Shown here: one piece after another, positions 1-64,000 of the stretch | Layout of the letters: each line of letters begins with the position of its first letter | How positions within the stretch are numbered: position 1 is the first letter of the stretch | Source of the DNA: Schaalia radingae | Lineage (GTDB): Bacteria > Actinomycetota > Actinomycetes > Actinomycetales > Actinomycetaceae | Reading direction: 5' to 3' | NCBI RefSeq assembly: GCF_900106055.1 | Contig: NZ_LT629792.1 | Span: 2,046,001 to 2,110,000 of the forward strand | Length of the DNA: 64,000 bases | Notes under the pieces: model-generated | Seen by the model: the letters and a program-made list of their open reading frames with translations, nothing else | Told to the model about the DNA's origin: nothing | Databases searched by the model: none | Program-made: the position numbers and the translations under genes

Positions 1-520
1 CCAGGTTATTCCTGACCATGCATTCATAGGAGTAAGGCTCGATCGTGCCGTCCTCGTTCTTGACGGCCTTGGGCACCAGCTCGAACGCAGTCGACAACTG
101 AGAAACACCGCCGTCAACCTCGCCTTCAGCCAGGAAAGTCGTGCCCTTGTTGTAGAACGCAAGCCACCGCTCCGGTCCGCGCTGAGTGACCGTCATCTGA
201 CCGTCGTAGCCGCCCATCGCTTTGTCGTAATTTCCGGAGCGGTATGCCACCCCAGATGCGTGCGACCACAGTGTCAATCCGATCAGGAATGCCGCTGCCA
301 GCAAGACGATCAGCATGAGCGGCAACGTCCACCACAATAATGCGAGCGACCCGCGGGCACGGGTCTTCGACGCAGCTTTACCGACAGAGCGCCCACCGTG
401 CGACGACGCACCTGCACGCGAAGGATGCGCGCTGGCATCGTCATGTGGAGCCTGCGCACTGGCGCCGCCCGCAGAGGATTGCGGACGAGCAGAGTCGTAC
501 GGTGGCTGATCAGATGACAT
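1..520 (-). CDS. membrane-anchored TPR-like protein of a Bat-type operon (partial)
   Basis: The frame opens at ATG 520 and runs off the left edge, leaving about 173 N-terminal residues visible. Residues 1-55 are a Ser/Ala/Pro-rich hydrophilic stretch, about 59-85 a single transmembrane segment, and about 88-155 look like tetratricopeptide helices (AYRSGNYDKAMGGY, then WLAFYNKGTTFLAEG). The start overlaps the stop of the upstream VWA gene by 11 bp, so the two are probably translationally coupled. In Bat/aerotolerance operons a TPR protein commonly follows two VWA proteins, which fits. It probably scaffolds the VWA partners at the membrane. The family call rests on context and helix pattern, since the C-terminal part is missing. 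Confidence 0.7.
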   Translation of the reverse strand, partial: MSSDQPPYDSARPQSSAGGASAQAPHDDASAHPSRAGASSHGGRSVGKAASKTRARGSLALLWWTLPLMLIVLLAAAFLIGLTLWSHASGVAYRSGNYDKAMGGYDGQMTVTQRGPERWLAFYNKGTTFLAEGEVDGGVSQLSTAFELVPKAVKNEDGTIEPYSYECMVRNNL

Positions 521-1508
521 GAGCCCTCCTCATCTTGCGCATGCGGGCCACGATTGCCGAGGCTTCCCATGCCAGCAACACGGCAAACACCAATGCGAAC
601 GGCCAGACGTAGTAGCGGTACACCTCAACTGTGTCACGTGACTCCGATATCAGCTTGCCCTCAGAGTTGAACTGAGCAGCATGGTCAATAATCGACCCGT
701 TATCGGGCGAATGGACATAGTCAGCACCGAGCTGACTGGCGACCTCACGCAAGGCACCTTCATCCGCAGATGAGATCCCGTCCCTGGAAGGGTCCTGTGG
801 GTCGGGGATGTAGCCGGACTGGGATTGATCGAGTGAACGCGCCTTCATCCGGCCCCCCTCGGCAGTTCCATACCCGATGACCAGCGCACCGTCACATGCC
901 TCTGCCACTGAACGCCAGTCCCCAACTCCCTGCGAGGCATCCTCGGTGTTCTCCCCATCGCCCATGACGACGACATAGCGCGAGTTTCCGCCGCGCGATT
1001 CCTGAGCCTTGGTGAGGTAGCTGCGCAGGTCACTCACAGGGCGCGCCAATGATGAGCCCTGGGACGAGGAGGACAGTTCCTGGCCCATGCTCTGCATGTA
1101 CGAGTCGATCGCGCCGATGTCGCTGGTGACGGGCAAAACCCGCTCAATGTCACGATCCCACGTGAAGATTGAGAACCTGGCGGCAGGCATGTGGTCAACG
1201 ATCGTGGCAATATCCGCTTTGACGCCGTCGAGGCGCGGCAAACGGTCAGGACCATAATCTTCGGCCGCCATCGATCCGGTGCGGTCGATAACGAACCACA
1301 GTTCAACATCCGAGGTGGTGCTGTGCGACTCCTGCTTGATGGACGGGCCGGCAAGCATGAATGTCATGAGTGAGACGATCAGAAGGCGGCGAACCAGATT
1401 CACGCGCGAACTCATCGCACGTCTGCGAGCGCCCCAGACGCACAGTGCCACGCATGCAATAAAGAAGATGGCGAGGACCCACAGGGAGACAATGGGGCGG
1501 AAAATCAC
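510..1508 (-). CDS. VWA-domain membrane protein (BatB-like)
   Basis: A 332-residue protein starting at GTG 1508, with a good Shine-Dalgarno GGAG (minus strand of 1517-1520). Two hydrophobic segments lie near the N-terminus (about 7-25 and 42-55) and one near the C-terminus (about 300-322). Between them is a von Willebrand A domain with a metal-ion adhesion motif D75-R-T77-G-S79. This matches the BatA/BatB architecture, where the VWA domain sits outside the membrane and works with a MoxR ATPase and a DUF58 protein. The expected upstream neighbour, a second VWA gene, lies 2.6 kb away beyond an oppositely oriented esterase and a tetR gene, so this gene probably needs its own promoter. Precise role unknown. 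Confidence 0.85.
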   Translation of the reverse strand: MIFRPIVSLWVLAIFFIACVALCVWGARRRAMSSRVNLVRRLLIVSLMTFMLAGPSIKQESHSTTSDVELWFVIDRTGSMAAEDYGPDRLPRLDGVKADIATIVDHMPAARFSIFTWDRDIERVLPVTSDIGAIDSYMQSMGQELSSSSQGSSLARPVSDLRSYLTKAQESRGGNSRYVVVMGDGENTEDASQGVGDWRSVAEACDGALVIGYGTAEGGRMKARSLDQSQSGYIPDPQDPSRDGISSADEGALREVASQLGADYVHSPDNGSIIDHAAQFNSEGKLISESRDTVEVYRYYVWPFALVFAVLLAWEASAIVARMRKMRRAHVI

Positions 1509-1803
1509 GCGTCTATCTCCTTCGCCTCAGCTCGGTTGCCTGGTGCGCCGACCCGTTCCCACAAGTGGAAACCTCCTGCGAAGAATGCTCCCCGTGAAGA
1601 TCGCTTCCGCCACAGGGGACTTCTCGCGCAGAAACTCAGGTCTGCAAGTACCACAGTAGCGGAAATCTGAGAATTGGAACATCCATCACGACCCATGATG
1701 CTCAAGTCGTTTTCCATCCGTTACGCTCGTGTCATCACATGTGCCTCACCCTTGCGCGAGTACATTGGGGCGACCCACAAAGAAGCGCCCGACCAGTTTC
1801 GAC
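1509..1803. other. intergenic region upstream of the second VWA gene
   Basis: No convincing gene. It holds the ribosome-binding site for the GTG start at 1508 and separates that gene from the end of tetR. The downstream half of the split operon must be transcribed from a promoter here or by read-through from tetR. I see no clear insertion-sequence ends or target-site duplication. Confidence 0.5.
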
Positions 1804-2529
1804 TTACATGCCCCACGTACTGCGAATAGCCTGGGCAAGCATGCGGGTTTCGGTGACCAGGTCCGTGCCGAACACGGTGGCCTTGTCTTTGTCGTGGCAC
1901 GCTCGGGCCGCCAGCCACTGCACCTGCAGCCCGTCAGAAAGAGCTACCAGACAGCGCGCGAGAGATCGAGACGGCGCATCCGGTCTTACAGTTCCCGCTT
2001 TCTTCCCCTCATCAAAAGCGCGGGTCAACATTTCAATCGTTGTGGCGAGGTGACCGGTAAACCATTCATGAGCCGGATGCTCATCGCTCACGGCAGCGCC
2101 ACTCATCACCGAGTAGAGCGCCACCCCGGTGGGATCCTGCACATTCCGTTCAATCAGGTGCACCCACTGGTCAAGGAGCTTCCACGGGTCGTCGGTCGAA
2201 TCGAGGAGGAATTCCTCGTGAGTTTTCTGGTCACGCTGGGTCAGAACGGCCGCGAAAAGCGCATCCTTGGACGGGAAGTAATGCAGCAACCCGGCTTTGG
2301 AGATCTCCGCTGCCCGCGCGATCTCCGCCAGAGATGTTCCCGCATATCCCTGATGAGCGAAAAGCTCGACCGCCTCGTGCAGGACTCGGGCGCGCTTGTC
2401 TTCACTGCCGGCGGGAGGACGTCCCGGCTGACGGCGCTTTCGTGGTTCTTCGCGTGTGGCCATAGTGTGATTGTTCCCCGAGGATGGCTCATTTTCAATC
2501 ACCATGCGCAGCTCACCGGTTTTCGACAT
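1804..2529 (-). CDS. TetR-family transcriptional regulator
   Basis: A 241-residue protein. The TetR helix-turn-helix domain lies at about residues 45-95 (ARVLHEAVELFAHQGYAGTS, then AEISKAGLLHYFPSKDALF), after a basic leader rich in Arg/Pro. The rest is a variable helical ligand-binding domain. ATG 2529 is preceded by TAGCGT six bases upstream, which suggests a leaderless transcript; ATG 2463 (219 residues) is an alternative with a weak ribosome-binding site. It is divergent from a carboxylesterase, a classic arrangement for local control, though the two genes overlap or nearly touch at their starts. Target and ligand are unknown. The pair sits inside the Bat operon and looks like an insertion. 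Confidence 0.88.
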   Translation of the reverse strand: MSKTGELRMVIENEPSSGNNHTMATREEPRKRRQPGRPPAGSEDKRARVLHEAVELFAHQGYAGTSLAEIARAAEISKAGLLHYFPSKDALFAAVLTQRDQKTHEEFLLDSTDDPWKLLDQWVHLIERNVQDPTGVALYSVMSGAAVSDEHPAHEWFTGHLATTIEMLTRAFDEGKKAGTVRPDAPSRSLARCLVALSDGLQVQWLAARACHDKDKATVFGTDLVTETRMLAQAIRSTWGM

Positions 2530-4028
2530 GCTGTCACGCTACAAAACAGCAACAAAGCGACCATATTGCGGGCGCCAATGCCTCCTCACGCTTCGCGCAG
2601 CCACCGACCGGTCCTCTGCGTTTCCTCGCCCCACGGTGCCGCTCACCCTGGGAGCAGCCCATCGACGCCACGCGCCCCGGCGCCACTGCGCAGAGGCACG
2701 CGCTCCTTGATGTCACCACCATCCCTGAACCGTCAATCGCCGGCGATGACACGCTTCTGGTCAACGTTTTTACGCCTCATCCCGGCCGCACCGATGCGCG
2801 CGCACCCGTCATGGTGTGGATCCACGGCGGTGGATACGTCGCAGGGTCTCCCTCGTCCCCCTGGTACGACGGGAACGCCTTCAACCGCGACGGCATCGTG
2901 ACGGTCAGCGTGTCGTATCGCCTTGGCTTCGACGGTTTCGGCTGGGTCGACGGCTCCGATGCGCCCACGAACAGAGCGCTGCTCGATCTGATCATGGCGC
3001 TGACCTGGGTGCGAGACAATATCGCGAGCTTTGGCGGTGACCCCGATAACGTCACCGTGGCAGGTCACAGCGCGGGAGCAGCCTGCATCCACGCACTCAT
3101 GGCATCCGGGCAAGCCGAGGGGCTATTCCACGCCGCCATCTGTCAGTCTCCCCTGCCCATCACGCTGACCGTTGACGACTCTCACGTCACGGCCGTACAC
3201 ATGGCCCTCGCAGCGGGTATCCCCGCCACCCTCGACGGTTGGTGTTCCCTGAGCGAGGAAACCATCTACTCCGCTCAACAGCACCTCATCATCGCGCTGG
3301 GCGAGACGGCACAGATGCAGGGTGACGCTGACGGTTGCAATCCACTCACCATCGAATGCCCGCAACGCTCCCCCTTCGGCCCCGTCATCGGAGACTCAGT
3401 CCTGCCTGATCATCCGGCCGCAATTGCGCGTACGCCCGGCCACACCTCGGTGCCACTGTTGATCGGTTCGACGGCGCACGAGTTCGCAGGTGAAAACGAC
3501 ACAGGCACTAACCCGGCCACCACCGAGCAGGCCGCAGCCATTGCCTCCGCGCTGCAGACGTGCGGCTGGACCGCGGACGATGCCCGGCGATTCGTCGCAC
3601 GCTGGAGCGCCTTGCGCGACCCTCGCCAGATCCTGAACCAAGCGATCAGCACCGAGCCGCTCGTCCACGCCCCGCTTCGTCGCTGCCTGCAGTCCAGGGA
3701 CGAGGGTGGCGCTGCTACCTGGCGCTACTGTTTTCAATGGCCGTGGCCGCGTCAACTCTCCCAGCACTGCTTCGATCTGCCGTTCTCATTCGATGTGCAC
3801 CACAATCCAGAAGCCCAGACCGCGCTGGTACGCATCCCCACTGACATCGAGCCGCCGCAATCCGCGCTCACCACGCTGCGCAACAGTTTCGACGCGCCGG
3901 TTTACGACGGGGAACTGGACGAGGACAGTCTCTCCATGCATGAGGACTGGGTGTATTTCATTCGCCACCACAGTGCGCCGTGGCCGCAGTGGGATCCGCA
4001 TTCCGCGCAGGTGCGCCTGTACTTCTAG
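2484..4028 (+). CDS. type-B carboxylesterase/lipase
   Basis: A serine hydrolase of up to 514 residues in the alpha/beta-hydrolase carboxylesterase family. Visible motifs are QPPTGPLRFLAP near the N-terminus, the oxyanion hole HGGGY, the nucleophile elbow G-H-S-A-G (Ser is the nucleophile), a TAHEFAGEN segment where the acid is expected, and QHCFDLPFSFD carrying the likely catalytic His. It would hydrolyse carboxylic esters; the substrate is unknown. The only in-frame ATG is 2484, inside the start of the divergent tetR. The usual N-terminal strand pair before the PYAxPP-like motif is not recognisable, so either the N-terminus has eroded or the true start is an unusual codon near 2565. Catalytic residues look intact. 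Confidence 0.85.
   Translation: MAHFQSPCAAHRFSTCCHATKQQQSDHIAGANASSRFAQPPTGPLRFLAPRCRSPWEQPIDATRPGATAQRHALLDVTTIPEPSIAGDDTLLVNVFTPHPGRTDARAPVMVWIHGGGYVAGSPSSPWYDGNAFNRDGIVTVSVSYRLGFDGFGWVDGSDAPTNRALLDLIMALTWVRDNIASFGGDPDNVTVAGHSAGAACIHALMASGQAEGLFHAAICQSPLPITLTVDDSHVTAVHMALAAGIPATLDGWCSLSEETIYSAQQHLIIALGETAQMQGDADGCNPLTIECPQRSPFGPVIGDSVLPDHPAAIARTPGHTSVPLLIGSTAHEFAGENDTGTNPATTEQAAAIASALQTCGWTADDARRFVARWSALRDPRQILNQAISTEPLVHAPLRRCLQSRDEGGAATWRYCFQWPWPRQLSQHCFDLPFSFDVHHNPEAQTALVRIPTDIEPPQSALTTLRNSFDAPVYDGELDEDSLSMHEDWVYFIRHHSAPWPQWDPHSAQVRLYF
2536..2541 (-). promoter_or_regulatory. -10 hexamer of leaderless tetR
   Basis: TAGCGT on the minus strand, six bases before ATG 2529, fits the actinobacterial TANNNT-N6-start pattern of leaderless genes. 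Confidence 0.45.
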
Positions 4029-4106
4029 CGACCGGCAGCGTCCGCCTTTCCAGCGCCATCTGCGCCCGCACTCTCAGCAACCACACGTGACAGTGGCGCC
4101 GCGGTC

Positions 4107-4129
4107 CCCTCGTCAATGACCCTGACGAG
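4107..4129. terminator. hairpin between converging esterase and VWA genes
   Basis: CTCGTCA (4109-4115) and TGACGAG (4123-4129) form a perfect 7-bp stem with a 7-base loop in the 112-bp gap between two converging genes. The left arm is part of the recurring 11-mer (CCCTCGTCAAT, 4107-4117). No U-tract is obvious, so intrinsic terminator function is only plausible. Confidence 0.4.
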
Positions 4130-4140
4130 CGGTAGTGGTG

Positions 4141-5196
4141 CTAGATGCGCATCCATGCCGCCAATGCAAGCAGGCCGAGCAGGCACCAGCCGCCGAACGA
4201 CAAAGCACCTTCAGGCCGGTCCGTTTCCACAACCTCACCCGTTGACAGTTCGGCGGTCTGCTCATCCTCGATCTCCTGCACCACCGAATCTGTCAGGCTC
4301 GGATCACCCAGCGTGTACATCTGCCCGCCGGTGCGTTCGACCTGCTCCTGCATCTCTTCTGCTTCACCGAAGCTCAGGGACAGGTCCGGGTACAGGCCCG
4401 TGACAGTCACGCCGTACTCGATCGCCAGGTCAGTGGCCTCCTGCAGGGTATACAAAGGCGTGCCCTGAATCATGTTGTCGGTGGCGAACAGGACCGTGCG
4501 TGAGCGCTCCTTGTCTGTGTGGTCGAAGCCGTACACACAGGACGCCAGGCCGTCACCCGACTGCGAGGAGACGATGTCGGAGGTGTCCGGATCAGGGTCG
4601 TTGGGGTCAATATCCCAGATCTTCGGGTCATTGATGTGGCGGAATAAACGCTCCACCTCCGGTGTCATGACCCAGAAACTGTCCGGCATGTTGAAGTTGC
4701 CGGAATCGATCGTGTCAATAATCTCGGCAAAGACTTCATGCACCATGTCGTAGTCATCGGTCAGAGGAAACACAATCCAGGAACGGCCCGACCACAGCTG
4801 CAGGGAGACACGCTCGCCGGCAAATCCCGACACAATCGAATCGAAGGTTTCAATGATCTGCATGTCGTATGGCAGCATCGACCCTGACGCATCCAGGCAC
4901 ATGATCATGTCACGAGACTGCACGCTCTGGTTATCCACTCGCCGATCAACCGGCGATGCCGCCACCACGGCAGTGCTCAACGTCAAACCCAGCAGCAGCA
5001 TCACCACACCCAGCAACGCCAGGCGCGAAAGGTTTTGCAGCTGGCGGTACTTCGGCAACGTCCGCACGAACCCACTGTTGGCAACCCACGCTTCATGGCG
5101 GTGGGCGCGCGACCGGTCACGGAAGAAGATCCAGCTGGTCAGCGCCCCTAAAACGACAATGCCGATGACGACGGCAATAAACAGTGGGAATTTCAT
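4141..5196 (-). CDS. VWA-domain membrane protein (BatA-like)
   Basis: A 351-residue protein with an N-terminal transmembrane segment (about 5-25), a second at about 60-80, a von Willebrand A domain carrying the MIDAS motif D-A-S-G-S (after RDMIMCL), and a hydrophobic C-terminus (about 330-348). The start ATG overlaps the stop of the preceding DUF4381-like gene as ATGA, indicating coupling. With MoxR and DUF58 upstream it matches BatA, a membrane-attached VWA protein thought to act with the MoxR chaperone in envelope stress tolerance. In most such operons the second VWA gene follows directly; here it is displaced by the esterase/tetR pair. Confidence 0.87.
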   Translation of the reverse strand: MKFPLFIAVVIGIVVLGALTSWIFFRDRSRAHRHEAWVANSGFVRTLPKYRQLQNLSRLALLGVVMLLLGLTLSTAVVAASPVDRRVDNQSVQSRDMIMCLDASGSMLPYDMQIIETFDSIVSGFAGERVSLQLWSGRSWIVFPLTDDYDMVHEVFAEIIDTIDSGNFNMPDSFWVMTPEVERLFRHINDPKIWDIDPNDPDPDTSDIVSSQSGDGLASCVYGFDHTDKERSRTVLFATDNMIQGTPLYTLQEATDLAIEYGVTVTGLYPDLSLSFGEAEEMQEQVERTGGQMYTLGDPSLTDSVVQEIEDEQTAELSTGEVVETDRPEGALSFGGWCLLGLLALAAWMRI

Positions 5197-5651
5197 GAGT
5201 CCACCACCCGCCGTGCCTGAGCAATCACGGCACGCGTGTCAGCCTGGTTCTCCTCCTGGAACGAGGGGTCTTCGCACGCGTTCAGCACGTCAGCCAGCTC
5301 TGTCCACGTGGGCACCAGCTGGCGGATCTCTTCAACGGTGGCCACTTCCAGGTCACGCCCCGTTCGCTGAGTTCCCAGCGCACGCATCAAACCGGCAACG
5401 GCCAGGTGCACGCCGCGTGTGTCCAGGTCGCCCTCGTCCTGCCGGGCGGCAATCTGCGTGAGAAGTTCGTTGTAGCGTTTCTTTTCGGCCTGTGAAATCG
5501 TCATCAGTTCGGGGTGGTCCGCTTCGCGCGCATTGCGCCACCTCCACAGGCAGATCGACAGCCATGCAATGACCAGCAGGATCAGGACGCAGCCGGTGAT
5601 CCACATCCAATGCGGGTAGGTCAGCGTATCCTGCAGCGAATCAGTGGGCAC
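5193..5651 (-). CDS. small membrane protein, DUF4381-like, in the MoxR operon
   Basis: The start is GTG 5651, chosen because it has a strong ribosome-binding site (AAAGGAG, six bases upstream) and overlaps the DUF58 stop by 11 bp; it gives 152 residues. A longer frame back to 5807 would lie inside DUF58 and is not credible. One transmembrane segment lies at about 15-38 (WMWITGCVLILLVIAWLSIC) and is followed by a soluble helical domain. The size, single membrane helix and place between DUF58 and VWA genes match the DUF4381 proteins of MoxR operons. The family name rests on position and topology more than on a motif. Confidence 0.72.
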   Translation of the reverse strand: MPTDSLQDTLTYPHWMWITGCVLILLVIAWLSICLWRWRNAREADHPELMTISQAEKKRYNELLTQIAARQDEGDLDTRGVHLAVAGLMRALGTQRTGRDLEVATVEEIRQLVPTWTELADVLNACEDPSFQEENQADTRAVIAQARRVVDS

Positions 5652-6534
5652 GACCGCTCCTTTCAAGCGCTGTGACAAGGGCACCAGGCACCGCCGCAAC
5701 CGAATCCATCGACACCTGAGTGACCCCCACTCGCGCCAGCATCTCCGACACTGCCTGCTTGCGTTGATGCGCCACGATCGCGGCCTGCTCCGCCAGTTTC
5801 TTGTCACCGATGACGAATTCAGGCAGCTGACCGGCGTTGACGTCGATCACTTCGGTCCCTTTCGGCAAGGATGCCGCCAGCATGTCTCCCACCTGCATGA
5901 CGATCACGCGGTGACGCACCGTGAGGCGTTTCAGAGCCTGCTCATCGGACAACTGCGGGCGCGTCTCATCTGTCACGATGACGATCAGGGATCGGCGGCG
6001 GGTTGCGGCGAACGCCCTCGTCAATAGCCTGTGCATGTCCGAGGGAGGCGCTGTCAGGTCGATGTTCGCCTTGAGCTGGCGCAAAATCATCTCCGCATGC
6101 TGGTTGCCGGAGCGAGCGGGCACGTGCCGCAAACGACGTGAATCGCCCGCAACCATACCTACCTGGTCGCCGCGCATGGAAGCCAGCCACGCGACAATGC
6201 GGCACGCTTCCAGGGCTACTTCGTTCTTTGACTCCCCCGAAGGTGCGAGGGCGCCCATGGATCGCCCGGCGTCGACCACCAGCATCATCTGCACGTTGGC
6301 GGTTGCTTCACGACGCTTGACGATGGGTTCCCCGGCTCGGGCGGTCGCTTTCCAGTCAATGTCCTTGACATCGTCGCCGCGCTGGTAGACCGCCATGTCA
6401 CGAAACTCCATGCCCCGCCCGGTTCGTTCGGACGAGTGCCGACCTTCCATCACCGACAGGAGACGCCGCATGACAGGCAATTCGACGCGAGTGCCGATTG
6501 CCTGGAGCGTGCCGCGAGACGTGCCTGATGCCAT
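5641..6534 (-). CDS. DUF58 domain protein
   Basis: A 297-residue soluble protein with the DUF58 signature YQRGDDVKDIDWKATAR at about residues 50-66, followed by a VWA-like region (LVVDAGRSMG). DUF58 proteins are almost always encoded next to MoxR AAA+ ATPases and are thought to be their partners or clients. It lies 21 bp downstream of moxR and overlaps the next gene, so all are likely co-transcribed. One copy of the recurring 11-mer ATTGACGAGGG lies inside it at 6015-6025, read as Leu-Thr-Arg. Biochemical function is unknown for the family. Confidence 0.9.
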   Translation of the reverse strand: MASGTSRGTLQAIGTRVELPVMRRLLSVMEGRHSSERTGRGMEFRDMAVYQRGDDVKDIDWKATARAGEPIVKRREATANVQMMLVVDAGRSMGALAPSGESKNEVALEACRIVAWLASMRGDQVGMVAGDSRRLRHVPARSGNQHAEMILRQLKANIDLTAPPSDMHRLLTRAFAATRRRSLIVIVTDETRPQLSDEQALKRLTVRHRVIVMQVGDMLAASLPKGTEVIDVNAGQLPEFVIGDKKLAEQAAIVAHQRKQAVSEMLARVGVTQVSMDSVAAVPGALVTALERSGRAH

Positions 6535-6555
6535 GATGCAGATCCTTCTGGGTGT

Positions 6556-7554
6556 TTACGGCACCGGGACGGCGTTGAAGACAGAATCGATCAGGCGATC
6601 CACGTCCACACCGTCAGCGATCGCATCATAGGTGCGGATCATGCGGTGACGCAGCACTGCATGGCGCATCGCTTTGATTTCCTCAGGGGTGACGTAGTTG
6701 CGACCTGACATCAAGGCGAGGGCCTGAGAGACGCGCATCAGGGCGATACCGCCACGCGGGGAGGCTCCTACGCGCAGCAGTTTGCTCACTGGCTCGACGT
6801 AGCGAGGACCCTGGCCGCGCGTGGTGTTGATGATGTCAACGATGTAGGCCTTCAGGGTGTGGTGAATGAAGACGCGGTTCGTCATCTTCTGCAGCGTTGT
6901 CAGATCCTCGAGGCTGATCGGTTCTTCCTGGATCTGCGCATCCATCGTGCCCGCATCGATGCGTTCGAGGACTTCGAGTTCTTCACGAGGCTGAGGGTAG
7001 GTGATGATCTGCTTCATCAGGAAGCGGTCCATCTGAGCTTCGGGCAGAACGTAGGTGCCTTCTTCTTCGATGGGGTTTTGCGTAGCCATGACCATGAAGG
7101 GTTTGGGCAATGGGTAGTTCACGCCGCCGATCGTTGTCTGAGCTTCCTGCATGGCCTCGAGCATGGCTGACTGGGTTTTCGCTGAGGAACGGTTGATTTC
7201 GTCTAGGAGCACGAGGTTGGCGTGAACAGGTCCGAGCTGCGTGACCATTTCGCCTGTCGCCTGGTTATAGACCTGCGCGCCGATAATGTCATTGGGCATG
7301 AGGTCAGGTGTGCATTGGATACGCCTGAAGGATCCGGATACTGCTGAAGCCAGGGTCTGGGCTGCTGTTGTCTTGGCCAGGCCAGGGACAGATTCAAGCA
7401 GGATGTGCCCGCGTGCCAGCAGTGACGCGATCAGTGCACGCCGCAGGTCATCCTGTCCCACCACACGGGAAGCGAAAATGCGTTCCACCCGAGACAGCAG
7501 GTCTCTGGCGTGGGAGAGTTCCTCGTCAGTCAGATAGTTCGGGCTCTGGCTCAT
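6556..7554 (-). CDS. moxR: MoxR-family AAA+ ATPase
   Basis: A 332-residue AAA_3 ATPase. The P-loop reads SVPGLAKTTAAQ (about 57-68), a Walker B LLDEINRS follows, and the MATQNP sensor segment is present. The C-terminal lid domain holds SPRGG and the arginine-rich stretch expected of MoxR proteins. These ATPases act as chaperones that mature or insert metal cofactors or remodel VWA-domain partners, which here are encoded downstream. It is the first gene of the minus-strand Bat operon, and the 219-bp gap upstream also contains the pckG terminator. Length is normal for the family. Confidence 0.95.
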   Translation of the reverse strand: MSQSPNYLTDEELSHARDLLSRVERIFASRVVGQDDLRRALIASLLARGHILLESVPGLAKTTAAQTLASAVSGSFRRIQCTPDLMPNDIIGAQVYNQATGEMVTQLGPVHANLVLLDEINRSSAKTQSAMLEAMQEAQTTIGGVNYPLPKPFMVMATQNPIEEEGTYVLPEAQMDRFLMKQIITYPQPREELEVLERIDAGTMDAQIQEEPISLEDLTTLQKMTNRVFIHHTLKAYIVDIINTTRGQGPRYVEPVSKLLRVGASPRGGIALMRVSQALALMSGRNYVTPEEIKAMRHAVLRHRMIRTYDAIADGVDVDRLIDSVFNAVPVP

Positions 7555-7660
7555 GAACAGTATCTTTCTTCTTCAACTGTGCGATCGACGCACTCATTGT
7601 CTCACTTTGATTGATGCGATGCTGAGACTAGTCTACGTTCGAGAAGATCACGATGGCTAG

Positions 7661-7701
7661 ATAAAGACGAAGGGGGCCCGTCCGGTTTCCCAGACGAGCC
7701 C
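7661..7701 (-). terminator. intrinsic terminator of pckG
   Basis: The minus-strand RNA forms GGGGCUCGUC pairing with GACGGGCCCC (7692-7701 with 7672-7681, one G-U wobble), loop of ten, then a U-rich CTTCGTCTTTAT tail. It lies 73 bp past the pckG stop. A further hairpin, GATCTGC/GCAGATC, lies between stop and terminator at about 7747-7767. Confidence 0.85.
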
Positions 7702-7773
7702 CTGAACGTTCAGGCTGCGAGTCTCACTGGGAGACTACGCACCACCGATCTGCGGGTTCTGCAGATCGCATCG

Positions 7774-9603
7774 TCACTTGGCAGCTGCAATGCGATCGCG
7801 GAACTTCTTGAGCTGCTCGGTAATTTCTGCCGGCAGATGATCACCGAACTGTTCGAAGTACTTCTCGGTATCATCCATTTCGGCTTCCCACGCCTCAGGA
7901 TCGATGAAGAACAGCTTGTCCCAAGCCTCCTTGTCAAGATCGAGTCCTTCAAGGTTGAAGTCCTCGAACTTCGGGTACAGGCCGGTGACGCCTTCGACGG
8001 CTTCGACCTCGCCGGCTGCGCGGCGAACGATCCAGTCGAGAACGCGGGAGTTGTCGCCGTATCCCGGCCACATGAACTTGCCGTCCTCGTCCTTACGGAA
8101 CCAGTTGACCTGGTAGACCTTCGGGAACCTGTCGCCCAGTTCCTTCTGCATCTCCAGCCAGTGGCCCCAGTAGTCAGCCATGTTGTATCCGCAGAAGGGC
8201 AGCATGGCGAATGGGTCGTGGCGCAGGGAGCCGACTGAACCTTCAGCAGCAGCGGTCTGCTCGGATGCAACGGATGCACCAATGAACACACCGTGTGCAG
8301 GCTCGTACTGCTCAGCAACCAACGGAACGTTGGAAGCGCGGCGGCCGCCGAACAGGATTGCGGTGACCGGCACGCCTTCTGGTGCTTCCCAGTCGGGGCA
8401 GATGATCGGGCACTGCGATGCTGGAACCGTGAAACGTGAGTTCGGGTGTGCTGCCGGTGCATCGGACTCCGGCGTCCAGTCCTTGCCGTGCCAGTCGATC
8501 AGGTGCTCAGGCACGTCGCCGTCGATGCCTTCCCACCACACGTCGCCATCGTCAGTCAGTGCAACGTTGGTGAAGATGGAGTTGGCCTTGGCGGTTTCCA
8601 TTGCCATCGGGTTGGTCTTGTAGGACGTTCCGGGGGCAACACCGAAGAAGCCGGCTTCCGGGTTGATGGCGCGCAGGGTGCCATCGGGACCGGGGCGCAT
8701 CCATGCGATATCGTCACCGACGGTCTCAACCTTGTAGCCGTCAATGGTCGGCTGCAGCATAGCGAGGTTGGTCTTGCCACATGCTGACGGGAAGGCAGCG
8801 GTGATGTGGTACTGCTCGCCGGTCTTCTCAGAGGTCAGGCGCAGGATGAGCATGTGCTCCGCCATCCAGCCGTCGCGGCGAGCCATCGTCGATGCAATAC
8901 GCAGCGCGAAGCACTTCTTGCCCAGCAGAGCGTTGCCGCCGTAACCGGAGCCGTAAGACCAGATCTCGTTGGTCTCAGGGAAGTGCGTGATGTACTTTTC
9001 GTCGTTGCACGGCCACTCGGTATCAGTCTCGCCCTCGGCAAGCGGCTTGCCGACGGAGTGAACTGCAGGAACCCACGGCTTGCCCTCGTTGATGAGGTCC
9101 ATAGCCTTGGCACCCATACGGGTCATGATGCGCATGTTGCACACAACGTACGGTGAGTCGGTGATCTCAATGCCGAGCTGAGAAATCGGGCCACCCAGCG
9201 GTCCCATGGAGAACGGCACCACGTACATGGTGCGTCCCTTCATCGCGCCGGTGAACTTCTCCTTCAGAGTTGCCTTCATCTCCTTGGGATCTGCCCAGTG
9301 ATTCGTCGGGCCGGCGTCTTCTTCCTTCTCGCAGCAGATGAATGTGCGGGATTCGACACGGGCGACGTCAGACGGCAGAGAACGAGCCAGGAAGGAGTTG
9401 GGGCGCTTCTCTTCGTTCAGACGCGTGAACATGCCTGAGTCAACCATCTGCTCAGTCAGACGATCCCATTCTTCCTGGGAGCCATCAGAGAACTCGATGG
9501 CATCAGGTGTGGTCAGAGCAGCAATCTCGGCCACCCAACTCACGACGTCTTCGGGAGCATTTGATGGCGCTGCGGAGCGGACATCTTGTTCGGTCACGGA
9601 CAT
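7774..9603 (-). CDS. pckG: phosphoenolpyruvate carboxykinase (GTP)
   Basis: A 609-residue enzyme, typical for the GTP-dependent class. It catalyses oxaloacetate + GTP to phosphoenolpyruvate + GDP + CO2, a cytoplasmic gluconeogenic or anaplerotic step. The P-loop [13 protein letters not shown] includes the hallmark reactive Cys, and VGDDIAWM provides the second metal-binding motif. The sequence is full length with no gaps. The start ATG 9603 has an AGGAGG site eight bases upstream. It is monocistronic: a strong terminator follows, and the upstream 320 bp is shared with the divergent PhoU-like/pit pair. In anaerobic actinobacteria it can run in the carboxylating direction to make oxaloacetate for succinate; that direction is inference. 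Confidence 0.97.
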
Positions 9604-9923
9604 ACTTTTGCCTCCTGAGGCACTCGGTACTCCAGGGCGCGGTCACGCCCTCGATCTACGATCCCATCATCTCGCACCATAGGGGTTTTCGCTAGGGCGA
9701 ATAGTCCCACCGCTGGTGTGTCCGACTCCACATTCACCGCCGGTTTGGCGCACGATTCCGCGCCAGCCTTAGAATAAACGCGTGCGAAAATCCTTATTTA
9801 GCTCGCCAGCACACCTGCACGTATGCGCGAGGATTTCGCGAAATTAACTGCTTGTGTGAAACTTGCAGCGATTTGCCCTAATGTTAACTATGTCTGACAG
9901 ACATGTGAATACTGGGAGTCCGT
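9604..9923. promoter_or_regulatory. divergent intergenic region between pckG and the PhoU-like/pit pair
   Basis: No gene. It is AT-richer than its surroundings, as expected for two divergent promoters. A 15-bp palindrome, ATGTCTG-A-CAGACAT, lies at 9890-9904, about 20 bp before the PhoU-like start, and could be an operator. GTTAACT (9883) and GTGAATA (9905) are 22 bp apart, a spacing compatible with PHO-box half units, but they are a weak match. Confidence 0.5.
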
Positions 9924-10553
9924 ATGCCTTTACGTAAGTCCGATGGGCCGTCGTTTTTCGATCTACTCACTAAGCAAGCAGCACTTTTAGTATCAGCTGT
10001 CGATCTTCTGGGATCCATGCTCGGCTCACTGCCCCTGGAGCGAGTCGCCCTCCGCGACAAACTTCACGAAATTGAACACGAGGCAGATGAGCTTAACCAT
10101 GCGTTAACGAAAAAGCTCAATATGTCGTTCGTGACCCCGTTCGACCGTGAAGACCTCGGCTTCCTTGCCGGTCGGCTCGACGACTGCATGGACTACATGG
10201 ACGAGGCTGGCGACCTGATCGTGCTGTACGGCCTCGACGACATTCCCGAGGACGTTGCCACGCTCCTCGCAGCACAGATCAACGTTCTGGTGCGCTGCGC
10301 AGATCAGACCGCGACCGCTCTGCCCGGCCTGAAGTCTCCACTTGACCTGCGTGACTACTGGGTGGAGATCAACCGCCTCGAAAACGAGGGTGACAAGGCC
10401 TACCGTCACACTCTGACAGCACTGTTCGACTCCTCTCTGGATCCAGTCACCATCATCAAACTCAAAGACGTCGTGCAGGTTCTTGAGCGAGGAACCGACG
10501 CATTTGAGGACCTCGCCAACGGTATTGAAGCCATTGCCGTGAAGGAGTCCTGA
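9924..10553 (+). CDS. PhoU-like DUF47 protein, Pit accessory
   Basis: A 209-residue all-helical protein of the DUF47/TIGR00153 PhoU-like family. Features include the acidic helix EIEHEADELNHALTKKL, FVTPFDREDL and the second repeat NRLENEGDKAYRHTL; the acidic patches bind metal clusters in family members. These proteins are encoded directly upstream of Pit phosphate transporters and are thought to regulate them from the cytoplasm. The start ATG is preceded by GGGAG. It is separated from pit by only four bases, so the two form an operon. The two-repeat helical length is normal. Confidence 0.92.
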   Translation: MPLRKSDGPSFFDLLTKQAALLVSAVDLLGSMLGSLPLERVALRDKLHEIEHEADELNHALTKKLNMSFVTPFDREDLGFLAGRLDDCMDYMDEAGDLIVLYGLDDIPEDVATLLAAQINVLVRCADQTATALPGLKSPLDLRDYWVEINRLENEGDKAYRHTLTALFDSSLDPVTIIKLKDVVQVLERGTDAFEDLANGIEAIAVKES

Positions 10554-10557
10554 AGCG

Positions 10558-11622
10558 GTGGATCTCAATCTGATCCTTGTCGTAATGGTGATCGTCATCG
10601 CCCTGATTTTCGACTTCACCAACGGATTCCACGATGCTGCCAACGCAATCGCGACGTCCGTGTCGACCCGCGCGCTGACCCCCCGCGTCGCCTTGATCAT
10701 GGCCGCCGTCATGAACATCTTCGGCGCGCTCATGGGCACGGAAGTAGCCAAGACTATCGGTGAAGGCATCATCGACATCTCTCACTACTCTCTGTCAACG
10801 GATACGGGTCTGCAACGCGAGGGCCTCGTCATTGTTCTGGCAGCCCTGGTGGGGGCCTGCACGTGGAACCTGATTACGTGGTGGTTTGGGTTGCCGTCCT
10901 CGTCATCGCATGCGTTGATCGGCGGTCTGGTCGGTGCCGGGCTTGCGTCCGCGACTGCCGTGAAGTGGACCGGCATCGTGCAGCACGTCATCGTCCCCAT
11001 GTTTGCCTCCCCCGTCATTGGCTTCCTGCTGGGTTTCATCCTCATGAAGATTGTGCTGTGGCTGTTCGCAAACTTCCCGTATCACCGAACGATGCGTAAC
11101 TTCCGTCTGGCGCAGACACTGTCAGCTGCAGCAATGGCATTGGGTCATGGTCTGCAGGATGCTCAAAAGACGATGGGTGTCATCGTCATGGCCCTCATTG
11201 CGGGCGGCTACGGTGAGACCCACCAGGTGTTCGACCCTGCCACCGGCGACATGCAGATTCCTCTGTGGGTCAAGCTCGCCGCTGCAGGCGCAATCTCGCT
11301 GGGCACATACTCGGGCGGCTGGCGCATCATGCGCACCCTGGGCCGCAAAATCATCGACCTGGATCCTGCACGCGGTTTCGTTGCGGAGACCATTTCTGCC
11401 GCCGTGCTCTACCTGTCGGCGTTCGTCTTCCACGCACCGATTTCGACGACGCACACCATCACCTCGGCAATTCTGGGCGTGGGTTCAACCCGGCGATTCT
11501 CAGCGGTGCGCTGGGGCGTGGCTGGAAACATCGTGATCGCATGGTTCCTCACACTGCCCGCTGCGGCGGCAGTGGCGGCAGTGATGTTCTTCGCCATCCA
11601 CGGTCTGGTTGGCATCGTCTAG
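10558..11622 (+). CDS. pit: inorganic phosphate transporter, Pit family
   Basis: A 354-residue integral membrane protein beginning at GTG 10558. The signature DFTNGFHDAANAIATSVSTR occurs at about residues 17-36, with its inverted-repeat partner later (SAAAMALGHGLQDAQKTMGV). About ten hydrophobic segments are visible. Pit proteins carry phosphate as a metal-phosphate complex in symport with protons and are low affinity, complementing the high-affinity Pst system encoded 1-5 kb away. The upstream DUF47 protein is the usual partner. No terminator immediately follows; a lipoprotein gene starts 238 bp downstream. Confidence 0.95.
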   Translation: MDLNLILVVMVIVIALIFDFTNGFHDAANAIATSVSTRALTPRVALIMAAVMNIFGALMGTEVAKTIGEGIIDISHYSLSTDTGLQREGLVIVLAALVGACTWNLITWWFGLPSSSSHALIGGLVGAGLASATAVKWTGIVQHVIVPMFASPVIGFLLGFILMKIVLWLFANFPYHRTMRNFRLAQTLSAAAMALGHGLQDAQKTMGVIVMALIAGGYGETHQVFDPATGDMQIPLWVKLAAAGAISLGTYSGGWRIMRTLGRKIIDLDPARGFVAETISAAVLYLSAFVFHAPISTTHTITSAILGVGSTRRFSAVRWGVAGNIVIAWFLTLPAAAAVAAVMFFAIHGLVGIV

Positions 11623-11860
11623 AAGCACGTACGCTCGCTGCGCAGCCCCCGCCGAATCACACGTGCTCGCGCTGAGCGTCCGCGCTGCGTTTTTCGACGA
11701 GTTCGCGCCGGTTTTCGTCGAAAATTCTCTATCTTTTTCATGCCCCGTTCGATACCATGAAAGTGTCCTGACAACTCAGCTGTCGCCTCCGTTGCAGGTG
11801 GCGTTTTCCTCTCATCCACTCATTTACGAGGGCGACTGCGCGACGCTAAGTGAGAACGAT

Positions 11861-12349
11861 ATGCTGAACTTTCAAGACCTTTCTTCTTCGCATCGCCCGA
11901 CATCACGAACCGTGTGTGCAGCATTGAGTGCATGCGGGTTCGCAGTGGCGGCATCCATGCTGGCCGGGTGTTCGTTCCTCGGATCGGGTAACGACACGTC
12001 AGCTTTTGACCTGAAGGTTGGCCAGTGTATCGAGGCCCCGCCTGAAGATGAGATCGTGGAATCCCTGCCCGTGGTTGAATGCTCGGAACCCCATGTCGGC
12101 GAAGTCATGTACGACTATGAGATTGACGCCCCGGAGTACTCTGAGTCGCTGTCGGATGAGGCCACCGTTGAGTGCGCGAAGCACTTCGAAGAATATGTCG
12201 GTGTCCCTTTGGAAGCCTCGCAGTTGGACGTGGCGCCGTTGAGCCCATCTGAAGATTCATGGAAAGAAGGCGACCGCGTGGTTTCCTGCCTCATTTTCCA
12301 CGAGACTGGCCAGACACTGAATCAGTCAGTTAGGGATTCCAAGATGTAA
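11861..12349 (+). CDS. secreted lipoprotein with septum-formation-type domain
   Basis: A 162-residue lipoprotein. ATG 11861 is chosen because the signal peptide begins shortly after it: a hydrophobic stretch ending in the lipobox S-M-L-A-G-C. A longer frame starting inside pit is unlikely. The mature part has the pattern FDLKVGQCIEAPP, LPVVECSEPHVGEV and C-AKHFEEYVG, typical of the actinobacterial septum-formation (PF13845-like) domain, a small extracellular fold with paired cysteines. The role is unproven even in the family. It faces the pst operon tail to tail and shares a strong hairpin with it. The ribosome-binding site is poor. Confidence 0.75.
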   Translation: MLNFQDLSSSHRPTSRTVCAALSACGFAVAASMLAGCSFLGSGNDTSAFDLKVGQCIEAPPEDEIVESLPVVECSEPHVGEVMYDYEIDAPEYSESLSDEATVECAKHFEEYVGVPLEASQLDVAPLSPSEDSWKEGDRVVSCLIFHETGQTLNQSVRDSKM

Positions 12350-12380
12350 TGCTCCGCGTAAAGGTTGAAAACGCGATAAT

Positions 12381-12421
12381 CGTGGGGCGCCCTCGCCAGT
12401 GATTGACGTGGGCGCCCCACG
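12381..12421 (+). terminator. stem-loop after the lipoprotein gene
   Basis: CGTGGGGCGCCC (12381-12392) pairs perfectly with GGGCGCCCCACG (12410-12421) around a 17-base loop, 31 bp after the stop codon. There is no U-run on the plus strand, so it may be a weak or factor-assisted terminator, or protect an RNA end. Confidence 0.6.
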
Positions 12422-12427
12422 GCATAC

Positions 12428-12516
12428 AAAACCCGGCGGGCAACCCCTCACCCTATGTCTGACAGTAGGCCGCGAGGCCTCATAAGTGGTGAGAAGCTGC
12501 CCGCCGGAAGCATTGC
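12428..12516 (-). terminator. long composite terminator of the pstSCAB operon
   Basis: On the minus strand, CCGGCGGGCAGCTTCTCACC pairs with the stretch GGTGAGGGGTTGCCCGCCGG (about 17 of 20 positions) and is followed by GTTTTG. Nested inside is a second hairpin, AGGCC-TCGC-GGCCT (12468-12481). The result is an unusually long branched terminator just past the pstB stop. It includes CTATGTCTGACAG (12453-12465), which also occurs upstream of the PhoU-like gene. Confidence 0.75.
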
Positions 12517-12537
12517 CGGGCCAGGAAGCCCGCGATC

Positions 12538-13449
12538 TTATCCGAAGCGTCCGGAGATGTAGTCCTCGGTCGCCTGCTTGGACGGATTCGAGAAGATCGT
12601 CTCGGTGTCGTCGAATTCGACGAGCTCGCCGGAGCCGCCCGTTTCCTTCAGGTTGAAGAAACCGGTCTTGTCCGACACACGCGATGCCTGCTGCATGTTG
12701 TGCGTGACGATAACGATCGTGTACTCCGACTTCAGCTCGTTCATCAGGTCCTCAATGGCGAGCGTGGAGATCGGGTCGAGAGCCGAACACGGCTCGTCCA
12801 TCAGAAGGACCTCGGGGCGCACCGCGATGGCGCGTGCAATACACAGACGCTGCTGCTGGCCACCAGACAGTGAAGATCCCGGGATGTCCAGCCTGTCTTT
12901 AACTTCGTTCCACAGGTTCGCACCGCGAAGTGACTTTTCAACGATCTCGTCCTGCATCGCCTTGTTCATACGTCGCGCGTTGAGCTTCATGCCAGCGAGC
13001 ACGTTCTCACGAATCGACATCGTGGGGAACGGGTTGGCGCGCTGGAACACCATGCCGACATGGCGACGCACCTGGACGGGGTCGATCTTCTTGTCGTAGA
13101 TGTCGACGCCTTCCAGCTCAACTTTGCCTTCCACATGCGCACCGGGGATCACCTCGTGCATGCGGTTCAGGGAACGCAGGAATGTCGACTTGCCACATCC
13201 TGATGGGCCAATCAACGCGGTGATCGCGTGGCGTGGAATTTCCACCGTCACATCTTTCACGGCAAGAAAATCGCCGTAGTAGATCTGTTCATCGGTGATA
13301 TTGAAACACGTCGTCATCGTTTTAACTCCGTCTTTTTTCACTGTCAGATTTGAAGGCGACGCGTCACGTGGCTCATCGTGAGCGCGTTCCGTCTGCGTTG
13401 CCACGGCTGTCTGTGTGCCCTGCCCCGCGGGATTATCCATTGTGCTCAT
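12538..13449 (-). CDS. pstB: phosphate ABC transporter ATP-binding protein
   Basis: A 303-residue ABC ATPase. Walker A is [16 protein letters not shown], the signature is LSGGQQQR, Walker B is [13 protein letters not shown] and the H-loop lies in IVTHNMQQA. The conserved NPFPTMSI segment is specific to PstB. ATG 13449 gives a 44-residue hydrophilic N-terminal extension and sits three bases after the pstA stop with GGGAGG ahead. An internal ATG at 13317 also has a ribosome-binding site (GGAG) and would give the canonical 259-residue PstB, so either or both may be used. It energises high-affinity phosphate import and is the last gene of the operon. Confidence 0.95.
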
Positions 13450-13452
13450 CGT

Positions 13453-14439
13453 TTAGCGTCCTCCCTTGGGAGCAAAAATCTTGGCGATCACTCGGGCAAT
13501 CAGGTTCAGAACCATCACCAACAGGATGAGGACGAGGGCGGCCGCCCACGCGCGTTCATAGTTGATGGTGGGTACGCAGTTAGCGACACCTTCTCGACAG
13601 GTGGCCAGGCCCTGCGAGTACTGTCGGTAGATGTACACCGGCAGTGTCGCCATGCGGCCGTCCATCACATTGACGTTCATGCGTCCAATGAAGCCTGCGG
13701 TGATCAGCAGCGGGGCTGTTTCACCGATGACGCGGGCGATAGCCAGCATGACGGAGGTAGTCAGGCCTGCTGCAGCGGTACGCAGTACGACTTTCACCAC
13801 GACACGCCACTTTGGCACGCCCAGAGCGTAGGCAGCTTCACGCAGTTCGTTAGGAACCAGGCGCAGCATTTCCTCACTGGAACGCACCACTGTCGGGATC
13901 ATCAACACCGACAAGGCGATCGCGCCGATGATGCCTGCTCGATAGGAGGGGTCGTACAACATGAAGATCGAGGCGGCGAACAGACCAGCAACGATCGAGG
14001 GGATGCCGGTCATGACGTCGACGAAAAATGTCGTGGCCTTCGACAGGAGCCCGTTGTTACCGTATTCGACCAGGTAGATTGCCGTGAAGATACCGATCGG
14101 CGCAGAAATCAGTGTCGCCCACAGTGTCACGAGTGTGGTTCCGACCAGTGCGTGGGCGATACCGCCGCCCACTTTACCGCCGAACATGCCGACCATATCG
14201 CTGACGAGGAAGTCCCACGTGGTGCGCAGGTAGCCATTACTGATCACCGTGACCAACACCGTGACCAGCGGAATCATGGCAAGAGCGAATGCGACAGTCA
14301 CCAGAACTGTCACGAAGCCATTGGTGAGTTTTCTTCCGATTGGCAGCGACTCATGGATCGGGCTCTGATGGCCGCGATTGTTGTCTGAATCGGAAACGTC
14401 CTTCGGCGAAGTGTTCGTACCAAGTGTTGCTGTGCTCAT
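13453..14439 (-). CDS. pstA: phosphate ABC transporter permease
   Basis: A 328-residue permease with six hydrophobic segments and the binding-protein-dependent transport loop (EEMLRLVPNELREAAYALGV) that contacts PstB. ATG 14439 is chosen because it overlaps the pstC stop as TGATG; the frame extends upstream inside pstC but that part is not pstA-like. A 40-residue polar N-terminal tail precedes the first helix. The sequence SVMLAIARVIGETAPLL is typical of PstA. It forms the membrane channel with PstC. Operon order is pstS-pstC-pstA-pstB, the standard actinobacterial arrangement. Confidence 0.95.
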   Translation of the reverse strand: MSTATLGTNTSPKDVSDSDNNRGHQSPIHESLPIGRKLTNGFVTVLVTVAFALAMIPLVTVLVTVISNGYLRTTWDFLVSDMVGMFGGKVGGGIAHALVGTTLVTLWATLISAPIGIFTAIYLVEYGNNGLLSKATTFFVDVMTGIPSIVAGLFAASIFMLYDPSYRAGIIGAIALSVLMIPTVVRSSEEMLRLVPNELREAAYALGVPKWRVVVKVVLRTAAAGLTTSVMLAIARVIGETAPLLITAGFIGRMNVNVMDGRMATLPVYIYRQYSQGLATCREGVANCVPTINYERAWAAALVLILLVMVLNLIARVIAKIFAPKGGR

Positions 14440-15407
14440 CAGTTCGCTCCTGAGAATGCGGCTCGACGCGAGACGATCCAGCGCGCAATCGAGTTGACGA
14501 TGAGGGTGATCGCGAACAGAGCAAGACCCGTTGCGATCAGAGCCGACGAGTTGATGCCCGTTGATTCGGGGAACTGCAAGGCAATGTTGGCCGCAATCGT
14601 GGAGTGCTGACCTGCCTCGAGGATGTGCCATGAAATATTGCTGCCGACTGACAGCACCATGACGACAGCCATTGTTTCACCAAGAGCTCGGCCAAGGCCC
14701 AGCATGGACGCTGACACGATACCGGAGCGTCCGAACGGCAGAACGGCCATCTTGATCATTTCCCACTTCGTGGCACCAAGGGCCAAAGCAGCCTCTTCGT
14801 GCAGGCGCGGGGTCTGCAGGAAGACCTCTCGCGACACGGAAGTAATGATGGGCAAAATCATGACAGCAAGGATCACCACCGCGGAGGCGAGTACACGGCC
14901 CGTTGGGGACACTGTGCCGGCGAAGAGTGGGAACCAGTCGAAGTACTTACCCAGGAAGTCATAGAGCGGCATGAGGATCGGGATCAACCAGATCGCACCC
15001 CAGAGGCCGTAAATAACGGACGGAACTGCCGCAAGCAGGTCAACGAGGTATCCAAGAACCTGGCTGATACGCGGAGGTGCGTAATGGGAAATAAAGAGGG
15101 CGACACCGACTGCAACAGGAACGGACAGGAGCAGTGCCAGCACTGCTGCCAGGATCGTGCCGAATATCTGCGGCGCCGTGAACTTCCAAATCGTGACTTC
15201 CTCAGCCGACCCCATCATCTTGAAACGCAGGGAAGGGTCGGAAATCGCGGGCCACGCCCGCAGCAGTAGGAAGATCGCTACTGCTGCGAGCGTGCACAAG
15301 ATTAACGAAGCAGCGGCGGTTGAGAGGCCAGCGAAAACCTTGTTACCGATTCTCCCTGGCGTTCTCTCCCAGCTCTTATTCTTCGTTGTTGTAGGTGTCG
15401 TAACCAA
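14439..15407 (-). CDS. pstC: phosphate ABC transporter permease
   Basis: A 322-residue permease with six hydrophobic segments and the EAA loop (PRLHEEAALALGATKWEM). The segment VVMVLSVGSNISW and the GLGRALGETMAV motif are typical of PstC. The best start is TTG 15407, 12 bases after the pstS stop, with a weak AAGG site. The N-terminus is a basic cytoplasmic stretch. It pairs with PstA in the inner membrane. The start is less certain than the rest, since no ATG is available before the first helix. Confidence 0.94.
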   Translation of the reverse strand: MVTTPTTTKNKSWERTPGRIGNKVFAGLSTAAASLILCTLAAVAIFLLLRAWPAISDPSLRFKMMGSAEEVTIWKFTAPQIFGTILAAVLALLLSVPVAVGVALFISHYAPPRISQVLGYLVDLLAAVPSVIYGLWGAIWLIPILMPLYDFLGKYFDWFPLFAGTVSPTGRVLASAVVILAVMILPIITSVSREVFLQTPRLHEEAALALGATKWEMIKMAVLPFGRSGIVSASMLGLGRALGETMAVVMVLSVGSNISWHILEAGQHSTIAANIALQFPESTGINSSALIATGLALFAITLIVNSIARWIVSRRAAFSGAN

Positions 15408-15421
15408 CGCGAACCTGTACC

Positions 15422-16564
15422 TTACTTGATCTGGTCCAGAACGCCGTTGATTTCACTGCGCATTGCTTCGGAGATGGGAGCCGCACCAGCGTTGTCGGCT
15501 GCCATCTGCTGGCCTTCCTCGGAAGCCTGGTATCCGATGAATGCCTTGATCAGTTCGGCCTCGTTCGCATCCTCGTAGGTGGAGCACACGATTGAGTAGG
15601 AGATCAGAATCAGCGGGTAGGAGTCGTTCGTCTCGGGCACGCGGTTCACGGACAGTGCGATGTCGTTGGCATCGCGATCCGCAACGCGCTCAGCCGTTTC
15701 AGCGGCCTTGGCTGCTGTCTCAGCAGAGAAGGAGACGTAGGTTCCGTCGGCTGCTGCCAGTGCGACAGTTCCGAGGTTGCCGACCTGAGAAGCATCGGCG
15801 TAGCCGATGGTGCCGTTACCGGCCTGGACGGCCTGGACAAGTCCAGAGGTCTTGTCACCGGATTCGCCACCGGAGACTGGCCATTCCTTGCCTGGATCCG
15901 TCGGCCATGCCTCGGGAGCAGCTGAGTGCAGGTAGTCGGTGAAGTTCTCGGTCGTACCTGACTTGTCGGAACGGTGAACAGGGGTGATGGCGAGATCTGG
16001 GAGCTTCGCATCCGGGTTTGCCTTGGCAATTGCCGGATCGTTCCAGTTGGTGATTTCGCCGGCGAAGATCTTGGCGATGGTTGCGGCATCCATGTTCAGG
16101 GAGTCGACACCCTCAAGGTTGAAGATAACGGCAACCGGGGAGATGTACACCGGAAGGTCCCATGCAGGTCCACCACAGCGTGCTTCGGCTGCTGCGATCT
16201 CGTCGCCTTCAAGCGGGGCGTCCGATCCGGCCCATGCGACCTGCTTGCTGGTGAACTGTGTGATACCGGTACCTGAGCCAACTGCCTCGTAGGAAACAGT
16301 CACATCAGGGTTAAGTTCGTTGAAGCCTGCCTTCCAAGCTTCCATCGCGGCTTCCTGGGAGGACGCACCCGAACCGGCAACCGAACCTGAGAGGTCAGTC
16401 GCAGGTGCAACTTCATCCTGAGCTGACTGAGAGTCGCCGGATGCTCCGTTGTCCGCGCCTGTGCTTTCCGCTTTGTCTCCGCCGCCGCAAGCAGCCAGAG
16501 CGAGCGTCATGGTGGTGGCACCTGCCAGAGTGGCGAGAAGCTTTGTACGAGCATGCACTGTCAT
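15422..16564 (-). CDS. pstS: phosphate ABC transporter substrate-binding lipoprotein
   Basis: A 380-residue lipoprotein. The signal peptide ends with the lipobox L-A-A-C at about residues 23-26, followed by a Ser/Ala/Asp-rich linker and the phosphate-binding fold. GSGASSQEAAMEAW, GSGTGI, AGSDAPL and HRSDKSGTTENF carry the Ser, Asp, Arg and Thr residues that hold phosphate. It captures phosphate outside the membrane for PstCA. It is the first gene of the operon, and two 11-bp direct repeats resembling a PHO box lie about 105-130 bp upstream, so PhoP control under phosphate limitation is likely. Length is normal. Confidence 0.96.
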   Translation of the reverse strand: MTVHARTKLLATLAGATTMTLALAACGGGDKAESTGADNGASGDSQSAQDEVAPATDLSGSVAGSGASSQEAAMEAWKAGFNELNPDVTVSYEAVGSGTGITQFTSKQVAWAGSDAPLEGDEIAAAEARCGGPAWDLPVYISPVAVIFNLEGVDSLNMDAATIAKIFAGEITNWNDPAIAKANPDAKLPDLAITPVHRSDKSGTTENFTDYLHSAAPEAWPTDPGKEWPVSGGESGDKTSGLVQAVQAGNGTIGYADASQVGNLGTVALAAADGTYVSFSAETAAKAAETAERVADRDANDIALSVNRVPETNDSYPLILISYSIVCSTYEDANEAELIKAFIGYQASEEGQQMAADNAGAAPISEAMRSEINGVLDQIK

Positions 16565-16669
16565 TGATCATCTTCCGTTCTGCCGCCACTGTGGCGGCGC
16601 GTTGACGATAGACCCGGAATGTCCCGGATATTGCTCACGCTAAGAGGGGGAAGTGACAGCAAAGCCGGT

Positions 16670-16691
16670 TAAAGATGAACAAATGGTGAAC
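16670..16691 (-). promoter_or_regulatory. PHO box (two 11-bp direct repeats) upstream of pstS
   Basis: On the minus strand, GTTCACCATTT (16681-16691) is followed at once by GTTCATCTTTA (16670-16680). Tandem 11-bp GTTCAYC units are the binding sites of the actinobacterial response regulator PhoP. Location and orientation fit activation of pstS. Confidence 0.75.
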
Positions 16692-16796
16692 TTGCACGTG
16701 AGGGTGCCCACACAGTTATAAAGTTGTAACCTTTGCCCGGTTTTTAGGGCCTGAAATTCATTCAAACGTGACAATTCCGGACGCGATTTGCGCCCA

Positions 16797-17840
16797 TCAG
16801 AGCGTCGCCAGCTTGGTGAGAGGGCGATACGTTTCCACGGCAACAACGCACGGGCCGCCCTCGTGCATGACGATATGAGCCAGGAGCATCTGAGCAGTCT
16901 TGAGCCACGGCGACTCCGCTGGGAACGCGGCGTGCAACGATGAGGGCGAGTACGAGCGTATCGGCTCAAACAGGGCAGGCAGCGTGGGCCTGTGCGCGCA
17001 GATAATCGTCGGCGCGGACCCGGGGTTTTCAATTGCTTCATTGACGAGGGCGGAGCCTGCGGCCGGGTTGTCTGTCATCGCGCTTTCATCCAGCTCGTCG
17101 AACAGCTCCATGCCGATGCCGGTCAGTGACGCGTACGGTCCGACGGTGGACGCACAGCGTCGCCACGACGAGGACAGGACCTTCGTGATGCCAAATGCTG
17201 ACATGAGATCGATCAAGTCGATGCTCTGGCGAACGCCGATACGCGCTAGGGGGCGATCCGCATCCGACCCTTCCCAACGCCCGCGCTTCACGGCCTTTGA
17301 GTGGCGCACAATGGCCAGCGTGGAGCTGACAAGTCCACCGCTTTCAGCCAGAGCTACGAGCTCATCCAGCAGACGACGATCGCCTCGGCGGGTCAACGTG
17401 CGGCGTGCAAGTGACGGGCTCACCCAGCGCGTATTGTCGATCTCGCGGCGGGAGGCCTGATGGACAGGCGGGCGGCTGAGCAGTGCTGGAGAATCGGGCT
17501 GGCAGGCCTGTCCGACCCAGTAGTGGACCTCCTTGATGTGGCCCGCGCCAAGTCGGTAGCGCTGAATGGTCAGTGGCGCTCCCAGCGTGACCGGCAGGCC
17601 GGTTTCTTCTTCCACTTCTCGCACGGCGGCCACCGGCAGCGGCTCGTTGAGTTCAGTCTTACCTTTGGGCCACGACCAGTCGTTGTAGCGCGGCCGATGG
17701 ACCAGCAGGACCTCTATGTCATCGGGATCAATGACGTCACCGAGGGTGGCGTCGCGGTCAGACTGCGTAAATCTCCACACCAATGCACCGGCGGCTCTGA
17801 CTAGCCGGCTCGGTATCGGTGACGGATGGGAACGGGACAC
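16797..17840 (-). CDS. mutT1: NUDIX hydrolase fused to a histidine phosphatase (MutT1-like)
   Basis: A 347-residue two-domain protein. The N-terminal half has the NUDIX box (GKTELNEPLPVAAVREVEEE, then TGLP) and the C-terminal half the histidine phosphatase motif R-H-S-K-A. The same architecture is seen in mycobacterial MutT1, which hydrolyses 8-oxo-GTP/dGTP and diadenosine polyphosphates. The start is GTG 17840; TACGCT six bases upstream and no Shine-Dalgarno indicate a leaderless mRNA. The encoded SALVNEA segment contains the 11-mer ATTGACGAGGG (17040-17050, plus strand). The neighbouring polyphosphate kinase suggests a shared phosphate/nucleotide theme. Confidence 0.92.
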   Translation of the reverse strand: MSRSHPSPIPSRLVRAAGALVWRFTQSDRDATLGDVIDPDDIEVLLVHRPRYNDWSWPKGKTELNEPLPVAAVREVEEETGLPVTLGAPLTIQRYRLGAGHIKEVHYWVGQACQPDSPALLSRPPVHQASRREIDNTRWVSPSLARRTLTRRGDRRLLDELVALAESGGLVSSTLAIVRHSKAVKRGRWEGSDADRPLARIGVRQSIDLIDLMSAFGITKVLSSSWRRCASTVGPYASLTGIGMELFDELDESAMTDNPAAGSALVNEAIENPGSAPTIICAHRPTLPALFEPIRSYSPSSLHAAFPAESPWLKTAQMLLAHIVMHEGGPCVVAVETYRPLTKLATL

Positions 17841-17846
17841 GTCATA

Positions 17847-17852
17847 AGCGTA
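17847..17852 (-). promoter_or_regulatory. -10 hexamer of leaderless mutT1
   Basis: TACGCT on the minus strand, six bases before GTG 17840. Confidence 0.5.
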
Positions 17853-17961
17853 TCTGACCCAGTGCCATGATGCCGACGATGGGCAAAAATACGATCGACT
17901 CCACGCGGTGGGCGGGCCGCCGAGGCTGCGCGCTGTGGCGCAAACCCCGTCCGCGTGTCCC

Positions 17962-20427
17962 TTAGCTGCGGCCGACGACGCGGGCAGATGCCTCCGCCAT
18001 CAGTGTTTCCTGCAGATCCTCCAGACGGTTGCCCTCGTCATCGCGGTTGTGCCGCTTCCACGTGCCGTCAGCTTGCAGATGCCATGAAGAGGTTGTCGAC
18101 GCCACGCCTCGACGCACCAGGTCAGCAAGATAACTAACCTGCGACGGATCCACGATACGCACCAGAGCCTCCACGCGGCGATCCAGATTGCGGTGCATCA
18201 GGTCAGCCGACCCGATCCACACTTCCTCTTCGCCTTCCGGGCCAAACGCGTAGATACGCGAATGCTCCAGGAAGCGACCCAGGATGGAGCGAACCCGAAT
18301 ATTCTCCGATAAGCCGGGCACTCCGGCCTGAATTGCGCAGATACCTCGAACCAGCACATCCACCTGAACACCGGCCTGGCTGGCGCGATACAGAGCATCG
18401 ATCACTGCTTCGTCAACAACCGAATTCACCTTGAAACCGATCCAGGCAGGCTGACCGTTCCGCGCGCGCTCAATCTGCTGGTAAATCCGCTCGATCAAAC
18501 CGGGTCGGATTTCCAGCGGTGCGACCAGCAGGCGGTGGAACGTGGAGCGTGGCGCGTAGCCGGACAGCTGGTTGAACAGTCGCGTCAGATCCTGACCCAC
18601 ATCGCGGTTATAGGTCAGCAACCCCAGATCCTCGTAGCCGCGCGCCGTCTTCGGATGGTAGTTACCGGTTCCCACGTGGCAATAGCGTCGCAGCTGATCG
18701 CCCTCCTGACGCACCACCAGTGACAGTTTGCAGTGCGTCTTCAGACCCACCATGCCGTAGACGACGTGCACTCCGGCGCGTTCAAGCTTGCGCGCCCACT
18801 CGATGTTGGCTTCCTCGTCGAAACGGGCCTTGATCTCCACGATCGCGACCACCTGCTTGCCGTTCTCGGCCGCTTCGATCAGCGCCGACACAATCGGAGA
18901 ATCGCCCGAGGTGCGGTACAGCGTCTGCTTCATGGCCAGCACATTGGGATCACGCGCAGCCTGCGTGATGAAGTTCTGGATGGAGGTGGCGAAAGAATCA
19001 TACGGGTGGTGCAGCAGCACGTCGTGCGACCGGATCGCGCCGAAAATATCCGTCGGGCGCGCCGATTCAACCTCTGCCAGTCCGGCAGGAGTCACCGGCA
19101 CATACGGTTCATACTTCAGGCGCGGAATATCGAGTGCCTGCAGCTCATTGCACAGCGTCAGGTCAAGCGGTGCCGGCACCATAATCACGTCAGCGGGTGT
19201 GATTTCCAGCTTGCTGATCAGAAAGTCCAGTACGAAGCGTGAGATCGTATCCTCAACTTCGAGGCGAACCACCGGCCCAAACTTTCGGCGCAGCAGTTCT
19301 TCTTCCATCGCGGTCAGCAGGTTTTCCGCATCATCCTCTTCTACTTCGAGGTCCTCGTTACGGGTCAGTCTGAACGAGTGTGCCTCGACAATCTCAACAC
19401 CTGGGAACAGGTGGTCCAGGTGCGCGGCAATGACTGATTCGAGGGTGATGAACGTGGCGCCCTCATCAGTGTCGACATAACTTTCCGCGTTCCCCTCGCC
19501 CATTGCGGAGTCGATGTTGATCAGGCGCGGCATCGACGGCGGCACCTTGATGCGCGCGAAGTGCAGCTTCGAGGTAATCGGGTTGCGCACCACGACCGCG
19601 AGGTTCAGTGACAGCCCCGAAATGTATGGGAAGGGGTGCGACGGGTCCACGGCAAGTGGCGTGATGACGGGGAAAATCTGCCTGCGGAAGTAGGTCGTCA
19701 TCTTGGAGCGCTGGTCATCTGTGAGCTGATCCCACCCGCGCAGATGAATCCCTTGCTCGTCCAGCTTGGGCAAGATGTCGTTCTGGAACTCGCGTGCCTG
19801 ACGCTCGCTGAGTTCGCGCGTGCGCATCTGGATACCGTCCAGGACCTGACGCGGCGACAGACCAGCGGCAGACGGTTTGGCGATGCCGGCGTTGATGCGG
19901 CGCTTCAGTCCGGCCACACGCACCATGTAAAACTCATCAAGATTGGAGGAGAAAATCGCGGAGAACCATCCGCGTTCCAGCAGCGGCAAATCCTCATCTT
20001 CACTTTGCTCCAGGACGCGTTCATTGAACGCCATCCACGACAGTTCACGGTCTGCGAAGCGTTTGTCCGGCAGCTCGCCGAAATCTTCAACGGTCGAGGC
20101 TGGTGCGGCGCTGGCCTGGGCATCTTCAGCGCGCTCCTCATAGGAGTTCGCGTCGGCGCCCACCGTGATGTGCTCACCATCCTGGATGCCGTCGGTAGCT
20201 TCGTCTTCCTCGTCGTATTCGGAGTCTTCGTGTTCGACACCGACGAGCTGTTCATTGTCGGCAGGGATCACCAATTCGCTCGCCAGGGCAGCTTCAACCG
20301 CGCTGCCACTGGTGACGTGAGCGCTGTGAGCGTCACCCTCGCCGTTGGTGTCGTCTGCTGGCCAGTGTTCATCTGGCGCCGAGAATGGTTGGTCCGAATT
20401 GCCTGCATGTTCCGGGTTCGTCATCAT
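17962..20427 (-). CDS. ppk: polyphosphate kinase 1
   Basis: An 821-residue PPK1. It reversibly moves the terminal phosphate of ATP onto polyphosphate. The N-terminal core begins at [16 protein letters not shown] (about residue 115), and the two phospholipase D-like kinase domains carry the catalytic-histidine segments [11 protein letters not shown] and [14 protein letters not shown]. Residues 1-110 are an acidic low-complexity extension, longer than the usual PPK1 of about 690-740 residues. The start ATG 20427 has GAGGAAG upstream. The gene lies 18 bp downstream of an unknown protein gene and upstream of mutT1 on the same strand, next to the phosphate uptake genes. Confidence 0.96.
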
Positions 20428-20445
20428 TCTTCCTCACACTGGCGA

Positions 20446-21081
20446 CTAGTTGAGCGCACCGATGTGCGCTTCTTCAGCTGATCGGTCAAGTTCATCTGCG
20501 GTCTGAATCAGCGCGCGGGCGCGCGTGGTGACGGGGTATGCCAACGGGTCCCGCGGGTCGACGATCCATTTGCCGCCCTCGGCGTCTCCAGCTGCAACGA
20601 TCCGCATCGCCCGTGACGTTGCAGTAATGATGTCAGCCAGGTCGTCGTCGTGGCGGCGCCCTTCGAGCAATTGGTCAACCTCGTGTACCACGTGCTCCAG
20701 ATCGGGAATGTCAACGGGATGTTCAAGGCCGGGGATGATGTCCGCATGGCTTCCGCGCACAAAACGGTCGCGCACCAACGCAGTGTCGCGGTGGTACCAG
20801 CGCGACCACAGGTAGAGTCGCCACAAGGCTCCGGGCAATGTGAATTCCGGGCTGCGTGACCACATGTCGGCCAGCACGTCCACGCCTTCCGTGCGCACGG
20901 TGGTGCGCAGGCGTTCGATTTCGTCAGGCCCGAAGTCGTCGTCACTGACTCCCATCAAAGCCCATGCTGACGAGTGCGCAATCGCAGACATTTCCGCAGG
21001 GTCGGAGTCGCCGACGATTTGTTCGGCGTCGGCTGGGTCCAGCATTGCTGGCCGACGAGGGCGACGCTGTTGGCTGTTCAT
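20446..21081 (-). CDS. conserved-looking hypothetical protein upstream of ppk
   Basis: A 211-residue soluble protein that I do not recognise. The start ATG 21081 has AAGGAG nine bases upstream. The sequence is mostly helical, acidic, with several Trp/Tyr residues (LPGALWRLYLWSRWYHRDT) and a C-terminal helix (RARALIQTADELDRSAEEA). No signal peptide, membrane segment or metal-binding motif is evident. It is only 18 bp upstream of ppk and probably co-transcribed with it, so a role linked to polyphosphate or its regulation is possible. A GACGAGGG octamer lies within it at about 21052. Confidence 0.75.
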   Translation of the reverse strand: MNSQQRRPRRPAMLDPADAEQIVGDSDPAEMSAIAHSSAWALMGVSDDDFGPDEIERLRTTVRTEGVDVLADMWSRSPEFTLPGALWRLYLWSRWYHRDTALVRDRFVRGSHADIIPGLEHPVDIPDLEHVVHEVDQLLEGRRHDDDLADIITATSRAMRIVAAGDAEGGKWIVDPRDPLAYPVTTRARALIQTADELDRSAEEAHIGALN

Positions 21082-21254
21082 CTGTGACTCCTTCTCGGTG
21101 ATATGACGAGCCTACCGCCTGAAGGTGAACGGCGTTGATCAAGTAGTTGAACGGAGTGGGCACCCTCGTCAATCCTGATCCGAGGAGGATCGTGGTTTTT
21201 CCCACGTCACGTTGATTAGTGCAACGTGGGACTGATGCATTACCATGCTCTCAT

Positions 21255-21330
21255 GGGCCTATAGCTCAATTGGCAGAGCAACGGACTTTTAATCCGTGGG
21301 TTGGGGGTTCGATTCCCCCTGGGCCTACCA
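21255..21330 (+). tRNA. tRNA-Lys (TTT)
   Basis: A full cloverleaf of 76 bases with encoded CCA. The anticodon stem-loop CGGACTTTTAATCCG carries anticodon TTT. The acceptor stem GGGCCTA pairs with TGGGCCT using two wobbles, and the T-loop TTCGATT is present. Confidence 0.97.
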
Positions 21331-21469
21331 TTATGATGTGTCGGGGCATCGTTGACAATCAGTTAGCGGTGTCCCGGTCTTTCACTATATGGCCGACCTT
21401 GCCGCGTATGCTCTAACCGCAGGTCACTCGGTGGAATGCGACTGCGGTCCGGCCACAACACACCAGAAC

Positions 21470-21835
21470 GCGCACAATCCCCTAGATTTAAGCCCTCCGC
21501 GTGCACATACCCCTAGTTCTAACCTCGCCTCGTGCACATACCCCTAGTTCTAGCCCCGCCTCGTGCACATACCCCTAGATTTAAGCCCTCCTCGTGCACA
21601 TACCCCTAAAAAGTCTTGTAAAAATGCACAATCCCCTAGATTTAACGCGTGAGGCTCGAGGCCGCCGGAAGCTACTGGCGGCTGACCTGCGGAAATAGGT
21701 TTTGTCCTTTTGGGGTGCCGACTTTAGCTAGGGGAATGTGCACCAAAGCAGGGAAGATCTAGGGGAATGTGCGCGGTCACGCCTAAGATCTAGGGGAATG
21801 TGCACAAATGCGCGTCTATTTGAGGGGATGTACAC
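21470..21835. repeat. 31-bp phased inverted repeat array, locus A
   Basis: Six direct units (starts 21470, 21501, 21532, 21563, 21594, 21624) of consensus GTGCACATACCCCTAG plus a variable 15-base tail, at a pitch of 31, 31, 31, 31 and 30 bp. After an 85-bp centre, four inverted units (CTAGGGGAATGTGCAC type) end at 21743, 21774, 21805 and 21835, again 31, 31 and 30 bp apart. The centre holds CTGACCTGC (21682-21690) and a GCCGCCGG/CTGGCGGC hairpin (21661-21682). It lies between tRNA-Lys and a converging membrane-protein gene. Confidence 0.95.
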
Positions 21836-22135
21836 CGAGCTGTTTAAAGCGGAGAAAAGAGTACAACCTGCGCGCAGTGCTCCAAGACGGAGACGGCATC
21901 AATCCGAGACAGAGCCAGGCATCAATCCGAGATGCGGCCGAACGGACGCAGACGCCAAGGCCACACGCAGGTACAAAGCTTCGGAAGGTACGGCGATGCA
22001 AACACTCATACAGAAGCTCGCCAAACGAGCTTAATCGTCAGGCGAGCTGAAGCGCCATGCAGACGCCACGCGGGCTTAAGCATCGAACAGACGACAAGCA
22101 GGCTTAATCGCCAAGCGACCTCAAGCGGCGAGCAG
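21836..22135. other. non-coding stretch with degenerate repeats
   Basis: No credible gene. CATCAATCCGAGA occurs twice about 23 bp apart (near 21897 and 21920). Then short GCTTAA/GCTGAA-type words recur at 22029, 22046, 22074, 22102 and 22119 (spacings 17, 28, 28, 17), possibly a decayed repeat. Confidence 0.4.
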
Positions 22136-22176
22136 ACATAAAGAAAGGCCCGGCCATTTCTGACCGAGCCTTTCCA
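22136..22176 (-). terminator. intrinsic terminator of the GlsB/YeaQ-type gene
   Basis: Minus-strand RNA GAAAGGCUCGG (22164-22174) pairs with CCGGGCCUUUC (22143-22153, one G-U) and is followed by UUUAUGUC. It lies 22 bp past the stop codon. Confidence 0.88.
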
Positions 22177-22197
22177 CAGTCTGCGGATCCGCTAACG

Positions 22198-22455
22198 TTA
22201 CTTCGTCAGGGAGTTCGACTTGCCCTGAATTGCGAGGAAGACACCGATAAGCAGGAATGCCACGACTGCGCCGATGATCCAGCGAAGCACTGTGCCCACT
22301 CCAAGCGCACCAGCGATCCATCCGGCGATACCGTAACCGGCAGCACCCAAGATAATAGTCCAGATGATGCCCATACCCTCGTCGCCCTTCATGAAGACGC
22401 GAGCGATTGCACCGATAACGGCGCCGGCAATAATCATCCACAAGATGTCCAACAT
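22198..22455 (-). CDS. GlsB/YeaQ/YmgE family membrane protein
   Basis: An 85-residue, three-helix, glycine-rich membrane protein (IIAGAVIGAIARVFMKGD, IIWTIILGAAGYGIAGWIAG, LRWIIGAVVAFLLIGVF) matching the transglycosylase-associated/GlsB family. Members are small stress-linked proteins of the cytoplasmic membrane, and their biochemical role is unknown. ATG 22455 is preceded by GAGAGAA. It appears monocistronic, with a clear terminator. Repeat locus A lies directly beyond its 3' end. Length is normal. Confidence 0.92.
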   Translation of the reverse strand: MLDILWMIIAGAVIGAIARVFMKGDEGMGIIWTIILGAAGYGIAGWIAGALGVGTVLRWIIGAVVAFLLIGVFLAIQGKSNSLTK

Positions 22456-22669
22456 GATCGTTCTCTCATTCTGTTGATCAGCAGAGACATCTTCATGATC
22501 TCATACGTTTTGCGTCAATGCGAGACCGAATACGGCCAGTTCTGGTCTAGCGGACATCTCGCCCGCATCTGCCCCGTCAAGTCGGCGTTGACGCAAGCTG
22601 CTCGCGCTGCAAGGTCACAGCAAGGCAGTCGACCTGGAACAGCTCAGGCAGGTAGTAGCGGCGCTAGCG

Positions 22670-23599
22670 TCACCCTCGTCGATGAAGCGGCTGAGGCGGG
22701 TAGGAGGCGAGCCCGACAGCAACTGAAATCAACACAAGACCCACCAGAGACCAGGCACTGGGCAGTTGCCGCAATGTCACCGCACCGATCAGCGCCGACG
22801 TTGCCGGCAACAGGGAGTTGAACAGGGCAAACATGGCGGCACTGAGGCGGCCCATGGCGAGCGCCTCCAACGAGTACGGGATCACCGTTGACAAGACTCC
22901 GACACCGACCGCCACGACGACCAGTTTCGGTGAATTCAACGCGCTGACCGCTCCGACCGAAAAGAACGGGGCGAACACAAGTGCGGCAGTGCCACAGCCC
23001 AGCGCCAGATTCGTGATGCCTGAGCGGCGCGACGCGATCGACTGCCCCATCACGATGTACCCCGCCCATAGGGCTGCAGCCCCGAGCACCCAGGCCGCAC
23101 CAACGAGCTGCTTGGTGTCGCTCAGATCCAGTCCGAGGCCACCGATGCAGGCCACTCTGGCAAAAGCCAGCGCTCCTGCGATACGTCCGGACCAGCCCCC
23201 GGAGGTCACCACCGCAACCGTGACCGGGCCGAGGAACTCTAAGGAGACCGCCACGCCCAGCGGCAGAATGTGGATCGCCTCGTAAAAGCAGATATTCATG
23301 CCGCCCAGCACGATGCCGAACAGGGCCGACGCAGCCAGGTCACGCGGATTGAAGCGCCATATACGAGGGCGGCGCCACGCCAGCAGCACAACCGCACCCG
23401 TTGCGATGCGGACCCATGCTACTTCAGCGGGTGTCATGACGGCGAACAGGGTCACTGCCAGCGCTGCACCGAGGTACTGCGTGAGCCCCGATCCGACCAG
23501 AAAGAAAGGCGCGGGAATCGCGATTGAAGCAGCTCGCAGAGCGGAGCCTTTACCTCGGGATGCAGGTCGGGGTGCCGGTAATGGTTCCGGTCCCGGCAT
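22670..23599 (-). CDS. EamA-family (DMT) exporter, RhtA-like
   Basis: A 309-residue membrane protein with about ten hydrophobic segments in two EamA repeats (the second starts near VGAAWVLGAAALWAGYIVMG). The segments LPLGVAVSLEFLGPV and VLSTVIPYSLEALAMGRLSA resemble the RhtA subgroup of threonine/homoserine exporters, so it probably exports amino acids or a similar metabolite; the substrate is not determinable here. The start ATG 23599 overlaps the msrB stop as TGATG, making it the third gene of an mscS-msrB-eamA operon. The polar N-terminal 25 residues are Pro/Arg rich. Confidence 0.88.
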   Translation of the reverse strand: MPGPEPLPAPRPASRGKGSALRAASIAIPAPFFLVGSGLTQYLGAALAVTLFAVMTPAEVAWVRIATGAVVLLAWRRPRIWRFNPRDLAASALFGIVLGGMNICFYEAIHILPLGVAVSLEFLGPVTVAVVTSGGWSGRIAGALAFARVACIGGLGLDLSDTKQLVGAAWVLGAAALWAGYIVMGQSIASRRSGITNLALGCGTAALVFAPFFSVGAVSALNSPKLVVVAVGVGVLSTVIPYSLEALAMGRLSAAMFALFNSLLPATSALIGAVTLRQLPSAWSLVGLVLISVAVGLASYPPQPLHRRG

Positions 23600-24120
23600 C
23601 AGCGCTCTTCAAAGTCGAGGCTGACAGAGTTCATGCAGTAACGCAGCCCTGTTGGCTGACGGGGAGCATCGTCAAAGACATGACCCAGGTGAGAATCGCA
23701 GCGAGCGCACCGCACCTCCGTGCGCACCATGCCGTGTGAACGGTCCTCACTGGTGGTCACAGCTGCATCTTCTGGCTGATAGAAGCTCGGCCAGCCGCAC
23801 AGAGAATCGAACTTGGTGGTTGAGCGGAACAGTTCCGCGCCGCACGCTTTACAGCGGTAGATACCCTCGCGATCCTCGTGGAGCAGTGCACCGGTGTGCG
23901 CCATCTCAGTGCCGCCCTCGCGCAGGACGTGGTATTCCATGGGGTCGAGTATGCGGCGCCATTCTTCCTCGCTGCGCACTACCTTGCCGTTAGTGTCGGT
24001 AACCGCTTTGCCGTTACTGTCAGCAACCGCTTCGTCGGCGTTGCCATTAACCGCCCCGCCGTCGTTGTCACCGCTCTCCCGCAGGTCGCGGGCGCCTTGA
24101 TCATTCTGCGTTTCACTCAC
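23599..24120 (-). CDS. msrB: peptide-methionine (R)-S-oxide reductase
   Basis: GTG 24120 is chosen for its GGAGG seven bases upstream and its 8-bp overlap with the mscS stop; it gives 173 residues. Residues 1-45 are a Gly/Asn/Asp-rich leader with a repeated [13 protein letters not shown] pattern, followed by the MsrB domain (about residue 50 onward). Two zinc-binding CxxC pairs are present (CKACG, CARCD), as are GWPSFY and the catalytic Cys in RYCMNSVSL. It repairs oxidised methionine (R-sulfoxide) in proteins using thioredoxin. The leader is unusual, but the enzyme is complete. Confidence 0.94.
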
Positions 24121-26221
24121 GGCTCGATCCTCCCAGTAGTCCTGAGCCCTTTTCCTGGCGGATCTGCGACTCACGTTTTCTTTCTTCCAGTACTTCCGGG
24201 TCAGGGCCCGAAAATGCGGCACTGCGCTCTTCCGCGTCGGGCGAGCCGGAAAAGACCCGCTCCCCCGTCGTGGTTGTCTCATCGTCCGAGTTTGCTCGAC
24301 CAGTCGCGTCTGCCACTGCACCGTCGGGGTCGCTGCCGACCTGGTTCGCACTGGCCAGATCCACACTCGTATTGTCCGCACGTGCAGGGCTCGCATCGCC
24401 AGCCTGTGCACCGCTGGTGGGCGCACTACTGCCCGCTTCCGCGCCATCGTCATCGGCCTGCTTCTTGGGCTTGCCATCTGCTCCAATGGCCGGCATCACG
24501 GCAGTTTCCGCTACGCCTGACGCAGAACGAGCTATCTGAGCCGCTCCCTCTGCAGACGCTGCTTCCGACGCCTGGTTAGCCTGACCAGGAGCCCCGCTGC
24601 CAGCATCGGACTTGACACGCAGATGCCCCTGCGCCTGCGCAATGATCTTGTCAACCTCTTCTGGCGTGAACACGTGGGTCGTGCCCGTGCCGTTCGTCTG
24701 AGTAGCATCCGCTGCAGCGTTCGCTCCCCCGCGGCCAGTCCGTTTCACAGCTGCTGTTGGTCCGTCCTCCGCTCCAGACCCGGCGTTCTCTGCTCTTTCG
24801 AGGCGGTCGCGGTTGCGCTGCGACATGGCCCGTCGACGCGCCATCTTCGCGCGTTGGCGCGCCGCCAGCATACGAGCAGCGTGCACAGGGTCGAACGGGT
24901 CTCGCTTGTCACCATCATGCGTAGCAGCATCGCCGTGGTCACCCTCGTCAGTCTTGGTGTCCGAGGGGGACCCACCGGATGTATCTGAACCTGCAATACC
25001 GGATAGTTCAGTGGCCAGGCGCGCGATCAGTTCCTGGGACTCATCCTTCGTCACTTCCTTGACCTCGCGCGGCTGAATGATGCGGGCGGAACGCGCCCAC
25101 GGGTATTCCTTCGAGATCCACGCGATGAGCTGCTCGCGCATGAAGCAGCGCAGATCCCACAAGTTGCCCGAATTCGACGCTGACAGGGAGACCCTGACGG
25201 TGACGGTCTGATCAGTCGAATCAGTCACCTGCACGGCCCAGGAGCGGCGATCCCACAGATCCGTGCTGTTCAGGAGCTGCTCAACTTTTTGACGCACCAC
25301 CGCCACCGGCACTGCCCAGTCGGTGTAGATCTCAACCGTGCCGAGGAGCTTGGTGGCTTTGCGGGTCCAGTTTTCAAAAGCAGACGACGTGAACTTCGAG
25401 GACGGCACAATCAGGCGGCGATCATCCCAGATATGCAGGACAACGTACGTCAGAGTGATCTCCTCGACCACACCCATCGTTCCCTTGTCCCCCACGACGA
25501 CAATGTCATCAACGCGGATGGCGTCCGTGAAAGCCAGCTGCAGGCCGGCGAACACGTTGCCGAGCGTGGACTGGGCAGCAAGACCGGCGATCACGGAGAC
25601 AATGCCGGCCGAAGCAAGCACCGTCGTCAACGCCTGCTGAGCCCCGGGGAATGTAAACAGGACTGCGGCACACCCGAGGATCCAGACCACGACCTGCAGG
25701 ACGCGGCGCAGAACCTGAGCCTGAGTCTTGAATCTGCGCGAGCGTCCGTGATCGGAGCGGTTGCGCACGTGCGCGGCGTCTTCGATCACCCACACGGCGG
25801 CGGCAATGACCCATGTCGTTGCCAGGAGTGCGAGGATCAACAACCCGTGGTCGAGATATTTCACCCACGTGGGCTGATTGCTGACATCGGTGCTTCCCAG
25901 CGCAACAGCGCATCCGGCAAGCGCGCCCCACGCCATGAGTGCCCAGTACGAAGGCGCGTGGATGCGGCGCTGCAAGGCTTTCAGCAATCGAAGTTTGCGG
26001 AGCGCAAATCGGCTGACGCGCGCAAGAATGAATGCGACCACAATTCCGACGAGGATGCCGACAACAATTCCGAGGAATACGCCAGCCACGTCGAATGCGG
26101 TTTCAACAGCTTCGGCAGGTGCAGAGGGGTCCCCGATCGGCATAATTGTGCCGAAAACGAGGCTTGACTGCGCGCGGCAGCCCGTGAGAACGGCGGAGAA
26201 ATCAGGTCCGAAAACTGTCAT
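24113..26221 (-). CDS. MscS-type mechanosensitive channel with long cytoplasmic tail
   Basis: A 702-residue membrane protein. Hydrophobic segments lie at about 45-70, 93-112, 125-150 and 175-200, followed by the pore helix and beta domain typical of MscS ([20 protein letters not shown], then [20 protein letters not shown]). From about residue 400 on, the protein is an Ala/Asp/Gly/Thr-rich low-complexity tail of some 300 residues, far longer than E. coli MscS. It would release osmolytes on hypo-osmotic shock. ATG 26221 is preceded by TAGGCT at six bases and no ribosome-binding site, so the mRNA is probably leaderless. It is the first gene of the mscS-msrB-eamA operon. Confidence 0.92.
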
Positions 26222-26227
26222 ACCCCT

Positions 26228-26233
26228 AGCCTA
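26228..26233 (-). promoter_or_regulatory. -10 hexamer of leaderless mscS
   Basis: TAGGCT on the minus strand, six bases before ATG 26221; the same hexamer and spacing precede mutY. Confidence 0.55.
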
Positions 26234-26349
26234 GAAGCTTCCAGGCTCATTTGCGTTCGGTGAGAGGCTTCACATGGATCCGTTTTGCACTCGGAGGTCA
26301 TTCCTGCTTATTATTCTACTCGTCGCCGAACGACAAGTTCGTGGACAAG

Positions 26350-26422
<73 letters not shown>

Positions 26423-26495
26423 CGATCCGTGTCAGCCCTGCTGGGACGGGTTCAACAAGTGAATAAGGTAGACTTTTCAGGTCTCACTTTTTCGA

Positions 26496-26569
26496 GGCCC
26501 CGTAGCGCAGTTGGTTAGCGCGCCGCCCTGTCACGGCGGAGGTCGCGGGTTCAAGTCCCGTCGGGGTCG
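26496..26569 (+). tRNA. tRNA-Asp (GTC)
   Basis: A 74-base cloverleaf without encoded CCA. The acceptor stem GGCCCCG pairs with CGGGGTC. The anticodon arm CCGCCCTGTCACGGCGG gives GTC, and the T-arm GCGGGTTCAAGTCCCGT is intact. Confidence 0.96.
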
Positions 26570-26572
26570 CTG

Positions 26573-26594
26573 ACCCACCTTTTGGTGGGGTTTT
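26573..26594 (+). terminator. terminator between tRNA-Asp and tRNA-Phe
   Basis: CCCACC (26574-26579) pairs with GGTGGG (26584-26589), then G and TTTT directly abut the 5' end of tRNA-Phe. Confidence 0.7.
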
Positions 26595-26667
26595 GGCTCT
26601 GTAGCTCAGTTGGTAGAGCGTTCGACTGAAAATCGAAAGGTCACCGGATCGACGCCGGTCGGAGCCA
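26595..26667 (+). tRNA. tRNA-Phe (GAA)
   Basis: A 73-base cloverleaf without encoded CCA. The acceptor stem GGCTCTG pairs with CGGAGCC. The anticodon arm TTCGACTGAAAATCGAA carries GAA. It begins immediately after a terminator-like hairpin and T-run. Confidence 0.95.
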
Positions 26668-26729
26668 CCGCTGCTTCAGCTCGCGAGATTTACGCGAGTT
26701 TCTTTCTGATAATCAAGCGCCATTTCACG

Positions 26730-28121
26730 TCAGTCTTCATCGTCTTGCGCTTCCTCGTCGTCAATGATTTCTTCACGAGGTCCCTCAACTCTGAGCATGG
26801 AACGCAAACTTTCGACGGAAGTCAGTTGCTGTGCGAGCTCCACATCGTGTTGATGAACGAATCCCTGCTCCGCCCCTTCGATCAGTCGCTGGCGTTCGTC
26901 TTCGACAAATTCCTGCACCTCTGCAATATCAACACCTGAAGCTTTCTCCAGCGCTTCTTCAATGATGATCAGCAGTCTCAGCAGTTCGAATGTGACATCC
27001 GGGCTGTGGGAACAGAACCTTCGGATGGGAACGACAAAATCTTTCAAGAAATCTCGCACAGTCGGGGTCGGCACAGATGCAACGGGCTGCCCCTTATCGT
27101 TCAGATTCACCTCATGATTCGGAGGTGAGACAACCAGGCCTCGCAGCACCGGTGTTGCTCTGGTGATCACGTGTCGTCCAGTTGACGGATCGTTGGTTCC
27201 AGGGGACAAAGCTCGCACGGCGATGTCTGCCAACTGGTGAAAAGACAGGCGCAAATCCTGATCGGACACGCGTTCAGCTTCAACAGACACCGCTGAGTCG
27301 GCCAGTTTGCGAAGCTCGTCACCACTGAGCTCACTGTCTAAGGAGTCAGCAGCAGATGTTCCACGTCGTTCGGCCCACGCCCACGCGTAGGTATGTCCGG
27401 CACTGACTGCATCGCCGGGTGCGACGGTGAACACGACGCGCTGTCCGTGTTTGCGAGCCCACCTTGCCGCCGCTTCCACATCAATGGAACGCACATATCC
27501 CGAGAAGTGCCCACGAACGTCATGCGCGTGCGGTGGGATCTCGGGGATCTGGCAGGCGACGTCCCATTTCTCTCGGTGCGCATCCAGGAGACGTTCGGCA
27601 CGCGTGGCTACCTGCTCGATGATTGCGTCGACCCGTACCATTCGCACCACCGCGCTGACATACCAGACGAAGGTCGCGATAGCCAGAAATACCAGCAGCA
27701 TTGCGATCGCCATTGCGAGCTGCGGAGGGGTCTCGCGCGACTCGGCTGATACCGAGCGTTGCAGAACAACTACGTAAACGAATACGCCGATGAATACGCC
27801 AAAGATTCCCTTCACAGCCCGGGACTGGATGTAGTCACGCAGCAGCTGGTGCGAAAACTGACCAGAAGCCACCTGCAACACGATCAGTGTCATGGAAACC
27901 GTGGTCGTCAGCACCGTCAGCATGGAGGAGGCGATGAAGCCCAACAGAGAGGATGCTGCCGAAATATCTCCGGGCCAGAAGATTCGAGAAATGAGCCATT
28001 GAGTGGGCCATGAGATCGGTGCCAGGACTCCCGCCGCTATCGTGGCAAGGAGGGCGGCTACGAGCGGGGGCACCCACAGCTGATTCGATACCAGATACTT
28101 GATGCGGCGAAAAAAGGTCAT
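26730..28121 (-). CDS. DUF2254 family membrane protein
   Basis: A 463-residue protein from ATG 28121. Four hydrophobic segments lie in the first half (near ALLATIAAGVLAPISW, LLGFIASSMLTVLTTTVSM, GIFGVFIGVFVYVVVLQ and AIAMLLVFLAIATFVWYV), followed by a large soluble domain with LSPGTNDPSTGRHVI. This is the DUF2254 pattern. The function is unknown; weak resemblance of the membrane half to channel-like proteins has been suggested for the family. ATG 28121 has no Shine-Dalgarno, but TACTAT lies six bases upstream, so it is probably leaderless. A longer frame to 28202 is possible but less likely. The C-terminus is acidic. Confidence 0.85.
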   Translation of the reverse strand: MTFFRRIKYLVSNQLWVPPLVAALLATIAAGVLAPISWPTQWLISRIFWPGDISAASSLLGFIASSMLTVLTTTVSMTLIVLQVASGQFSHQLLRDYIQSRAVKGIFGVFIGVFVYVVVLQRSVSAESRETPPQLAMAIAMLLVFLAIATFVWYVSAVVRMVRVDAIIEQVATRAERLLDAHREKWDVACQIPEIPPHAHDVRGHFSGYVRSIDVEAAARWARKHGQRVVFTVAPGDAVSAGHTYAWAWAERRGTSAADSLDSELSGDELRKLADSAVSVEAERVSDQDLRLSFHQLADIAVRALSPGTNDPSTGRHVITRATPVLRGLVVSPPNHEVNLNDKGQPVASVPTPTVRDFLKDFVVPIRRFCSHSPDVTFELLRLLIIIEEALEKASGVDIAEVQEFVEDERQRLIEGAEQGFVHQHDVELAQQLTSVESLRSMLRVEGPREEIIDDEEAQDDED

Positions 28122-28127
28122 AGCGCA

Positions 28128-28133
28128 ATAGTA
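28128..28133 (-). promoter_or_regulatory. -10 hexamer of leaderless DUF2254 gene
   Basis: TACTAT on the minus strand, six bases before ATG 28121; a good match to TATAAT. Confidence 0.6.
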
Positions 28134-28422
28134 GTTAGAGACCGGATTGCGCCGACTTACATTGACCGAGCTTCGCTCAGACCACTCTGGAGGACGGCAC
28201 ATGAGCGAATAACTGCATGCTCGATATCCTGATGACGTCGAGTAACAGCTGCAACGTCAACACACAGCGTAGGCGATCACGTTGCCACAGATAGTACTGC
28301 GGCGGCACAGCCCCGGCACAACGCCGTGAGCCATACCGCCGCAGCAAACAATTCCCACGTCCACAGTTCAGTGAGCCAGACTTCCACTGCCAAGTGGACC
28401 TAGACTGCTCATGGACAAATCG
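28134..28422. other. intergenic region after the ABC importer operon
   Basis: No gene seen. Two inverted repeats may end the importer transcript: TCCACT/AGTGGA at 28383-28398 (four-base loop) and CTGCGGCGG/CCGCCGCAG around 28298-28346 with a smaller nested hairpin. Neither has a U-tract. The upstream promoter of the DUF2254 gene also lies here. Confidence 0.4.
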
Positions 28423-30183
28423 TTACTGCTCCACGCGGAACAGATCCATCACGTCCGGATTATCCTCAAGCCACGCCTGAGTATCCCCGACCAGGTTCTT
28501 GCCTTCTTTCTCGTTCAGGACATAGTTTTCCAGCGAGTACAGCTGTTCGTCCGTCAACGTCAGGTCACGGATCATATCCGCGATTTCGGGGAACTCGTCG
28601 GAGAATCCGTCACGGGAGAAGGAGTGAACCTCCTCTGCACCGCCCAGCGCCTCATTCGGGTCCTCAAGATCACGGATGTCGAACGCGTCGTATGCCCAGT
28701 GAGGCGACCACAAGGTGACGACAATATCGTCTCCGGAATCCATTGCCCCCTTAAGGGCACCGAGCATGGTGGCGGTCGAAGAAATCTTGAAGTCCATTCC
28801 CTCTAGGCCGTACTGTGGGATGACCTCATCCTCAGTGACCTGAGTCAGGCCGGCACCGGCATCAATTCCGATGATCTCATTGTTGAAGACATCAGCATTG
28901 TCAGCCAGCTCCTCAAGTGACTGGATCGGAGCATCTGAGTTGACCGCGATGGTGAGCTTGGCGTTGTCGTACCACACGCCCATGTCTTCAATTCGGTCAC
29001 CATACTTTTCGACATAGTCGGCGTGTGTGATTGGCAGCCAGCCATCCATCAGCAGATCGAAATCGCCCTCGGCCAGCCCCGTGAAGATGACGCCGACTTC
29101 CGCGTCCTGCAGCTCGACGTTATAGCCCTGTTCTTCGAGGGCGACCTTAGCGAGGTTCGACATGACGATTCCTTCATCCCAGCCGGACGGAACGCCGATG
29201 CGGATGGTGTCACGTGCCGTCGCCGATGAGCCACCGGCAACGGTACCAACGATTGTCCACCCGAATGCGAGGACGAGGGAGGCGATCAGCGCTATCGGCT
29301 TCACCAGACGATCAGTCAGGCTTCTGGGCGCCGCATCTGACTGTGCGTGCCGCCCGCTACGCGACCCCGTGACCCTGTCAAGGAACATGGCTAGAATGAC
29401 GACCGACAGGCCTGCTTCAGCGCCGAGAGACATGTTCACTCGGTTCAGCGCGGTCACCACGTCAGCACCGAGGCCGCCCGCACCGACCATGCCGGCGATG
29501 ACCACCATGGACAGTGACAACATGATGACCTGGTTGATGCCACCCATGATCGTTTGCTTAGCCAGGGGCAGTTGTACCTGGAACAGCACACGTCGTGGAG
29601 TCGCGCCAAAGGCGTAGGCCGACTCGACAACTTCCTTGTCGACCTGTTTGATGCCTAGTTCTGTGAAGCGGACTGCCGGCGCGATTGCAAACAGGATCGT
29701 CGCCACGATCGCTGGCACGACGCCCACCGAGAAGAGAACCACGAAAGGAATCAGGTACACGAACGCAGGCATTGTCTGCAGGAAGTCCAAGATGGGTCGC
29801 AGCGTATAGGAGGCCCGTTTCGATCGAGCCGCCCAAATACCCAGTGGAATGCCGATCAGAACGGCGATCGCTGATGCCAACAGCACCAGTGACAGCGATT
29901 GCATGGCATTGGTCCATTGATCAATACCCCACACAATGCTGAAGCCAATGAAAGTGCCAAGGGCCAGCTTCCAGCCTTTGGCCCACCATCCGAGCAGCGT
30001 GAAGACCAGGAGCCAGACCCAGAACGGCGGGGTGAGCAGAATCGTCTGGAGAAGTTCGTTAATCGACTGGAAGATCCACGAAACAACGCTGAAGAATGCA
30101 CTCCAGTTCGCGATCATCCAATCAACGGCGTCAGCAACCCAGCGTCCAAGCGGGATGCGGATCGATTCGAAAAATTCCACCAT
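28423..30183 (-). CDS. betaine/proline-type ABC importer: permease fused to substrate-binding protein
   Basis: A 586-residue fusion. Residues 1-270 are a ProW/OpuAB permease with several helices and the EAA loop (KEVVESAYAFGATPRRVL). A further hydrophobic segment (about 290-310) tethers an OpuAC/ProX binding domain (about 320-586) on the outer face. Ligand-box tryptophans are visible in PSGWDEGIVM, LMDGWLPITHADY and LWSPHWAYDAF, as expected for quaternary amines. It probably imports glycine betaine or proline betaine as an osmoprotectant. Its ATG overlaps the ATPase stop as TGATG. The fused permease-binding protein layout is known from OpuA of some Gram-positives. Confidence 0.93.
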   Translation of the reverse strand: MVEFFESIRIPLGRWVADAVDWMIANWSAFFSVVSWIFQSINELLQTILLTPPFWVWLLVFTLLGWWAKGWKLALGTFIGFSIVWGIDQWTNAMQSLSLVLLASAIAVLIGIPLGIWAARSKRASYTLRPILDFLQTMPAFVYLIPFVVLFSVGVVPAIVATILFAIAPAVRFTELGIKQVDKEVVESAYAFGATPRRVLFQVQLPLAKQTIMGGINQVIMLSLSMVVIAGMVGAGGLGADVVTALNRVNMSLGAEAGLSVVILAMFLDRVTGSRSGRHAQSDAAPRSLTDRLVKPIALIASLVLAFGWTIVGTVAGGSSATARDTIRIGVPSGWDEGIVMSNLAKVALEEQGYNVELQDAEVGVIFTGLAEGDFDLLMDGWLPITHADYVEKYGDRIEDMGVWYDNAKLTIAVNSDAPIQSLEELADNADVFNNEIIGIDAGAGLTQVTEDEVIPQYGLEGMDFKISSTATMLGALKGAMDSGDDIVVTLWSPHWAYDAFDIRDLEDPNEALGGAEEVHSFSRDGFSDEFPEIADMIRDLTLTDEQLYSLENYVLNEKEGKNLVGDTQAWLEDNPDVMDLFRVEQ

Positions 30184-31487
30184 CAGTGTTTACCTCCCTG
30201 CTCGCTTGCAGGTACAGCATGGGCCGCATCAGCCATTTCAGTTGCCTGAGTGGCTTGTCCCGTCCGGTTTGCATCACTGGTGATGGGCACGCTCGTGTCT
30301 TCTTTTCCAGCGCCCTGTCCTAGTGCGCGCAGCAGCGCGACACGTGAAATGACGCCAAGCAGCTGGCCGTCATCTGCCACCACGGGTACGGGTATGGGTC
30401 GCGTGGCGGACGGCATGATGATGTCCGACAGAGACGTGTCCGGCGAGATTCCAGGGTGCGTGGGGTGCACGAGGTCGCTGATAGTTCGCAGCTGCGGATC
30501 ATGGGCGAGGGCCGCTGCAATTTCATCGGCTTCCACGTATCCATGCAGATGGCGGTCCCCTGAGGAAATCACCCAGCCGCCCTGCAGATCCACTTCTTCG
30601 AGCTTGTGCAGCACGACGCGTGGACCGTCGTCAAGGTAGATGCGTGCAACCGGTTTGTTCATAATGGCCGACGCGGTGATCACGCGCGAGCGGTCCACGT
30701 CGCGCACGAAGCGCGCCACGTATTCGTTGGCTGGTTGCGTCAGAATCTCTTCAGCTGTGCCGACTTGGACGATTTCACCGTCACGCATCACGGCGATGCG
30801 GCTGCCCAGCAGCATGGCTTCGTTCAGGTCGTGAGTAATAAAGACGATGGTGCGCTGAGAACGTGCCTGAATTTCAAGAAGAAGTTCTTGCATATCACGG
30901 CGAATCAGCGGATCGAGGGCGGAGAAGGCCTCGTCCATGAGCAGGATGTCGCCGGGAGCGCACAGCGCGCGAGCCAGGCCCACTCGCTGCTGCATGCCGC
31001 CTGACAGTTCAGACGGATAGAAGTGTTCGCGGCCCTCCAGACCAGCGATCTTCAGCTCTTCCATAGCTTTTTCTTCGCGTTCCTGCTTGCCTACTCCGGC
31101 GATTTCAAGCGGGTAGGCAGCATTCTCCAGCACTGTGCGGTGCGGCAGCAGTGCGAAGTGCTGGAAGACCATGGACATGGATTCGCGGCGCACATCTCGA
31201 AGTTCTGCCGGTTTCAGTTTCGTGATGTCAGTGCCTTTGACTTTGACACTTCCCGCAGTGGCGGGTCCAAGGCCGTTTAGGGTTCTTAACAGTGTTGATT
31301 TTCCAGAACCGGATAGTCCCATGACGACGAAGATTTCGCCTTCTTCAATGTTCAGGGACACATTATTCACTGCGACAGTTGCATGTGTGATGGATGACGG
31401 ATCTGCACCATTTCGTAGTTTGTCAACTACCTGCTGCTTATCTCGTCCGAATATCTTATAAACATGATCACATTCGAGGATACTCAT
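30183..31487 (-). CDS. proV: betaine/proline-type ABC importer ATP-binding protein
   Basis: ATG 31487 is chosen for AAGGGA upstream and the conserved beginning MSILECDHVYKIFG; it gives 434 residues. Walker A is GLSGSGKSTLLRTLNG, the signature is LSGGMQQR, and Walker B is ILLMDEAFSALDP. Residues about 280-400 form a tandem CBS module (RIYLDDGPRVVLHKL, then GQLLGVISRVALLRAL) that in OpuA senses ionic strength or cyclic di-AMP to gate transport. The C-terminal 40 residues are polar. It is the first gene of the two-gene operon and has a 524-bp upstream region. Residues typical of ProV are intact. Confidence 0.95.
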   Translation of the reverse strand: MSILECDHVYKIFGRDKQQVVDKLRNGADPSSITHATVAVNNVSLNIEEGEIFVVMGLSGSGKSTLLRTLNGLGPATAGSVKVKGTDITKLKPAELRDVRRESMSMVFQHFALLPHRTVLENAAYPLEIAGVGKQEREEKAMEELKIAGLEGREHFYPSELSGGMQQRVGLARALCAPGDILLMDEAFSALDPLIRRDMQELLLEIQARSQRTIVFITHDLNEAMLLGSRIAVMRDGEIVQVGTAEEILTQPANEYVARFVRDVDRSRVITASAIMNKPVARIYLDDGPRVVLHKLEEVDLQGGWVISSGDRHLHGYVEADEIAAALAHDPQLRTISDLVHPTHPGISPDTSLSDIIMPSATRPIPVPVVADDGQLLGVISRVALLRALGQGAGKEDTSVPITSDANRTGQATQATEMADAAHAVPASEQGGKH

Positions 31488-32011
31488 AGTTCCCTTCGAG
31501 TAAGAGCCAGCTGCTCGAATACTGCTCGCACAGACGTGTCGGGGCTTCAGCCAGCTGATGGGCATTCAGTTTCCAGGCGCTAATGACCACCACCTTCCAT
31601 TTCGTCAGGTACACAGATCCTTTCGAATATTTCAAAGAAATGTGCCTGCTTCAAACGCAAAACTGTCGCCACATACGCAGACGAATCGGACGGGTTCTCA
31701 CGATCCAGGCGGCATGAAAGAGAACAAATTCGCTGCTCCTGGGCGGTAAACTCCTAGGAGCGCAGTCCTGCCACACGGCGCTTCAGTGACTGATATTCAC
31801 CTCCTCAAATGTGACAGATGCAACAGATTCCGATTCGAAAAGACACGATGTACTTTATCCTCATTGTGCTGATCAAACACGGTCCGTGTCCTTCGTGGGC
31901 AAACCGCCTCACACGCTAGGACCAGTCGTTGAACGGCTCCTGACGCATCCTGTTACGCCACGTAAACACTTCGAAATCACGCCTTCTGCTCACTCGCGAT
32001 AGTCTGACAGC
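31488..32011. other. divergent intergenic region between proV and the sirtuin gene
   Basis: No gene. It contains the ribosome-binding site and promoter of proV on the left, and TAGTCT (32000-32005) immediately before the sirtuin start on the right. Direct copies of CGAGCAG occur about 14 bp apart near 31512-31532. No riboswitch was recognised. Confidence 0.45.
32000..32005 (+). promoter_or_regulatory. -10 hexamer of leaderless sirtuin gene
   Basis: TAGTCT, six bases before GTG 32012, with no Shine-Dalgarno in between. Confidence 0.5.
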
Positions 32012-32980
32012 GTGGCTCACCATTCGATTGAGGATTACTTCCCCGACGGCAACATCCCTAACCTGCGGATCAAGAACACGCCCGTGCCTCCGGCTGAAGA
32101 TGCGCGACCCGATCCCACGGATGTGTCGGCCGCCCTCGAACCTGTTGTCGAGCTGCTCGACGGTAAGCTCATCGCGGTGATCACCGGTGCGGGAATTTCC
32201 ACGGACTCCGGCCTGCCGGATTACCGATCCCCCGGCGCAGTTGACCGACACCCCATGACACTGCAGCAGTTCATGTCTGACGAGTCGTACCGCCGTCATT
32301 ACTGGGCGCGCAACCATTCCGGCTGGCTCGCGCCTCTGCGCGCACAACCCAACGCCGGCCACCTCGCCCTGGCGCAGATGGAACGTGACAGGATCATCGA
32401 CGGCGTCATTACGCAAAACGTCGACATGCTGCACGCCCGAGCCGGCACCCACTCACTGGTCAACCTGCATGGCCGCTTTGACCGCGTCATGTGCACCAGT
32501 TGCCACAGAATTTTTCCGAGGGCGGCCCTGCACAAGCGCCTCGTTGAGCTCAACCCCACGTGGCAGATCAGCATTGACGAGGGGGACGTCGCGCCCGATG
32601 CCGATCTGGATGTGGGCGACACAAGTGGTTTCGTCATCGCCAACTGCCCGGCGTGCGGCGGCATTTTGCGAACTGACGTTGTTTTCTTCGGCGGCACCGT
32701 CCGTCCACATATTGTCCGCGCGGCGCGCACCCTGGTTGAGAAAGCTGATGCGCTGCTGGTGGCAGGCTCATCCCTTGCCGTAGGCTCAGCGATGCGTTTC
32801 GTGCGCCAGGCTCATCACGAGGACAAGCCCATCGCGATTATCAATCGCGGCGCGACGCGGGGGGATCGTTTCGCACAGGTGAGGGTCAACATAGGGACGT
32901 CAACGGCGCTGCCGTATCTGGCTGAACGGCTCCACGCTTCTGCCGCCCCGCGCCAGGCGCGGCCTGTTTTTTCGCGATGA
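32012..32980 (+). CDS. Sir2-family NAD-dependent protein deacylase
   Basis: A 322-residue sirtuin from GTG 32012. The NAD-binding motif is GAGISTDSGLPDYRSPG, the catalytic segments are TQNVDMLH and NLHGR (catalytic His), and zinc ligands are CTSC and CPAC. FFGG and AGSSLAVGSAM complete the Rossmann fold. It removes acyl groups from protein lysines (or acts as an ADP-ribosyltransferase) using NAD. Residues 1-50 form a polar leader. TAGTCT six bases before the start suggests a leaderless message. Its IDEG segment contains the 11-mer ATTGACGAGGG at 32573-32583. It converges with a YdeI-like frame whose 3' end overlaps it. Confidence 0.94.
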   Translation: MAHHSIEDYFPDGNIPNLRIKNTPVPPAEDARPDPTDVSAALEPVVELLDGKLIAVITGAGISTDSGLPDYRSPGAVDRHPMTLQQFMSDESYRRHYWARNHSGWLAPLRAQPNAGHLALAQMERDRIIDGVITQNVDMLHARAGTHSLVNLHGRFDRVMCTSCHRIFPRAALHKRLVELNPTWQISIDEGDVAPDADLDVGDTSGFVIANCPACGGILRTDVVFFGGTVRPHIVRAARTLVEKADALLVAGSSLAVGSAMRFVRQAHHEDKPIAIINRGATRGDRFAQVRVNIGTSTALPYLAERLHASAAPRQARPVFSR

Positions 32981-33174
32981 GGGCACCCCGGCCAACAACA
33001 CAGGCGGCGTTTGCCTTCATCAAGCTCTTCAAGAGTGCGTCGGATGCGTCGCTGGCGCGTAGCTTCCTGCTTCGCACTGGTGACCCAGCAGATAAATTCG
33101 TTGCGCGCAAGGGTGGTGATGTCACGCCACGCGGTTTCAGCCGTAGCGAGAATTTTGCGACCCTTTCGGGGCAC
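32815..33174 (-). pseudogene. YdeI/OmpD-associated (OmdA) family C-terminal domain, probably degraded
   Basis: The minus frame encodes LARNEFICWVTSAKQEATRQ, then RRIRRTLEELDEGKRR and CCWPGCPHR, the C-terminal signature of the YdeI/OmdA bacteriocin-protection-associated family. Only about 53 recognisable residues remain (33132-32974). GTG 33174 is a possible start; no N-terminal domain is present. Past CPHR the frame does not stop where family members normally end but continues about 50 residues antisense through the sirtuin 3' end to 32815. I read it as a remnant or a very short family member with a lost stop. A hypothetical gene opens divergently 10 bp away. Confidence 0.55.
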
Positions 33175-33183
33175 AATAGGTCT

Positions 33184-33558
33184 ATGTCTGATTCGCGCGG
33201 CTTTCGGAAGCGGTGGTGGCGGCCCTGTTCGTGGTTCCGCCATTCATCAGTGGATCAGTCCGCAACCGACGATACCGCGTCCGAGTCGTCGACGCTGGAG
33301 CTTGAGCCGGACGGGTCATCGAACACTGAAATAGACGAGTCAGTTACCCCTTCGGGCAAAGATGGCGACTCGCCCAGCCACCCTCGTCAATCTGACGATG
33401 CGGATAATGAAGCGGGCGGCGACGGTGGTGAGCTGTCTGCGGCCGATCGCAGCACCCACAATCATATGAGCGAGTTGCCTGAGGAAAGCCGGCGCGTCCT
33501 TGAGAAAGCGCAGGAAGTCTTCTCGCAGCTGCCAGGGCCTATCGCACCTGAACGCTGA
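33184..33558 (+). CDS. small acidic hypothetical protein
   Basis: A possible 124-residue protein from ATG 33184. The first 20 residues are basic and Trp-rich (FRKRWWRPCSWFRH), the middle is a long Ser/Asp/Glu/Gly-rich acidic stretch, and the C-terminus is a predicted helix (LPEESRRVLEKAQEVFSQLP). No family is recognised. CACAAT lies six bases before the ATG, compatible with a leaderless start; there is no Shine-Dalgarno. A copy of the 11-mer (CCCTCGTCAAT, 33381-33391) lies within it, read as Pro-Arg-Gln. Coding status is moderate because the composition is low complexity. Confidence 0.5.
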   Translation: MSDSRGFRKRWWRPCSWFRHSSVDQSATDDTASESSTLELEPDGSSNTEIDESVTPSGKDGDSPSHPRQSDDADNEAGGDGGELSAADRSTHNHMSELPEESRRVLEKAQEVFSQLPGPIAPER

Positions 33559-33847
33559 CGCAGCAACCGCTCTGGCTGCCGGCGCCTGGCCTAGCTCTCG
33601 GTCGCGGATCGCCGCCTGCACACGAGCTGTCTCCCGGCCGCAGAGGACTCCCGCACAAGGCTTAGATCTCGCTTAAAACCCGCCGCCCGCGCACGACCTA
33701 CCTCCCGTTGCGCGCATGGAGGAAATCCGGTCGGATTTTACTGTCCACTGCACCAAAAAGCTCCAAATCTGCAACACTTGGGTTTATACACTTCTAACAG
33801 GCGAGTTAGAAGGCCGAAATCACTGACGGCGCGAAGGAGAATCATCC
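33559..33847. other. intergenic region before the Holin-X gene
   Basis: No gene seen. A few words resemble degraded units of the 31-bp array (for example CGCACAAGGCTTAGATCT near 33652), but their spacing is 35-38 bp. The Holin-X promoter probably lies in the AT-richer part after 33735. Confidence 0.4.
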
Positions 33848-34336
33848 ATGTCGACGAACCGCTTCCGCTCGAACTCGAGCGCGCAGCCGGTCACTTCGAC
33901 GTCCGATACGACTCGGACGTCCTATACAGCAACCGACGCGAATGCATCACGAAAATCAGGGCCGACCATCGGTGAGCTCTTTGCCACCCTGTCCGCTCAG
34001 CTCACTACGTTGGTGCGTGGTGAGATTGAACTGACGAAGACGAAGGCAACCGCATTCCTGGGAAAGATCGGCATGGGTGGCGGCCTGCTCGCTGGAGCAG
34101 CCGTTTTCGCACTGTTCATGCTGGGCTGGATTTTCCACACGATCGAGCTCGGCATTGCACAAGCTCTGCCTCATTGGGCGGCATCGCTGATCGTTGTCGG
34201 AATTCTCCTCATCATCGTGTTGATTCTGGCGCTGGTTGGTGTCTCCGCCCTGAAGAAGGCAAAGGAAGACACGCCTGCTCCTCAGGAAGGCCTGAAAGAT
34301 GACGTCGATGCGCTGAAGAAGGGATTGGGTAAATGA
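33848..34336 (+). CDS. actinobacterial Holin-X family membrane protein
   Basis: A 162-residue protein with AAGGAG upstream of ATG 33848. Residues 1-35 are Ser/Thr-rich. The conserved amphipathic helix TIGELFATLSAQLTTLVRGE is followed by two transmembrane segments (about 78-100 and 112-137) and a charged tail. This is the phage-holin-family (Holin-X, PF07332-like) architecture, common in actinobacterial chromosomes without phage context, and its role is unknown. It is coupled to a DUF3618 gene by an ATGA overlap, the usual partner in this phylum. No other prophage genes are near, so it is a host gene. Confidence 0.9.
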   Translation: MSTNRFRSNSSAQPVTSTSDTTRTSYTATDANASRKSGPTIGELFATLSAQLTTLVRGEIELTKTKATAFLGKIGMGGGLLAGAAVFALFMLGWIFHTIELGIAQALPHWAASLIVVGILLIIVLILALVGVSALKKAKEDTPAPQEGLKDDVDALKKGLGK

Positions 34337-34641
34337 GCCAGTCAGAACCCCGCAAAGCTGAAGGTCGTTCTCCCGAGGAGATTGAGCGCGAACTGGAGCG
34401 CACCCGCGCACAGATGAGCGTCACCGTTGACGAACTGGTGAAAACCATCAGCCCGTCCAACCAGGCTCGCCTCGCGAAAGAAGCTGCACAGGAGAAGGCC
34501 AAGGATTACCAGGCCAAAGCACAGTTACTGGTCGACGATGCCCGTGCGGGTGATTCAGACGCCATCATGAAAGTTGCGGCGGCAGCGGTGGGCGTGAGCG
34601 CCCTCGTGGGCCTCGTGATCTTCAGGATCGTCAAACGCTGA
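34333..34641 (+). CDS. DUF3618 family protein
   Basis: A 102-residue protein with the DUF3618 hallmark EEIERELERTRAQMSVTVDE (about 14-33), a charged helical middle, and one C-terminal transmembrane segment (VAAAAVGVSALVGLVIF). It probably sits in the cytoplasmic membrane facing inward. Its ATG lies inside the Holin-X stop (ATGA), so the two are translated together and probably act together in envelope or membrane shaping; this is inference from conserved pairing. Length is normal. Confidence 0.92.
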   Translation: MSQSEPRKAEGRSPEEIERELERTRAQMSVTVDELVKTISPSNQARLAKEAAQEKAKDYQAKAQLLVDDARAGDSDAIMKVAAAAVGVSALVGLVIFRIVKR

Positions 34642-34814
34642 ATCGCCACGTCATCCTCGTGTAGAGGTTCTCGGCCCGCAGGCGACACGATGTCTCATGT
34701 CACACGAATAGGTGACATGGCTTTGAACACGCTATGATGTGGACACGACAGAATTTTGACCAACATAGGACACCGCTTTACGCGGATCCGCACACCGTGG
34801 AGGGGGTCGACGCC

Positions 34815-35093
34815 ATGGGGCGCGGCCGTCAGAAGGCCAAGCAGACGAAAGTCGCACGTAAGCTGAAGTATTTCAGTCCCGATACTGATCTGGAAGCCCT
34901 CCAGAGAGAGCTGGCTGCCGAGCGTAAGGGAGCCGATCCAGATGACCCATACGCAAAATACATCGACGATGACGATCAGCAGGATGATTCCTATGAGGAT
35001 CTGTACGAAGACCGTTACGCCGACATGTTCGCGGATGAGGATGACGAGGACGACGACTACGGCGCATACGAAAGCGACCAGAGTTCACGCTGA
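34815..35093 (+). CDS. DUF3073 family protein
   Basis: A 92-residue protein from ATG 34815, chosen because the family begins MGRGRQKAKQTKVARKLKYF and GGAGGGGG lies upstream; a longer frame to 34734 adds unrelated residues. The basic N-terminal half (SPDTDLEALQREL) is followed by a very acidic Asp/Glu/Tyr-rich tail. DUF3073 is found almost only in actinobacteria, and its function is unknown. The tail resembles an RNA- or protein-mimicking acidic segment, which is speculation. Locus B of the repeat arrays starts about 110 bp downstream. Confidence 0.92.
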   Translation: MGRGRQKAKQTKVARKLKYFSPDTDLEALQRELAAERKGADPDDPYAKYIDDDDQQDDSYEDLYEDRYADMFADEDDEDDDYGAYESDQSSR

Positions 35094-35127
35094 GTGACGT
35101 CCACTGTGACGTACGTTGTTTCACACG

Positions 35128-35138
35128 ATTGACGAGGG
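35128..35138 (+). other. intergenic copy of the recurrent 11-mer ATTGACGAGGG
   Basis: Exact copy, 35 bp past the DUF3073 stop. Other exact copies: 17040, 32573 and 47631 on plus; 4107, 6015, 21163, 33381, 49768 and 51515 on minus. The copies at 4107 and 21163 are also intergenic. Confidence 0.8.
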
Positions 35139-35205
35139 CGGCGCGCTACGCACCGTCCTCGTTTTATGTTTGCGCGCGACGCGGCGCCCGGAGTCCGCGG
35201 ATTGA

Positions 35206-35570
35206 CGGCACATTTCCCTTGGATCTAACTGAGCTGTGTGCACAGCCCCTAGATCTAAGCCACCGGCGTGCACAGCCCCTGGATCTAAGCCACCGGCGTG
35301 CACGAACCCCTAGATCTAAGCCACCGGCGTGCACGAACCCCTAGTTCTAACCCGTTCGCGCGCACAATCCCCTAGATCTTCCGATTTGCGTGCACAACCC
35401 CCTAGATTTAACCGAAGTTCATTTCTCGCGTTTTACATATGCGCAGGTCAGGAGCCAGATGTACTGCCGCGCGCATCCGCAGGTGGGGTTTATCTAGGGG
35501 ATCGTGCACAAATCACTTTAGATCTAGGGGATTGTGCGAGAAAACTGTTTAGATCTAGGGGGTTGTGCAT
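35206..35570. repeat. 31-bp phased inverted repeat array, locus B
   Basis: Seven direct units start at 35206 (degenerate), 35238, 35268, 35298, 35329, 35360 and 35390, pitch 30-32 bp, consensus GTGCACARCCCCTAGATCTA with the tail AGCCACCGGC repeated in three of them. After a centre of about 75 bp, inverted units (ATCTAGGGGATCGTGCAC type) end at 35509, 35539 and 35570. The centre holds GCAGGTCAG (35443-35451), the reverse complement of CTGACCTGC seen in the other loci. It lies between DUF3073 (plus) and purM (minus), that is, between converging genes. Confidence 0.95.
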
Positions 35571-35703
35571 AGGGTGCAGCGAACGCGGGGCCTGGTGTGC
35601 GACAACCGGTGGACGACAGCCTGCACGCGGCGCAGCGAACGCGGCGCAGCGAATGCGGCGCACTCCACCATAGCCGCTGGCATCACCCTGCTACCGAAGC
35701 CGC

Positions 35704-36921
35704 TCAGCTCACGCGATAACTGCCGGATAGCGCCACGGCCCCGGCATCGACTCCCTTGGCACCGCAGATCAGTCGCGGCTGGGACGTGCTCAAGGCGGCT
35801 CCCGTTGTGGCATGGCCCCCTGCAGCAGTGCGTTCTACGGAAGAGCCTTCAGCAGCAGTGCGTTCTGCAGCAGTGCGTTCTGCAGCGGAACCCTCTGAGG
35901 CGATGACCTCGCCCAGCACCCACGCCTCTATCCCAGCGTCGGCAGCGAGCGACATGCACTGGTCAGCAGTGGACTGCCCGACTACAGCGACCATGCCAAC
36001 ACCCAGGTTCAGTGAATCCTCCAGAGCTTCCCATGTCACGTCACCGTTGCGGCGCACCCACTCAAACACGGCAGGCACAGTCCATGAACCACGATCCACA
36101 GTCGCGCACAAACCGCTGGGAATGACTCGAGACAAGTTGGCTCCCAATCCCCCGCCGGTGACGTGGCTCAGGGCGTGCAGGCCACCCTCGTCAACGCCAA
36201 GAGAATCCAGCATGTCGAGGCACACACGGGTGTACAGACGTGTGGGTTCAAGCAGTTCCTCCCCCACTGTTCGACCGAAGTCGGCGCACTGCGATTCCAG
36301 AGAGGTTCCGGAGATGTCCAGAACGCGTCGCACCAGCGAATAACCGTTGGAATGCAGGCCAGATGATGCCAGAGCGATCACGGCGTCACCCTCGCGCACG
36401 CGGTCAGGGCCGATCATCTTGTCCGCGTCCACTACGCCGGTTGCAGCACCGGCGATGTCGTAATCGTCCGGATCCATCACTCCGGGATGCTCAGCGGTTT
36501 CGCCGCCCACCAGCGGGCAATCGACTTGTTCGCACGCCTGGGCGATACCGCGCACGATCGCCGCGATCTTTTCCGGCACAACCTTGCCGCACGCGATGTA
36601 ATCAGTCATGAGCAACGGCCGCGCACCCACAACAACGATGTCATCAACGACCATGCCTACCAGGTCTTGGCCGATGGTGTCGTGAATATTCAGCGCCTGC
36701 GCCAACGCAATCTTCGTGCCCACACCGTCAGTAGAGGTGGCCAGCAGCGGGCGCGTCATTCCGAGTAGAGCGCTCGCATCGACCATGCCGGCGAACCCGC
36801 CGGTTGCTCCTACAACGGTGGAGTTATGCGTGCGGCTGATGGCGTTCTTCATCAGTTCCACCGCGCGGTCACCGGCCGCAGTGTCCACGCCTGCTGCCGC
36901 GTAATCAAGATGCTCGCTCAC
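35704..36921 (-). CDS. purM: phosphoribosylformylglycinamidine cyclo-ligase
   Basis: A 405-residue enzyme of purine synthesis that converts FGAM to AIR using ATP. GTG 36921 has GGAGG five to six bases upstream. Conserved parts are TSTDGVGTKIALAQ, DDIVVVGARPLLMTDYIACG, LVGGETAEHPG and HVTGGGLGANLSR. About 40 residues from 340 on are a low-complexity insertion near the C-terminal edge, built from repeats of AERTAAE and VERTAAGG, encoded by near-identical copies of an 18-bp GCAGCAGTGCGTTCT-type repeat (35822-35890). It lies 27 bp downstream of purF on the same strand, so they form an operon. Confidence 0.95.
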   Translation of the reverse strand: MSEHLDYAAAGVDTAAGDRAVELMKNAISRTHNSTVVGATGGFAGMVDASALLGMTRPLLATSTDGVGTKIALAQALNIHDTIGQDLVGMVVDDIVVVGARPLLMTDYIACGKVVPEKIAAIVRGIAQACEQVDCPLVGGETAEHPGVMDPDDYDIAGAATGVVDADKMIGPDRVREGDAVIALASSGLHSNGYSLVRRVLDISGTSLESQCADFGRTVGEELLEPTRLYTRVCLDMLDSLGVDEGGLHALSHVTGGGLGANLSRVIPSGLCATVDRGSWTVPAVFEWVRRNGDVTWEALEDSLNLGVGMVAVVGQSTADQCMSLAADAGIEAWVLGEVIASEGSAAERTAAERTAAEGSSVERTAAGGHATTGAALSTSQPRLICGAKGVDAGAVALSGSYRVS

Positions 36922-36948
36922 AAGATCCTCCGAGTTGTAGCTGTGTGA

Positions 36949-38700
36949 CTAGACCGTTGCGCCCGGCGTGCCGGGGATGGGTGTGCCGCGTGTGACAGGT
37001 TCGGGGTACGCGCCGGTGAAACACCCTACGCACAGGTTATCGCCTTGCCCGGTTGCGCGGACCATGCCGGGAAGTGAGAGGTAGGCCAGCGAATCAGCAC
37101 CAATGGAACGACAGATTTCGTCCACATCCATCGACGAGGCAATCAGTTCCGCCCTCGTCGGAAAATCAATGCCGAAGAAGCAGGGCCACAGCACTGGCGG
37201 CGAGGAGATACGCACATGAACTTCCAGCGCGCCTGCTTCGCGCAGCATACGCACCAACGCGCGCTGAGTGTTCCCGCGCACGATCGAATCGTCGATGACG
37301 ATGAGTCGTTTGCCGGCGATAACTTCCTTGAGCGGGTTGAGCTTGAGTCGGATACCCAGCTGACGCAGCGACTGCGTGGGCTGGATAAACGTGCGGCCCA
37401 CATAGGAGTTCTTCACAAGTCCCTGCGCAAAAGGGATGCCTGATTCTTCGGCGTACCCGATCGCAGCGGGTGTTCCCGATTCGGGTGTCGGCATGACCAA
37501 GTCAGCCTCGGCCGGATTCTCCTTAGCCAGGATTGCTCCCATTTGCCGACGAGCCGCCACGATCTGACGATCCCCGATCACCGTGTCGGGGCGCGCAAGG
37601 TAGACGTATTCAAAGACGCATGTTGCGCTGGCGGCCTGCGCAAACGTGTAGGAACGCACTCCAGAAGAGTCAATGACCACCAGTTCGCCCGGCTTGATTT
37701 CTCGCACGAACGAGGCGCCCACCAGATCCAGTGCAGACGTTTCCGAGGCGAGCACCCATCCGCGCGACAGGCGTCCCAGCACGAGTGGGCGGTATCCGTG
37801 CGGATCACGCGCACCATACATGGCGTGCTCGTCCATGAACACCAGTGAGAATGCGCCGCGCAGCAGTGGCAGAACCTTGAGCGCGGAGGGCACCAGTGAA
37901 CCGTGGTCCTCATCGTCGCCGGCTTCCCTGGCCTGGCGTATCGCCTCTGACAGGGCGCCCGGATCGATTTCTCCGGATGCGCGGCGTGCGGCCTGGAATG
38001 CGGCTTCAGAAGGGCGGCCGGGCTGCGCGTTGTCTGCTCCTGCGGGCGCGGTATCGGCTTGTGCGGTGGGCGTGGTGGGCTCGGAGTCGAGCACGGTCCG
38101 CGCGGCAGGCTTGGCAGAGGCTGGTGCGGTAGTGGGTGCAGCGGACGTGGCTGCGTCGCCCTCGTCCACATCTTCGACAGCCCCTTCTTCGCCGCGCCAC
38201 GGGGCGGGCAACCGGTCAGCTTTACCCAGCAGGTCAGTAATGATCGAGGTGTCAGTGGTCGAATTTCGGTCTGCCCGGCGTTCGCCATGACTGATTTTAT
38301 CGACGAGGGTGCTCAGCGCAGCCGTGTTGATCAGGTTGCCGTTATGTCCTAGCGCGACTGTGCCCCACGGTGTCGGGCCGAGCGTGGGCTGGGCGTTGTG
38401 CCAGTTGTCTGCACCGGTGGTGGCGTAACGGACATGTCCGAGGGCGATGTGTCCACGCAGACCTGTCAGGGTTTGCTCGTTGAACACTTGGTTGACCAGG
38501 CCCTGATCCTTGTACACGAGGATGTTGTTACCGTCAGAGGCGGCAATACCCGCCGACTGCTGGCCACGATGCTGCAGCGCGTACAGGCCAAAATATGTCA
38601 GGCGTGAAACATCTTCGCCTGGCGCCCACACGCCGAAAACGCCGCAATGGTCGTGTGGATGATCGTCAGTGTCGTCAGGAAGCGACATGCTCATAGTCAC
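36949..38700 (-). CDS. purF: amidophosphoribosyltransferase
   Basis: The first committed enzyme of purine synthesis (PRPP + glutamine to phosphoribosylamine). It has 583 residues, against about 490-530 usual. The start GTG 38700 gives MTMSMSLPDD; ATG 38694 with AGAGG upstream is equally likely. DDHPHDHCGVFGVWAPG holds the N-terminal nucleophile Cys, so about 18 residues must be cleaved. GHNGNLIN and TTDTSII belong to the glutaminase half, and VIDDSIVRGNT is the PRPP loop. Residues about 170-270 are an Ala/Pro/Thr-rich low-complexity insertion inside the glutaminase domain. It is the first gene of purF-purM. Confidence 0.95.
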   Translation of the reverse strand: MTMSMSLPDDTDDHPHDHCGVFGVWAPGEDVSRLTYFGLYALQHRGQQSAGIAASDGNNILVYKDQGLVNQVFNEQTLTGLRGHIALGHVRYATTGADNWHNAQPTLGPTPWGTVALGHNGNLINTAALSTLVDKISHGERRADRNSTTDTSIITDLLGKADRLPAPWRGEEGAVEDVDEGDAATSAAPTTAPASAKPAARTVLDSEPTTPTAQADTAPAGADNAQPGRPSEAAFQAARRASGEIDPGALSEAIRQAREAGDDEDHGSLVPSALKVLPLLRGAFSLVFMDEHAMYGARDPHGYRPLVLGRLSRGWVLASETSALDLVGASFVREIKPGELVVIDSSGVRSYTFAQAASATCVFEYVYLARPDTVIGDRQIVAARRQMGAILAKENPAEADLVMPTPESGTPAAIGYAEESGIPFAQGLVKNSYVGRTFIQPTQSLRQLGIRLKLNPLKEVIAGKRLIVIDDSIVRGNTQRALVRMLREAGALEVHVRISSPPVLWPCFFGIDFPTRAELIASSMDVDEICRSIGADSLAYLSLPGMVRATGQGDNLCVGCFTGAYPEPVTRGTPIPGTPGATV

Positions 38701-38846
38701 GCCTCTACTGTGTCATATCCACTGGTCGCAGAGCCAATCTTCAGACCATGAGATTGCACCCTTTTTAGGACTGTCGGAGCGTGGCTGAAGTTGGCGGGAC
38801 GCCATCCCATTCTCAGAGCAGGCCGAGGAAGCTCGACAGGAAACGA

Positions 38847-39200
38847 TCAGGGCGCGTCAATCATCGACGAGGAGGACATGTCATCGGTCAGATCATCGAC
38901 CAGAAGATGCTCTGAATCCCAATTCCCCGTGAGATAGGTCGCTCGACCCACGAGGTGCGACGACACGGGCGCGGTAATGACCTGCAGGACGAGGACTGCG
39001 ACGGCGAGCACTGCCCAGCGCCAGTTATGTAATTCGACCGCCATGCCAACGCAGATGAACATCAGTCCGAGCAGCTGAGGTTTTGATGCCGCATGCATGC
39101 GCGTGAACAGATCCGGCATGTTGATCAGGCCGATCGCTGCAATCAATGTAAAGGCCACGCCGATAAAGACCAGGATGGCGCCGATCCATTCCATCACCAT
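38847..39200 (-). CDS. mnhG: Mrp-type Na+/H+ antiporter subunit G
   Basis: A 117-residue membrane protein with three hydrophobic segments (about 5-27, 40-60 and 64-83) and the conserved LINMPDLFTRMHAASKPQ. The C-terminal 35 residues are polar and acidic. It is the last gene of the six-gene Mrp operon; its start overlaps the stop of the F gene as TGATG. Subunit G is a small structural subunit of the hetero-oligomeric antiporter that expels sodium (or other monovalent cations) in exchange for protons. A weak hairpin (GGGA/TCCC, about 38800) follows. Confidence 0.93.
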   Translation of the reverse strand: MVMEWIGAILVFIGVAFTLIAAIGLINMPDLFTRMHAASKPQLLGLMFICVGMAVELHNWRWAVLAVAVLVLQVITAPVSSHLVGRATYLTGNWDSEHLLVDDLTDDMSSSSMIDAP

Positions 39201-39679
39201 CAGTGTTCCTCCTGCGTGCCGTGTTCGGGGTCATGCACCAGTTCCAGGTCGTGCGCTGCGTCAACGGCTCCCGTCTGGCGGGCATCGTGCACGCTGCGCT
39301 GAGCATCCTCAGTTTCTTCACGCTGAGCTTCTTCAGCCTGCCGCTCACGTTCAGCTACCTGCTCCTGGGCCTCTTCCTCACTCAGGATGCGCTGCTGGCT
39401 GCGGTCGATACGTGTGGCGAAGCGTGAGACCACGACGCCGGACATGAATGCGGTCAGCGCCAGAATGATGAGCAGGACGCTCAGGTCGTAGCGATGCCAC
39501 CACACGATCATCACGGCGATCATCCCGATTCCCGCGGCCGTCAACACGTCGAATGCGACGGTTCGGTCCAGCAGACCGGGGCCTTTGGCAATGCGGATCG
39601 TGGCGAGTACTGCCGCGAGCACGGTCATAAGTCCTGTCAGGGCATGCAGGAGGTCAAGCGCTGAAAAGTCGCCGATCAT
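39200..39679 (-). CDS. mnhF: Mrp-type Na+/H+ antiporter subunit F with coiled-coil tail
   Basis: A 159-residue protein. Three hydrophobic segments (about 10-30, 42-62 and 68-88) with the family motif RIAKGPGLLDRTVAFDV. From about residue 95 to the end is a highly charged, Glu/Arg-rich stretch (ILSEEEAQEQVAERERQAEE) likely to form a coiled coil; typical MnhF proteins stop near residue 90-100. It overlaps the E gene by ATGA. It is part of the antiporter complex, and the tail may be a cytoplasmic docking extension. Confidence 0.93.
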   Translation of the reverse strand: MIGDFSALDLLHALTGLMTVLAAVLATIRIAKGPGLLDRTVAFDVLTAAGIGMIAVMIVWWHRYDLSVLLIILALTAFMSGVVVSRFATRIDRSQQRILSEEEAQEQVAERERQAEEAQREETEDAQRSVHDARQTGAVDAAHDLELVHDPEHGTQEEH

Positions 39680-40734
39680 TGATCCTCCTCACCGCGCGCG
39701 CCAGGTTCACCGGCAGTGTCCGAGGGATAAGCATCACCGGGCTCTTCGGCATTGCCCGAGGCATGGGCATCGCCAGGTTCACCGGCAGTGTCCGAGGCAA
39801 AAGCATCACCCAAGCCTTGACCCTCCCCAGACTTCGTCGTCTCTGTTACGTCCAGCCCACGCTCTTCTTCCGGCACGACCTTTGTCAGATCCACCATGCC
39901 GGAAATGTCTCCCTGCGTGGCATCGCGCAAAGCCTTCGCGTGATCAACAGTGTCTCGAACATCGTCGCCGTGATTCCTCTGCGTCCCTTCGCCGGATGCG
40001 GGTTCCTCATGATGGTCCTCGCCGGTGGGCGTCACCTCACGCAGCGGCGGCTGAGCCTGAGTCGTCTCAACTGTGTCTTCGACGGGAACGCACCTCTCCG
40101 AGGCAGTCGGAGATTTCTTGCTCCACGACCAAATCGGCTTCACCGGCAGGTCAATCCCCCACTGCTCCAGGTGCTCGCTGGCTGCAATGGCACGCAGCAT
40201 GCGTGCTTCCTGAGCGCGAATCGACTCTTTGACCCCGTCGATACCGCCCTGAGCCGGAACGTCAAGCACATGCAGGTACAGCCCGGCTGAAAGCCTGTCC
40301 ACGCGCAGCACGACGGTCCCTGGCACCAGTGACGTCATTGCCGACTGAATCGTCAGGTGTACCGGGTTCGATGATCGCAGATCGACTCGCACGATCGCAT
40401 TGTCCACGCGCTTATTGAGCAGCACGACTTTTGACACCTGCAGCCCGGCCACGATGACATCGCGCGTGAAGGTCAGCAGCACCCACAGCACGTACAGCGG
40501 ACGGATATGCCACAGGCGAGTGATGTGCGGCAGTGGGAACGCCACCTGGACGGCGAGGGCGACCAGCACACCTGAAATAATCGTCAACCAGTCAAAATGT
40601 CCAAAGATCAGGCACCATATGATCGTCAGCCACAGCGTCATCGCGATGGAGAGGCGCTTACCCAGAGGGGTGTGGCGTCGTGACACGTGCGGTTCCGGCC
40701 CGGCCGGGTTCGACGAGGTTAGTGAGGCTGTCAT
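39676..40734 (-). CDS. mnhE: Mrp-type Na+/H+ antiporter subunit E with long repetitive tail
   Basis: A 352-residue protein. The N-terminal 190 residues are the MnhE subunit: hydrophobic segments at about 28-65 and 85-110, and the conserved LTIQSAMTSLVPGTVVL. The remaining 160 residues are hydrophilic and low complexity, ending in three 12-residue repeats of the form DAFASDTAGEPG / DAHASGNAEEPG / DAYPSDTAGEPG; the DNA shows a 72-bp repeat of CCAGGTTCACCGGCAGTGTC from 39701 and 39773. It overlaps D and F by ATGA on both sides. Subunit E lies next to the D subunit in Mrp complexes. The tail is unusual. Confidence 0.93.
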   Translation of the reverse strand: MTASLTSSNPAGPEPHVSRRHTPLGKRLSIAMTLWLTIIWCLIFGHFDWLTIISGVLVALAVQVAFPLPHITRLWHIRPLYVLWVLLTFTRDVIVAGLQVSKVVLLNKRVDNAIVRVDLRSSNPVHLTIQSAMTSLVPGTVVLRVDRLSAGLYLHVLDVPAQGGIDGVKESIRAQEARMLRAIAASEHLEQWGIDLPVKPIWSWSKKSPTASERCVPVEDTVETTQAQPPLREVTPTGEDHHEEPASGEGTQRNHGDDVRDTVDHAKALRDATQGDISGMVDLTKVVPEEERGLDVTETTKSGEGQGLGDAFASDTAGEPGDAHASGNAEEPGDAYPSDTAGEPGARGEEDQ

Positions 40735-42644
40735 GATCGCCTCCCATCCTGCGATGTACCAACCTGCCCACGCGTTTCGCCACTTTGGTTACCGGCATCT
40801 GACTGGCCGCTTTGACCCGATTGTGCATCGCGCCCGGACTGGGCCGAATCCGACTGAGAATCGTGATCCGACTGAGGCGCGTCGCCCTCGCCCTCACTTT
40901 GCTGATCTTCAATGGGTGAAGCCGTGGGGTCAGGTGAGGGAACGACCGGCGTGGTGCCGCCCGATTCCGTATCTGACGTGCCGCTACCGCGCCCGTCTCC
41001 TCCCAGAACGGCGTTGATGTAGGGCGTGCGTGTCAGCTGGTCGCGCGCGCCTTCTTCCACATAATTCCAGATCGGTCCGGACAGTGCGGCCATCGCGATC
41101 TGCACGCCGACAAGGACGGCCACGGTTGCCGACATCAGTCGTGAGGTTCCTCCAGACTTCGCTTCCGCTTCAGTCAGCGCGGATCGAGCCACTTCCTGAG
41201 AGTGCTGGAGGGAGCTGCGCATAGTGCGCTGGGCTCGGTCAAACTGGCGTGACAGGCGCGACGAGCTATTCGATGACATACCCGGAATGGGCAGAGAGGA
41301 AGCCAATGCGAGCGGCGCATCATCTTCTGTTTGCCAAAATGCCTGGTGCCACCATTTGATGACGACGTACAGCGTGAGGAACGAGGTGATGATGCCGCCT
41401 GCCAGCAGTGCCCATGCGCTGAACGTGCCCGCTTCGACAGATGCCTGCGCCAGGGCGAACTTCCCGATGAAACCGGTCAGGGGCGGAACACCCACCAGGT
41501 TGACACCGGCGATGAAGAACATGATCGACACGATGGGGGCGCTCCTGGCAAAACCGGACAGTTTGGCCAGCGATGTCGTTCCCGCTCGCCGTTCGATAAG
41601 ACCAGCAATCAGGAACAGTGCCGTTTGCACCAGAATGTGGTGGGCTGCGTAGTAAATGACTGCCGCGACACCCACGCGCGAGGAGATCGCCAGGCCCCAC
41701 ACCATGAAGCCGATGTGCGAGACCAGCGTGAAGGACAGCAGACGTTTAATGTCATCCTGGGCAACAGCCCCCAGGATGCCGCCGATCATGGTCGCAATGC
41801 CGATGACCGTCAGTATCGGGGCGAAGCGATCACCGGGGAAAAGCAGGACTTCAAGCCTGATCAGCGCGTACACGCCTACCTTCGTCATCAAGCCGGCGAA
41901 CACTGCCGTCACGGGCGCCGGTGCCGTCGGGTAGGAGTCAGGAAGCCAGGCCTGCAGTGGGAACAACGCTGCCTTGATGCCGAAGGCCACCAGCAGCAGC
42001 ATGTGGATCATCGTGGCCACGTTCTGATCAATCTCCGGTAGGCGCAGCGCCAGTTGCGCCATGTTGACCGTGCCGGTGGCAGCGTAGGTCAATGCGATGC
42101 CGGCCAGGAAAATCGACGATGACAGCAGGGAGACGACCACGTACACAGCACCCGCACGCACTCGCCCTCGCGTGCCGCCCAACATGATCAGGACGAACGA
42201 GGCGGCCAGCAGGATCTCAAAACCCACGAACAGGTTGAACAGGTCACCGGTCAAAAATGCGTTAGCCACGCCTGCTGACAGAACCAGGAACGTCGGGAAG
42301 TAGATGGCGATCGGCATGTTCGGCTCGTCATCAGCCAGATTCTGAGCCAGGGAATAGACCAGAACGGCCAGCGTCACGATCTGAGAGACCACCAGGAACG
42401 CGCCGGAAACCCGGTCAACGACCAGCGTGATGCCGATGGGAGCGGCCCACGATCCCACGTCGAGGACGACGCGACCGGTGTGCGCCGCACCTGCCAGGAC
42501 GACCGATGAAACGGTGGTCAGTGACAGTGCGACCAGGGCGATGAGCTGTTGGATCTTCGGGTGCCGTGACAGCGCCAGCGCCAGTCCTGCGCTCAGCAGG
42601 GGCAGTGCCACGGGAATGGGAACGAGCCAGTCCAGGGAGGTCAT
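40731..42644 (-). CDS. mnhD: Mrp-type Na+/H+ antiporter subunit D
   Basis: A 637-residue integral membrane protein related to proton-pumping NADH dehydrogenase subunits. About 14 hydrophobic segments occupy residues 1-520. The conserved region FGIKAALFPLQAWLPDSYPT holds the functional Lys/Pro/Trp set, and VSLLSSSIFLAGIAL and SFTLVSHIGFMVWG are typical. The last 110 residues are a Gly/Ser/Asp/Gln-rich tail (GQSGQSDAGNQSGETRGQ). It overlaps both neighbours by ATGA. D is one of the two likely ion-translocating subunits. Confidence 0.96.
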   Translation of the reverse strand: MTSLDWLVPIPVALPLLSAGLALALSRHPKIQQLIALVALSLTTVSSVVLAGAAHTGRVVLDVGSWAAPIGITLVVDRVSGAFLVVSQIVTLAVLVYSLAQNLADDEPNMPIAIYFPTFLVLSAGVANAFLTGDLFNLFVGFEILLAASFVLIMLGGTRGRVRAGAVYVVVSLLSSSIFLAGIALTYAATGTVNMAQLALRLPEIDQNVATMIHMLLLVAFGIKAALFPLQAWLPDSYPTAPAPVTAVFAGLMTKVGVYALIRLEVLLFPGDRFAPILTVIGIATMIGGILGAVAQDDIKRLLSFTLVSHIGFMVWGLAISSRVGVAAVIYYAAHHILVQTALFLIAGLIERRAGTTSLAKLSGFARSAPIVSIMFFIAGVNLVGVPPLTGFIGKFALAQASVEAGTFSAWALLAGGIITSFLTLYVVIKWWHQAFWQTEDDAPLALASSLPIPGMSSNSSSRLSRQFDRAQRTMRSSLQHSQEVARSALTEAEAKSGGTSRLMSATVAVLVGVQIAMAALSGPIWNYVEEGARDQLTRTPYINAVLGGDGRGSGTSDTESGGTTPVVPSPDPTASPIEDQQSEGEGDAPQSDHDSQSDSAQSGRDAQSGQSGQSDAGNQSGETRGQVGTSQDGRRS

Positions 42645-43159
42645 AGTCGGGCCTCCTCTGCGTCGTCAGCGCCATCAACGCCGTTAGCGTCGTCAGTGCC
42701 GTCCGCGTCATCCTCGTCAGATTGGGAATCCTCATCGTAGTTAATGTCTTCGTCCTCATCACCGGAGGAGGCCACATCCTGAGCCTCGGTAATTTCAGCT
42801 TCGGTGCGGCGCGCCAGCAGGCGGTCTTCCACGTCATCGACCACTTCATCGTGTCCGAGCAGTCGCCAGGAGCGGTACGCCAATGCCAGGCCGAAAGCAG
42901 TGGTGCCCAACGAGAGCACGATGGAGGTGAGGATCATAGCCTGCGGCAGTGGATCAGCCATTGCCGTCGGGTCTTCACTGCCCAGCAGGGGTGGGCGTCC
43001 GGCTGCTCCACCGCCGGACAAAATCAAGACATTCACGCCGTGTGTGATCAGGCTCAGGCCGATGAAGATACGTGACAGGGTGCGCTCAAGCAGCAAGTAC
43101 ACGCCCGTGGCCACCAAAACTCCGGCAATCACCAGCATCGTCAGGGAAGCAACGCTCAT
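42641..43159 (-). CDS. mnhC: Mrp-type Na+/H+ antiporter subunit C
   Basis: A 172-residue NuoK-like membrane protein with three hydrophobic segments (about 5-22, 28-48 and 75-100) and the conserved GLSLITHGVNVLILS and LPQAMILTSIVLSLGTTAFG. As with E, F and D, an acidic tail of about 60 residues (Asp/Glu/Ala-rich) follows the last helix. The ATG overlaps the stop of the A/B gene as TGATG. It is a membrane subunit of the antiporter. Confidence 0.94.
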   Translation of the reverse strand: MSVASLTMLVIAGVLVATGVYLLLERTLSRIFIGLSLITHGVNVLILSGGGAAGRPPLLGSEDPTAMADPLPQAMILTSIVLSLGTTAFGLALAYRSWRLLGHDEVVDDVEDRLLARRTEAEITEAQDVASSGDEDEDINYDEDSQSDEDDADGTDDANGVDGADDAEEARL

Positions 43160-46122
43160 CAGTGTTTCCTCCCTGTCTTTTGCTGTGAAATCGGGGTCGG
43201 AGCCTGCTGATCGATTTCAGCACCGGCCGAGGCCACCAGGTCCAGCACCAGGCCGACCACCAGGATGTACACGCCGACATCCAGGATCATGGCGGTGGTG
43301 AAGTGAATGTCGCCCAGCACGCCGACGTCAATGGTCAGCGGCGTGGATTGGAGCACCGAGTTGCCATACAGCAATGGCATCAGCGCACCGCCGGCAGCCA
43401 CGAACAGGCCCGTGCCCAGGACGCGGCCCGCTGGAATCGGGATCGCTTCAGCCAACTCATAGCGCCCACCTGCCAGGTAGCGCAGGACAAACGCCAGGCC
43501 TGCGACCACACCGCCAGAGAAGCCACCACCCGGATTGTTGTGACCGATCAGCAGCAGCCACAACGACACGACAATCATGGTCGGGAACAGCAGGCGGGTC
43601 ACTACTTCCAGAACAGTTGAGCGATCCTGGGAACGCAGGGCGGTTGCTGCAGGCAGGAAAGAGGTGGACTCCCTCGTCAAGTCACGCGGGGCACGCTCCA
43701 CCCGTCCGACACGTGAGGACACGTAGATCAGCGAGGCGACACCTGTTGCCGTGACCAGCAGGACTGACAGCTCACCAACCGTGTCCCAAGCGCGGATATC
43801 CACCAGGATCACGTTGACGATGTTCTCGCCGTAGCCGAATTCGGAGGCCTCGTTAGGCATCAGCTCCGACACTGCGGAGTGGACGCGCGCAGACGAGGCA
43901 TACAGCCCAACAAACACAGTGCCGATCCCCATGAGCAGGGCGACGATGAAACGCCACCAGCGTGAACGTGCCAGCGGCCTGTCGGAGAAGAAGCGTGGGA
44001 GGCGGCGCAGCACGAGCACGAAAATCACCATCGACACCGATTCAACAACGATCTGCGTCAATGCCAGGTCAGGTGCGCCCTGCGATGCATACAGCACCGC
44101 CACACCTAGGCCCACGCCACCGAGCGCGAAGACGGCACGCATGCGTCGCCTGGAGCGGGCGGTGAGCAGAGCACAGATGATGATGATAATACCGATGCCG
44201 ACCTGCAGTATGGAGTCCCACGGACGGATGACGTAGGTGCTGGGTCGGAAGATCAACACCGCAGAGCCCACACCGATCAGCATTGTCACGACGATTGTCG
44301 ACAGGTCCCAGGGCAGCGAACCGCGCTGGATAAGTCGGGTGACGCGTGTTGCGATGATTTCCAGTTCACGCACCGACCAGGAGTAGATGTAAATGGCGGA
44401 CAGCGGGGAGCGTGGCTTGGGTGAGATCAGCCCACTCGAATATCCAAACGCTGCCAGCAGCGCGCCACCTGCGAAAATGGCGAGTGTGATCAGTGCCGGT
44501 TCCCAGCCCGACCACCAGGCCACGTGTGCCGAGCCGTCCAGGTCGTACACCCCGTGTAGTCTGAGCACGTCTTCCAGCCCGGTCGGCGCCAGCCCGATCA
44601 GTGCGCCGAGGGAAAGCAGGCAAATCGGGATCAGCATCAACAACGGGACGGGCTTGACGCGCACCAGCTGACCGTTCGCATCAACCTCAGGGGCTGATTT
44701 CTGGGTCACAGCAGCTGATCCTTCGGTGTTTTTCTTCTGCTCGGTCGGGGTCAGTGTGCGCGTCCCGAATGCGCCCCACCATGCGCGCCATGAGTATGCG
44801 ACAGTCAGCATCGATCCGATTGCGATCACGGCAAGAACAATGAGGTCAAATAGGGTTGGCCCCGAGTATGCGGCCTGCGCCCCCGTCCACGGCGCTCCTG
44901 AACCTCCCAAAAGGGTGGAGATCATGGATTCTTTGCCGACATATCCCACTGTGATGGGAACACCCGCCATTGACAGGCATGCCAGCGCGGCAGCTACGGC
45001 AAGCACGGGAAGGCGTCGCGCCAGACCGGTCAGACGGCGAAGATCGCGCGTGCCGGTCGAGGATTCAACCGCACCGACTGTCAGGAACAGCGTGGATTTG
45101 AAGCACGAGTGTGCGACCAGCATGATCAGTCCTGCCACCATTGCGCCGTGACTGCCGAACCCGACTGTCGCTGTGATCAGCCCCAGTTGCGAGACGGTAC
45201 CGAATGCCAACACGAGTTTGAGGTCTGTTTGACGCAGTGCGCGCCACCCGCCCAGAACCATCGTGATCAGTCCAATAGTCACGATCAGCGGGGACCATAA
45301 AGCGATGTGGGTTGCACCGGGTGTCAGGCGGGCAACCAGGTACACACCTGCTTTGACCATTGCCGCCGCGTGCAGGTATGCGGACACAGGTGTGGGTGCA
45401 GCCATCGCGCCGGGCAGCCAGAAGTGAGCAGGGAAGAGCGCGCTCTTTGTGAATGCGCCGAGCAGGACGAGGACAGCCGCGGTCGCCACAAGCGGCGATC
45501 CGGCATCCATCGTGCCGTCGGCCAGGTTCGCGGCCAGCTCGGACAGGCGGAAGGAGCCACCGGGAGCCAGGCCCCACATGACGAAGCCTGCGAACATGGC
45601 CAGTGAGCCTGATGTGGTGATCAGCAGTGCCTGCCGGGCTGCAGCTCGTGCGGGCCGGCGGTCAAAGTGGTGTCCGATCAGCAGGAATGACAAAAGCGAT
45701 GTGGCTTCCCAGAAGGTGTATAGGCCCATCGTGTGATCAACGGTGACCACGCCGAGCATGGCTCCGGCAAAGCCGACAAAGACTGCTGCGAATCGCCCGC
45801 TTCCAACCGCTGAGTGCCCAAAATACCGTGACGAGTACAGCAGGACGAGGGCGCCCACGCCCCCCACGATCATCGTCATCAGCCACGACAGCATGTCCAT
45901 GCGGAACCAGATGTCCAGATCCAGTCCCGGAACCCACATCACGTGTTCAGCTGGAATCGTGTCAGCATTGCCCGACAACACCTGGGAGGTATGGACCAGT
46001 GCCCACACGAATGCTGATCCTGGCACCAGGGCCAACAACATGAACGCAGTGCGATGCAATCGCCCGACAAGCCACGGCGCTACAATTGCCGCGCATATAT
46101 GCGCGGCAAGCAGCGTAATCAT
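43159..46122 (-). CDS. mnhA: Mrp-type Na+/H+ antiporter, fused subunits A and B
   Basis: A 987-residue protein. Residues 1-800 form the NuoL-like A subunit with about 20 helices (LLIGHHFDRRPARAAARQAL, ALFPAHFWLPGAMAAPTPVS, SCFKSTLFLTVGAV). Residues about 825-970 match the B subunit (IVVSLWLLLIGHNNPGGGFS, ILDVGVYILVVGLVLDLVAS), so there is no separate mnhB. The fusion is also known in actinobacterial Mrp operons. GGAGG lies seven bases before ATG 46122. It is the first gene of the operon and, with D, provides the likely ion channels. It should drive pH and sodium homeostasis. Confidence 0.95.
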   Translation of the reverse strand: MITLLAAHICAAIVAPWLVGRLHRTAFMLLALVPGSAFVWALVHTSQVLSGNADTIPAEHVMWVPGLDLDIWFRMDMLSWLMTMIVGGVGALVLLYSSRYFGHSAVGSGRFAAVFVGFAGAMLGVVTVDHTMGLYTFWEATSLLSFLLIGHHFDRRPARAAARQALLITTSGSLAMFAGFVMWGLAPGGSFRLSELAANLADGTMDAGSPLVATAAVLVLLGAFTKSALFPAHFWLPGAMAAPTPVSAYLHAAAMVKAGVYLVARLTPGATHIALWSPLIVTIGLITMVLGGWRALRQTDLKLVLAFGTVSQLGLITATVGFGSHGAMVAGLIMLVAHSCFKSTLFLTVGAVESSTGTRDLRRLTGLARRLPVLAVAAALACLSMAGVPITVGYVGKESMISTLLGGSGAPWTGAQAAYSGPTLFDLIVLAVIAIGSMLTVAYSWRAWWGAFGTRTLTPTEQKKNTEGSAAVTQKSAPEVDANGQLVRVKPVPLLMLIPICLLSLGALIGLAPTGLEDVLRLHGVYDLDGSAHVAWWSGWEPALITLAIFAGGALLAAFGYSSGLISPKPRSPLSAIYIYSWSVRELEIIATRVTRLIQRGSLPWDLSTIVVTMLIGVGSAVLIFRPSTYVIRPWDSILQVGIGIIIIICALLTARSRRRMRAVFALGGVGLGVAVLYASQGAPDLALTQIVVESVSMVIFVLVLRRLPRFFSDRPLARSRWWRFIVALLMGIGTVFVGLYASSARVHSAVSELMPNEASEFGYGENIVNVILVDIRAWDTVGELSVLLVTATGVASLIYVSSRVGRVERAPRDLTRESTSFLPAATALRSQDRSTVLEVVTRLLFPTMIVVSLWLLLIGHNNPGGGFSGGVVAGLAFVLRYLAGGRYELAEAIPIPAGRVLGTGLFVAAGGALMPLLYGNSVLQSTPLTIDVGVLGDIHFTTAMILDVGVYILVVGLVLDLVASAGAEIDQQAPTPISQQKTGRKH

Positions 46123-46376
46123 TCAGGACCTCCGCAGCGGTCGTCGTTCTCAGCGGGCAGATGGGCGCCGTGCGCGGGGCAAGCACACAGGTACGTCCCG
46201 CATTTACGAACGGTCACTTCTAGGATAATGCACCTGCTGATAATCTGCGTGCCCTGTCCAAAAGGCCTCAGCCACGGGCAGAGCTGATCGGTCGCATGCG
46301 CGAGGGGCTCTGCGTGAGAGGATAATGAGACACATCAGGATCAACAGACCGATCATTCCAGGAGGAAAAAACTCAC

Positions 46377-48668
46377 ATGGCCTCTCCCGTCATCGTCACG
46401 GTTTCATGGGTTTTCGCCTGGCTGGTCACTCTGATTGCCCTGGTGTCGCTAGGCCGAGGCATCGCCCATCTGGTTCGCCAGTTCTCACAGGGCCAGCCGG
46501 ATCACACGAGGATGCGTCCTGTCGGGAAACGCCTGTGGACGATGCTCTCCACGATCATCACGCACCGCGAGTTCACACACAAACCAGTCGTGAAAGTCGC
46601 GCACTGGTTTGTCATGGTCTCCTTCCCCCTGCTTTTCCTGACCTTGATCAGTGGTTATGCGCATCTGCGCGACCCTCGCTGGTCGCTGCCGCTGATCGGC
46701 ACGTGGGCGCCGTGGCAATGGCTCGTCGATATTTTTGCATGGGCCGGGTTGCTGGCGATCATCGTGTTAATGGTGATCCGTTACCGCACCGGACACCGCC
46801 CCGAGCCGCTACCGGCCGACGCCACCTTGCGTAAGCGCACGTCCCGTTTCTTCGGTTCGACCCGCTGGCAGGCCCTCTTCGTTGAATGGGTCATTGTCAT
46901 CGTGTGCGGGTGCGTGGTGGTGTTGCGCGGATTGGAGGCCGCCCTCGTCGTTGCTGATGGAGGCGATGCGTCGTGGTGGCACTATCCGCTGACCGGTTGG
47001 ATTGGATCGCTGGTATCCTCGGCGGCTCCTTCCACGCTCGCCACGGTAATCGTGCTGGTCAGTCTGCTGAAGATTCTCGTGTCGATGCTGTGGATGATCG
47101 TAATCGGCGTGCAGACGTCAATGGGTGTGGCATGGCACCGCTTCCTCGCCATCATCAACCTGTATGCGCGGCGCAACGCCGACGGCGCGAAGTCACTGGG
47201 GCCGGCAGCACCGATGCTCGTTGATGGCGAGCCGCTCACTGACCTGGACCGCCTCGACGACCTGCCTGATGACGTGCCGCTCGGCGTGGGAACCGCGCTG
47301 GACCTGACGTGGAAGCAGCGTCTGGACCTGTATTCGTGTACCGAATGCGGCCGCTGCCAGGAATTGTGTCCGGCGTGGAACACGGAAAAACCGCTGTCGC
47401 CTAAGCTGCTCGTCCTGGCGTTGCGCGACCATGTGGAATCTGTTTCCCGCGTGGAACTGACCGACATGGACGTACCTGAGGAGATTGACCCGGGTGAGGA
47501 CAAGACCCTGATCGAAAAGGGCGTCCTTCCCTCCCCGCACACCAGCGACGTCCTGCATGCCTTGTCGTCCTCCGGTGCGACCGGTCCGCTTGGGGTACGC
47601 GACACCGACGGGCCGCTCGTTCCCGACGTCATTGACGAGGGTGTCCTGTGGGACTGCACGATGTGTGGTGCGTGTGTGGATCAATGCCCGGTCGATATTG
47701 AACACGTTGACGACATCTTGAATCTGCGACGCCACCAGGTGTTGATGGAGTCTGCATTCCCGCGCGACCTGGCGCGTCCGTTCCGCGGGATGGAAAAGAA
47801 GGGGAATCCGTATAACCAGTCGGCTCGCAAGCGTCTGGAGTGGGCGAAGAACCTGGACTTCGAGGTACCGGTGATCGGAGAGGATATTGAGTCTGCCGAT
47901 GACGTGGAGTACGTGCTGTGGGTCGGATGCGCGGGTGCGTACGATGATCGTGCGAAAAAGACCACTGCCGCGCTGGCGGAATTGCTGCACACCGCTGGCG
48001 TGACGTTCGGGGTGCTTGGATCGGCTGAGTCGTGTACTGGGGATCCGGCGCGTCGTGCCGGCAATGAAATCTTGTTCCAGATGCTGGCAAGCGCCGCCAT
48101 TGACACGTTGAACGAGGCTCACGCGAGGAAAATCGTTGTGACGTGTGCTCACTGCTTCAACACGATTGCCGGAGAGTTCCCGCAGCTGGGCGGCACTTTC
48201 GAAGTAATCCACCATACGCAGTTGCTGAACCGTCTGGTGCGCGAGAACAGGCTCACTCCCCTGCCGCCCGCACCCGGTGAGCGCCACCAGACGATTACGT
48301 ATCACGATCCCTGCTTCCTGGGCAGGCACAACCGTCTCTTTGAGGCACCGCGGGAGCTGCTGGGATCGCTGCCGAGTGTGGACATGGTGGAGATGCCGCG
48401 CAATCGCGAGCGCGCACTGTGCTGTGGTGCAGGTGGCGCGCGGGCGTGGATGGAGGAAACACGTGGCACGCGCATTGCGGATAACCGCATGGATGAGGCG
48501 CGTGAAACCGGAGCACACGTCGTGGCAACTGCGTGCCCCTACTGCTCGCAGATGCTGGGATCGGCGCACGGTGAGAATATGCCTGAAGTCAAGGACGTTG
48601 CCGTGTTGCTGCTCGAGGGCGTCCACCGTCACCGCGATGCAGCCGGAGACGACGGCACCATCACCTAG
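46377..48668 (+). CDS. HdrD/GlpC-like membrane Fe-S oxidoreductase
   Basis: A 763-residue fusion. Residues 1-270 are a NarI-like membrane domain with about six helices and candidate haem-binding histidines (VKVAHWFVMVSFPLLF). Next come two [4Fe-4S] motifs, CTECGRCQELCP and CTMCGACVDQCP, and two CCG domains, CAGAYDDR...SAESCTGDP...CAHC and HDPCFLGRHN...ALCCGAGG...CPYC. This layout matches Mycobacterium tuberculosis Rv0338c-like and Heterodisulfide reductase D-like proteins. It probably passes electrons between a soluble donor and membrane quinone. AGGAGG stands upstream of ATG 46377. It is monocistronic. It contains the 11-mer at 47631, read as IDEG. Confidence 0.93.
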   Translation: MASPVIVTVSWVFAWLVTLIALVSLGRGIAHLVRQFSQGQPDHTRMRPVGKRLWTMLSTIITHREFTHKPVVKVAHWFVMVSFPLLFLTLISGYAHLRDPRWSLPLIGTWAPWQWLVDIFAWAGLLAIIVLMVIRYRTGHRPEPLPADATLRKRTSRFFGSTRWQALFVEWVIVIVCGCVVVLRGLEAALVVADGGDASWWHYPLTGWIGSLVSSAAPSTLATVIVLVSLLKILVSMLWMIVIGVQTSMGVAWHRFLAIINLYARRNADGAKSLGPAAPMLVDGEPLTDLDRLDDLPDDVPLGVGTALDLTWKQRLDLYSCTECGRCQELCPAWNTEKPLSPKLLVLALRDHVESVSRVELTDMDVPEEIDPGEDKTLIEKGVLPSPHTSDVLHALSSSGATGPLGVRDTDGPLVPDVIDEGVLWDCTMCGACVDQCPVDIEHVDDILNLRRHQVLMESAFPRDLARPFRGMEKKGNPYNQSARKRLEWAKNLDFEVPVIGEDIESADDVEYVLWVGCAGAYDDRAKKTTAALAELLHTAGVTFGVLGSAESCTGDPARRAGNEILFQMLASAAIDTLNEAHARKIVVTCAHCFNTIAGEFPQLGGTFEVIHHTQLLNRLVRENRLTPLPPAPGERHQTITYHDPCFLGRHNRLFEAPRELLGSLPSVDMVEMPRNRERALCCGAGGARAWMEETRGTRIADNRMDEARETGAHVVATACPYCSQMLGSAHGENMPEVKDVAVLLLEGVHRHRDAAGDDGTIT

Positions 48669-48695
48669 TACCAGTGGAACAGGTCTGCAGATGTG

Positions 48696-50039
48696 TTAGT
48701 CGCCCTGGTCGCTCATGGCGACCAGGAAGTCATCCTCGTCAACCACGAAGCCACCCACTGCGGAGACGATCAATCCGGCGGCGCGCTCAATGTCGCGTGC
48801 GGAACGTGCCCGCTCAAGCCTGGCTGTCCGGGTGAGCATATTCGTCGGCGCATGCACTTTCAGATCCGCATGGTTCAACCAGTGCAGCCTGTAGCAGATC
48901 ACCGACTGTGATTCCCATATTTCCCAGCGCAGGACTCGAGGAATGTCGCGCGTGACGGTGACTTCACAGGAAAACTCAGACCGGTTACCAGCCGGCGCGA
49001 CCAGGCAGTAACCGTCAAGCACCTGGTCGCGGGTTGCCGCCTCGGCTCGGTCGCGTTTGAGTCTCTGAGCGATGTCTTCTCTCAATGCCGGCGTTGAGCT
49101 CTGGATCGCGCGCGCAGCTTCAACTTCACGCTGTGTCAGGCGGCGCTGCTGCCTGACACCCAATTCCCGCGAGTCAACCACCGTTGGGAAATCCCTGTGC
49201 AGCAGCTCCATCAGTTCATCGGGGTCCAGCCAGCGCCTCGAATACAGGGTCAGCCCCACTGCCGAATCCGGGTCAGGCTGAATGACATCACCGGACGTGT
49301 CGGTCGCGATGCGCAGCGCACCACCCAGGCGTCGAGCCATGCGATACAGGACCAGCAAGACTTTGTACTCCAGTCCTATCGGCATGCCGTCTGGGAATGC
49401 GCGCGCCCACCTGTCACGCTCTTTCATGTCCTCATCTGGAGCTTTCCCACGTGACGCGGGACAATTCAGGATCCACGCACGCGTCAGGTCCGCGCCCGAT
49501 CCAAGCTCGGCGCGAGTCGCCGCATCCACGCTCCACGGGCCATTGAGCCGCGCGGACTGGCACAGCGTCAGGTTTCCTGCCCCGGCCCATCCGGCGTCAT
49601 CCCACACAGAAATTGCCAGCGCTTCGAGTTCTTCGGGGTCGACCTCCGGGCTGAGCAACAGCACGTGGTGCTCACGCGCACTGTCCACGTCGAGTGGGTG
49701 CGGGTCCTCCAGGCGTGTCAGCGGCGCACTGATCGGTGCTCCCGAGTCATCGCGGGCCGCGCGGCCCCCCTCGTCAATGCGGAACGAATCCGTCAAAACG
49801 TTCAGGCCGCTCAGCGCCGTCAATGACGTGTCAGCCAGAAGGCTGGGTGCCTCGCGCTGCGCGGCCCGTTCACTTTCGGTCGCGTCGGCAGCCTCCCCCT
49901 GCTGCTCTGCACGCTTTTCAACACGGCGGTCCGCCTGGGCGAAGCGGTCATGAATTGAAATGCGCGTGGGTCGGCCAGGCGCAGTGTTGTGCGACGAGGG
50001 TGCCTCTGCGCCACTGCCAGGTGATGACGTGTCAGTCAT
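48696..50039 (-). CDS. hypothetical protein coupled to dcd
   Basis: A 447-residue protein that I do not recognise. ATG 50039 overlaps the dcd stop by 8 bp; a longer frame to 50171 lies inside dcd. Residues 1-110 are a low-complexity Ser/Ala/Arg-rich leader. The rest is a compact alpha/beta region with several Trp ([40 protein letters not shown]), with no signal peptide or membrane segment. An acidic C-terminus ([16 protein letters not shown]) ends it. One 11-mer copy (49768-49778) is read as IDEG. The gap to the converging Fe-S gene is only 27 bp. Confidence 0.72.
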
Positions 50040-50625
50040 CAGCCCCACGCTCGATTCTGGTGCGGGTAAAGCGCACATGCGTGCGGGACGGAGTCGGCCC
50101 GCGTTGGCCCTGATAGTGGGAGCCGGCCGCGGCTGAACCATACGGGTTCTTCGCGGGCGACGACAGATCAAAGAAACACAACTGTCCGACCTTCATGCCG
50201 GGGTGCAGCAGAATCGGCATCGTCGCCGTGTTCGACAGCTCCAAGGTCACATGGCCACAAAATCCGGGGTCAATGAACCCTGCAGTCGAGTGCGTCAGCA
50301 ATCCGAGCCGGCCCAGCGACGACTTGCCTTCCAGGCGCGCGGCGATGTCATCAGCCAGGGTGACCTGCTCGTAGGTGGCTCCCAACACAAACTCGCCGGG
50401 ATGCAGCACGAACGGGTCGTCCGGTCCCACATCAATCAGATGTGTCAGGTCTGACTGGTCGGCCGCCGGATCGATCACCGAATAGCGGTGGTTGTTGAAC
50501 AGGCGGAAGAGCCGGTCGAGGCGTACGTCGATACTGGCGGGCTGAATCATCGAGCGGTCGAGCGGGTCGAGATTAATCCGCCCCGAATCCAGGCTGGCAG
50601 CAATGTCACGGTCACTCAGGAGCAT
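50032..50625 (-). CDS. dcd: dCTP deaminase (probably bifunctional, dUTP-forming)
   Basis: A 197-residue trimeric enzyme that deaminates dCTP to feed dTTP synthesis; in many actinobacteria it also hydrolyses the product to dUMP. ATG 50625 starts the conserved [17 protein letters not shown], and GACAAT lies six bases upstream without a Shine-Dalgarno, so it is probably leaderless. Motifs include [39 protein letters not shown] (catalytic Glu region) and [17 protein letters not shown]. It is divergent from mutY with 66 bp between the starts. Length is normal. Confidence 0.95.
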
Positions 50626-50631
50626 GTGTTG

Positions 50632-50637
50632 ATTGTC
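50632..50637 (-). promoter_or_regulatory. -10 hexamer of leaderless dcd
   Basis: GACAAT on the minus strand, six bases before ATG 50625. Confidence 0.45.
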
Positions 50638-50679
50638 CCACGTCGGCGCCCCAGCTCCAACTGAACGACAACTTGCCCG

Positions 50680-50685
50680 TAGGCT
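50680..50685 (+). promoter_or_regulatory. -10 hexamer of leaderless mutY
   Basis: TAGGCT, six bases before ATG 50692, identical in hexamer and spacing to the mscS promoter. Confidence 0.6.
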
Positions 50686-50691
50686 GTAGTC

Positions 50692-51576
50692 ATGTTTGAC
50701 GCGGTAACGACCTGGTACAGGCACAATCGGCGTGACCTTCCGATGCGTTCTGACCATGTCAGTCCGTGGGCCACCCTGGTTTTTGAAGTGATGAGCCAGC
50801 AGACCCCGATACCGCGGGTCCAGCCGATCTGGGAGCGGTGGATGGAACGCTGGCCCACGCCTGTTGATCTGGCCCGTGCCAGGCGCTCCGATGTTCTGGT
50901 GGCGTGGGACCACCTGGGCTACCCGTCGCGAGCCCTGCGTCTGCATGCATGTGCTCAGGTGATCGCCAACCGCCCCGGTTCGCGTGTACCGGCCGATATG
51001 GATGCTTTGCTGGAACTGCCGGGAATCGGTCCCTACACCGCTTCAGCTGTCGCATCCTTCTCGTTCCACCAACGTGTCCCTGTATTGGACACCAACATTC
51101 GTCGGGTCCTCACCCGCGTTTTTGACGGCCGCCAGTTCGCCCGAAAATCGGCCCCTTCACGAGCCGAACAGAATCGCGCATGGTCATTACTTCCTGACGA
51201 GGGCGACGCTTGCGCCTTGTGGAACGTGGCCATCATGGAGCTTGGCGCACTGGTGTGTACGCAGCGCGCACCGCTGTGCGATCAATGCCCGATCAGTGAG
51301 CGGTGCCGATGGCTTGCTGACGGTCAGCCTGCCGATGCGGTCAAACCGCGCGGCCAGGCGTGGGCGGGAACCGACCGTCAGGCTCGTGGCCGCGTCATGG
51401 CGCTGCTGCGTGATGCTCACGCTTCTTCAGCGGAGCGCGTCGGCCGCGATGCAGTCATTGAAGCGGCCACCTTGCCCGGCGCTCCAGCCGACCAGGCAGT
51501 GCAAGTGGTGGATGCCCTCGTCAATGACGGGTTGATCGAGGTGGATCGACGCGGAACGTATGGCCTGCCTGACTAG
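50692..51576 (+). CDS. mutY: A/G-specific adenine glycosylase
   Basis: A 294-residue base-excision repair enzyme that removes adenine opposite 8-oxoguanine. The helix-hairpin-helix [12 protein letters not shown] and catalytic Asp region [12 protein letters not shown] are present, as is the [4Fe-4S] loop C-x6-C-x2-C-x5-C ([17 protein letters not shown]). It lacks the C-terminal NUDIX-like 8-oxoG recognition domain of longer MutY proteins; a short winged-helix-like tail replaces it. No ribosome-binding site is seen and TAGGCT lies six bases upstream, so it is probably leaderless. Functionally it complements MutT1 encoded at 17 kb. It contains the 11-mer at 51515, read as ALVND. Confidence 0.94.
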
Positions 51577-51661
51577 GGTGCGGACCGCCCATTAGAGGGC
51601 GCGCAATGGCCTCTCTTCTGGTCAGGACGGCCTGCGCACGAGCCAGTCCCTTGGTAGCTAA

Positions 51662-53089
51662 TTAGTAGCGAATCGCGTCGATCGGGCGCACCCGGATGGC
51701 TGCCACTGCCGGAATAATGCCGCACAGAGCGCCAACTGCAGATGCGATCCCGACGCCGGCGGCGGCCGCGGAAGTGGGGAACGCCGGTCGGTCCTGCAAT
51801 ATGATGTCCATTGACTCAAGCGGAATGAACTGCAGGATCACGATCGCAATGCCTACCCCGATTATGCCTGCAACAAAGGTCGCGACCACTGATTCCATGA
51901 ACACGGCGAAGAAGACTCTGCCGGCCGAGGCACCCATTGCGCGTCGGATGCCGATTTCCCGGATACGTTGACGCACCGTCACGATCGCCACGTTCAGCAA
52001 GCCCAATGCGCCCAGGGAGATGACGATCGCGCCGATGATCATGACTATCAGGCGCAGCGTCTGAGTCTGGTCCTGCACACTTTCGAACTGTTCGCCGCCA
52101 CTCACATCCACGCGCCAGCCCTGACCCAGAATCGCACTCAGAGCCGCGGGCAGCTCGGTGCGTGCCTGGTCGACCTGGTCTTCACCGCTCCACACCAGCA
52201 TCGTCGGAAAACCTCCGATGCCTCCTGCCATTGTCGGGTCGGCCGTGTCCTGTGGTTTGGTCAGCTGCCAGGCGTCGTAGTGCATGTAGATGATGGGCTG
52301 ATCCCAGGCGGATTTCGCCCTGACCACTCCGACTACACGCAGCTGCTGTGTCTGCTTGCCGGTCACGTTCAGCACAATCGGGTCAGCAATGTTGGGCTTG
52401 CCCAGGTATTCCCACAAAATACTGTTGATAACAACAGGGCTGACCCGCTGGTTGATGTCACTGTCCTGCAGCCAGCGTCCCTGCACCGGCTTCAGGCGGA
52501 ACAGCACCTGATAATTCGGATCCACCGCCTGCAGTGCCAATCCTCCAAATCCGTATTTAGGCTCCACAACCGGAACCCCGCGGAACGACCCGGTTTGCTG
52601 GGCTCGATCGACTTCTTCGATCTGAATGGAGGAATCTTCCAGTCGTGACCAGTACGGAATTGAGAAGCGGTCCGCCAGCGTTTTCATGGCGGTAGACACC
52701 GGGTCGGCCACGATACCGGTCGCCTGAGCGGACCAGCCCATCTGGTCCTGGTCTTCCGGCTCAGTTGAATCCGGTACCGCGTCTTCGGCATACACCACGG
52801 CGCCACCGCTTCCCACGACCATGCCGCCACCAGGTGGCGCGCCCGCAGTGTCGCCACCGCCGTCTCCGGTTTTTTGCGGCATGAGCCGCAGCGTAATATC
52901 CCGGCCGTCGAACGCTTCATTCATTTCCTTGTCCGCCTGTCCGACGATGTCACCCAACGCAATTACCGTTGACATGGCGGCAACAGCTGCCACGACACCC
53001 ACCAGGGAGAGGATCACGCGCGCTTTCTGCACGCGCACCTCACCCCACGCTTCGACGAGTGCGCCCACAATCTGGCTCAGGATCCTCAT
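51662..53089 (-). CDS. MacB-like ABC transporter permease
   Basis: A 475-residue FtsX/MacB-family permease. One N-terminal membrane helix (about 22-42), a large extracytoplasmic domain with Gly-rich insert (about 90-115), and three C-terminal helices (around 352-378, 402-430 and 448-468). The segment IREIGIRRAMGASAGRVFFA before the second C-terminal helix is the hallmark coupling region. Its start overlaps the ATPase stop as ATGA. With the adaptor and ATPase it forms a tripartite-like exporter; substrate may be a peptide or drug, which cannot be told from sequence. It is the last gene of its operon. Confidence 0.92.
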   Translation of the reverse strand: MRILSQIVGALVEAWGEVRVQKARVILSLVGVVAAVAAMSTVIALGDIVGQADKEMNEAFDGRDITLRLMPQKTGDGGGDTAGAPPGGGMVVGSGGAVVYAEDAVPDSTEPEDQDQMGWSAQATGIVADPVSTAMKTLADRFSIPYWSRLEDSSIQIEEVDRAQQTGSFRGVPVVEPKYGFGGLALQAVDPNYQVLFRLKPVQGRWLQDSDINQRVSPVVINSILWEYLGKPNIADPIVLNVTGKQTQQLRVVGVVRAKSAWDQPIIYMHYDAWQLTKPQDTADPTMAGGIGGFPTMLVWSGEDQVDQARTELPAALSAILGQGWRVDVSGGEQFESVQDQTQTLRLIVMIIGAIVISLGALGLLNVAIVTVRQRIREIGIRRAMGASAGRVFFAVFMESVVATFVAGIIGVGIAIVILQFIPLESMDIILQDRPAFPTSAAAAGVGIASAVGALCGIIPAVAAIRVRPIDAIRY

Positions 53090-54009
53090 GGCGTCACCTC
53101 ATTTCCACGGGGTTCCCCGTCCTCCGTGACGGTCACTTCCTCAATGGTGGCTGTGTCTGTTTCTTCGTCGCACAGTTCAGGCGCGGCCGAAGCCTCACCC
53201 TCGTTGCTCATTGGCATGTCCGATGGCGACTGGGGTATTTGACTGCGCTCAGCATCCTGCGACATGACGGGCACCCCGTCTGAAACGGCGGCAACGGTGT
53301 GCTCAGACAAATCGTCAACATTGTGCAAAATGCCGTCGTAGAGGGAATACGCGCGGCTCGCTCGCGCCGCCACATTCATGTCGTGCGTAATGACGATCAG
53401 GGCGGCATTGTTTTCCGCAGCCACGTCTTCGAGCAGTTCCATAATGATGCGGCCGGTATGCGGGTCCAGTGCGCCCGTCGGCTCGTCGGCCAGAATGACG
53501 CGCGGCGTGCGCACCAAAGCGCGCGCAATGGCGATACGTTGCTGCTCACCGCCCGACATCTGCGTGGGATAGGAGTCAAGGCGGTCGCCCAGGCCAACCC
53601 GCTCGAGCATGTCAGCCGCCAGGTTGCGACGGTTCCAGAACTGACGGCCTGCCGCATACAGCAACGGGACTTCCACGTTCTGCAGCGCTGTTCGAGCATT
53701 GAAAATGTTGAACTGCTGAAAGACAAAGCCGAAGGACGATCCTCGAAGTGCTGATCGTTTCCCCTCGCCCAGGCCCGATGTATCAACACCGTCGATGCTG
53801 TAGGTCCCACTGGTCGGCTTGTCCAACAGTCCAATAATGTTGAGCAGCGTGGATTTGCCGGTTCCTGATCGCCCCACGATGGAGACGTGGTCGCCAGGCT
53901 CCACAGTCAGATTGACACCCCTGAGGATGTGGAGATCATCCCCATCGGGCAGCGTGACTGTCCGTGTGACGTCATGAATGTCGAGCAGTGCCACGTCAGC
54001 ACCCTTCAC
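53086..54009 (-). CDS. MacB/LolD-like ABC transporter ATP-binding protein
   Basis: A 307-residue ATPase. Walker A is [15 protein letters not shown], the signature MSGGEQQR, Walker [14 protein letters not shown] and the H-loop VITHDMN; the [10 protein letters not shown] segment is typical of the MacB/LolD group. The C-terminal 85 residues are an acidic extension beyond the usual 220-230 residue domain. ATG 54009 overlaps the adaptor gene by 14 bp and its stop overlaps the permease start, so the three proteins are probably made in fixed ratio. Confidence 0.94.
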
Positions 54010-55027
54010 CTGTCATCGGGTCACACATGTCCTGTTCCTGCTGCTGGCCTGGGATGAATTCGAGAACTTCCTGATCCTCGGTCAGGCCCTCGACGATCTG
54101 CACGCGTTTGCCGTCAGTGATTCCCAGCTTGACTTCCACCTTCGTCGGGTTCGCCGGATCATCTGTCGGCATGTAGACGTAGCCGTTCTGGAAGCGTCCC
54201 TCAACTGCGGTTGCGGGCAGCGTCATCACGTCAGCTGCTTCACCGGCAACCACATCCATCGTCACCTGCAGGCCGGCAAACACCTTCTGGTCACCGGGAA
54301 TGGTGCACGTGGCGCGAATGCCTGACTGAGTTGAACCTGAATTGCCATCCATCTTGGGGACAGACCCGGAATCCTGTCCCGATGCCTTGGGCGTATCGAT
54401 ACGAAGCCCCGTGCATTCGAACGGTGCCGGACCGTTCTTGATCGTGATCGTCGCCTTTTCAGGTGTTTGCTGCATCCGGTACATCTGGTCGGGTGTGAGA
54501 CTCGCGCTGGCAACAAAGGTAGGCGGCTGAATGGAGCCGATCGGATCCCCCACGTTGAACTGCTGTTCAACCAGCGCATTCAAGGCGAGCGCACCGTCTG
54601 CCGGCGCATAGACCACTTCGCTCTTCCAATACTTTTCACCCGGGATGACGGTCGGATTGCCTTCTTCATCGACGCCCTGCTGGTCTTCACCCGTTTCTTC
54701 GCGTTGAATCAGCAGAATCGGATCGCCTTTGGCAACGTTTTGGCCATCTTGCACGTACACCTCAGTCACTTCGCCCATCATGGTGGCTTTCACCGGCGTG
54801 GCAGCGACCGGTTCGATCGTGCCTTCCAGCGACAGCGTGTTCGTGATCGTGCCCTTTTCGGGCAGAACTGTCATCTGTCCGTATTGCGCGCCAGGATCCA
54901 GCGCGTCACCCTCGGGCTTGTTGGCCGAGGGGAAGAATGCGAACTTCACGAATGCGACGGCGATTACCACCCACGCCAGGACTTTGATGATTGAAAGCAC
55001 CAACGCGCCTTTGGACCGGCCTGCCAT
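53996..55027 (-). CDS. periplasmic-adaptor-like (MacA/HlyD) membrane fusion protein
   Basis: A 343-residue protein with an N-terminal membrane anchor (about 8-28). A lipoyl-like half motif (VKATMMGEVTEVYVQDGQNV) and its partner (VVYAPADGALALNALVEQQF) flank a short hairpin, and a beta-barrel region follows (VTMDVVAGEAADVMTLPATA). The last residues have two Cys ([10 protein letters not shown]). AGGAGG lies upstream of ATG 55027. As in other Gram-positive MacA-like proteins it would sit outside the membrane and dock onto the permease encoded downstream. First gene of the three-gene operon. Confidence 0.9.
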   Translation of the reverse strand: MAGRSKGALVLSIIKVLAWVVIAVAFVKFAFFPSANKPEGDALDPGAQYGQMTVLPEKGTITNTLSLEGTIEPVAATPVKATMMGEVTEVYVQDGQNVAKGDPILLIQREETGEDQQGVDEEGNPTVIPGEKYWKSEVVYAPADGALALNALVEQQFNVGDPIGSIQPPTFVASASLTPDQMYRMQQTPEKATITIKNGPAPFECTGLRIDTPKASGQDSGSVPKMDGNSGSTQSGIRATCTIPGDQKVFAGLQVTMDVVAGEAADVMTLPATAVEGRFQNGYVYMPTDDPANPTKVEVKLGITDGKRVQIVEGLTEDQEVLEFIPGQQQEQDMCDPMTGEGC

Positions 55028-55481
55028 ATATCCTCCTTGAGACTTGGCACGTCAGCCTCGGCTCAAGATCCCCGTGGCGTTGGTGCGCATCATGACGAAA
55101 CTGAGTGTAGAACGCGCGGAGGATCACCCTCGAACATTCTGCGACCCCCCGCCCAAAATCAGGGTTTTTTCAGGGACGGCTCAGGGATGAGGTGACGCCA
55201 CGGTCACACACAGCGTCCGTGAGCGGTCGCGCCCGGCGACCTCGTACCCACCTGCACCCGCGCGCACCCGTCGCGGAAAATTCGTCAACTTTTTATTTTC
55301 AACTTGCCGTGCCGAGGGCGCCCGGCAGTGTAATCTGAAACGAAGCGGCATTGAGTTCCCACTCATTCCACGGTGGGGGCTTGCCGGAGACGCCCTCGAA
55401 CATGCGACAACTGGATACAAGACCTCCTGTGCTAGGAAGTCGTCAGGAATGGGCCTGAGTGATTTCAACGATGAGGTGACT
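55028..55481. promoter_or_regulatory. divergent intergenic region and long leader of the SCP2/transketolase operon
   Basis: No gene. It serves divergent promoters: the MacA-like gene on the left and the five-gene operon on the right. TTTTTATTTTCAACTTGCCG followed by TAATCT (near 55331) looks promoter-like but the spacing is long (21 bp). The 150-base leader from there to ATG 55482 has several short inverted repeats; I could not match it to a known riboswitch. Confidence 0.4.
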
Positions 55482-56243
55482 ATGACTAATCAGCAGAAAG
55501 TGAAGGCGGCGGTTTATCTTCACGCTGTCTTGCGAAATATTGAGCAGCTGTGCGAGCTCGACTCGCGCGCACGCTCCATCGTGGCGAACTCTGATACGAG
55601 TGTCGATTTCCACATCCCCGGTATTCAACCACTGACTTTGATCTTCGACCACGGATCCTGCACCGCAACGACCGAGCCAAAAACAAAGCCGACGATTTCA
55701 CTGGTGTTTGCATCATCCAAGCACTTCAACAGCATGATTGACGGGAAAGCGAACCCGATCCCGATCAAGGGCTTCACTCATATCAAGTTCCTGACGGACG
55801 AGTTCATGCAGATCACCGATCGGCTCACGGAGTTCCTGCGCCCCACACCCGAAGCTCTCAAGGACCCGGAATTCTCACGAATTTCAACGATCCTGACGGC
55901 CAACGTCGCCTTCTCAGCGCTCGGCCCGATCGCCCGATACGACGATCACGGTAAGAAGAACGCGGGGCGCATCCCCGATGGCAACATTCTGGTCCACGTT
56001 GAGGACGGCCCCGAACTGACGATCCATGCCGAGGGTGGCGCGCTGAGCTTGAGCCAGGGCCGGATCCGCCCCATCAGCGCACTGATGTCGTTCGATTCGA
56101 TTGAGACAGCTCAGGGCATTTTGAGCGGTGAGCTCGACTCATTTGCGTGCCTGGGGAAGAGTCGCCTGAAGATTCGAGGGCGAATCGCCATGATCGACAA
56201 TCTCAACAAGCTGCTGGGCCAAGTCCAGACATATCTGGCGTAG
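55482..56243 (+). CDS. SCP2-like lipid-binding domain protein
   Basis: A 253-residue soluble protein. ATG 55482 is preferred over 55449 because GAGGTG lies just upstream. The pattern of a hydrophobic strand, acidic turn (FDHGSCTATTEP) and helix (ISLVFASSKHFNSMIDGKA), with a later repeat ending SGELDSFACLGKSRLKIRGR, resembles the SCP2 sterol/lipid carrier fold. No signal peptide or membrane segment is present. It is the first gene of a five-gene operon (12-bp gap to the aminotransferase), and a second SCP2-like protein closes the operon. It may hold a hydrophobic substrate for the enzymes between. Family assignment is by pattern only. Confidence 0.65.
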   Translation: MTNQQKVKAAVYLHAVLRNIEQLCELDSRARSIVANSDTSVDFHIPGIQPLTLIFDHGSCTATTEPKTKPTISLVFASSKHFNSMIDGKANPIPIKGFTHIKFLTDEFMQITDRLTEFLRPTPEALKDPEFSRISTILTANVAFSALGPIARYDDHGKKNAGRIPDGNILVHVEDGPELTIHAEGGALSLSQGRIRPISALMSFDSIETAQGILSGELDSFACLGKSRLKIRGRIAMIDNLNKLLGQVQTYLA

Positions 56244-56255
56244 GAGGAGCACCCG

Positions 56256-57515
56256 ATGAACACATATGAATACCCCAAGAGCCACGAGCTGTTCGACCGC
56301 GCCACAAAGGTGATTCCCGCCGGCATCTACGGACACCTCGGTCCTTCCGAAGGTTGCTTCATTCCGATCGAGAGTTACCCGTTCTACGCTGATCATGCCC
56401 AGGATTCCTACATCTGGGACGTGGACGGGAACCGCTTCATTGACTACATGTGTGCGTACGGCCCCAACGTACTGGGCTACAACCATCCAAAAGTCAACGA
56501 AGCCTTCATCAAGCAGCTTGAGCAGGGCAACTGCACAACGCTTCCGACCACCCGCATGATCGAACTTGCTGAACTGCTGGTCGATGAGGTCGCCAGCGCC
56601 GACTGGGCGTTCTTCGCCAAGAACGGTGGCGACGTGACGAATATGGCGGTCCTGACCGCGCGCGCCGCAACCGGGCGTGACAAGATCATCCGCTTCTTCG
56701 GTGGCTACCACGGCGTGGCGCAGTGGATGCAGTACGTTGGGTACGCTGGCATCACCGACGCTGACCTCGCCAACGTCATCGACCTGCCGTTCAACGATAT
56801 CGACGCCCTCGAAAAGGCAATCGCGAAGTATCCGAACCAGATCGCCGGCATCATTTCCACGCCGTACTATCACCCCACGTTCGTGGACAATGAGCTTCCG
56901 GCACCGGGATACTGGCAGAAAGTTCGCGAGCTGTGCGACAAGCACGGCATCGTGTTGATCATCGACGACGTGCGATGCGGTTTCCGCCTGGACGAACGAG
57001 GCAGCGACTACCACTACGGTTTCAAGGCCGATCTGATTTGCTTCTGCAAGGCTCTGGCCAATGGGTTCAACATTTCCGCACTGTGCGGATCTGACGAGCT
57101 CAAAGCCGCAGCTTCCTCCGTGTTCTACACAGGCAGCTACTGGTTGTCGGCAGCACCGATGGCTGCCGCGATCGAATGCCTGACAATCATGAAGGAAATC
57201 GACGGTGCCACGGTCATGAAAGATAAAGGTCGCAAGTTGACCGACGGCTTGAAAAAGGTCGCTGAGGAAGAAGGCTACAAACTGGTCGTGACCGGTGAGC
57301 CGTCCATGTGGTTCATGCGCCTGGATAATGACCCATCGTCGATGCTGCACCAGGCGTTCGTCGGCAACTGCGTCAAACGCGGAGTCTTCTTCACCAACCA
57401 CCACAACCACTTCATCAACTGCTCACTGACCGATGAGGACATTGAGTTCACGTGGGACGTTGCAAGAGAAGCATTCAAAGAACTGCATACCCAGGAAGAT
57501 GAGTTGATCCTGTAG
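56256..57515 (+). CDS. class III PLP-dependent aminotransferase (GSA-aminomutase-like)
   Basis: A 419-residue fold-type I PLP enzyme. The N-terminal GIYGHLGPSEGCFIP and DGNRFIDYMCAYGPNVLGYN are typical of class III. IIDDVRCGFR provides the Asp that holds the pyridine nitrogen, and FCKALANGFNISALCG contains the Schiff-base Lys. It resembles glutamate-1-semialdehyde aminotransferases but lies in no haem gene context, so a keto-alcohol or keto-sugar substrate is likely. AGGAGG precedes ATG 56256. The operon next holds both halves of a transketolase, whose ketol product could be the acceptor for the amino group. Confidence 0.9.
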   Translation: MNTYEYPKSHELFDRATKVIPAGIYGHLGPSEGCFIPIESYPFYADHAQDSYIWDVDGNRFIDYMCAYGPNVLGYNHPKVNEAFIKQLEQGNCTTLPTTRMIELAELLVDEVASADWAFFAKNGGDVTNMAVLTARAATGRDKIIRFFGGYHGVAQWMQYVGYAGITDADLANVIDLPFNDIDALEKAIAKYPNQIAGIISTPYYHPTFVDNELPAPGYWQKVRELCDKHGIVLIIDDVRCGFRLDERGSDYHYGFKADLICFCKALANGFNISALCGSDELKAAASSVFYTGSYWLSAAPMAAAIECLTIMKEIDGATVMKDKGRKLTDGLKKVAEEEGYKLVVTGEPSMWFMRLDNDPSSMLHQAFVGNCVKRGVFFTNHHNHFINCSLTDEDIEFTWDVAREAFKELHTQEDELIL

Positions 57516-57691
57516 GCAAGCCCATCGGCGCGGACGGACGCGGCCCGCCTGGCCATGCAGCCAGCACCCGCCCGCCTGTCCGCACCGGCGGCCTGTCTTC
57601 AGAAACACCTGATCTTCACCCGTTTACCTGCACGTCTGAGGCAGGCGTGCAGACTGACAGCACAGATGAGAAAAGTAGTAAAGGAGCTACG

Positions 57692-58555
57692 ATGCCCGTA
57701 TCACTAGACGAGCTCAAGCGACTCGAGGATAAAGCAAATTTCCTGCGTCACGATATCGTCGATACCGTTTACCACGCGCACTCCGGCCACCTCGGCGGCG
57801 CACTCTCCATGATCGATGCAGTCACAGTGTTGTATTACCACGTGATGAACATTGATCCGAAGAATGCCAAGTGGGAGGATCGTGACCGTTTCGTCATGTC
57901 GAAGGGGCATGCAGGAATCGGATTCGTCACGGTTCTGGCCGACCTGGGATTCGTTGACCACGACGAGCTGAAGACCTTCAACCTGACAGGATCAAAACTC
58001 GGCATCCACCTGGACTGCAACAAGGTCAACGGCCTGGATGCTTCCACCGGATCGCTCGGCCACGGCCTGTCGATCGCGCTGGGCATGGGTTTGGCGGCAA
58101 CGCAGCTCAAGAAAGATTTCATGACCTACTGCATGCTCGGTGACGGCGAATGCAACGAGGGGTCCATCTGGGAAGCCGCAATGGCAATCGCCAACTACAA
58201 CGCGCACAACGTTGTCGTGATGGTGGACCGCAACAAGGCCATGATTGACGGCCCAACTGAGGACGTCATGAAGCTCGAGCCCTTTGCCGACAAGTGGACA
58301 GCCTTCGGTTTCAACACATTAAGCATTGATGGTCACGATCACGCAGCCATCATCGACGCCCTCGAAACGGCGAAGAACACAACAGACAAGCCCACCTGCA
58401 TCGTGCTGAACACGGTGAAAGGCCAGGGTGTTGATTTCGCTGCCGGTGACTACAAGTGGCACTACGGCGCAATCAACGACGAGCTGCGCGATCAGGCGTT
58501 CGCCAGCCTCGACAAGTATCACGCCGAACGTCTAGCCAAGTTGGAGGAGAAGTAA
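57692..58555 (+). CDS. transketolase N-terminal (ThDP-binding) subunit
   Basis: A 288-residue subunit from ATG 57692, which has AAAGGAG seven bases upstream; the longer frame to 57647 has none. The ThDP motif GDGECNEGSIWEAAMAIANY is present, as are HSGHLGGALSMIDAV, MSKGHAG and STGSLGHGLSIALGMGLA, the standard active-site segments. It corresponds to the first half of a full-length transketolase and must pair with the product of the next gene (1-bp gap). Split transketolases often act on unusual aldehydes rather than in the pentose pathway. Substrate unknown. Confidence 0.94.
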   Translation: MPVSLDELKRLEDKANFLRHDIVDTVYHAHSGHLGGALSMIDAVTVLYYHVMNIDPKNAKWEDRDRFVMSKGHAGIGFVTVLADLGFVDHDELKTFNLTGSKLGIHLDCNKVNGLDASTGSLGHGLSIALGMGLAATQLKKDFMTYCMLGDGECNEGSIWEAAMAIANYNAHNVVVMVDRNKAMIDGPTEDVMKLEPFADKWTAFGFNTLSIDGHDHAAIIDALETAKNTTDKPTCIVLNTVKGQGVDFAAGDYKWHYGAINDELRDQAFASLDKYHAERLAKLEEK

Positions 58556-58556
58556 G

Positions 58557-59561
58557 ATGGCAGGCCTTGTTTACACCAGTATTGACACCACGAAACTGTC
58601 AACCGCTGAAGTTTACGGCGCGATGCTGTCCAAACTTGGCGAAGACGATCCCAGGATTGTTGTTCTGACCGCTGATCTGGCCAAATCCACCAAGATCGGC
58701 ACGTTCATGGAATCATTCCCGGATCGCTTCTACAACCTGGGCATCGCTGAGCAGAACATGTACGGCGTGGCGGCCGGCATGGCGAGCTGCGGACTGATTC
58801 CGTTCACGTCCTCGTTCGCGATCTTCAACTCGTGCCGCGCCCTTGACCAGGTGCACACCGATATCTGCTATCAGAACCTCAACGTCAAGATGATTGGCTC
58901 CCACGCGGGCACCTCGTTCGGACAGGCCGGTTCCACGCACCACTCGATTGAGGACATCGCGATCATGCGGTCGCTGGCGAACCTGACCGTGCTGGTACCT
59001 GCTGACGGTATGGAGACTGCGAACGCAGTCAAGGCTGCTTACGAGATGGAAGGCCCGGTCTACATCCGCATCAACCGCGGATTCGACCAGATCGTGTACC
59101 GCGAGGCAGACTACGGCTACGAGATCGGCAAGGCTGTTCAGCTTGCCGACGGCTCCGACGCGACGATCATTGCGTGTGGCTGCACAGTCTTCTCTGCGGT
59201 TCAAGCAGCCCGCGAACTGGCCGCTGACGGCGTGAAGGTGCGCGTGTTGGACATGCACACGATCAAGCCGCTGGACGAGGAAGCGGTACGCAAAGCCATT
59301 CACGACACTCGACGCATCATCACCGTGGAAGATCACTCGATCATCGGCGGTCTGGGCGGCGCGGTCTCAGAAGTCATCGCATCTGCCGGTATGGGCTGCG
59401 CGTTCAAGCGTCTGGGAATTCCAGACCAGTTCTCCCCCATTGGCCTGCAGGAAGACCTGATGGCCTACCACGGTATCGACACTGCCGGCGTCGTCACGGC
59501 GGTCCATGAACTGCTCAAGATGGACTTCGAAGAAGACGACGACTGGGCGGATGAGATTTAG
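58557..59561 (+). CDS. transketolase C-terminal (pyrimidine-binding) subunit
   Basis: A 334-residue partner of the preceding gene product. It holds the pyrimidine-binding domain (FYNLGIAEQNMYGVAAGMAS, with the catalytic Glu in the AEQNM segment), the SHAGTSFGQAGSTHHSIEDI region and the C-terminal transketolase domain (IITVEDHSIIGGLGGAVSEV). AGGAG precedes the ATG. The C-terminus is acidic (DFEEDDDWADE). Together the two subunits should transfer a two-carbon ketol unit from a donor such as xylulose 5-phosphate to an aldehyde acceptor. Confidence 0.94.
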   Translation: MAGLVYTSIDTTKLSTAEVYGAMLSKLGEDDPRIVVLTADLAKSTKIGTFMESFPDRFYNLGIAEQNMYGVAAGMASCGLIPFTSSFAIFNSCRALDQVHTDICYQNLNVKMIGSHAGTSFGQAGSTHHSIEDIAIMRSLANLTVLVPADGMETANAVKAAYEMEGPVYIRINRGFDQIVYREADYGYEIGKAVQLADGSDATIIACGCTVFSAVQAARELAADGVKVRVLDMHTIKPLDEEAVRKAIHDTRRIITVEDHSIIGGLGGAVSEVIASAGMGCAFKRLGIPDQFSPIGLQEDLMAYHGIDTAGVVTAVHELLKMDFEEDDDWADEI

Positions 59562-59572
59562 GGCGACACTCC

Positions 59573-60358
59573 ATGGATAAAGAAGCTATTTACACTGCGA
59601 AGATCTTCCTGAACAGTGCGATCCCCTTGCTGAAAGTCATCATCGAGGAGACCTCGCTGCACAAGATGTTCGCCAAAAAGACCGGTATCGTCCAGTTTTC
59701 CTTCCCGCACGAGGGCGACAAGTGGGCCACTCACCTCGTTTTCGACGAGGGTGACATCTCGGTGAAGCTTGGACCCAGTGAAGACGAACCGACTGTGGAG
59801 TTGGCGTTCAACGATATCGATCACTTCAACGCCTTCTTCAAAGGCACGTCGATGAAGTTACCGCAGTTCCGTCACGTGCATCACCTGAACTGGGTTGTTC
59901 CCGTAGTCATGGGGTTGCTCAAGATGCAGAAACTGCTCAGCGCTTCGGAGCCGCCGGCTGATGAGGAAACCAAGGCACTGATGGTCAAGCTCATGTTCTA
60001 CCTGCTGCCGTCGGGTATCAGCCAGCTCAATAAGGCTGGACACCCGGAGGTGGTGAAATGGGCGAAGATGTCACCTGACCGTGTCTACGCCCTGGTGGTA
60101 GATGGCCGCGATGACCTGGCTGGCTACATCCGTGTCAAGGCGGGCAAGACCCGTTCTGCGCGCGGCGCATACAAGCGGTCGCAGCCCTTCTTCACGATGC
60201 GCTTCACCGACCTGGATGCGGCGCTCGGCGTGTTGTTGCAGACAGCGGACATGTTGGCGTTGACTGCACAGAAGCGTCTGATCATGGAAGGTGCGCCGGA
60301 GTTCGGTGCTCAGATCGGTGATTTCATGATGCTGGTCGGGCAGTACGCCCAAAAGTAG
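59573..60358 (+). CDS. second SCP2-like lipid-binding domain protein
   Basis: A 261-residue soluble protein closing the operon, 11 bp after the transketolase stop. The middle shows the pattern HLVFDEGDISVKLG followed by helix NDIDHFNAFFKGTS, similar in layout to the first gene product of the operon (strand, acidic turn, helix with HFN), so the two are probably distant paralogs. No signal peptide or membrane segment. It may present a hydrophobic substrate or product. ATG 59573 has a weak AGGGCG site. Function is not known. Confidence 0.65.
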   Translation: MDKEAIYTAKIFLNSAIPLLKVIIEETSLHKMFAKKTGIVQFSFPHEGDKWATHLVFDEGDISVKLGPSEDEPTVELAFNDIDHFNAFFKGTSMKLPQFRHVHHLNWVVPVVMGLLKMQKLLSASEPPADEETKALMVKLMFYLLPSGISQLNKAGHPEVVKWAKMSPDRVYALVVDGRDDLAGYIRVKAGKTRSARGAYKRSQPFFTMRFTDLDAALGVLLQTADMLALTAQKRLIMEGAPEFGAQIGDFMMLVGQYAQK

Positions 60359-60365
60359 CCGCACG

Positions 60366-60436
60366 CTCAGGCTCGGCTGAGCAGCTGCTCTGTCCAGTCG
60401 AGACGGGCCCGTCAATAAGCTGTAGCCCGGCCGGGC
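60366..60436 (+). other. hairpins after the operon
   Basis: GCTCAG/CTGAGC (near 60366-60383, loop of 6) and the perfect 14-bp palindrome AGCCCGGCCGGGCT (60423-60436) lie just past the last gene. No U-tract is present. Confidence 0.45.
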
Positions 60437-60461
60437 TGCTCCTAACGCCTGAGTTGCACGA

Positions 60462-60497
60462 GGTGCCGGTGTTCGGATCATTCCGAACGCCGGCACC
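60462..60497 (+). terminator. 16-bp stem-loop downstream of the five-gene operon
   Basis: GGTGCCGGTGTTCGGA pairs with TCCGAACGCCGGCACC (one G-U) around TCAT. It is a strong hairpin about 100 bp past the last stop; lacking a T-run, it could be a transcript end protector or a Rho-independent site of the non-canonical type. Confidence 0.6.
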
Positions 60498-60530
60498 ACT
60501 GCGTTGAGACCGCTTATCTGTTCATGTGAC

Positions 60531-60928
60531 GCGCACGAGGCTCCAGATCGAAGCCGTTTTATGCACGAAGCCTTAGATTTAAGCCCTCGTAGTGCACATT
60601 CCCCTAGATTTAAGCCCTCGTAGTGCACATTCCCCTAGATTAACCGCGCTCCCCGACGCCCGCGATCACACTCACCCTCTCTGACCTGCAGGTTTGCAAA
60701 TCGTCTCATGAGAACTCCGTTCTTTTCTAGGGGTATGTGCACGCAGGGCGCTTAGATCTAGGGGATTGTGCACGTGGGCCTCTTAAATCTAGGGGCATGT
60801 GCGCGCGGTGCCTTGAGATGTTGGCGGTCGTTCGCGCAGTGCGTTGAGATTCATGGGGGCGCGTACGCGGGCCTCGAAAATCTAGGTGCTCGTGCAGGCA
60901 CAGTCGCTTAGGCGAGGCCTTCGTGCGA
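60531..60928. repeat. 31-bp phased inverted repeat array, locus C
   Basis: Direct units start at 60531 (degenerate), 60561, 60592 and 60623; consensus GTGCACATTCCCCTAGATTT with AAGCCCTCGTA tails. After a centre of about 90 bp carrying CTGACCTGC (60681-60689), inverted units end at 60742, 60773, 60804, about 60835, 60866, 60897 and 60928, each 31 bp apart. The last four are degenerate but keep the phase. It lies between the operon (plus) and ald (minus), again converging genes. The ald terminator borders it on the right. Confidence 0.95.
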
Positions 60929-60970
60929 GCCGACCCGGCATGATCTATTACGTGTTCGTCCACACTCATA

Positions 60971-61018
60971 CATAGAAAGGGGCGGGTGTGCGGACAATTC
61001 TAAGCCCGCGCACCCGCC
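60971..61018 (-). terminator. intrinsic terminator of the ALDH-ald operon
   Basis: Minus RNA GGCGGGUGCGCGG (61006-61018) pairs with CCGCACACCCGCC (60981-60993) at 12 of 13 positions, followed by CCTTTCTATG. Confidence 0.82.
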
Positions 61019-61047
61019 TGGCTGGAACCGTTGAGGTGGAATCCTCT

Positions 61048-62166
61048 TTACGCTCCGACGATCTCCTCCGCACTGGCACATTCCATGTCGAATGCCTCGG
61101 CAACGCCGGGGAAGGTGATCTTCCCGTCGAAGGTGTTCAGACCCTGACGCAGCGCCACATCATCGGCCAGAGCCTTCTTCCATCCCTTGTCCGCAATCGC
61201 ATGGATATAGGGCAAGGTGGCGTTGGTCAGTGCCTGCGTCGAAGACACCGGGACAGTGCCCGGCATGTTCGTCACACAGTAGAACGTGGTGTCGTGCACC
61301 CTGAAGGTGGGCTCCTCATGAGTGGTGGGGTGTGAATCCTCGAAACAGCCACCCTGGTCAATGGCGATATCAACCAGAACAGATCCCGGCTGCATTGATG
61401 CAACCATCTCATTGGTCACTAGCTTGGGAGCTTTCGAACCTGGGATCAGAACCGAGCCGACCACCACGTCGGACTTCTTGATCAGGCGCGAAATTTCCAG
61501 CGGCGTGGAATAACGCGTGCACACGCGCCCTTCCCAGTGGTTCGTGATCTGGCGCAGCTTGTCGATATTGTTGTCGACAACCGTGACATCCGCGCCCAGT
61601 CCCACTGCGCCCGCAGCGGCGTTGATTCCGGCGGTGCCGCCACCGATGACCAGTACGTGTGCATCTTCCACGCCGGTCACTCCGCCCATCAGGACGCCTT
61701 TGCCCCCATGCGGCTTCTGAAGGAAATACGAGCCGACCTGGGGCGCCAACCGCCCAGCGATCTCTGACATCGGAATCAGCAGCGGCAAACGGCCGTCAGG
61801 CAAACGCACCGTCTCGTACGCAATGCCAACCGCTTTAGCTCCCAGCAGCGCATCCGTGCCGGGCTTGTCCGCAGCCAGGTGTAGGTAGGTGAAAACGATC
61901 TGGCCTTCACGGATATGACCGTACTCAGATTCGATCGGTTCTTTGACTTTCACGATCATGTCGGACTGTGCCCACACCTCGTCGGCACCGTCAACGATGG
62001 TGGCGCCCACCGCGGCATAATCCTCATCGGAAATTGCAGATCCGACACCCGCGCCTGCCTGAACCAGGACTTCGTGGCCGCCGTGCACAAGTGCAGAGAC
62101 GCCACTCGGGGTCATTGAAACTCGGAATTCGTTGTTCTTCGCTTCGGTTGGAATTCCTACGCGCAT
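61048..62166 (-). CDS. ald: alanine dehydrogenase
   Basis: A 372-residue NAD-dependent enzyme that interconverts alanine and pyruvate + ammonia. MRVGIPTEAKNNEFRVSMTP is a perfect family start. VKVKEPIESEYGHI contains the catalytic Lys region, TYLHLAAD the His, and VLVIGGGTAGINAAAGAVGL the NAD-binding loop. GGGAGG precedes ATG 62166. It lies 18 bp downstream of the aldehyde dehydrogenase gene and forms a two-gene operon with it. It could supply alanine as amino donor for the class III aminotransferase encoded 4 kb away; that link is inference. Confidence 0.97.
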   Translation of the reverse strand: MRVGIPTEAKNNEFRVSMTPSGVSALVHGGHEVLVQAGAGVGSAISDEDYAAVGATIVDGADEVWAQSDMIVKVKEPIESEYGHIREGQIVFTYLHLAADKPGTDALLGAKAVGIAYETVRLPDGRLPLLIPMSEIAGRLAPQVGSYFLQKPHGGKGVLMGGVTGVEDAHVLVIGGGTAGINAAAGAVGLGADVTVVDNNIDKLRQITNHWEGRVCTRYSTPLEISRLIKKSDVVVGSVLIPGSKAPKLVTNEMVASMQPGSVLVDIAIDQGGCFEDSHPTTHEEPTFRVHDTTFYCVTNMPGTVPVSSTQALTNATLPYIHAIADKGWKKALADDVALRQGLNTFDGKITFPGVAEAFDMECASAEEIVGA

Positions 62167-62184
62167 TGAAACCTCCCTTGTGTG

Positions 62185-63597
62185 TTAACCCAGTATCTTT
62201 TTGAGGAATGAGAAGGACTTGGAATCATAGGGGTGGTGCCGCACCGGAATGTCGAAGCACCAGCTCTTATGCAGCACCGTTCGCTCGTGGCTCAGGGTTC
62301 TGAAGCCCGAGGCCCCGTGGTAGTTGCCCATGCCGGAGTTCCCGACTCCGCCAAAGGGCGCTTTCGATGAGGACATGTGCAGCAACGTGTCATTGATGCA
62401 CACGCCGCCGCTGGATATCGCCTCGACAACGCGCTGAGCAAAGCGCTTCTTCCTGGTGAAGATATACAGCGCCAAAGGCTTGTCGCGATCCTGGTAGTCC
62501 GTCAGCACGTCCTCAATATCCGTGAACTCCTTGATCGGCAAGATGGGACCGAAGATTTCTTCCTGCATGACGGGGCTGTCCCATTCGGGGTCGTCGACCA
62601 ACACCGGGATGATCTGCTGCGTATCCTCCAGCGTCACATCGGCCGGCTTGGCGTCGCGCGACTTCGACGTGATCAGGCGCTGCCCTTCCAGCAATCCGGA
62701 CAGACGCTTGAAATGCTTGGGGTGAATCACCTTGGCGAAGGAGTTGCGACGATACTCCTCGGTCGGCAATGCGCTGTCGATCCCCCGCCTCAGCGCCTCG
62801 ATCAGTTGGTCCTTGACGTCGCGGTGAACATACACGAAATCGACGCCCACACAGGTCTGCCCGCCGTTGGTCAGCTTGCCGAACAGGATTCGCTTCGCTG
62901 TCTTTTCGATGTCAGCGGTCTTGTCGACAAAGCACGGGGACTTGCCGCCCAGCTCCAGGACGACGGGCGTGAGGTGCTCCGCCGCAGCGCGCATCACCAC
63001 TTTGCCGACGTTCGGGGAGCCGGTGAAGAAAATAAAGTCGAATTTTTCATCCAGCAGTGCCGAGTTCTCCTTGCGCCCACCTTCGATGACGCTCACGTAG
63101 CCGTCCTCGAAAATCTCCTCGCACATCTGTCGGATGAGGCGGGATGTGGCCGGCGAGTAGGCGGACGGTTTGATGACCACGGTATTGCCCGCTGCGATCG
63201 CCGCGGCGAGGGGACACATTGTCAGCTGGAAGGGGTAGTTCCACGGACTCATCACCAGTGCCACGCCAAATGGTTCATACGTCACGGACAGCACGCCGGG
63301 CATCTGCGAAAGCGCGGGAATCTTGTAGTGCGGCGCTGCCATGCATGACAGGTGCCGGCGCATGAACTTGATTTCATCCAGGACCAGCGAAATTTCCGTC
63401 ATGAAGCTTTCGGTGTCCGACTTGTTCAGGTCAGCGTGCAGCGCATCCAGAATGTCACGTTCGTGGGCGCGTACTGATTTTTCAAATGCGGCCAGCGTGC
63501 GTTTGCGGTAGCTGAGGTCACGGGTTTTCCCAGTGAAGAAGAACTCCCGTGCGCGCGTGACTGCCTCGTGAATTTCCTCTTGTTTTGTGCGTGCCAT
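62185..63597 (-). CDS. class 3-type aldehyde dehydrogenase (long-chain/fatty aldehyde type)
   Basis: A 470-residue NAD(P)-dependent dehydrogenase from ATG 63597, preferred for AGAGG upstream (a GTG at 63630 would add 11 residues). YRKRTLAAFEKSVRAHERDI and the PWNYPFQLTM motif (NAD site and oxyanion Asn) mark the ALDH3/YwdH branch, which prefers medium- to long-chain or aromatic aldehydes. VLELGGKSPCFVDK holds the general-base Glu, and GGQTCVGVDFVYVH the catalytic Cys. The C-terminal segment is basic (HPYDSKSFSFLKKILG). It is the first gene of the ALDH-ald operon. Confidence 0.93.
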   Translation of the reverse strand: MARTKQEEIHEAVTRAREFFFTGKTRDLSYRKRTLAAFEKSVRAHERDILDALHADLNKSDTESFMTEISLVLDEIKFMRRHLSCMAAPHYKIPALSQMPGVLSVTYEPFGVALVMSPWNYPFQLTMCPLAAAIAAGNTVVIKPSAYSPATSRLIRQMCEEIFEDGYVSVIEGGRKENSALLDEKFDFIFFTGSPNVGKVVMRAAAEHLTPVVLELGGKSPCFVDKTADIEKTAKRILFGKLTNGGQTCVGVDFVYVHRDVKDQLIEALRRGIDSALPTEEYRRNSFAKVIHPKHFKRLSGLLEGQRLITSKSRDAKPADVTLEDTQQIIPVLVDDPEWDSPVMQEEIFGPILPIKEFTDIEDVLTDYQDRDKPLALYIFTRKKRFAQRVVEAISSGGVCINDTLLHMSSSKAPFGGVGNSGMGNYHGASGFRTLSHERTVLHKSWCFDIPVRHHPYDSKSFSFLKKILG

Positions 63598-63886
63598 ATC
63601 CATCCTCTGATACTCATCATTGAATGACACTCATCAGTGAGCGACTACTCACATGCTACTAGCGAGGAACGCACGGCGCTGGGTCTTCCAGAGAATTTCC
63701 TCAAGGTTTTTCCGGTTCCGCTCCATCAGCGTCCCTACTCCCTTTCTGGGTTATAGCTCCGACCAGTTTCCAAGAAGGAAAAACTATGTCTTCAAGATAT
63801 GCACGGAGGAATAAAGCAGGTGAGGAGCGCAAGTATCCAGCAGGCGTTGCCTCGCACTCACAGGCAGGGTTGTTAGAGTACATTGC
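63598..63886. other. divergent intergenic region between ALDH and the TRIC-like gene
   Basis: No gene seen. It provides the ALDH promoter on the left and TAGAGT (63874-63879), seven bases before the TRIC-like start, on the right. Confidence 0.45.
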
Positions 63887-64000
63887 ATGTGGCTGACGGT
63901 GCTCTTTATGATTGGAATCACGGCCGAGGCCATGACAGGCGCCCTGTCAGCGGCCCGCGAGCGCATGGACCTGTTCGGCGTGATGATGGTGGCCGCAGTG
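63887..64000 (+). CDS. TRIC/UPF0126 family membrane protein (partial, N-terminus)
   Basis: Only the first 38 residues are in the window. MWLTVLFMIGITAEAMTGAL followed by SAARERMDLFGVMMVAAV is the signature of the UPF0126/TRIC (YadS-like) cation channel family: glycine-containing first helix, Arg-rich turn, second helix start. ATG 63887 has no Shine-Dalgarno and TAGAGT lies seven bases upstream, which suggests a leaderless message. These proteins are trimeric potassium-permeable channels. The call is tentative only because the gene is truncated by the window edge. Confidence 0.8.
   Translation, partial: MWLTVLFMIGITAEAMTGALSAARERMDLFGVMMVAAV

What the first reader, a model, noticed from the sequence alone, without database searches (positions are those of the whole stretch)
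21470..21835. Composite inverted array of 31-bp phased units (locus A of a family of three)
Six direct units (GTGCACATACCCCTAG plus variable tail) and four inverted units flank an 85-bp centre, with unit pitch 31, 31, 31, 31, 30 then 31, 31, 30 bp. The pitch is close to three helical turns, so all units face the same side of the DNA. The tails vary while the 16-bp core is conserved, as in protein-binding iterons rather than simple tandem duplication. Structure and phasing are seen directly; a bound protein is inference. Possible roles are chromosome-structuring (BIME-like), transcription insulation between converging genes, or double-stranded RNA formation. The reverse-complement unit contains CTAGGGGTATG, also found at the mscS start.
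Basis: partly seen in the sequence, partly recalled or inferred. Interest (0 to 1): 0.9.

Follow-up and report, generated by a model that had tools for sequence, protein, structure and literature searches.

The report
Repeat arrays paired with a nuclease
The repeats are one of many families of fixed-geometry DNA arrays in these bacteria, each apparently paired with its own gene for an uncharacterised DNA-cutting protein, which suggests an unrecognised kind of repeat-spreading or genome-binding system.

Summary
Locus A is one of 19 whole copies (plus a half copy) in a 2.43-Mb chromosome. In all 18 mapped arrays, and in the degenerate 19th, the innermost opposed cores start exactly 104 bp apart. 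Pitch is 30-31 bp, and a directional GC[AT]GGTCA sits near the midpoint. No array of this core was found in 34 congeners. Sibling elements with unrelated cores, in another genus and once more in this genome, keep GCAGGT 67 bp from the end.

The link is a DUF559 (PF04480) protein: AbiEi-like part plus Vsr/homing-endonuclease-like nuclease. DUF559 loci carry inverted arrays more often than control loci (17 of 25 against 3 of 40), and cores change as the protein changes. In one lineage, the six of 35 genomes with a DUF559 ortholog (at least 78% identical) are exactly the six with 46-101 core copies. Copy E05 lies about 130 bp from this genome's DUF559 gene 1.

Best reading: a REPIN/RAYT-like system built on an unrelated nuclease. 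Pairing is well supported in one lineage, less directly for this family; binding, central cutting and copying are inferred.

The parts
21470..21639 (+). Locus A (E13A) left arm: six direct units, cores at 21470, 21501, 21532, 21563, 21594, 21624
21640..21727 (.). Locus A centre, 88 bp between innermost cores; nearly identical to the centres of E01, E05 and E17 elsewhere in the genome
21683..21690 (-). Central directional motif GCAGGTCA (TGACCTGC on +); 67 bp from GCAGGT to the outer end of the inner element; candidate site of nuclease action (inferred)
21728..21835 (-). Locus A right arm: four inverted units, cores at 21728, 21759, 21790, 21820 (last one degenerate)
35237..35571 (.). Locus B (E14B): direct cores at 35298, 35329, 35360, 35390 plus two shortened ones near 35238 and 35268; inverted cores at 35494, 35524, 35555; GCAGGTCA at 35443-35450 (+)
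60561..60805 (.). Locus C (E15C): direct cores at 60592, 60623 and a degenerate one near 60561; inverted cores at 60727, 60758, 60789; GCAGGTCA at 60682-60689 (-)
21255..21330 (+). tRNA-Lys, the neighbour that converges on locus A from the left

Best explanation
The arrays are the dispersed, non-coding copies of a nuclease-repeat system. A DUF559 protein, with an AbiEi-like DNA-binding part and a Vsr/homing-endonuclease-like PD-(D/E)XK domain, recognises the 16-bp core. In this genome the candidate is gene 1, about 288.9-290.1 kb, beside copy E05. Several copies of the protein would line up on the helically phased units of both arms. That holds the nuclease domains over the fixed-length centre with its directional GC[AT]GGTCA. 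Cutting or nicking there, followed by repair or gene conversion, would copy and homogenise the elements. This is the logic of REPINs and RAYTs with an unrelated enzyme and repeat. Shown by computation: the geometry, the multi-copy family, the association of inverted arrays with DUF559 genes, and the match between ortholog presence and core copy number in one lineage. Inferred: binding by this protein, cutting at the centre, and copying as the result. For gene 1 and this family the pairing rests on adjacency of one copy, joint species restriction, and the homologous gene 2, whose own element shares the centre.
Confidence: 0.6

Rival explanations
1. The arrays are host-used docking sites: the DUF559 protein (or another phased binder) bridges or structures the chromosome, and copies are kept for that purpose rather than spread selfishly.
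For: Strict helical phasing and fixed inner spacing. 16 of 19 copies lie in the half of the chromosome nearest the contig ends, binomial p 0.002, post hoc. Of 18 contexts, 8 are convergent, 9 tandem and 1 divergent-looking.
Against: For another family, one element present in G006 is absent at the matching place in G005; no array of this family was found in the 34 congeners; invariant nuclease residues are not needed for docking; the ori position is inferred from two genes recognised by eye.
Confidence: 0.17
2. The arrays are dispersed operators: the DUF559 protein is mainly a regulator of its own and other genes, like AbiEi on its inverted repeats.
For: Elements lie 45-98 bp upstream of several DUF559 genes. 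Passages of PMC7319586 say AbiEi and Rv2827c bind 23-bp inverted repeats in their own promoters. The N-terminal part of the model aligns to AbiEi.
Against: 17 of 18 arrays of this family lie downstream of at least one gene, and only one is divergent-looking, by my own ORF caller; elements often lie at the 3' end of the DUF559 gene too; there are up to 101 core copies.
Confidence: 0.1
3. A defence or addiction role: the nuclease acts on invading DNA, and the genomic arrays titrate it or mark self.
For: Vsr/homing-endonuclease-like domain and AbiEi-like part; species-specific cores.
Against: Of four proteins tested against PADLOC, two had weak matches (E 0.0088 and 0.01) and two none. IMG/VR gave 13 stretches for this core's pattern; the two that I read are low-complexity repeats.
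Confidence: 0.08
4. A MITE-like remnant of a DDE transposon with several transposase sites per end, unrelated to DUF559.
For: E01 and E05 are 96% identical over 337 bp with different flanks; a 233-bp difference with 13-bp direct repeats between G006 and G005 for another family.
Against: Variable unit number at the ends; among the 30 neighbours scanned the only mobile-element matches are a 73-aa integrase-core fragment and a phage-integrase-family protein, both by E04; 13-bp repeats also fit deletion; the DUF559 association.
Confidence: 0.05

Closest known systems
REP/BIME/REPIN repeats with RAYT (TnpA-REP) transposases
   Same: Dispersed intergenic repeats in inverted arrangement; the cognate gene is often flanked by two copies; copy number follows the presence of the cognate gene; species-specific sequence (PMC2817692: abstract and passages seen; PMC3116915: abstract and outline seen).
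   Different: Units are not palindromes and show no GTAG-type head; long helically phased arms around a fixed centre; the linked protein is a PF04480 nuclease, not a HUH tyrosine transposase.
AbiE type IV antitoxin AbiEi / Rv2827c operators
   Same: N-terminal winged-helix-like part; several inverted repeats next to the gene (PMC7319586: passages seen).
   Different: There, 23-bp repeats in the gene's own promoter; here tens of genomic copies with a fixed centre, and a nuclease domain at the protein's C-terminus.
Vsr endonuclease, Vsr-like VsrA of Caulobacter, and homing endonuclease I-Bth0305I
   Different: None is known to me (recalled) to have dispersed arrays of cognate repeats; the word 'palindrom' does not occur in PMC12907096.
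Plasmid iterons
   Same: Direct repeats at near-integral helical pitch bound by one protein (recalled).
   Different: Inverted around a fixed centre, dispersed at 19 chromosomal loci; no plasmid replication family among the matches of the 30 neighbours scanned.

Membership tests
REP/BIME-RAYT | Repeat unit is a short palindrome with a GTAG/GTGG-type head | tested here: not met
   Core GTGCACATWCCCCTAG and tail are not palindromic as a unit (read).
REP/BIME-RAYT | Cognate HUH (Y1) transposase gene | not tested
   No HUH search was run on the genome; the linked gene is PF04480.
REP/BIME-RAYT | Gene flanked by two repeat copies | tested here: met
   Both sides: 4 of 6 close orthologs and 3 of 9 diverged ones; also the gene of G164 and of G165. 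Only one side for G000 gene 1.
REP/BIME-RAYT | Copy number follows presence of the cognate gene | tested here: met
   6 of 6 genomes with the ortholog have 46-101 copies; 29 of 29 without have 0-21, for family CGCAYGYAATTCCC only.
DUF559 (PF04480) | Profile match over the curated cut-off | tested here: met
   Gene 1: 26.8 bits against 20.6. Gene 2 scored 20.2 in the genome scan, just under; G164 and G165 proteins 18.4 and 19.0, also under.
Vsr/EDxHD-like PD-(D/E)XK nuclease | Fold and conserved acidic residues plus lysine | tested here: met
   cleavage itself not testable here.
AbiE type IV toxin-antitoxin | AbiEi antitoxin beside an AbiEii nucleotidyltransferase | tested here: inconclusive
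MITE / insertion sequence | Defined ends and target-site duplication | tested here: inconclusive
   Ends vary in unit number; one presence/absence pair with 13-bp direct repeats, which also fits deletion.

The most novel reading that the evidence does not exclude
A whole class of bacterial nuclease-repeat partnerships: DUF559 (AbiEi-like plus Vsr-like) enzymes each maintain and spread their own genomic population of fixed-geometry, helically phased inverted arrays. The enzymes cut at a fixed central site, and protein and core co-diverge between species. It would be a second, independently evolved solution to what REPINs and RAYTs do.
Probability: 0.5. Interest if true: 0.95.

Novelty: categorically new. 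Interest (0 to 1): 0.88.

Why it matters
DUF559 genes occur in 29 of 60 genomes drawn across the phylum and mostly have no assigned role; one, VsrA of Caulobacter, has been tied to DNA damage (PMC12907096, passage). The finding gives some of them a DNA target that can be read straight from the genome, so binding and cutting become directly testable. It would also show that dispersed repeat populations tied to a resident nuclease arose more than once, with different chemistry. The covarying protein-core pairs would give a natural code of sequence specificity. In G005 and G006 several families sit in the same intergenic regions, so they may explain part of the unannotated intergenic DNA.

Tried and rejected
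Rfam: only tRNAs in the window at gathering scores. Two-unit core pattern in 85,000 species genomes: 55 stretches, one match each, so none an array by match count (records near the window's own genome may be left out). IMG/VR: 13 stretches; the two of the three multi-match ones that I read are low-complexity coding repeats. The covariance search across 213 family genomes, with strict filters and 12 candidates scored per genome listed, found only G000 plus two weak hits: one (G164) was real, the other (G190) I took as chance. Pattern with the centre: the G128 hit taken as chance; the exact-spacing version hit G011 and G013 once each, taken as chance. RNA hairpin: locus A folds well below shuffles but tails are not matched, so I do not favour it. 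A further DUF559-like gene beside the other arrays: a profile search of ORFs in 21 G000 stretches found only gene 1 (the stretch with gene 2 was not among them). Phylum-wide generality: not supported, 5 of 29. DUF559 plus 'inverted repeats' in the paper library: 0 papers; 12 papers hold DUF559, of which I read passages of one. The novelty statement rests only. Species name: the closest named PurM is 70% identical, Schaalia sp.; I leave the species unnamed. An earlier count said 7 of 9 diverged homologs have an IR; one search shows 6 of 9.

Full report
What was checked. The window is bases 2046001-2110000 of a single 2,430,193-bp contig. Locus A is as described: six direct and four inverted cores at 30-31 bp pitch around an 88-bp centre. 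Twenty core matches with up to three mismatches lie in the window, against 0.29 expected.

The family. Searching the genome with the core and then with a sequence profile of the inner 182 bp gave 19 whole elements: E01-E18 and a degenerate E19 at 342 kb. A half element lies at 190.6 kb. In E01-E18 the start-to-start distance between the innermost opposed cores is 104 bp in 18 of 18. E19 also has 104. Of 98 pitches, 65 are 31 bp, 32 are 30 and one is 32; arms hold 2-9 units, 134 in all (the unit list came and, for E02, and was typed into the script; some degenerate outer units were left out). Tails and centres differ widely between loci. Columns that stay fixed are TGCAC and CCCTA in the innermost cores, with few exceptions, and a directional GC[AT]GGTCA at offset 53-60 of the 120-bp inner element, present in 17 of 19; E02 differs by one base and E18 by two. 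This is not what tandem duplication leaves behind. A transcript of locus A would fold strongly (z -7.7 against shuffles), but tails beside the innermost cores match their own partner no better than those of other elements (0.30 against 0.35).

Copies and turnover. E01, E05, E13A and E17 share nearly identical centres; E01 and E05 are 96% identical over 337 bp while their flanks differ. E07 and E12 are another recent pair (84%). E01 and E17 also share flank on one side, so not every copy is a clean dispersal. In E08 a block of four units is duplicated at 97%.

Context. Neighbouring genes are ordinary and unrelated, except for recombinase and integrase-core fragments by E04. By my own ORF caller and the tRNA scan, 8 of 18 arrays lie between convergent genes, 9 between tandem genes and one (E04) looks divergent. 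Sixteen of 19 lie in the chromosome half nearest the contig ends (binomial p 0.002; a post hoc test). The contig start carries ORFs that I recognise by eye as murJ and trxB, which usually lie by oriC (recalled). No profile for dnaA was run.

Who else has it. The core pattern had 42 matches here and one in the 34 congeners, a single match in G016. The 31-bp pattern with CCCCTAG had 42 here and none in the 34 congeners; five other family genomes had one or two matches, of the size of the backward control. A scan of one genome per species gave 55 single matches and no array by match count. A geometry pattern that ignores the CCCCTAG part (TGCAC, centre, GTGCA) then found 17 matches in G000, 4 in G164, 3 in G165 and one in G128, and none in the other 209 family genomes. 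The G164 and G165 elements belong to another genus and have a different core (TGCACGAACGACCGATTTC). They are 130-131 bp long, about one helical turn longer on the left. Their GCAGGT lies 67 bp from the right end, as in the window's family; one search required that distance, so it counts only for elements found otherwise. These are one G164 element found first by profile and two found by inverted-repeat search, beside the DUF559 genes of G164 and G165: all three keep it.

The protein link. In G164 and G165 one element lies just upstream of a 311-316-aa gene with a weak DUF559 match, and E05 lies next to a DUF559 ORF. PF04480 was then located in 15 genomes. Inverted repeats or arrays were sought de novo in the 25 loci returned. 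With a threshold of IR score at least 13 or at least four copies of a 12-mer in both orientations, 17 of 25 DUF559 loci and 3 of 40 control loci pass (Fisher p 4e-7; Mann-Whitney p 1.2e-4 and 2.6e-5). Two of the 25 (E05's gene and G165's) had suggested the idea; without them it is 15 of 23. The threshold was set after seeing the values. Controls were 3.2-kb stretches at fixed positions of eight of the same genomes and were not matched for intergenic content. The second DUF559 gene of this genome (1.76 Mb) has its own 130-bp inverted repeat 45 bp upstream, with an unrelated core (CATCCCCGAGCTTCGAATTCGA) but GCAGGTCA exactly 67 bp from the end, found without that distance being asked for. Genes 1 and 2 are 26% identical over their length.

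The strongest test. The core next to the DUF559 genes of G019, G020 and G022 is CGCAYGYAATTCCC. Over 35 genomes it has 72-101 copies in those three, 89 in G001, 46 in G023 and 52 in G026. It has 21, 16, 2 and 2 in G006, G005, G013 and G017, one each in G016 and G018, and none elsewhere. In the fetched loci 36 distinct opposed pairs of the 12-base core start 91 (11), 92 (24) or 93 (1) bp apart. The G022 protein was then searched over the same genomes: orthologs of 78-100% identity exist in exactly G001, G019, G020, G022, G023 and G026. The chance of this coincidence is 6e-7 if genomes were independent, which they are not. Homologs of 33-50% identity exist in seven other genomes (nine genes); 6 of 9 have an inverted repeat nearby, with changed cores such as ACGCACACAGTTTC, AACAGACACAGTCGT and ACGCACACAAGG. 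Three of the nine have one on each side, as have four of the six close orthologs. Two of the diverged genes (G011, G034) sit in the same gene neighbourhood as the close orthologs, so protein and core diverged at one place. Counting only IRs within 300 bp of the automatically picked ORF, one search lists 29; removing three loci fetched twice leaves 23 at 16 of 35 genes, against about 0.8 expected from the control density. Two loci with runs of N were skipped there.

Other families. In 400 kb of the sister species G005 and G006, chosen around CGCAYGYAATTCCC elements, two more families keep fixed geometry: GAAACC...CGCCTTTGC with pitch 42 and inner spacing 57 (5 of 5 opposed pairs), and CGCGAAAAAGTTCGCCC with pitch 41 and inner spacing 59 (3 of 3). 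The first is also arrayed on both sides of the DUF559 gene of both species. At four G006 loci the CGCAYGYAATTCCC element has a counterpart at the matching place in G005 (read by eye). At one it is missing: G006 has 233 extra bases, bounded by a 13-bp direct repeat, where G005 has one copy of that repeat. This fits insertion or deletion.

Reading. The best-supported explanation is a nuclease-repeat partnership that works like REPINs and RAYTs. The RAYT paper reports the same two signs: the gene flanked by two repeats, and copy number following the gene (PMC2817692, abstract and passages). It is not a member: the units are not palindromes, and the linked protein is of another superfamily. The steps not shown are binding of gene 1 to the core, cutting at the centre, and copying. 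The pairing of gene 1 with this family is less direct than that of the CGCAYGYAATTCCC family, because gene 1 is flanked on one side only and the copy-number test could not be repeated for it in other species.

Limits. Phylum-wide only 5 of 29 DUF559 loci pass the array threshold, so the rule holds, as far as tested, in this family of actinobacteria. PF04480 misses some members, as it did in G164. Orthologs are not independent.

Noticed in passing
L304:3240-8580 (G006), L311:15360-19976 and L312:1-2840 (G005): Several kilobases in which BLAST matches step by 61 bp, as in a long CRISPR array of about 29-bp repeats and 32-bp spacers; not examined further.
   Followed up: no
L165:6074-7998 (G000 contig, near its start): The same aminotransferase-like protein (by eye) reads on both strands; an inverted duplication or an assembly fold-back near the contig start.
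   Followed up: no
L089, about 290.1-290.3 kb of the contig, upstream of DUF559 gene 1: A direct repeat GGCAGCCCCATTSCGCGTGGGTTGCAGC in two copies before gene 1, unrelated to the E core; could be its own operator.
   Followed up: partly
L101:5633-5713 (contig about 190.6 kb): Half element E20: right arm and centre edge only, left arm missing.
   Followed up: partly
L092 right arm (contig 1480095-1480326): Higher-order duplication of four units (123 bp apart) at 97% identity inside one arm, so arms grow by block duplication.
   Followed up: partly
L320:10119-10169 and L308:10467-10537: A further small array with AGTGCAATGC units in both orientations, near other families in the same intergenic region of G005 and G006.
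   Followed up: no
L321:7825-8957 (G005): Two ORFs that read by eye like an IS3-type transposase pair lie between elements of the CGCAYGYAATTCCC family, where G006 lacks about 2 kb.
   Followed up: no
   Followed up: yes
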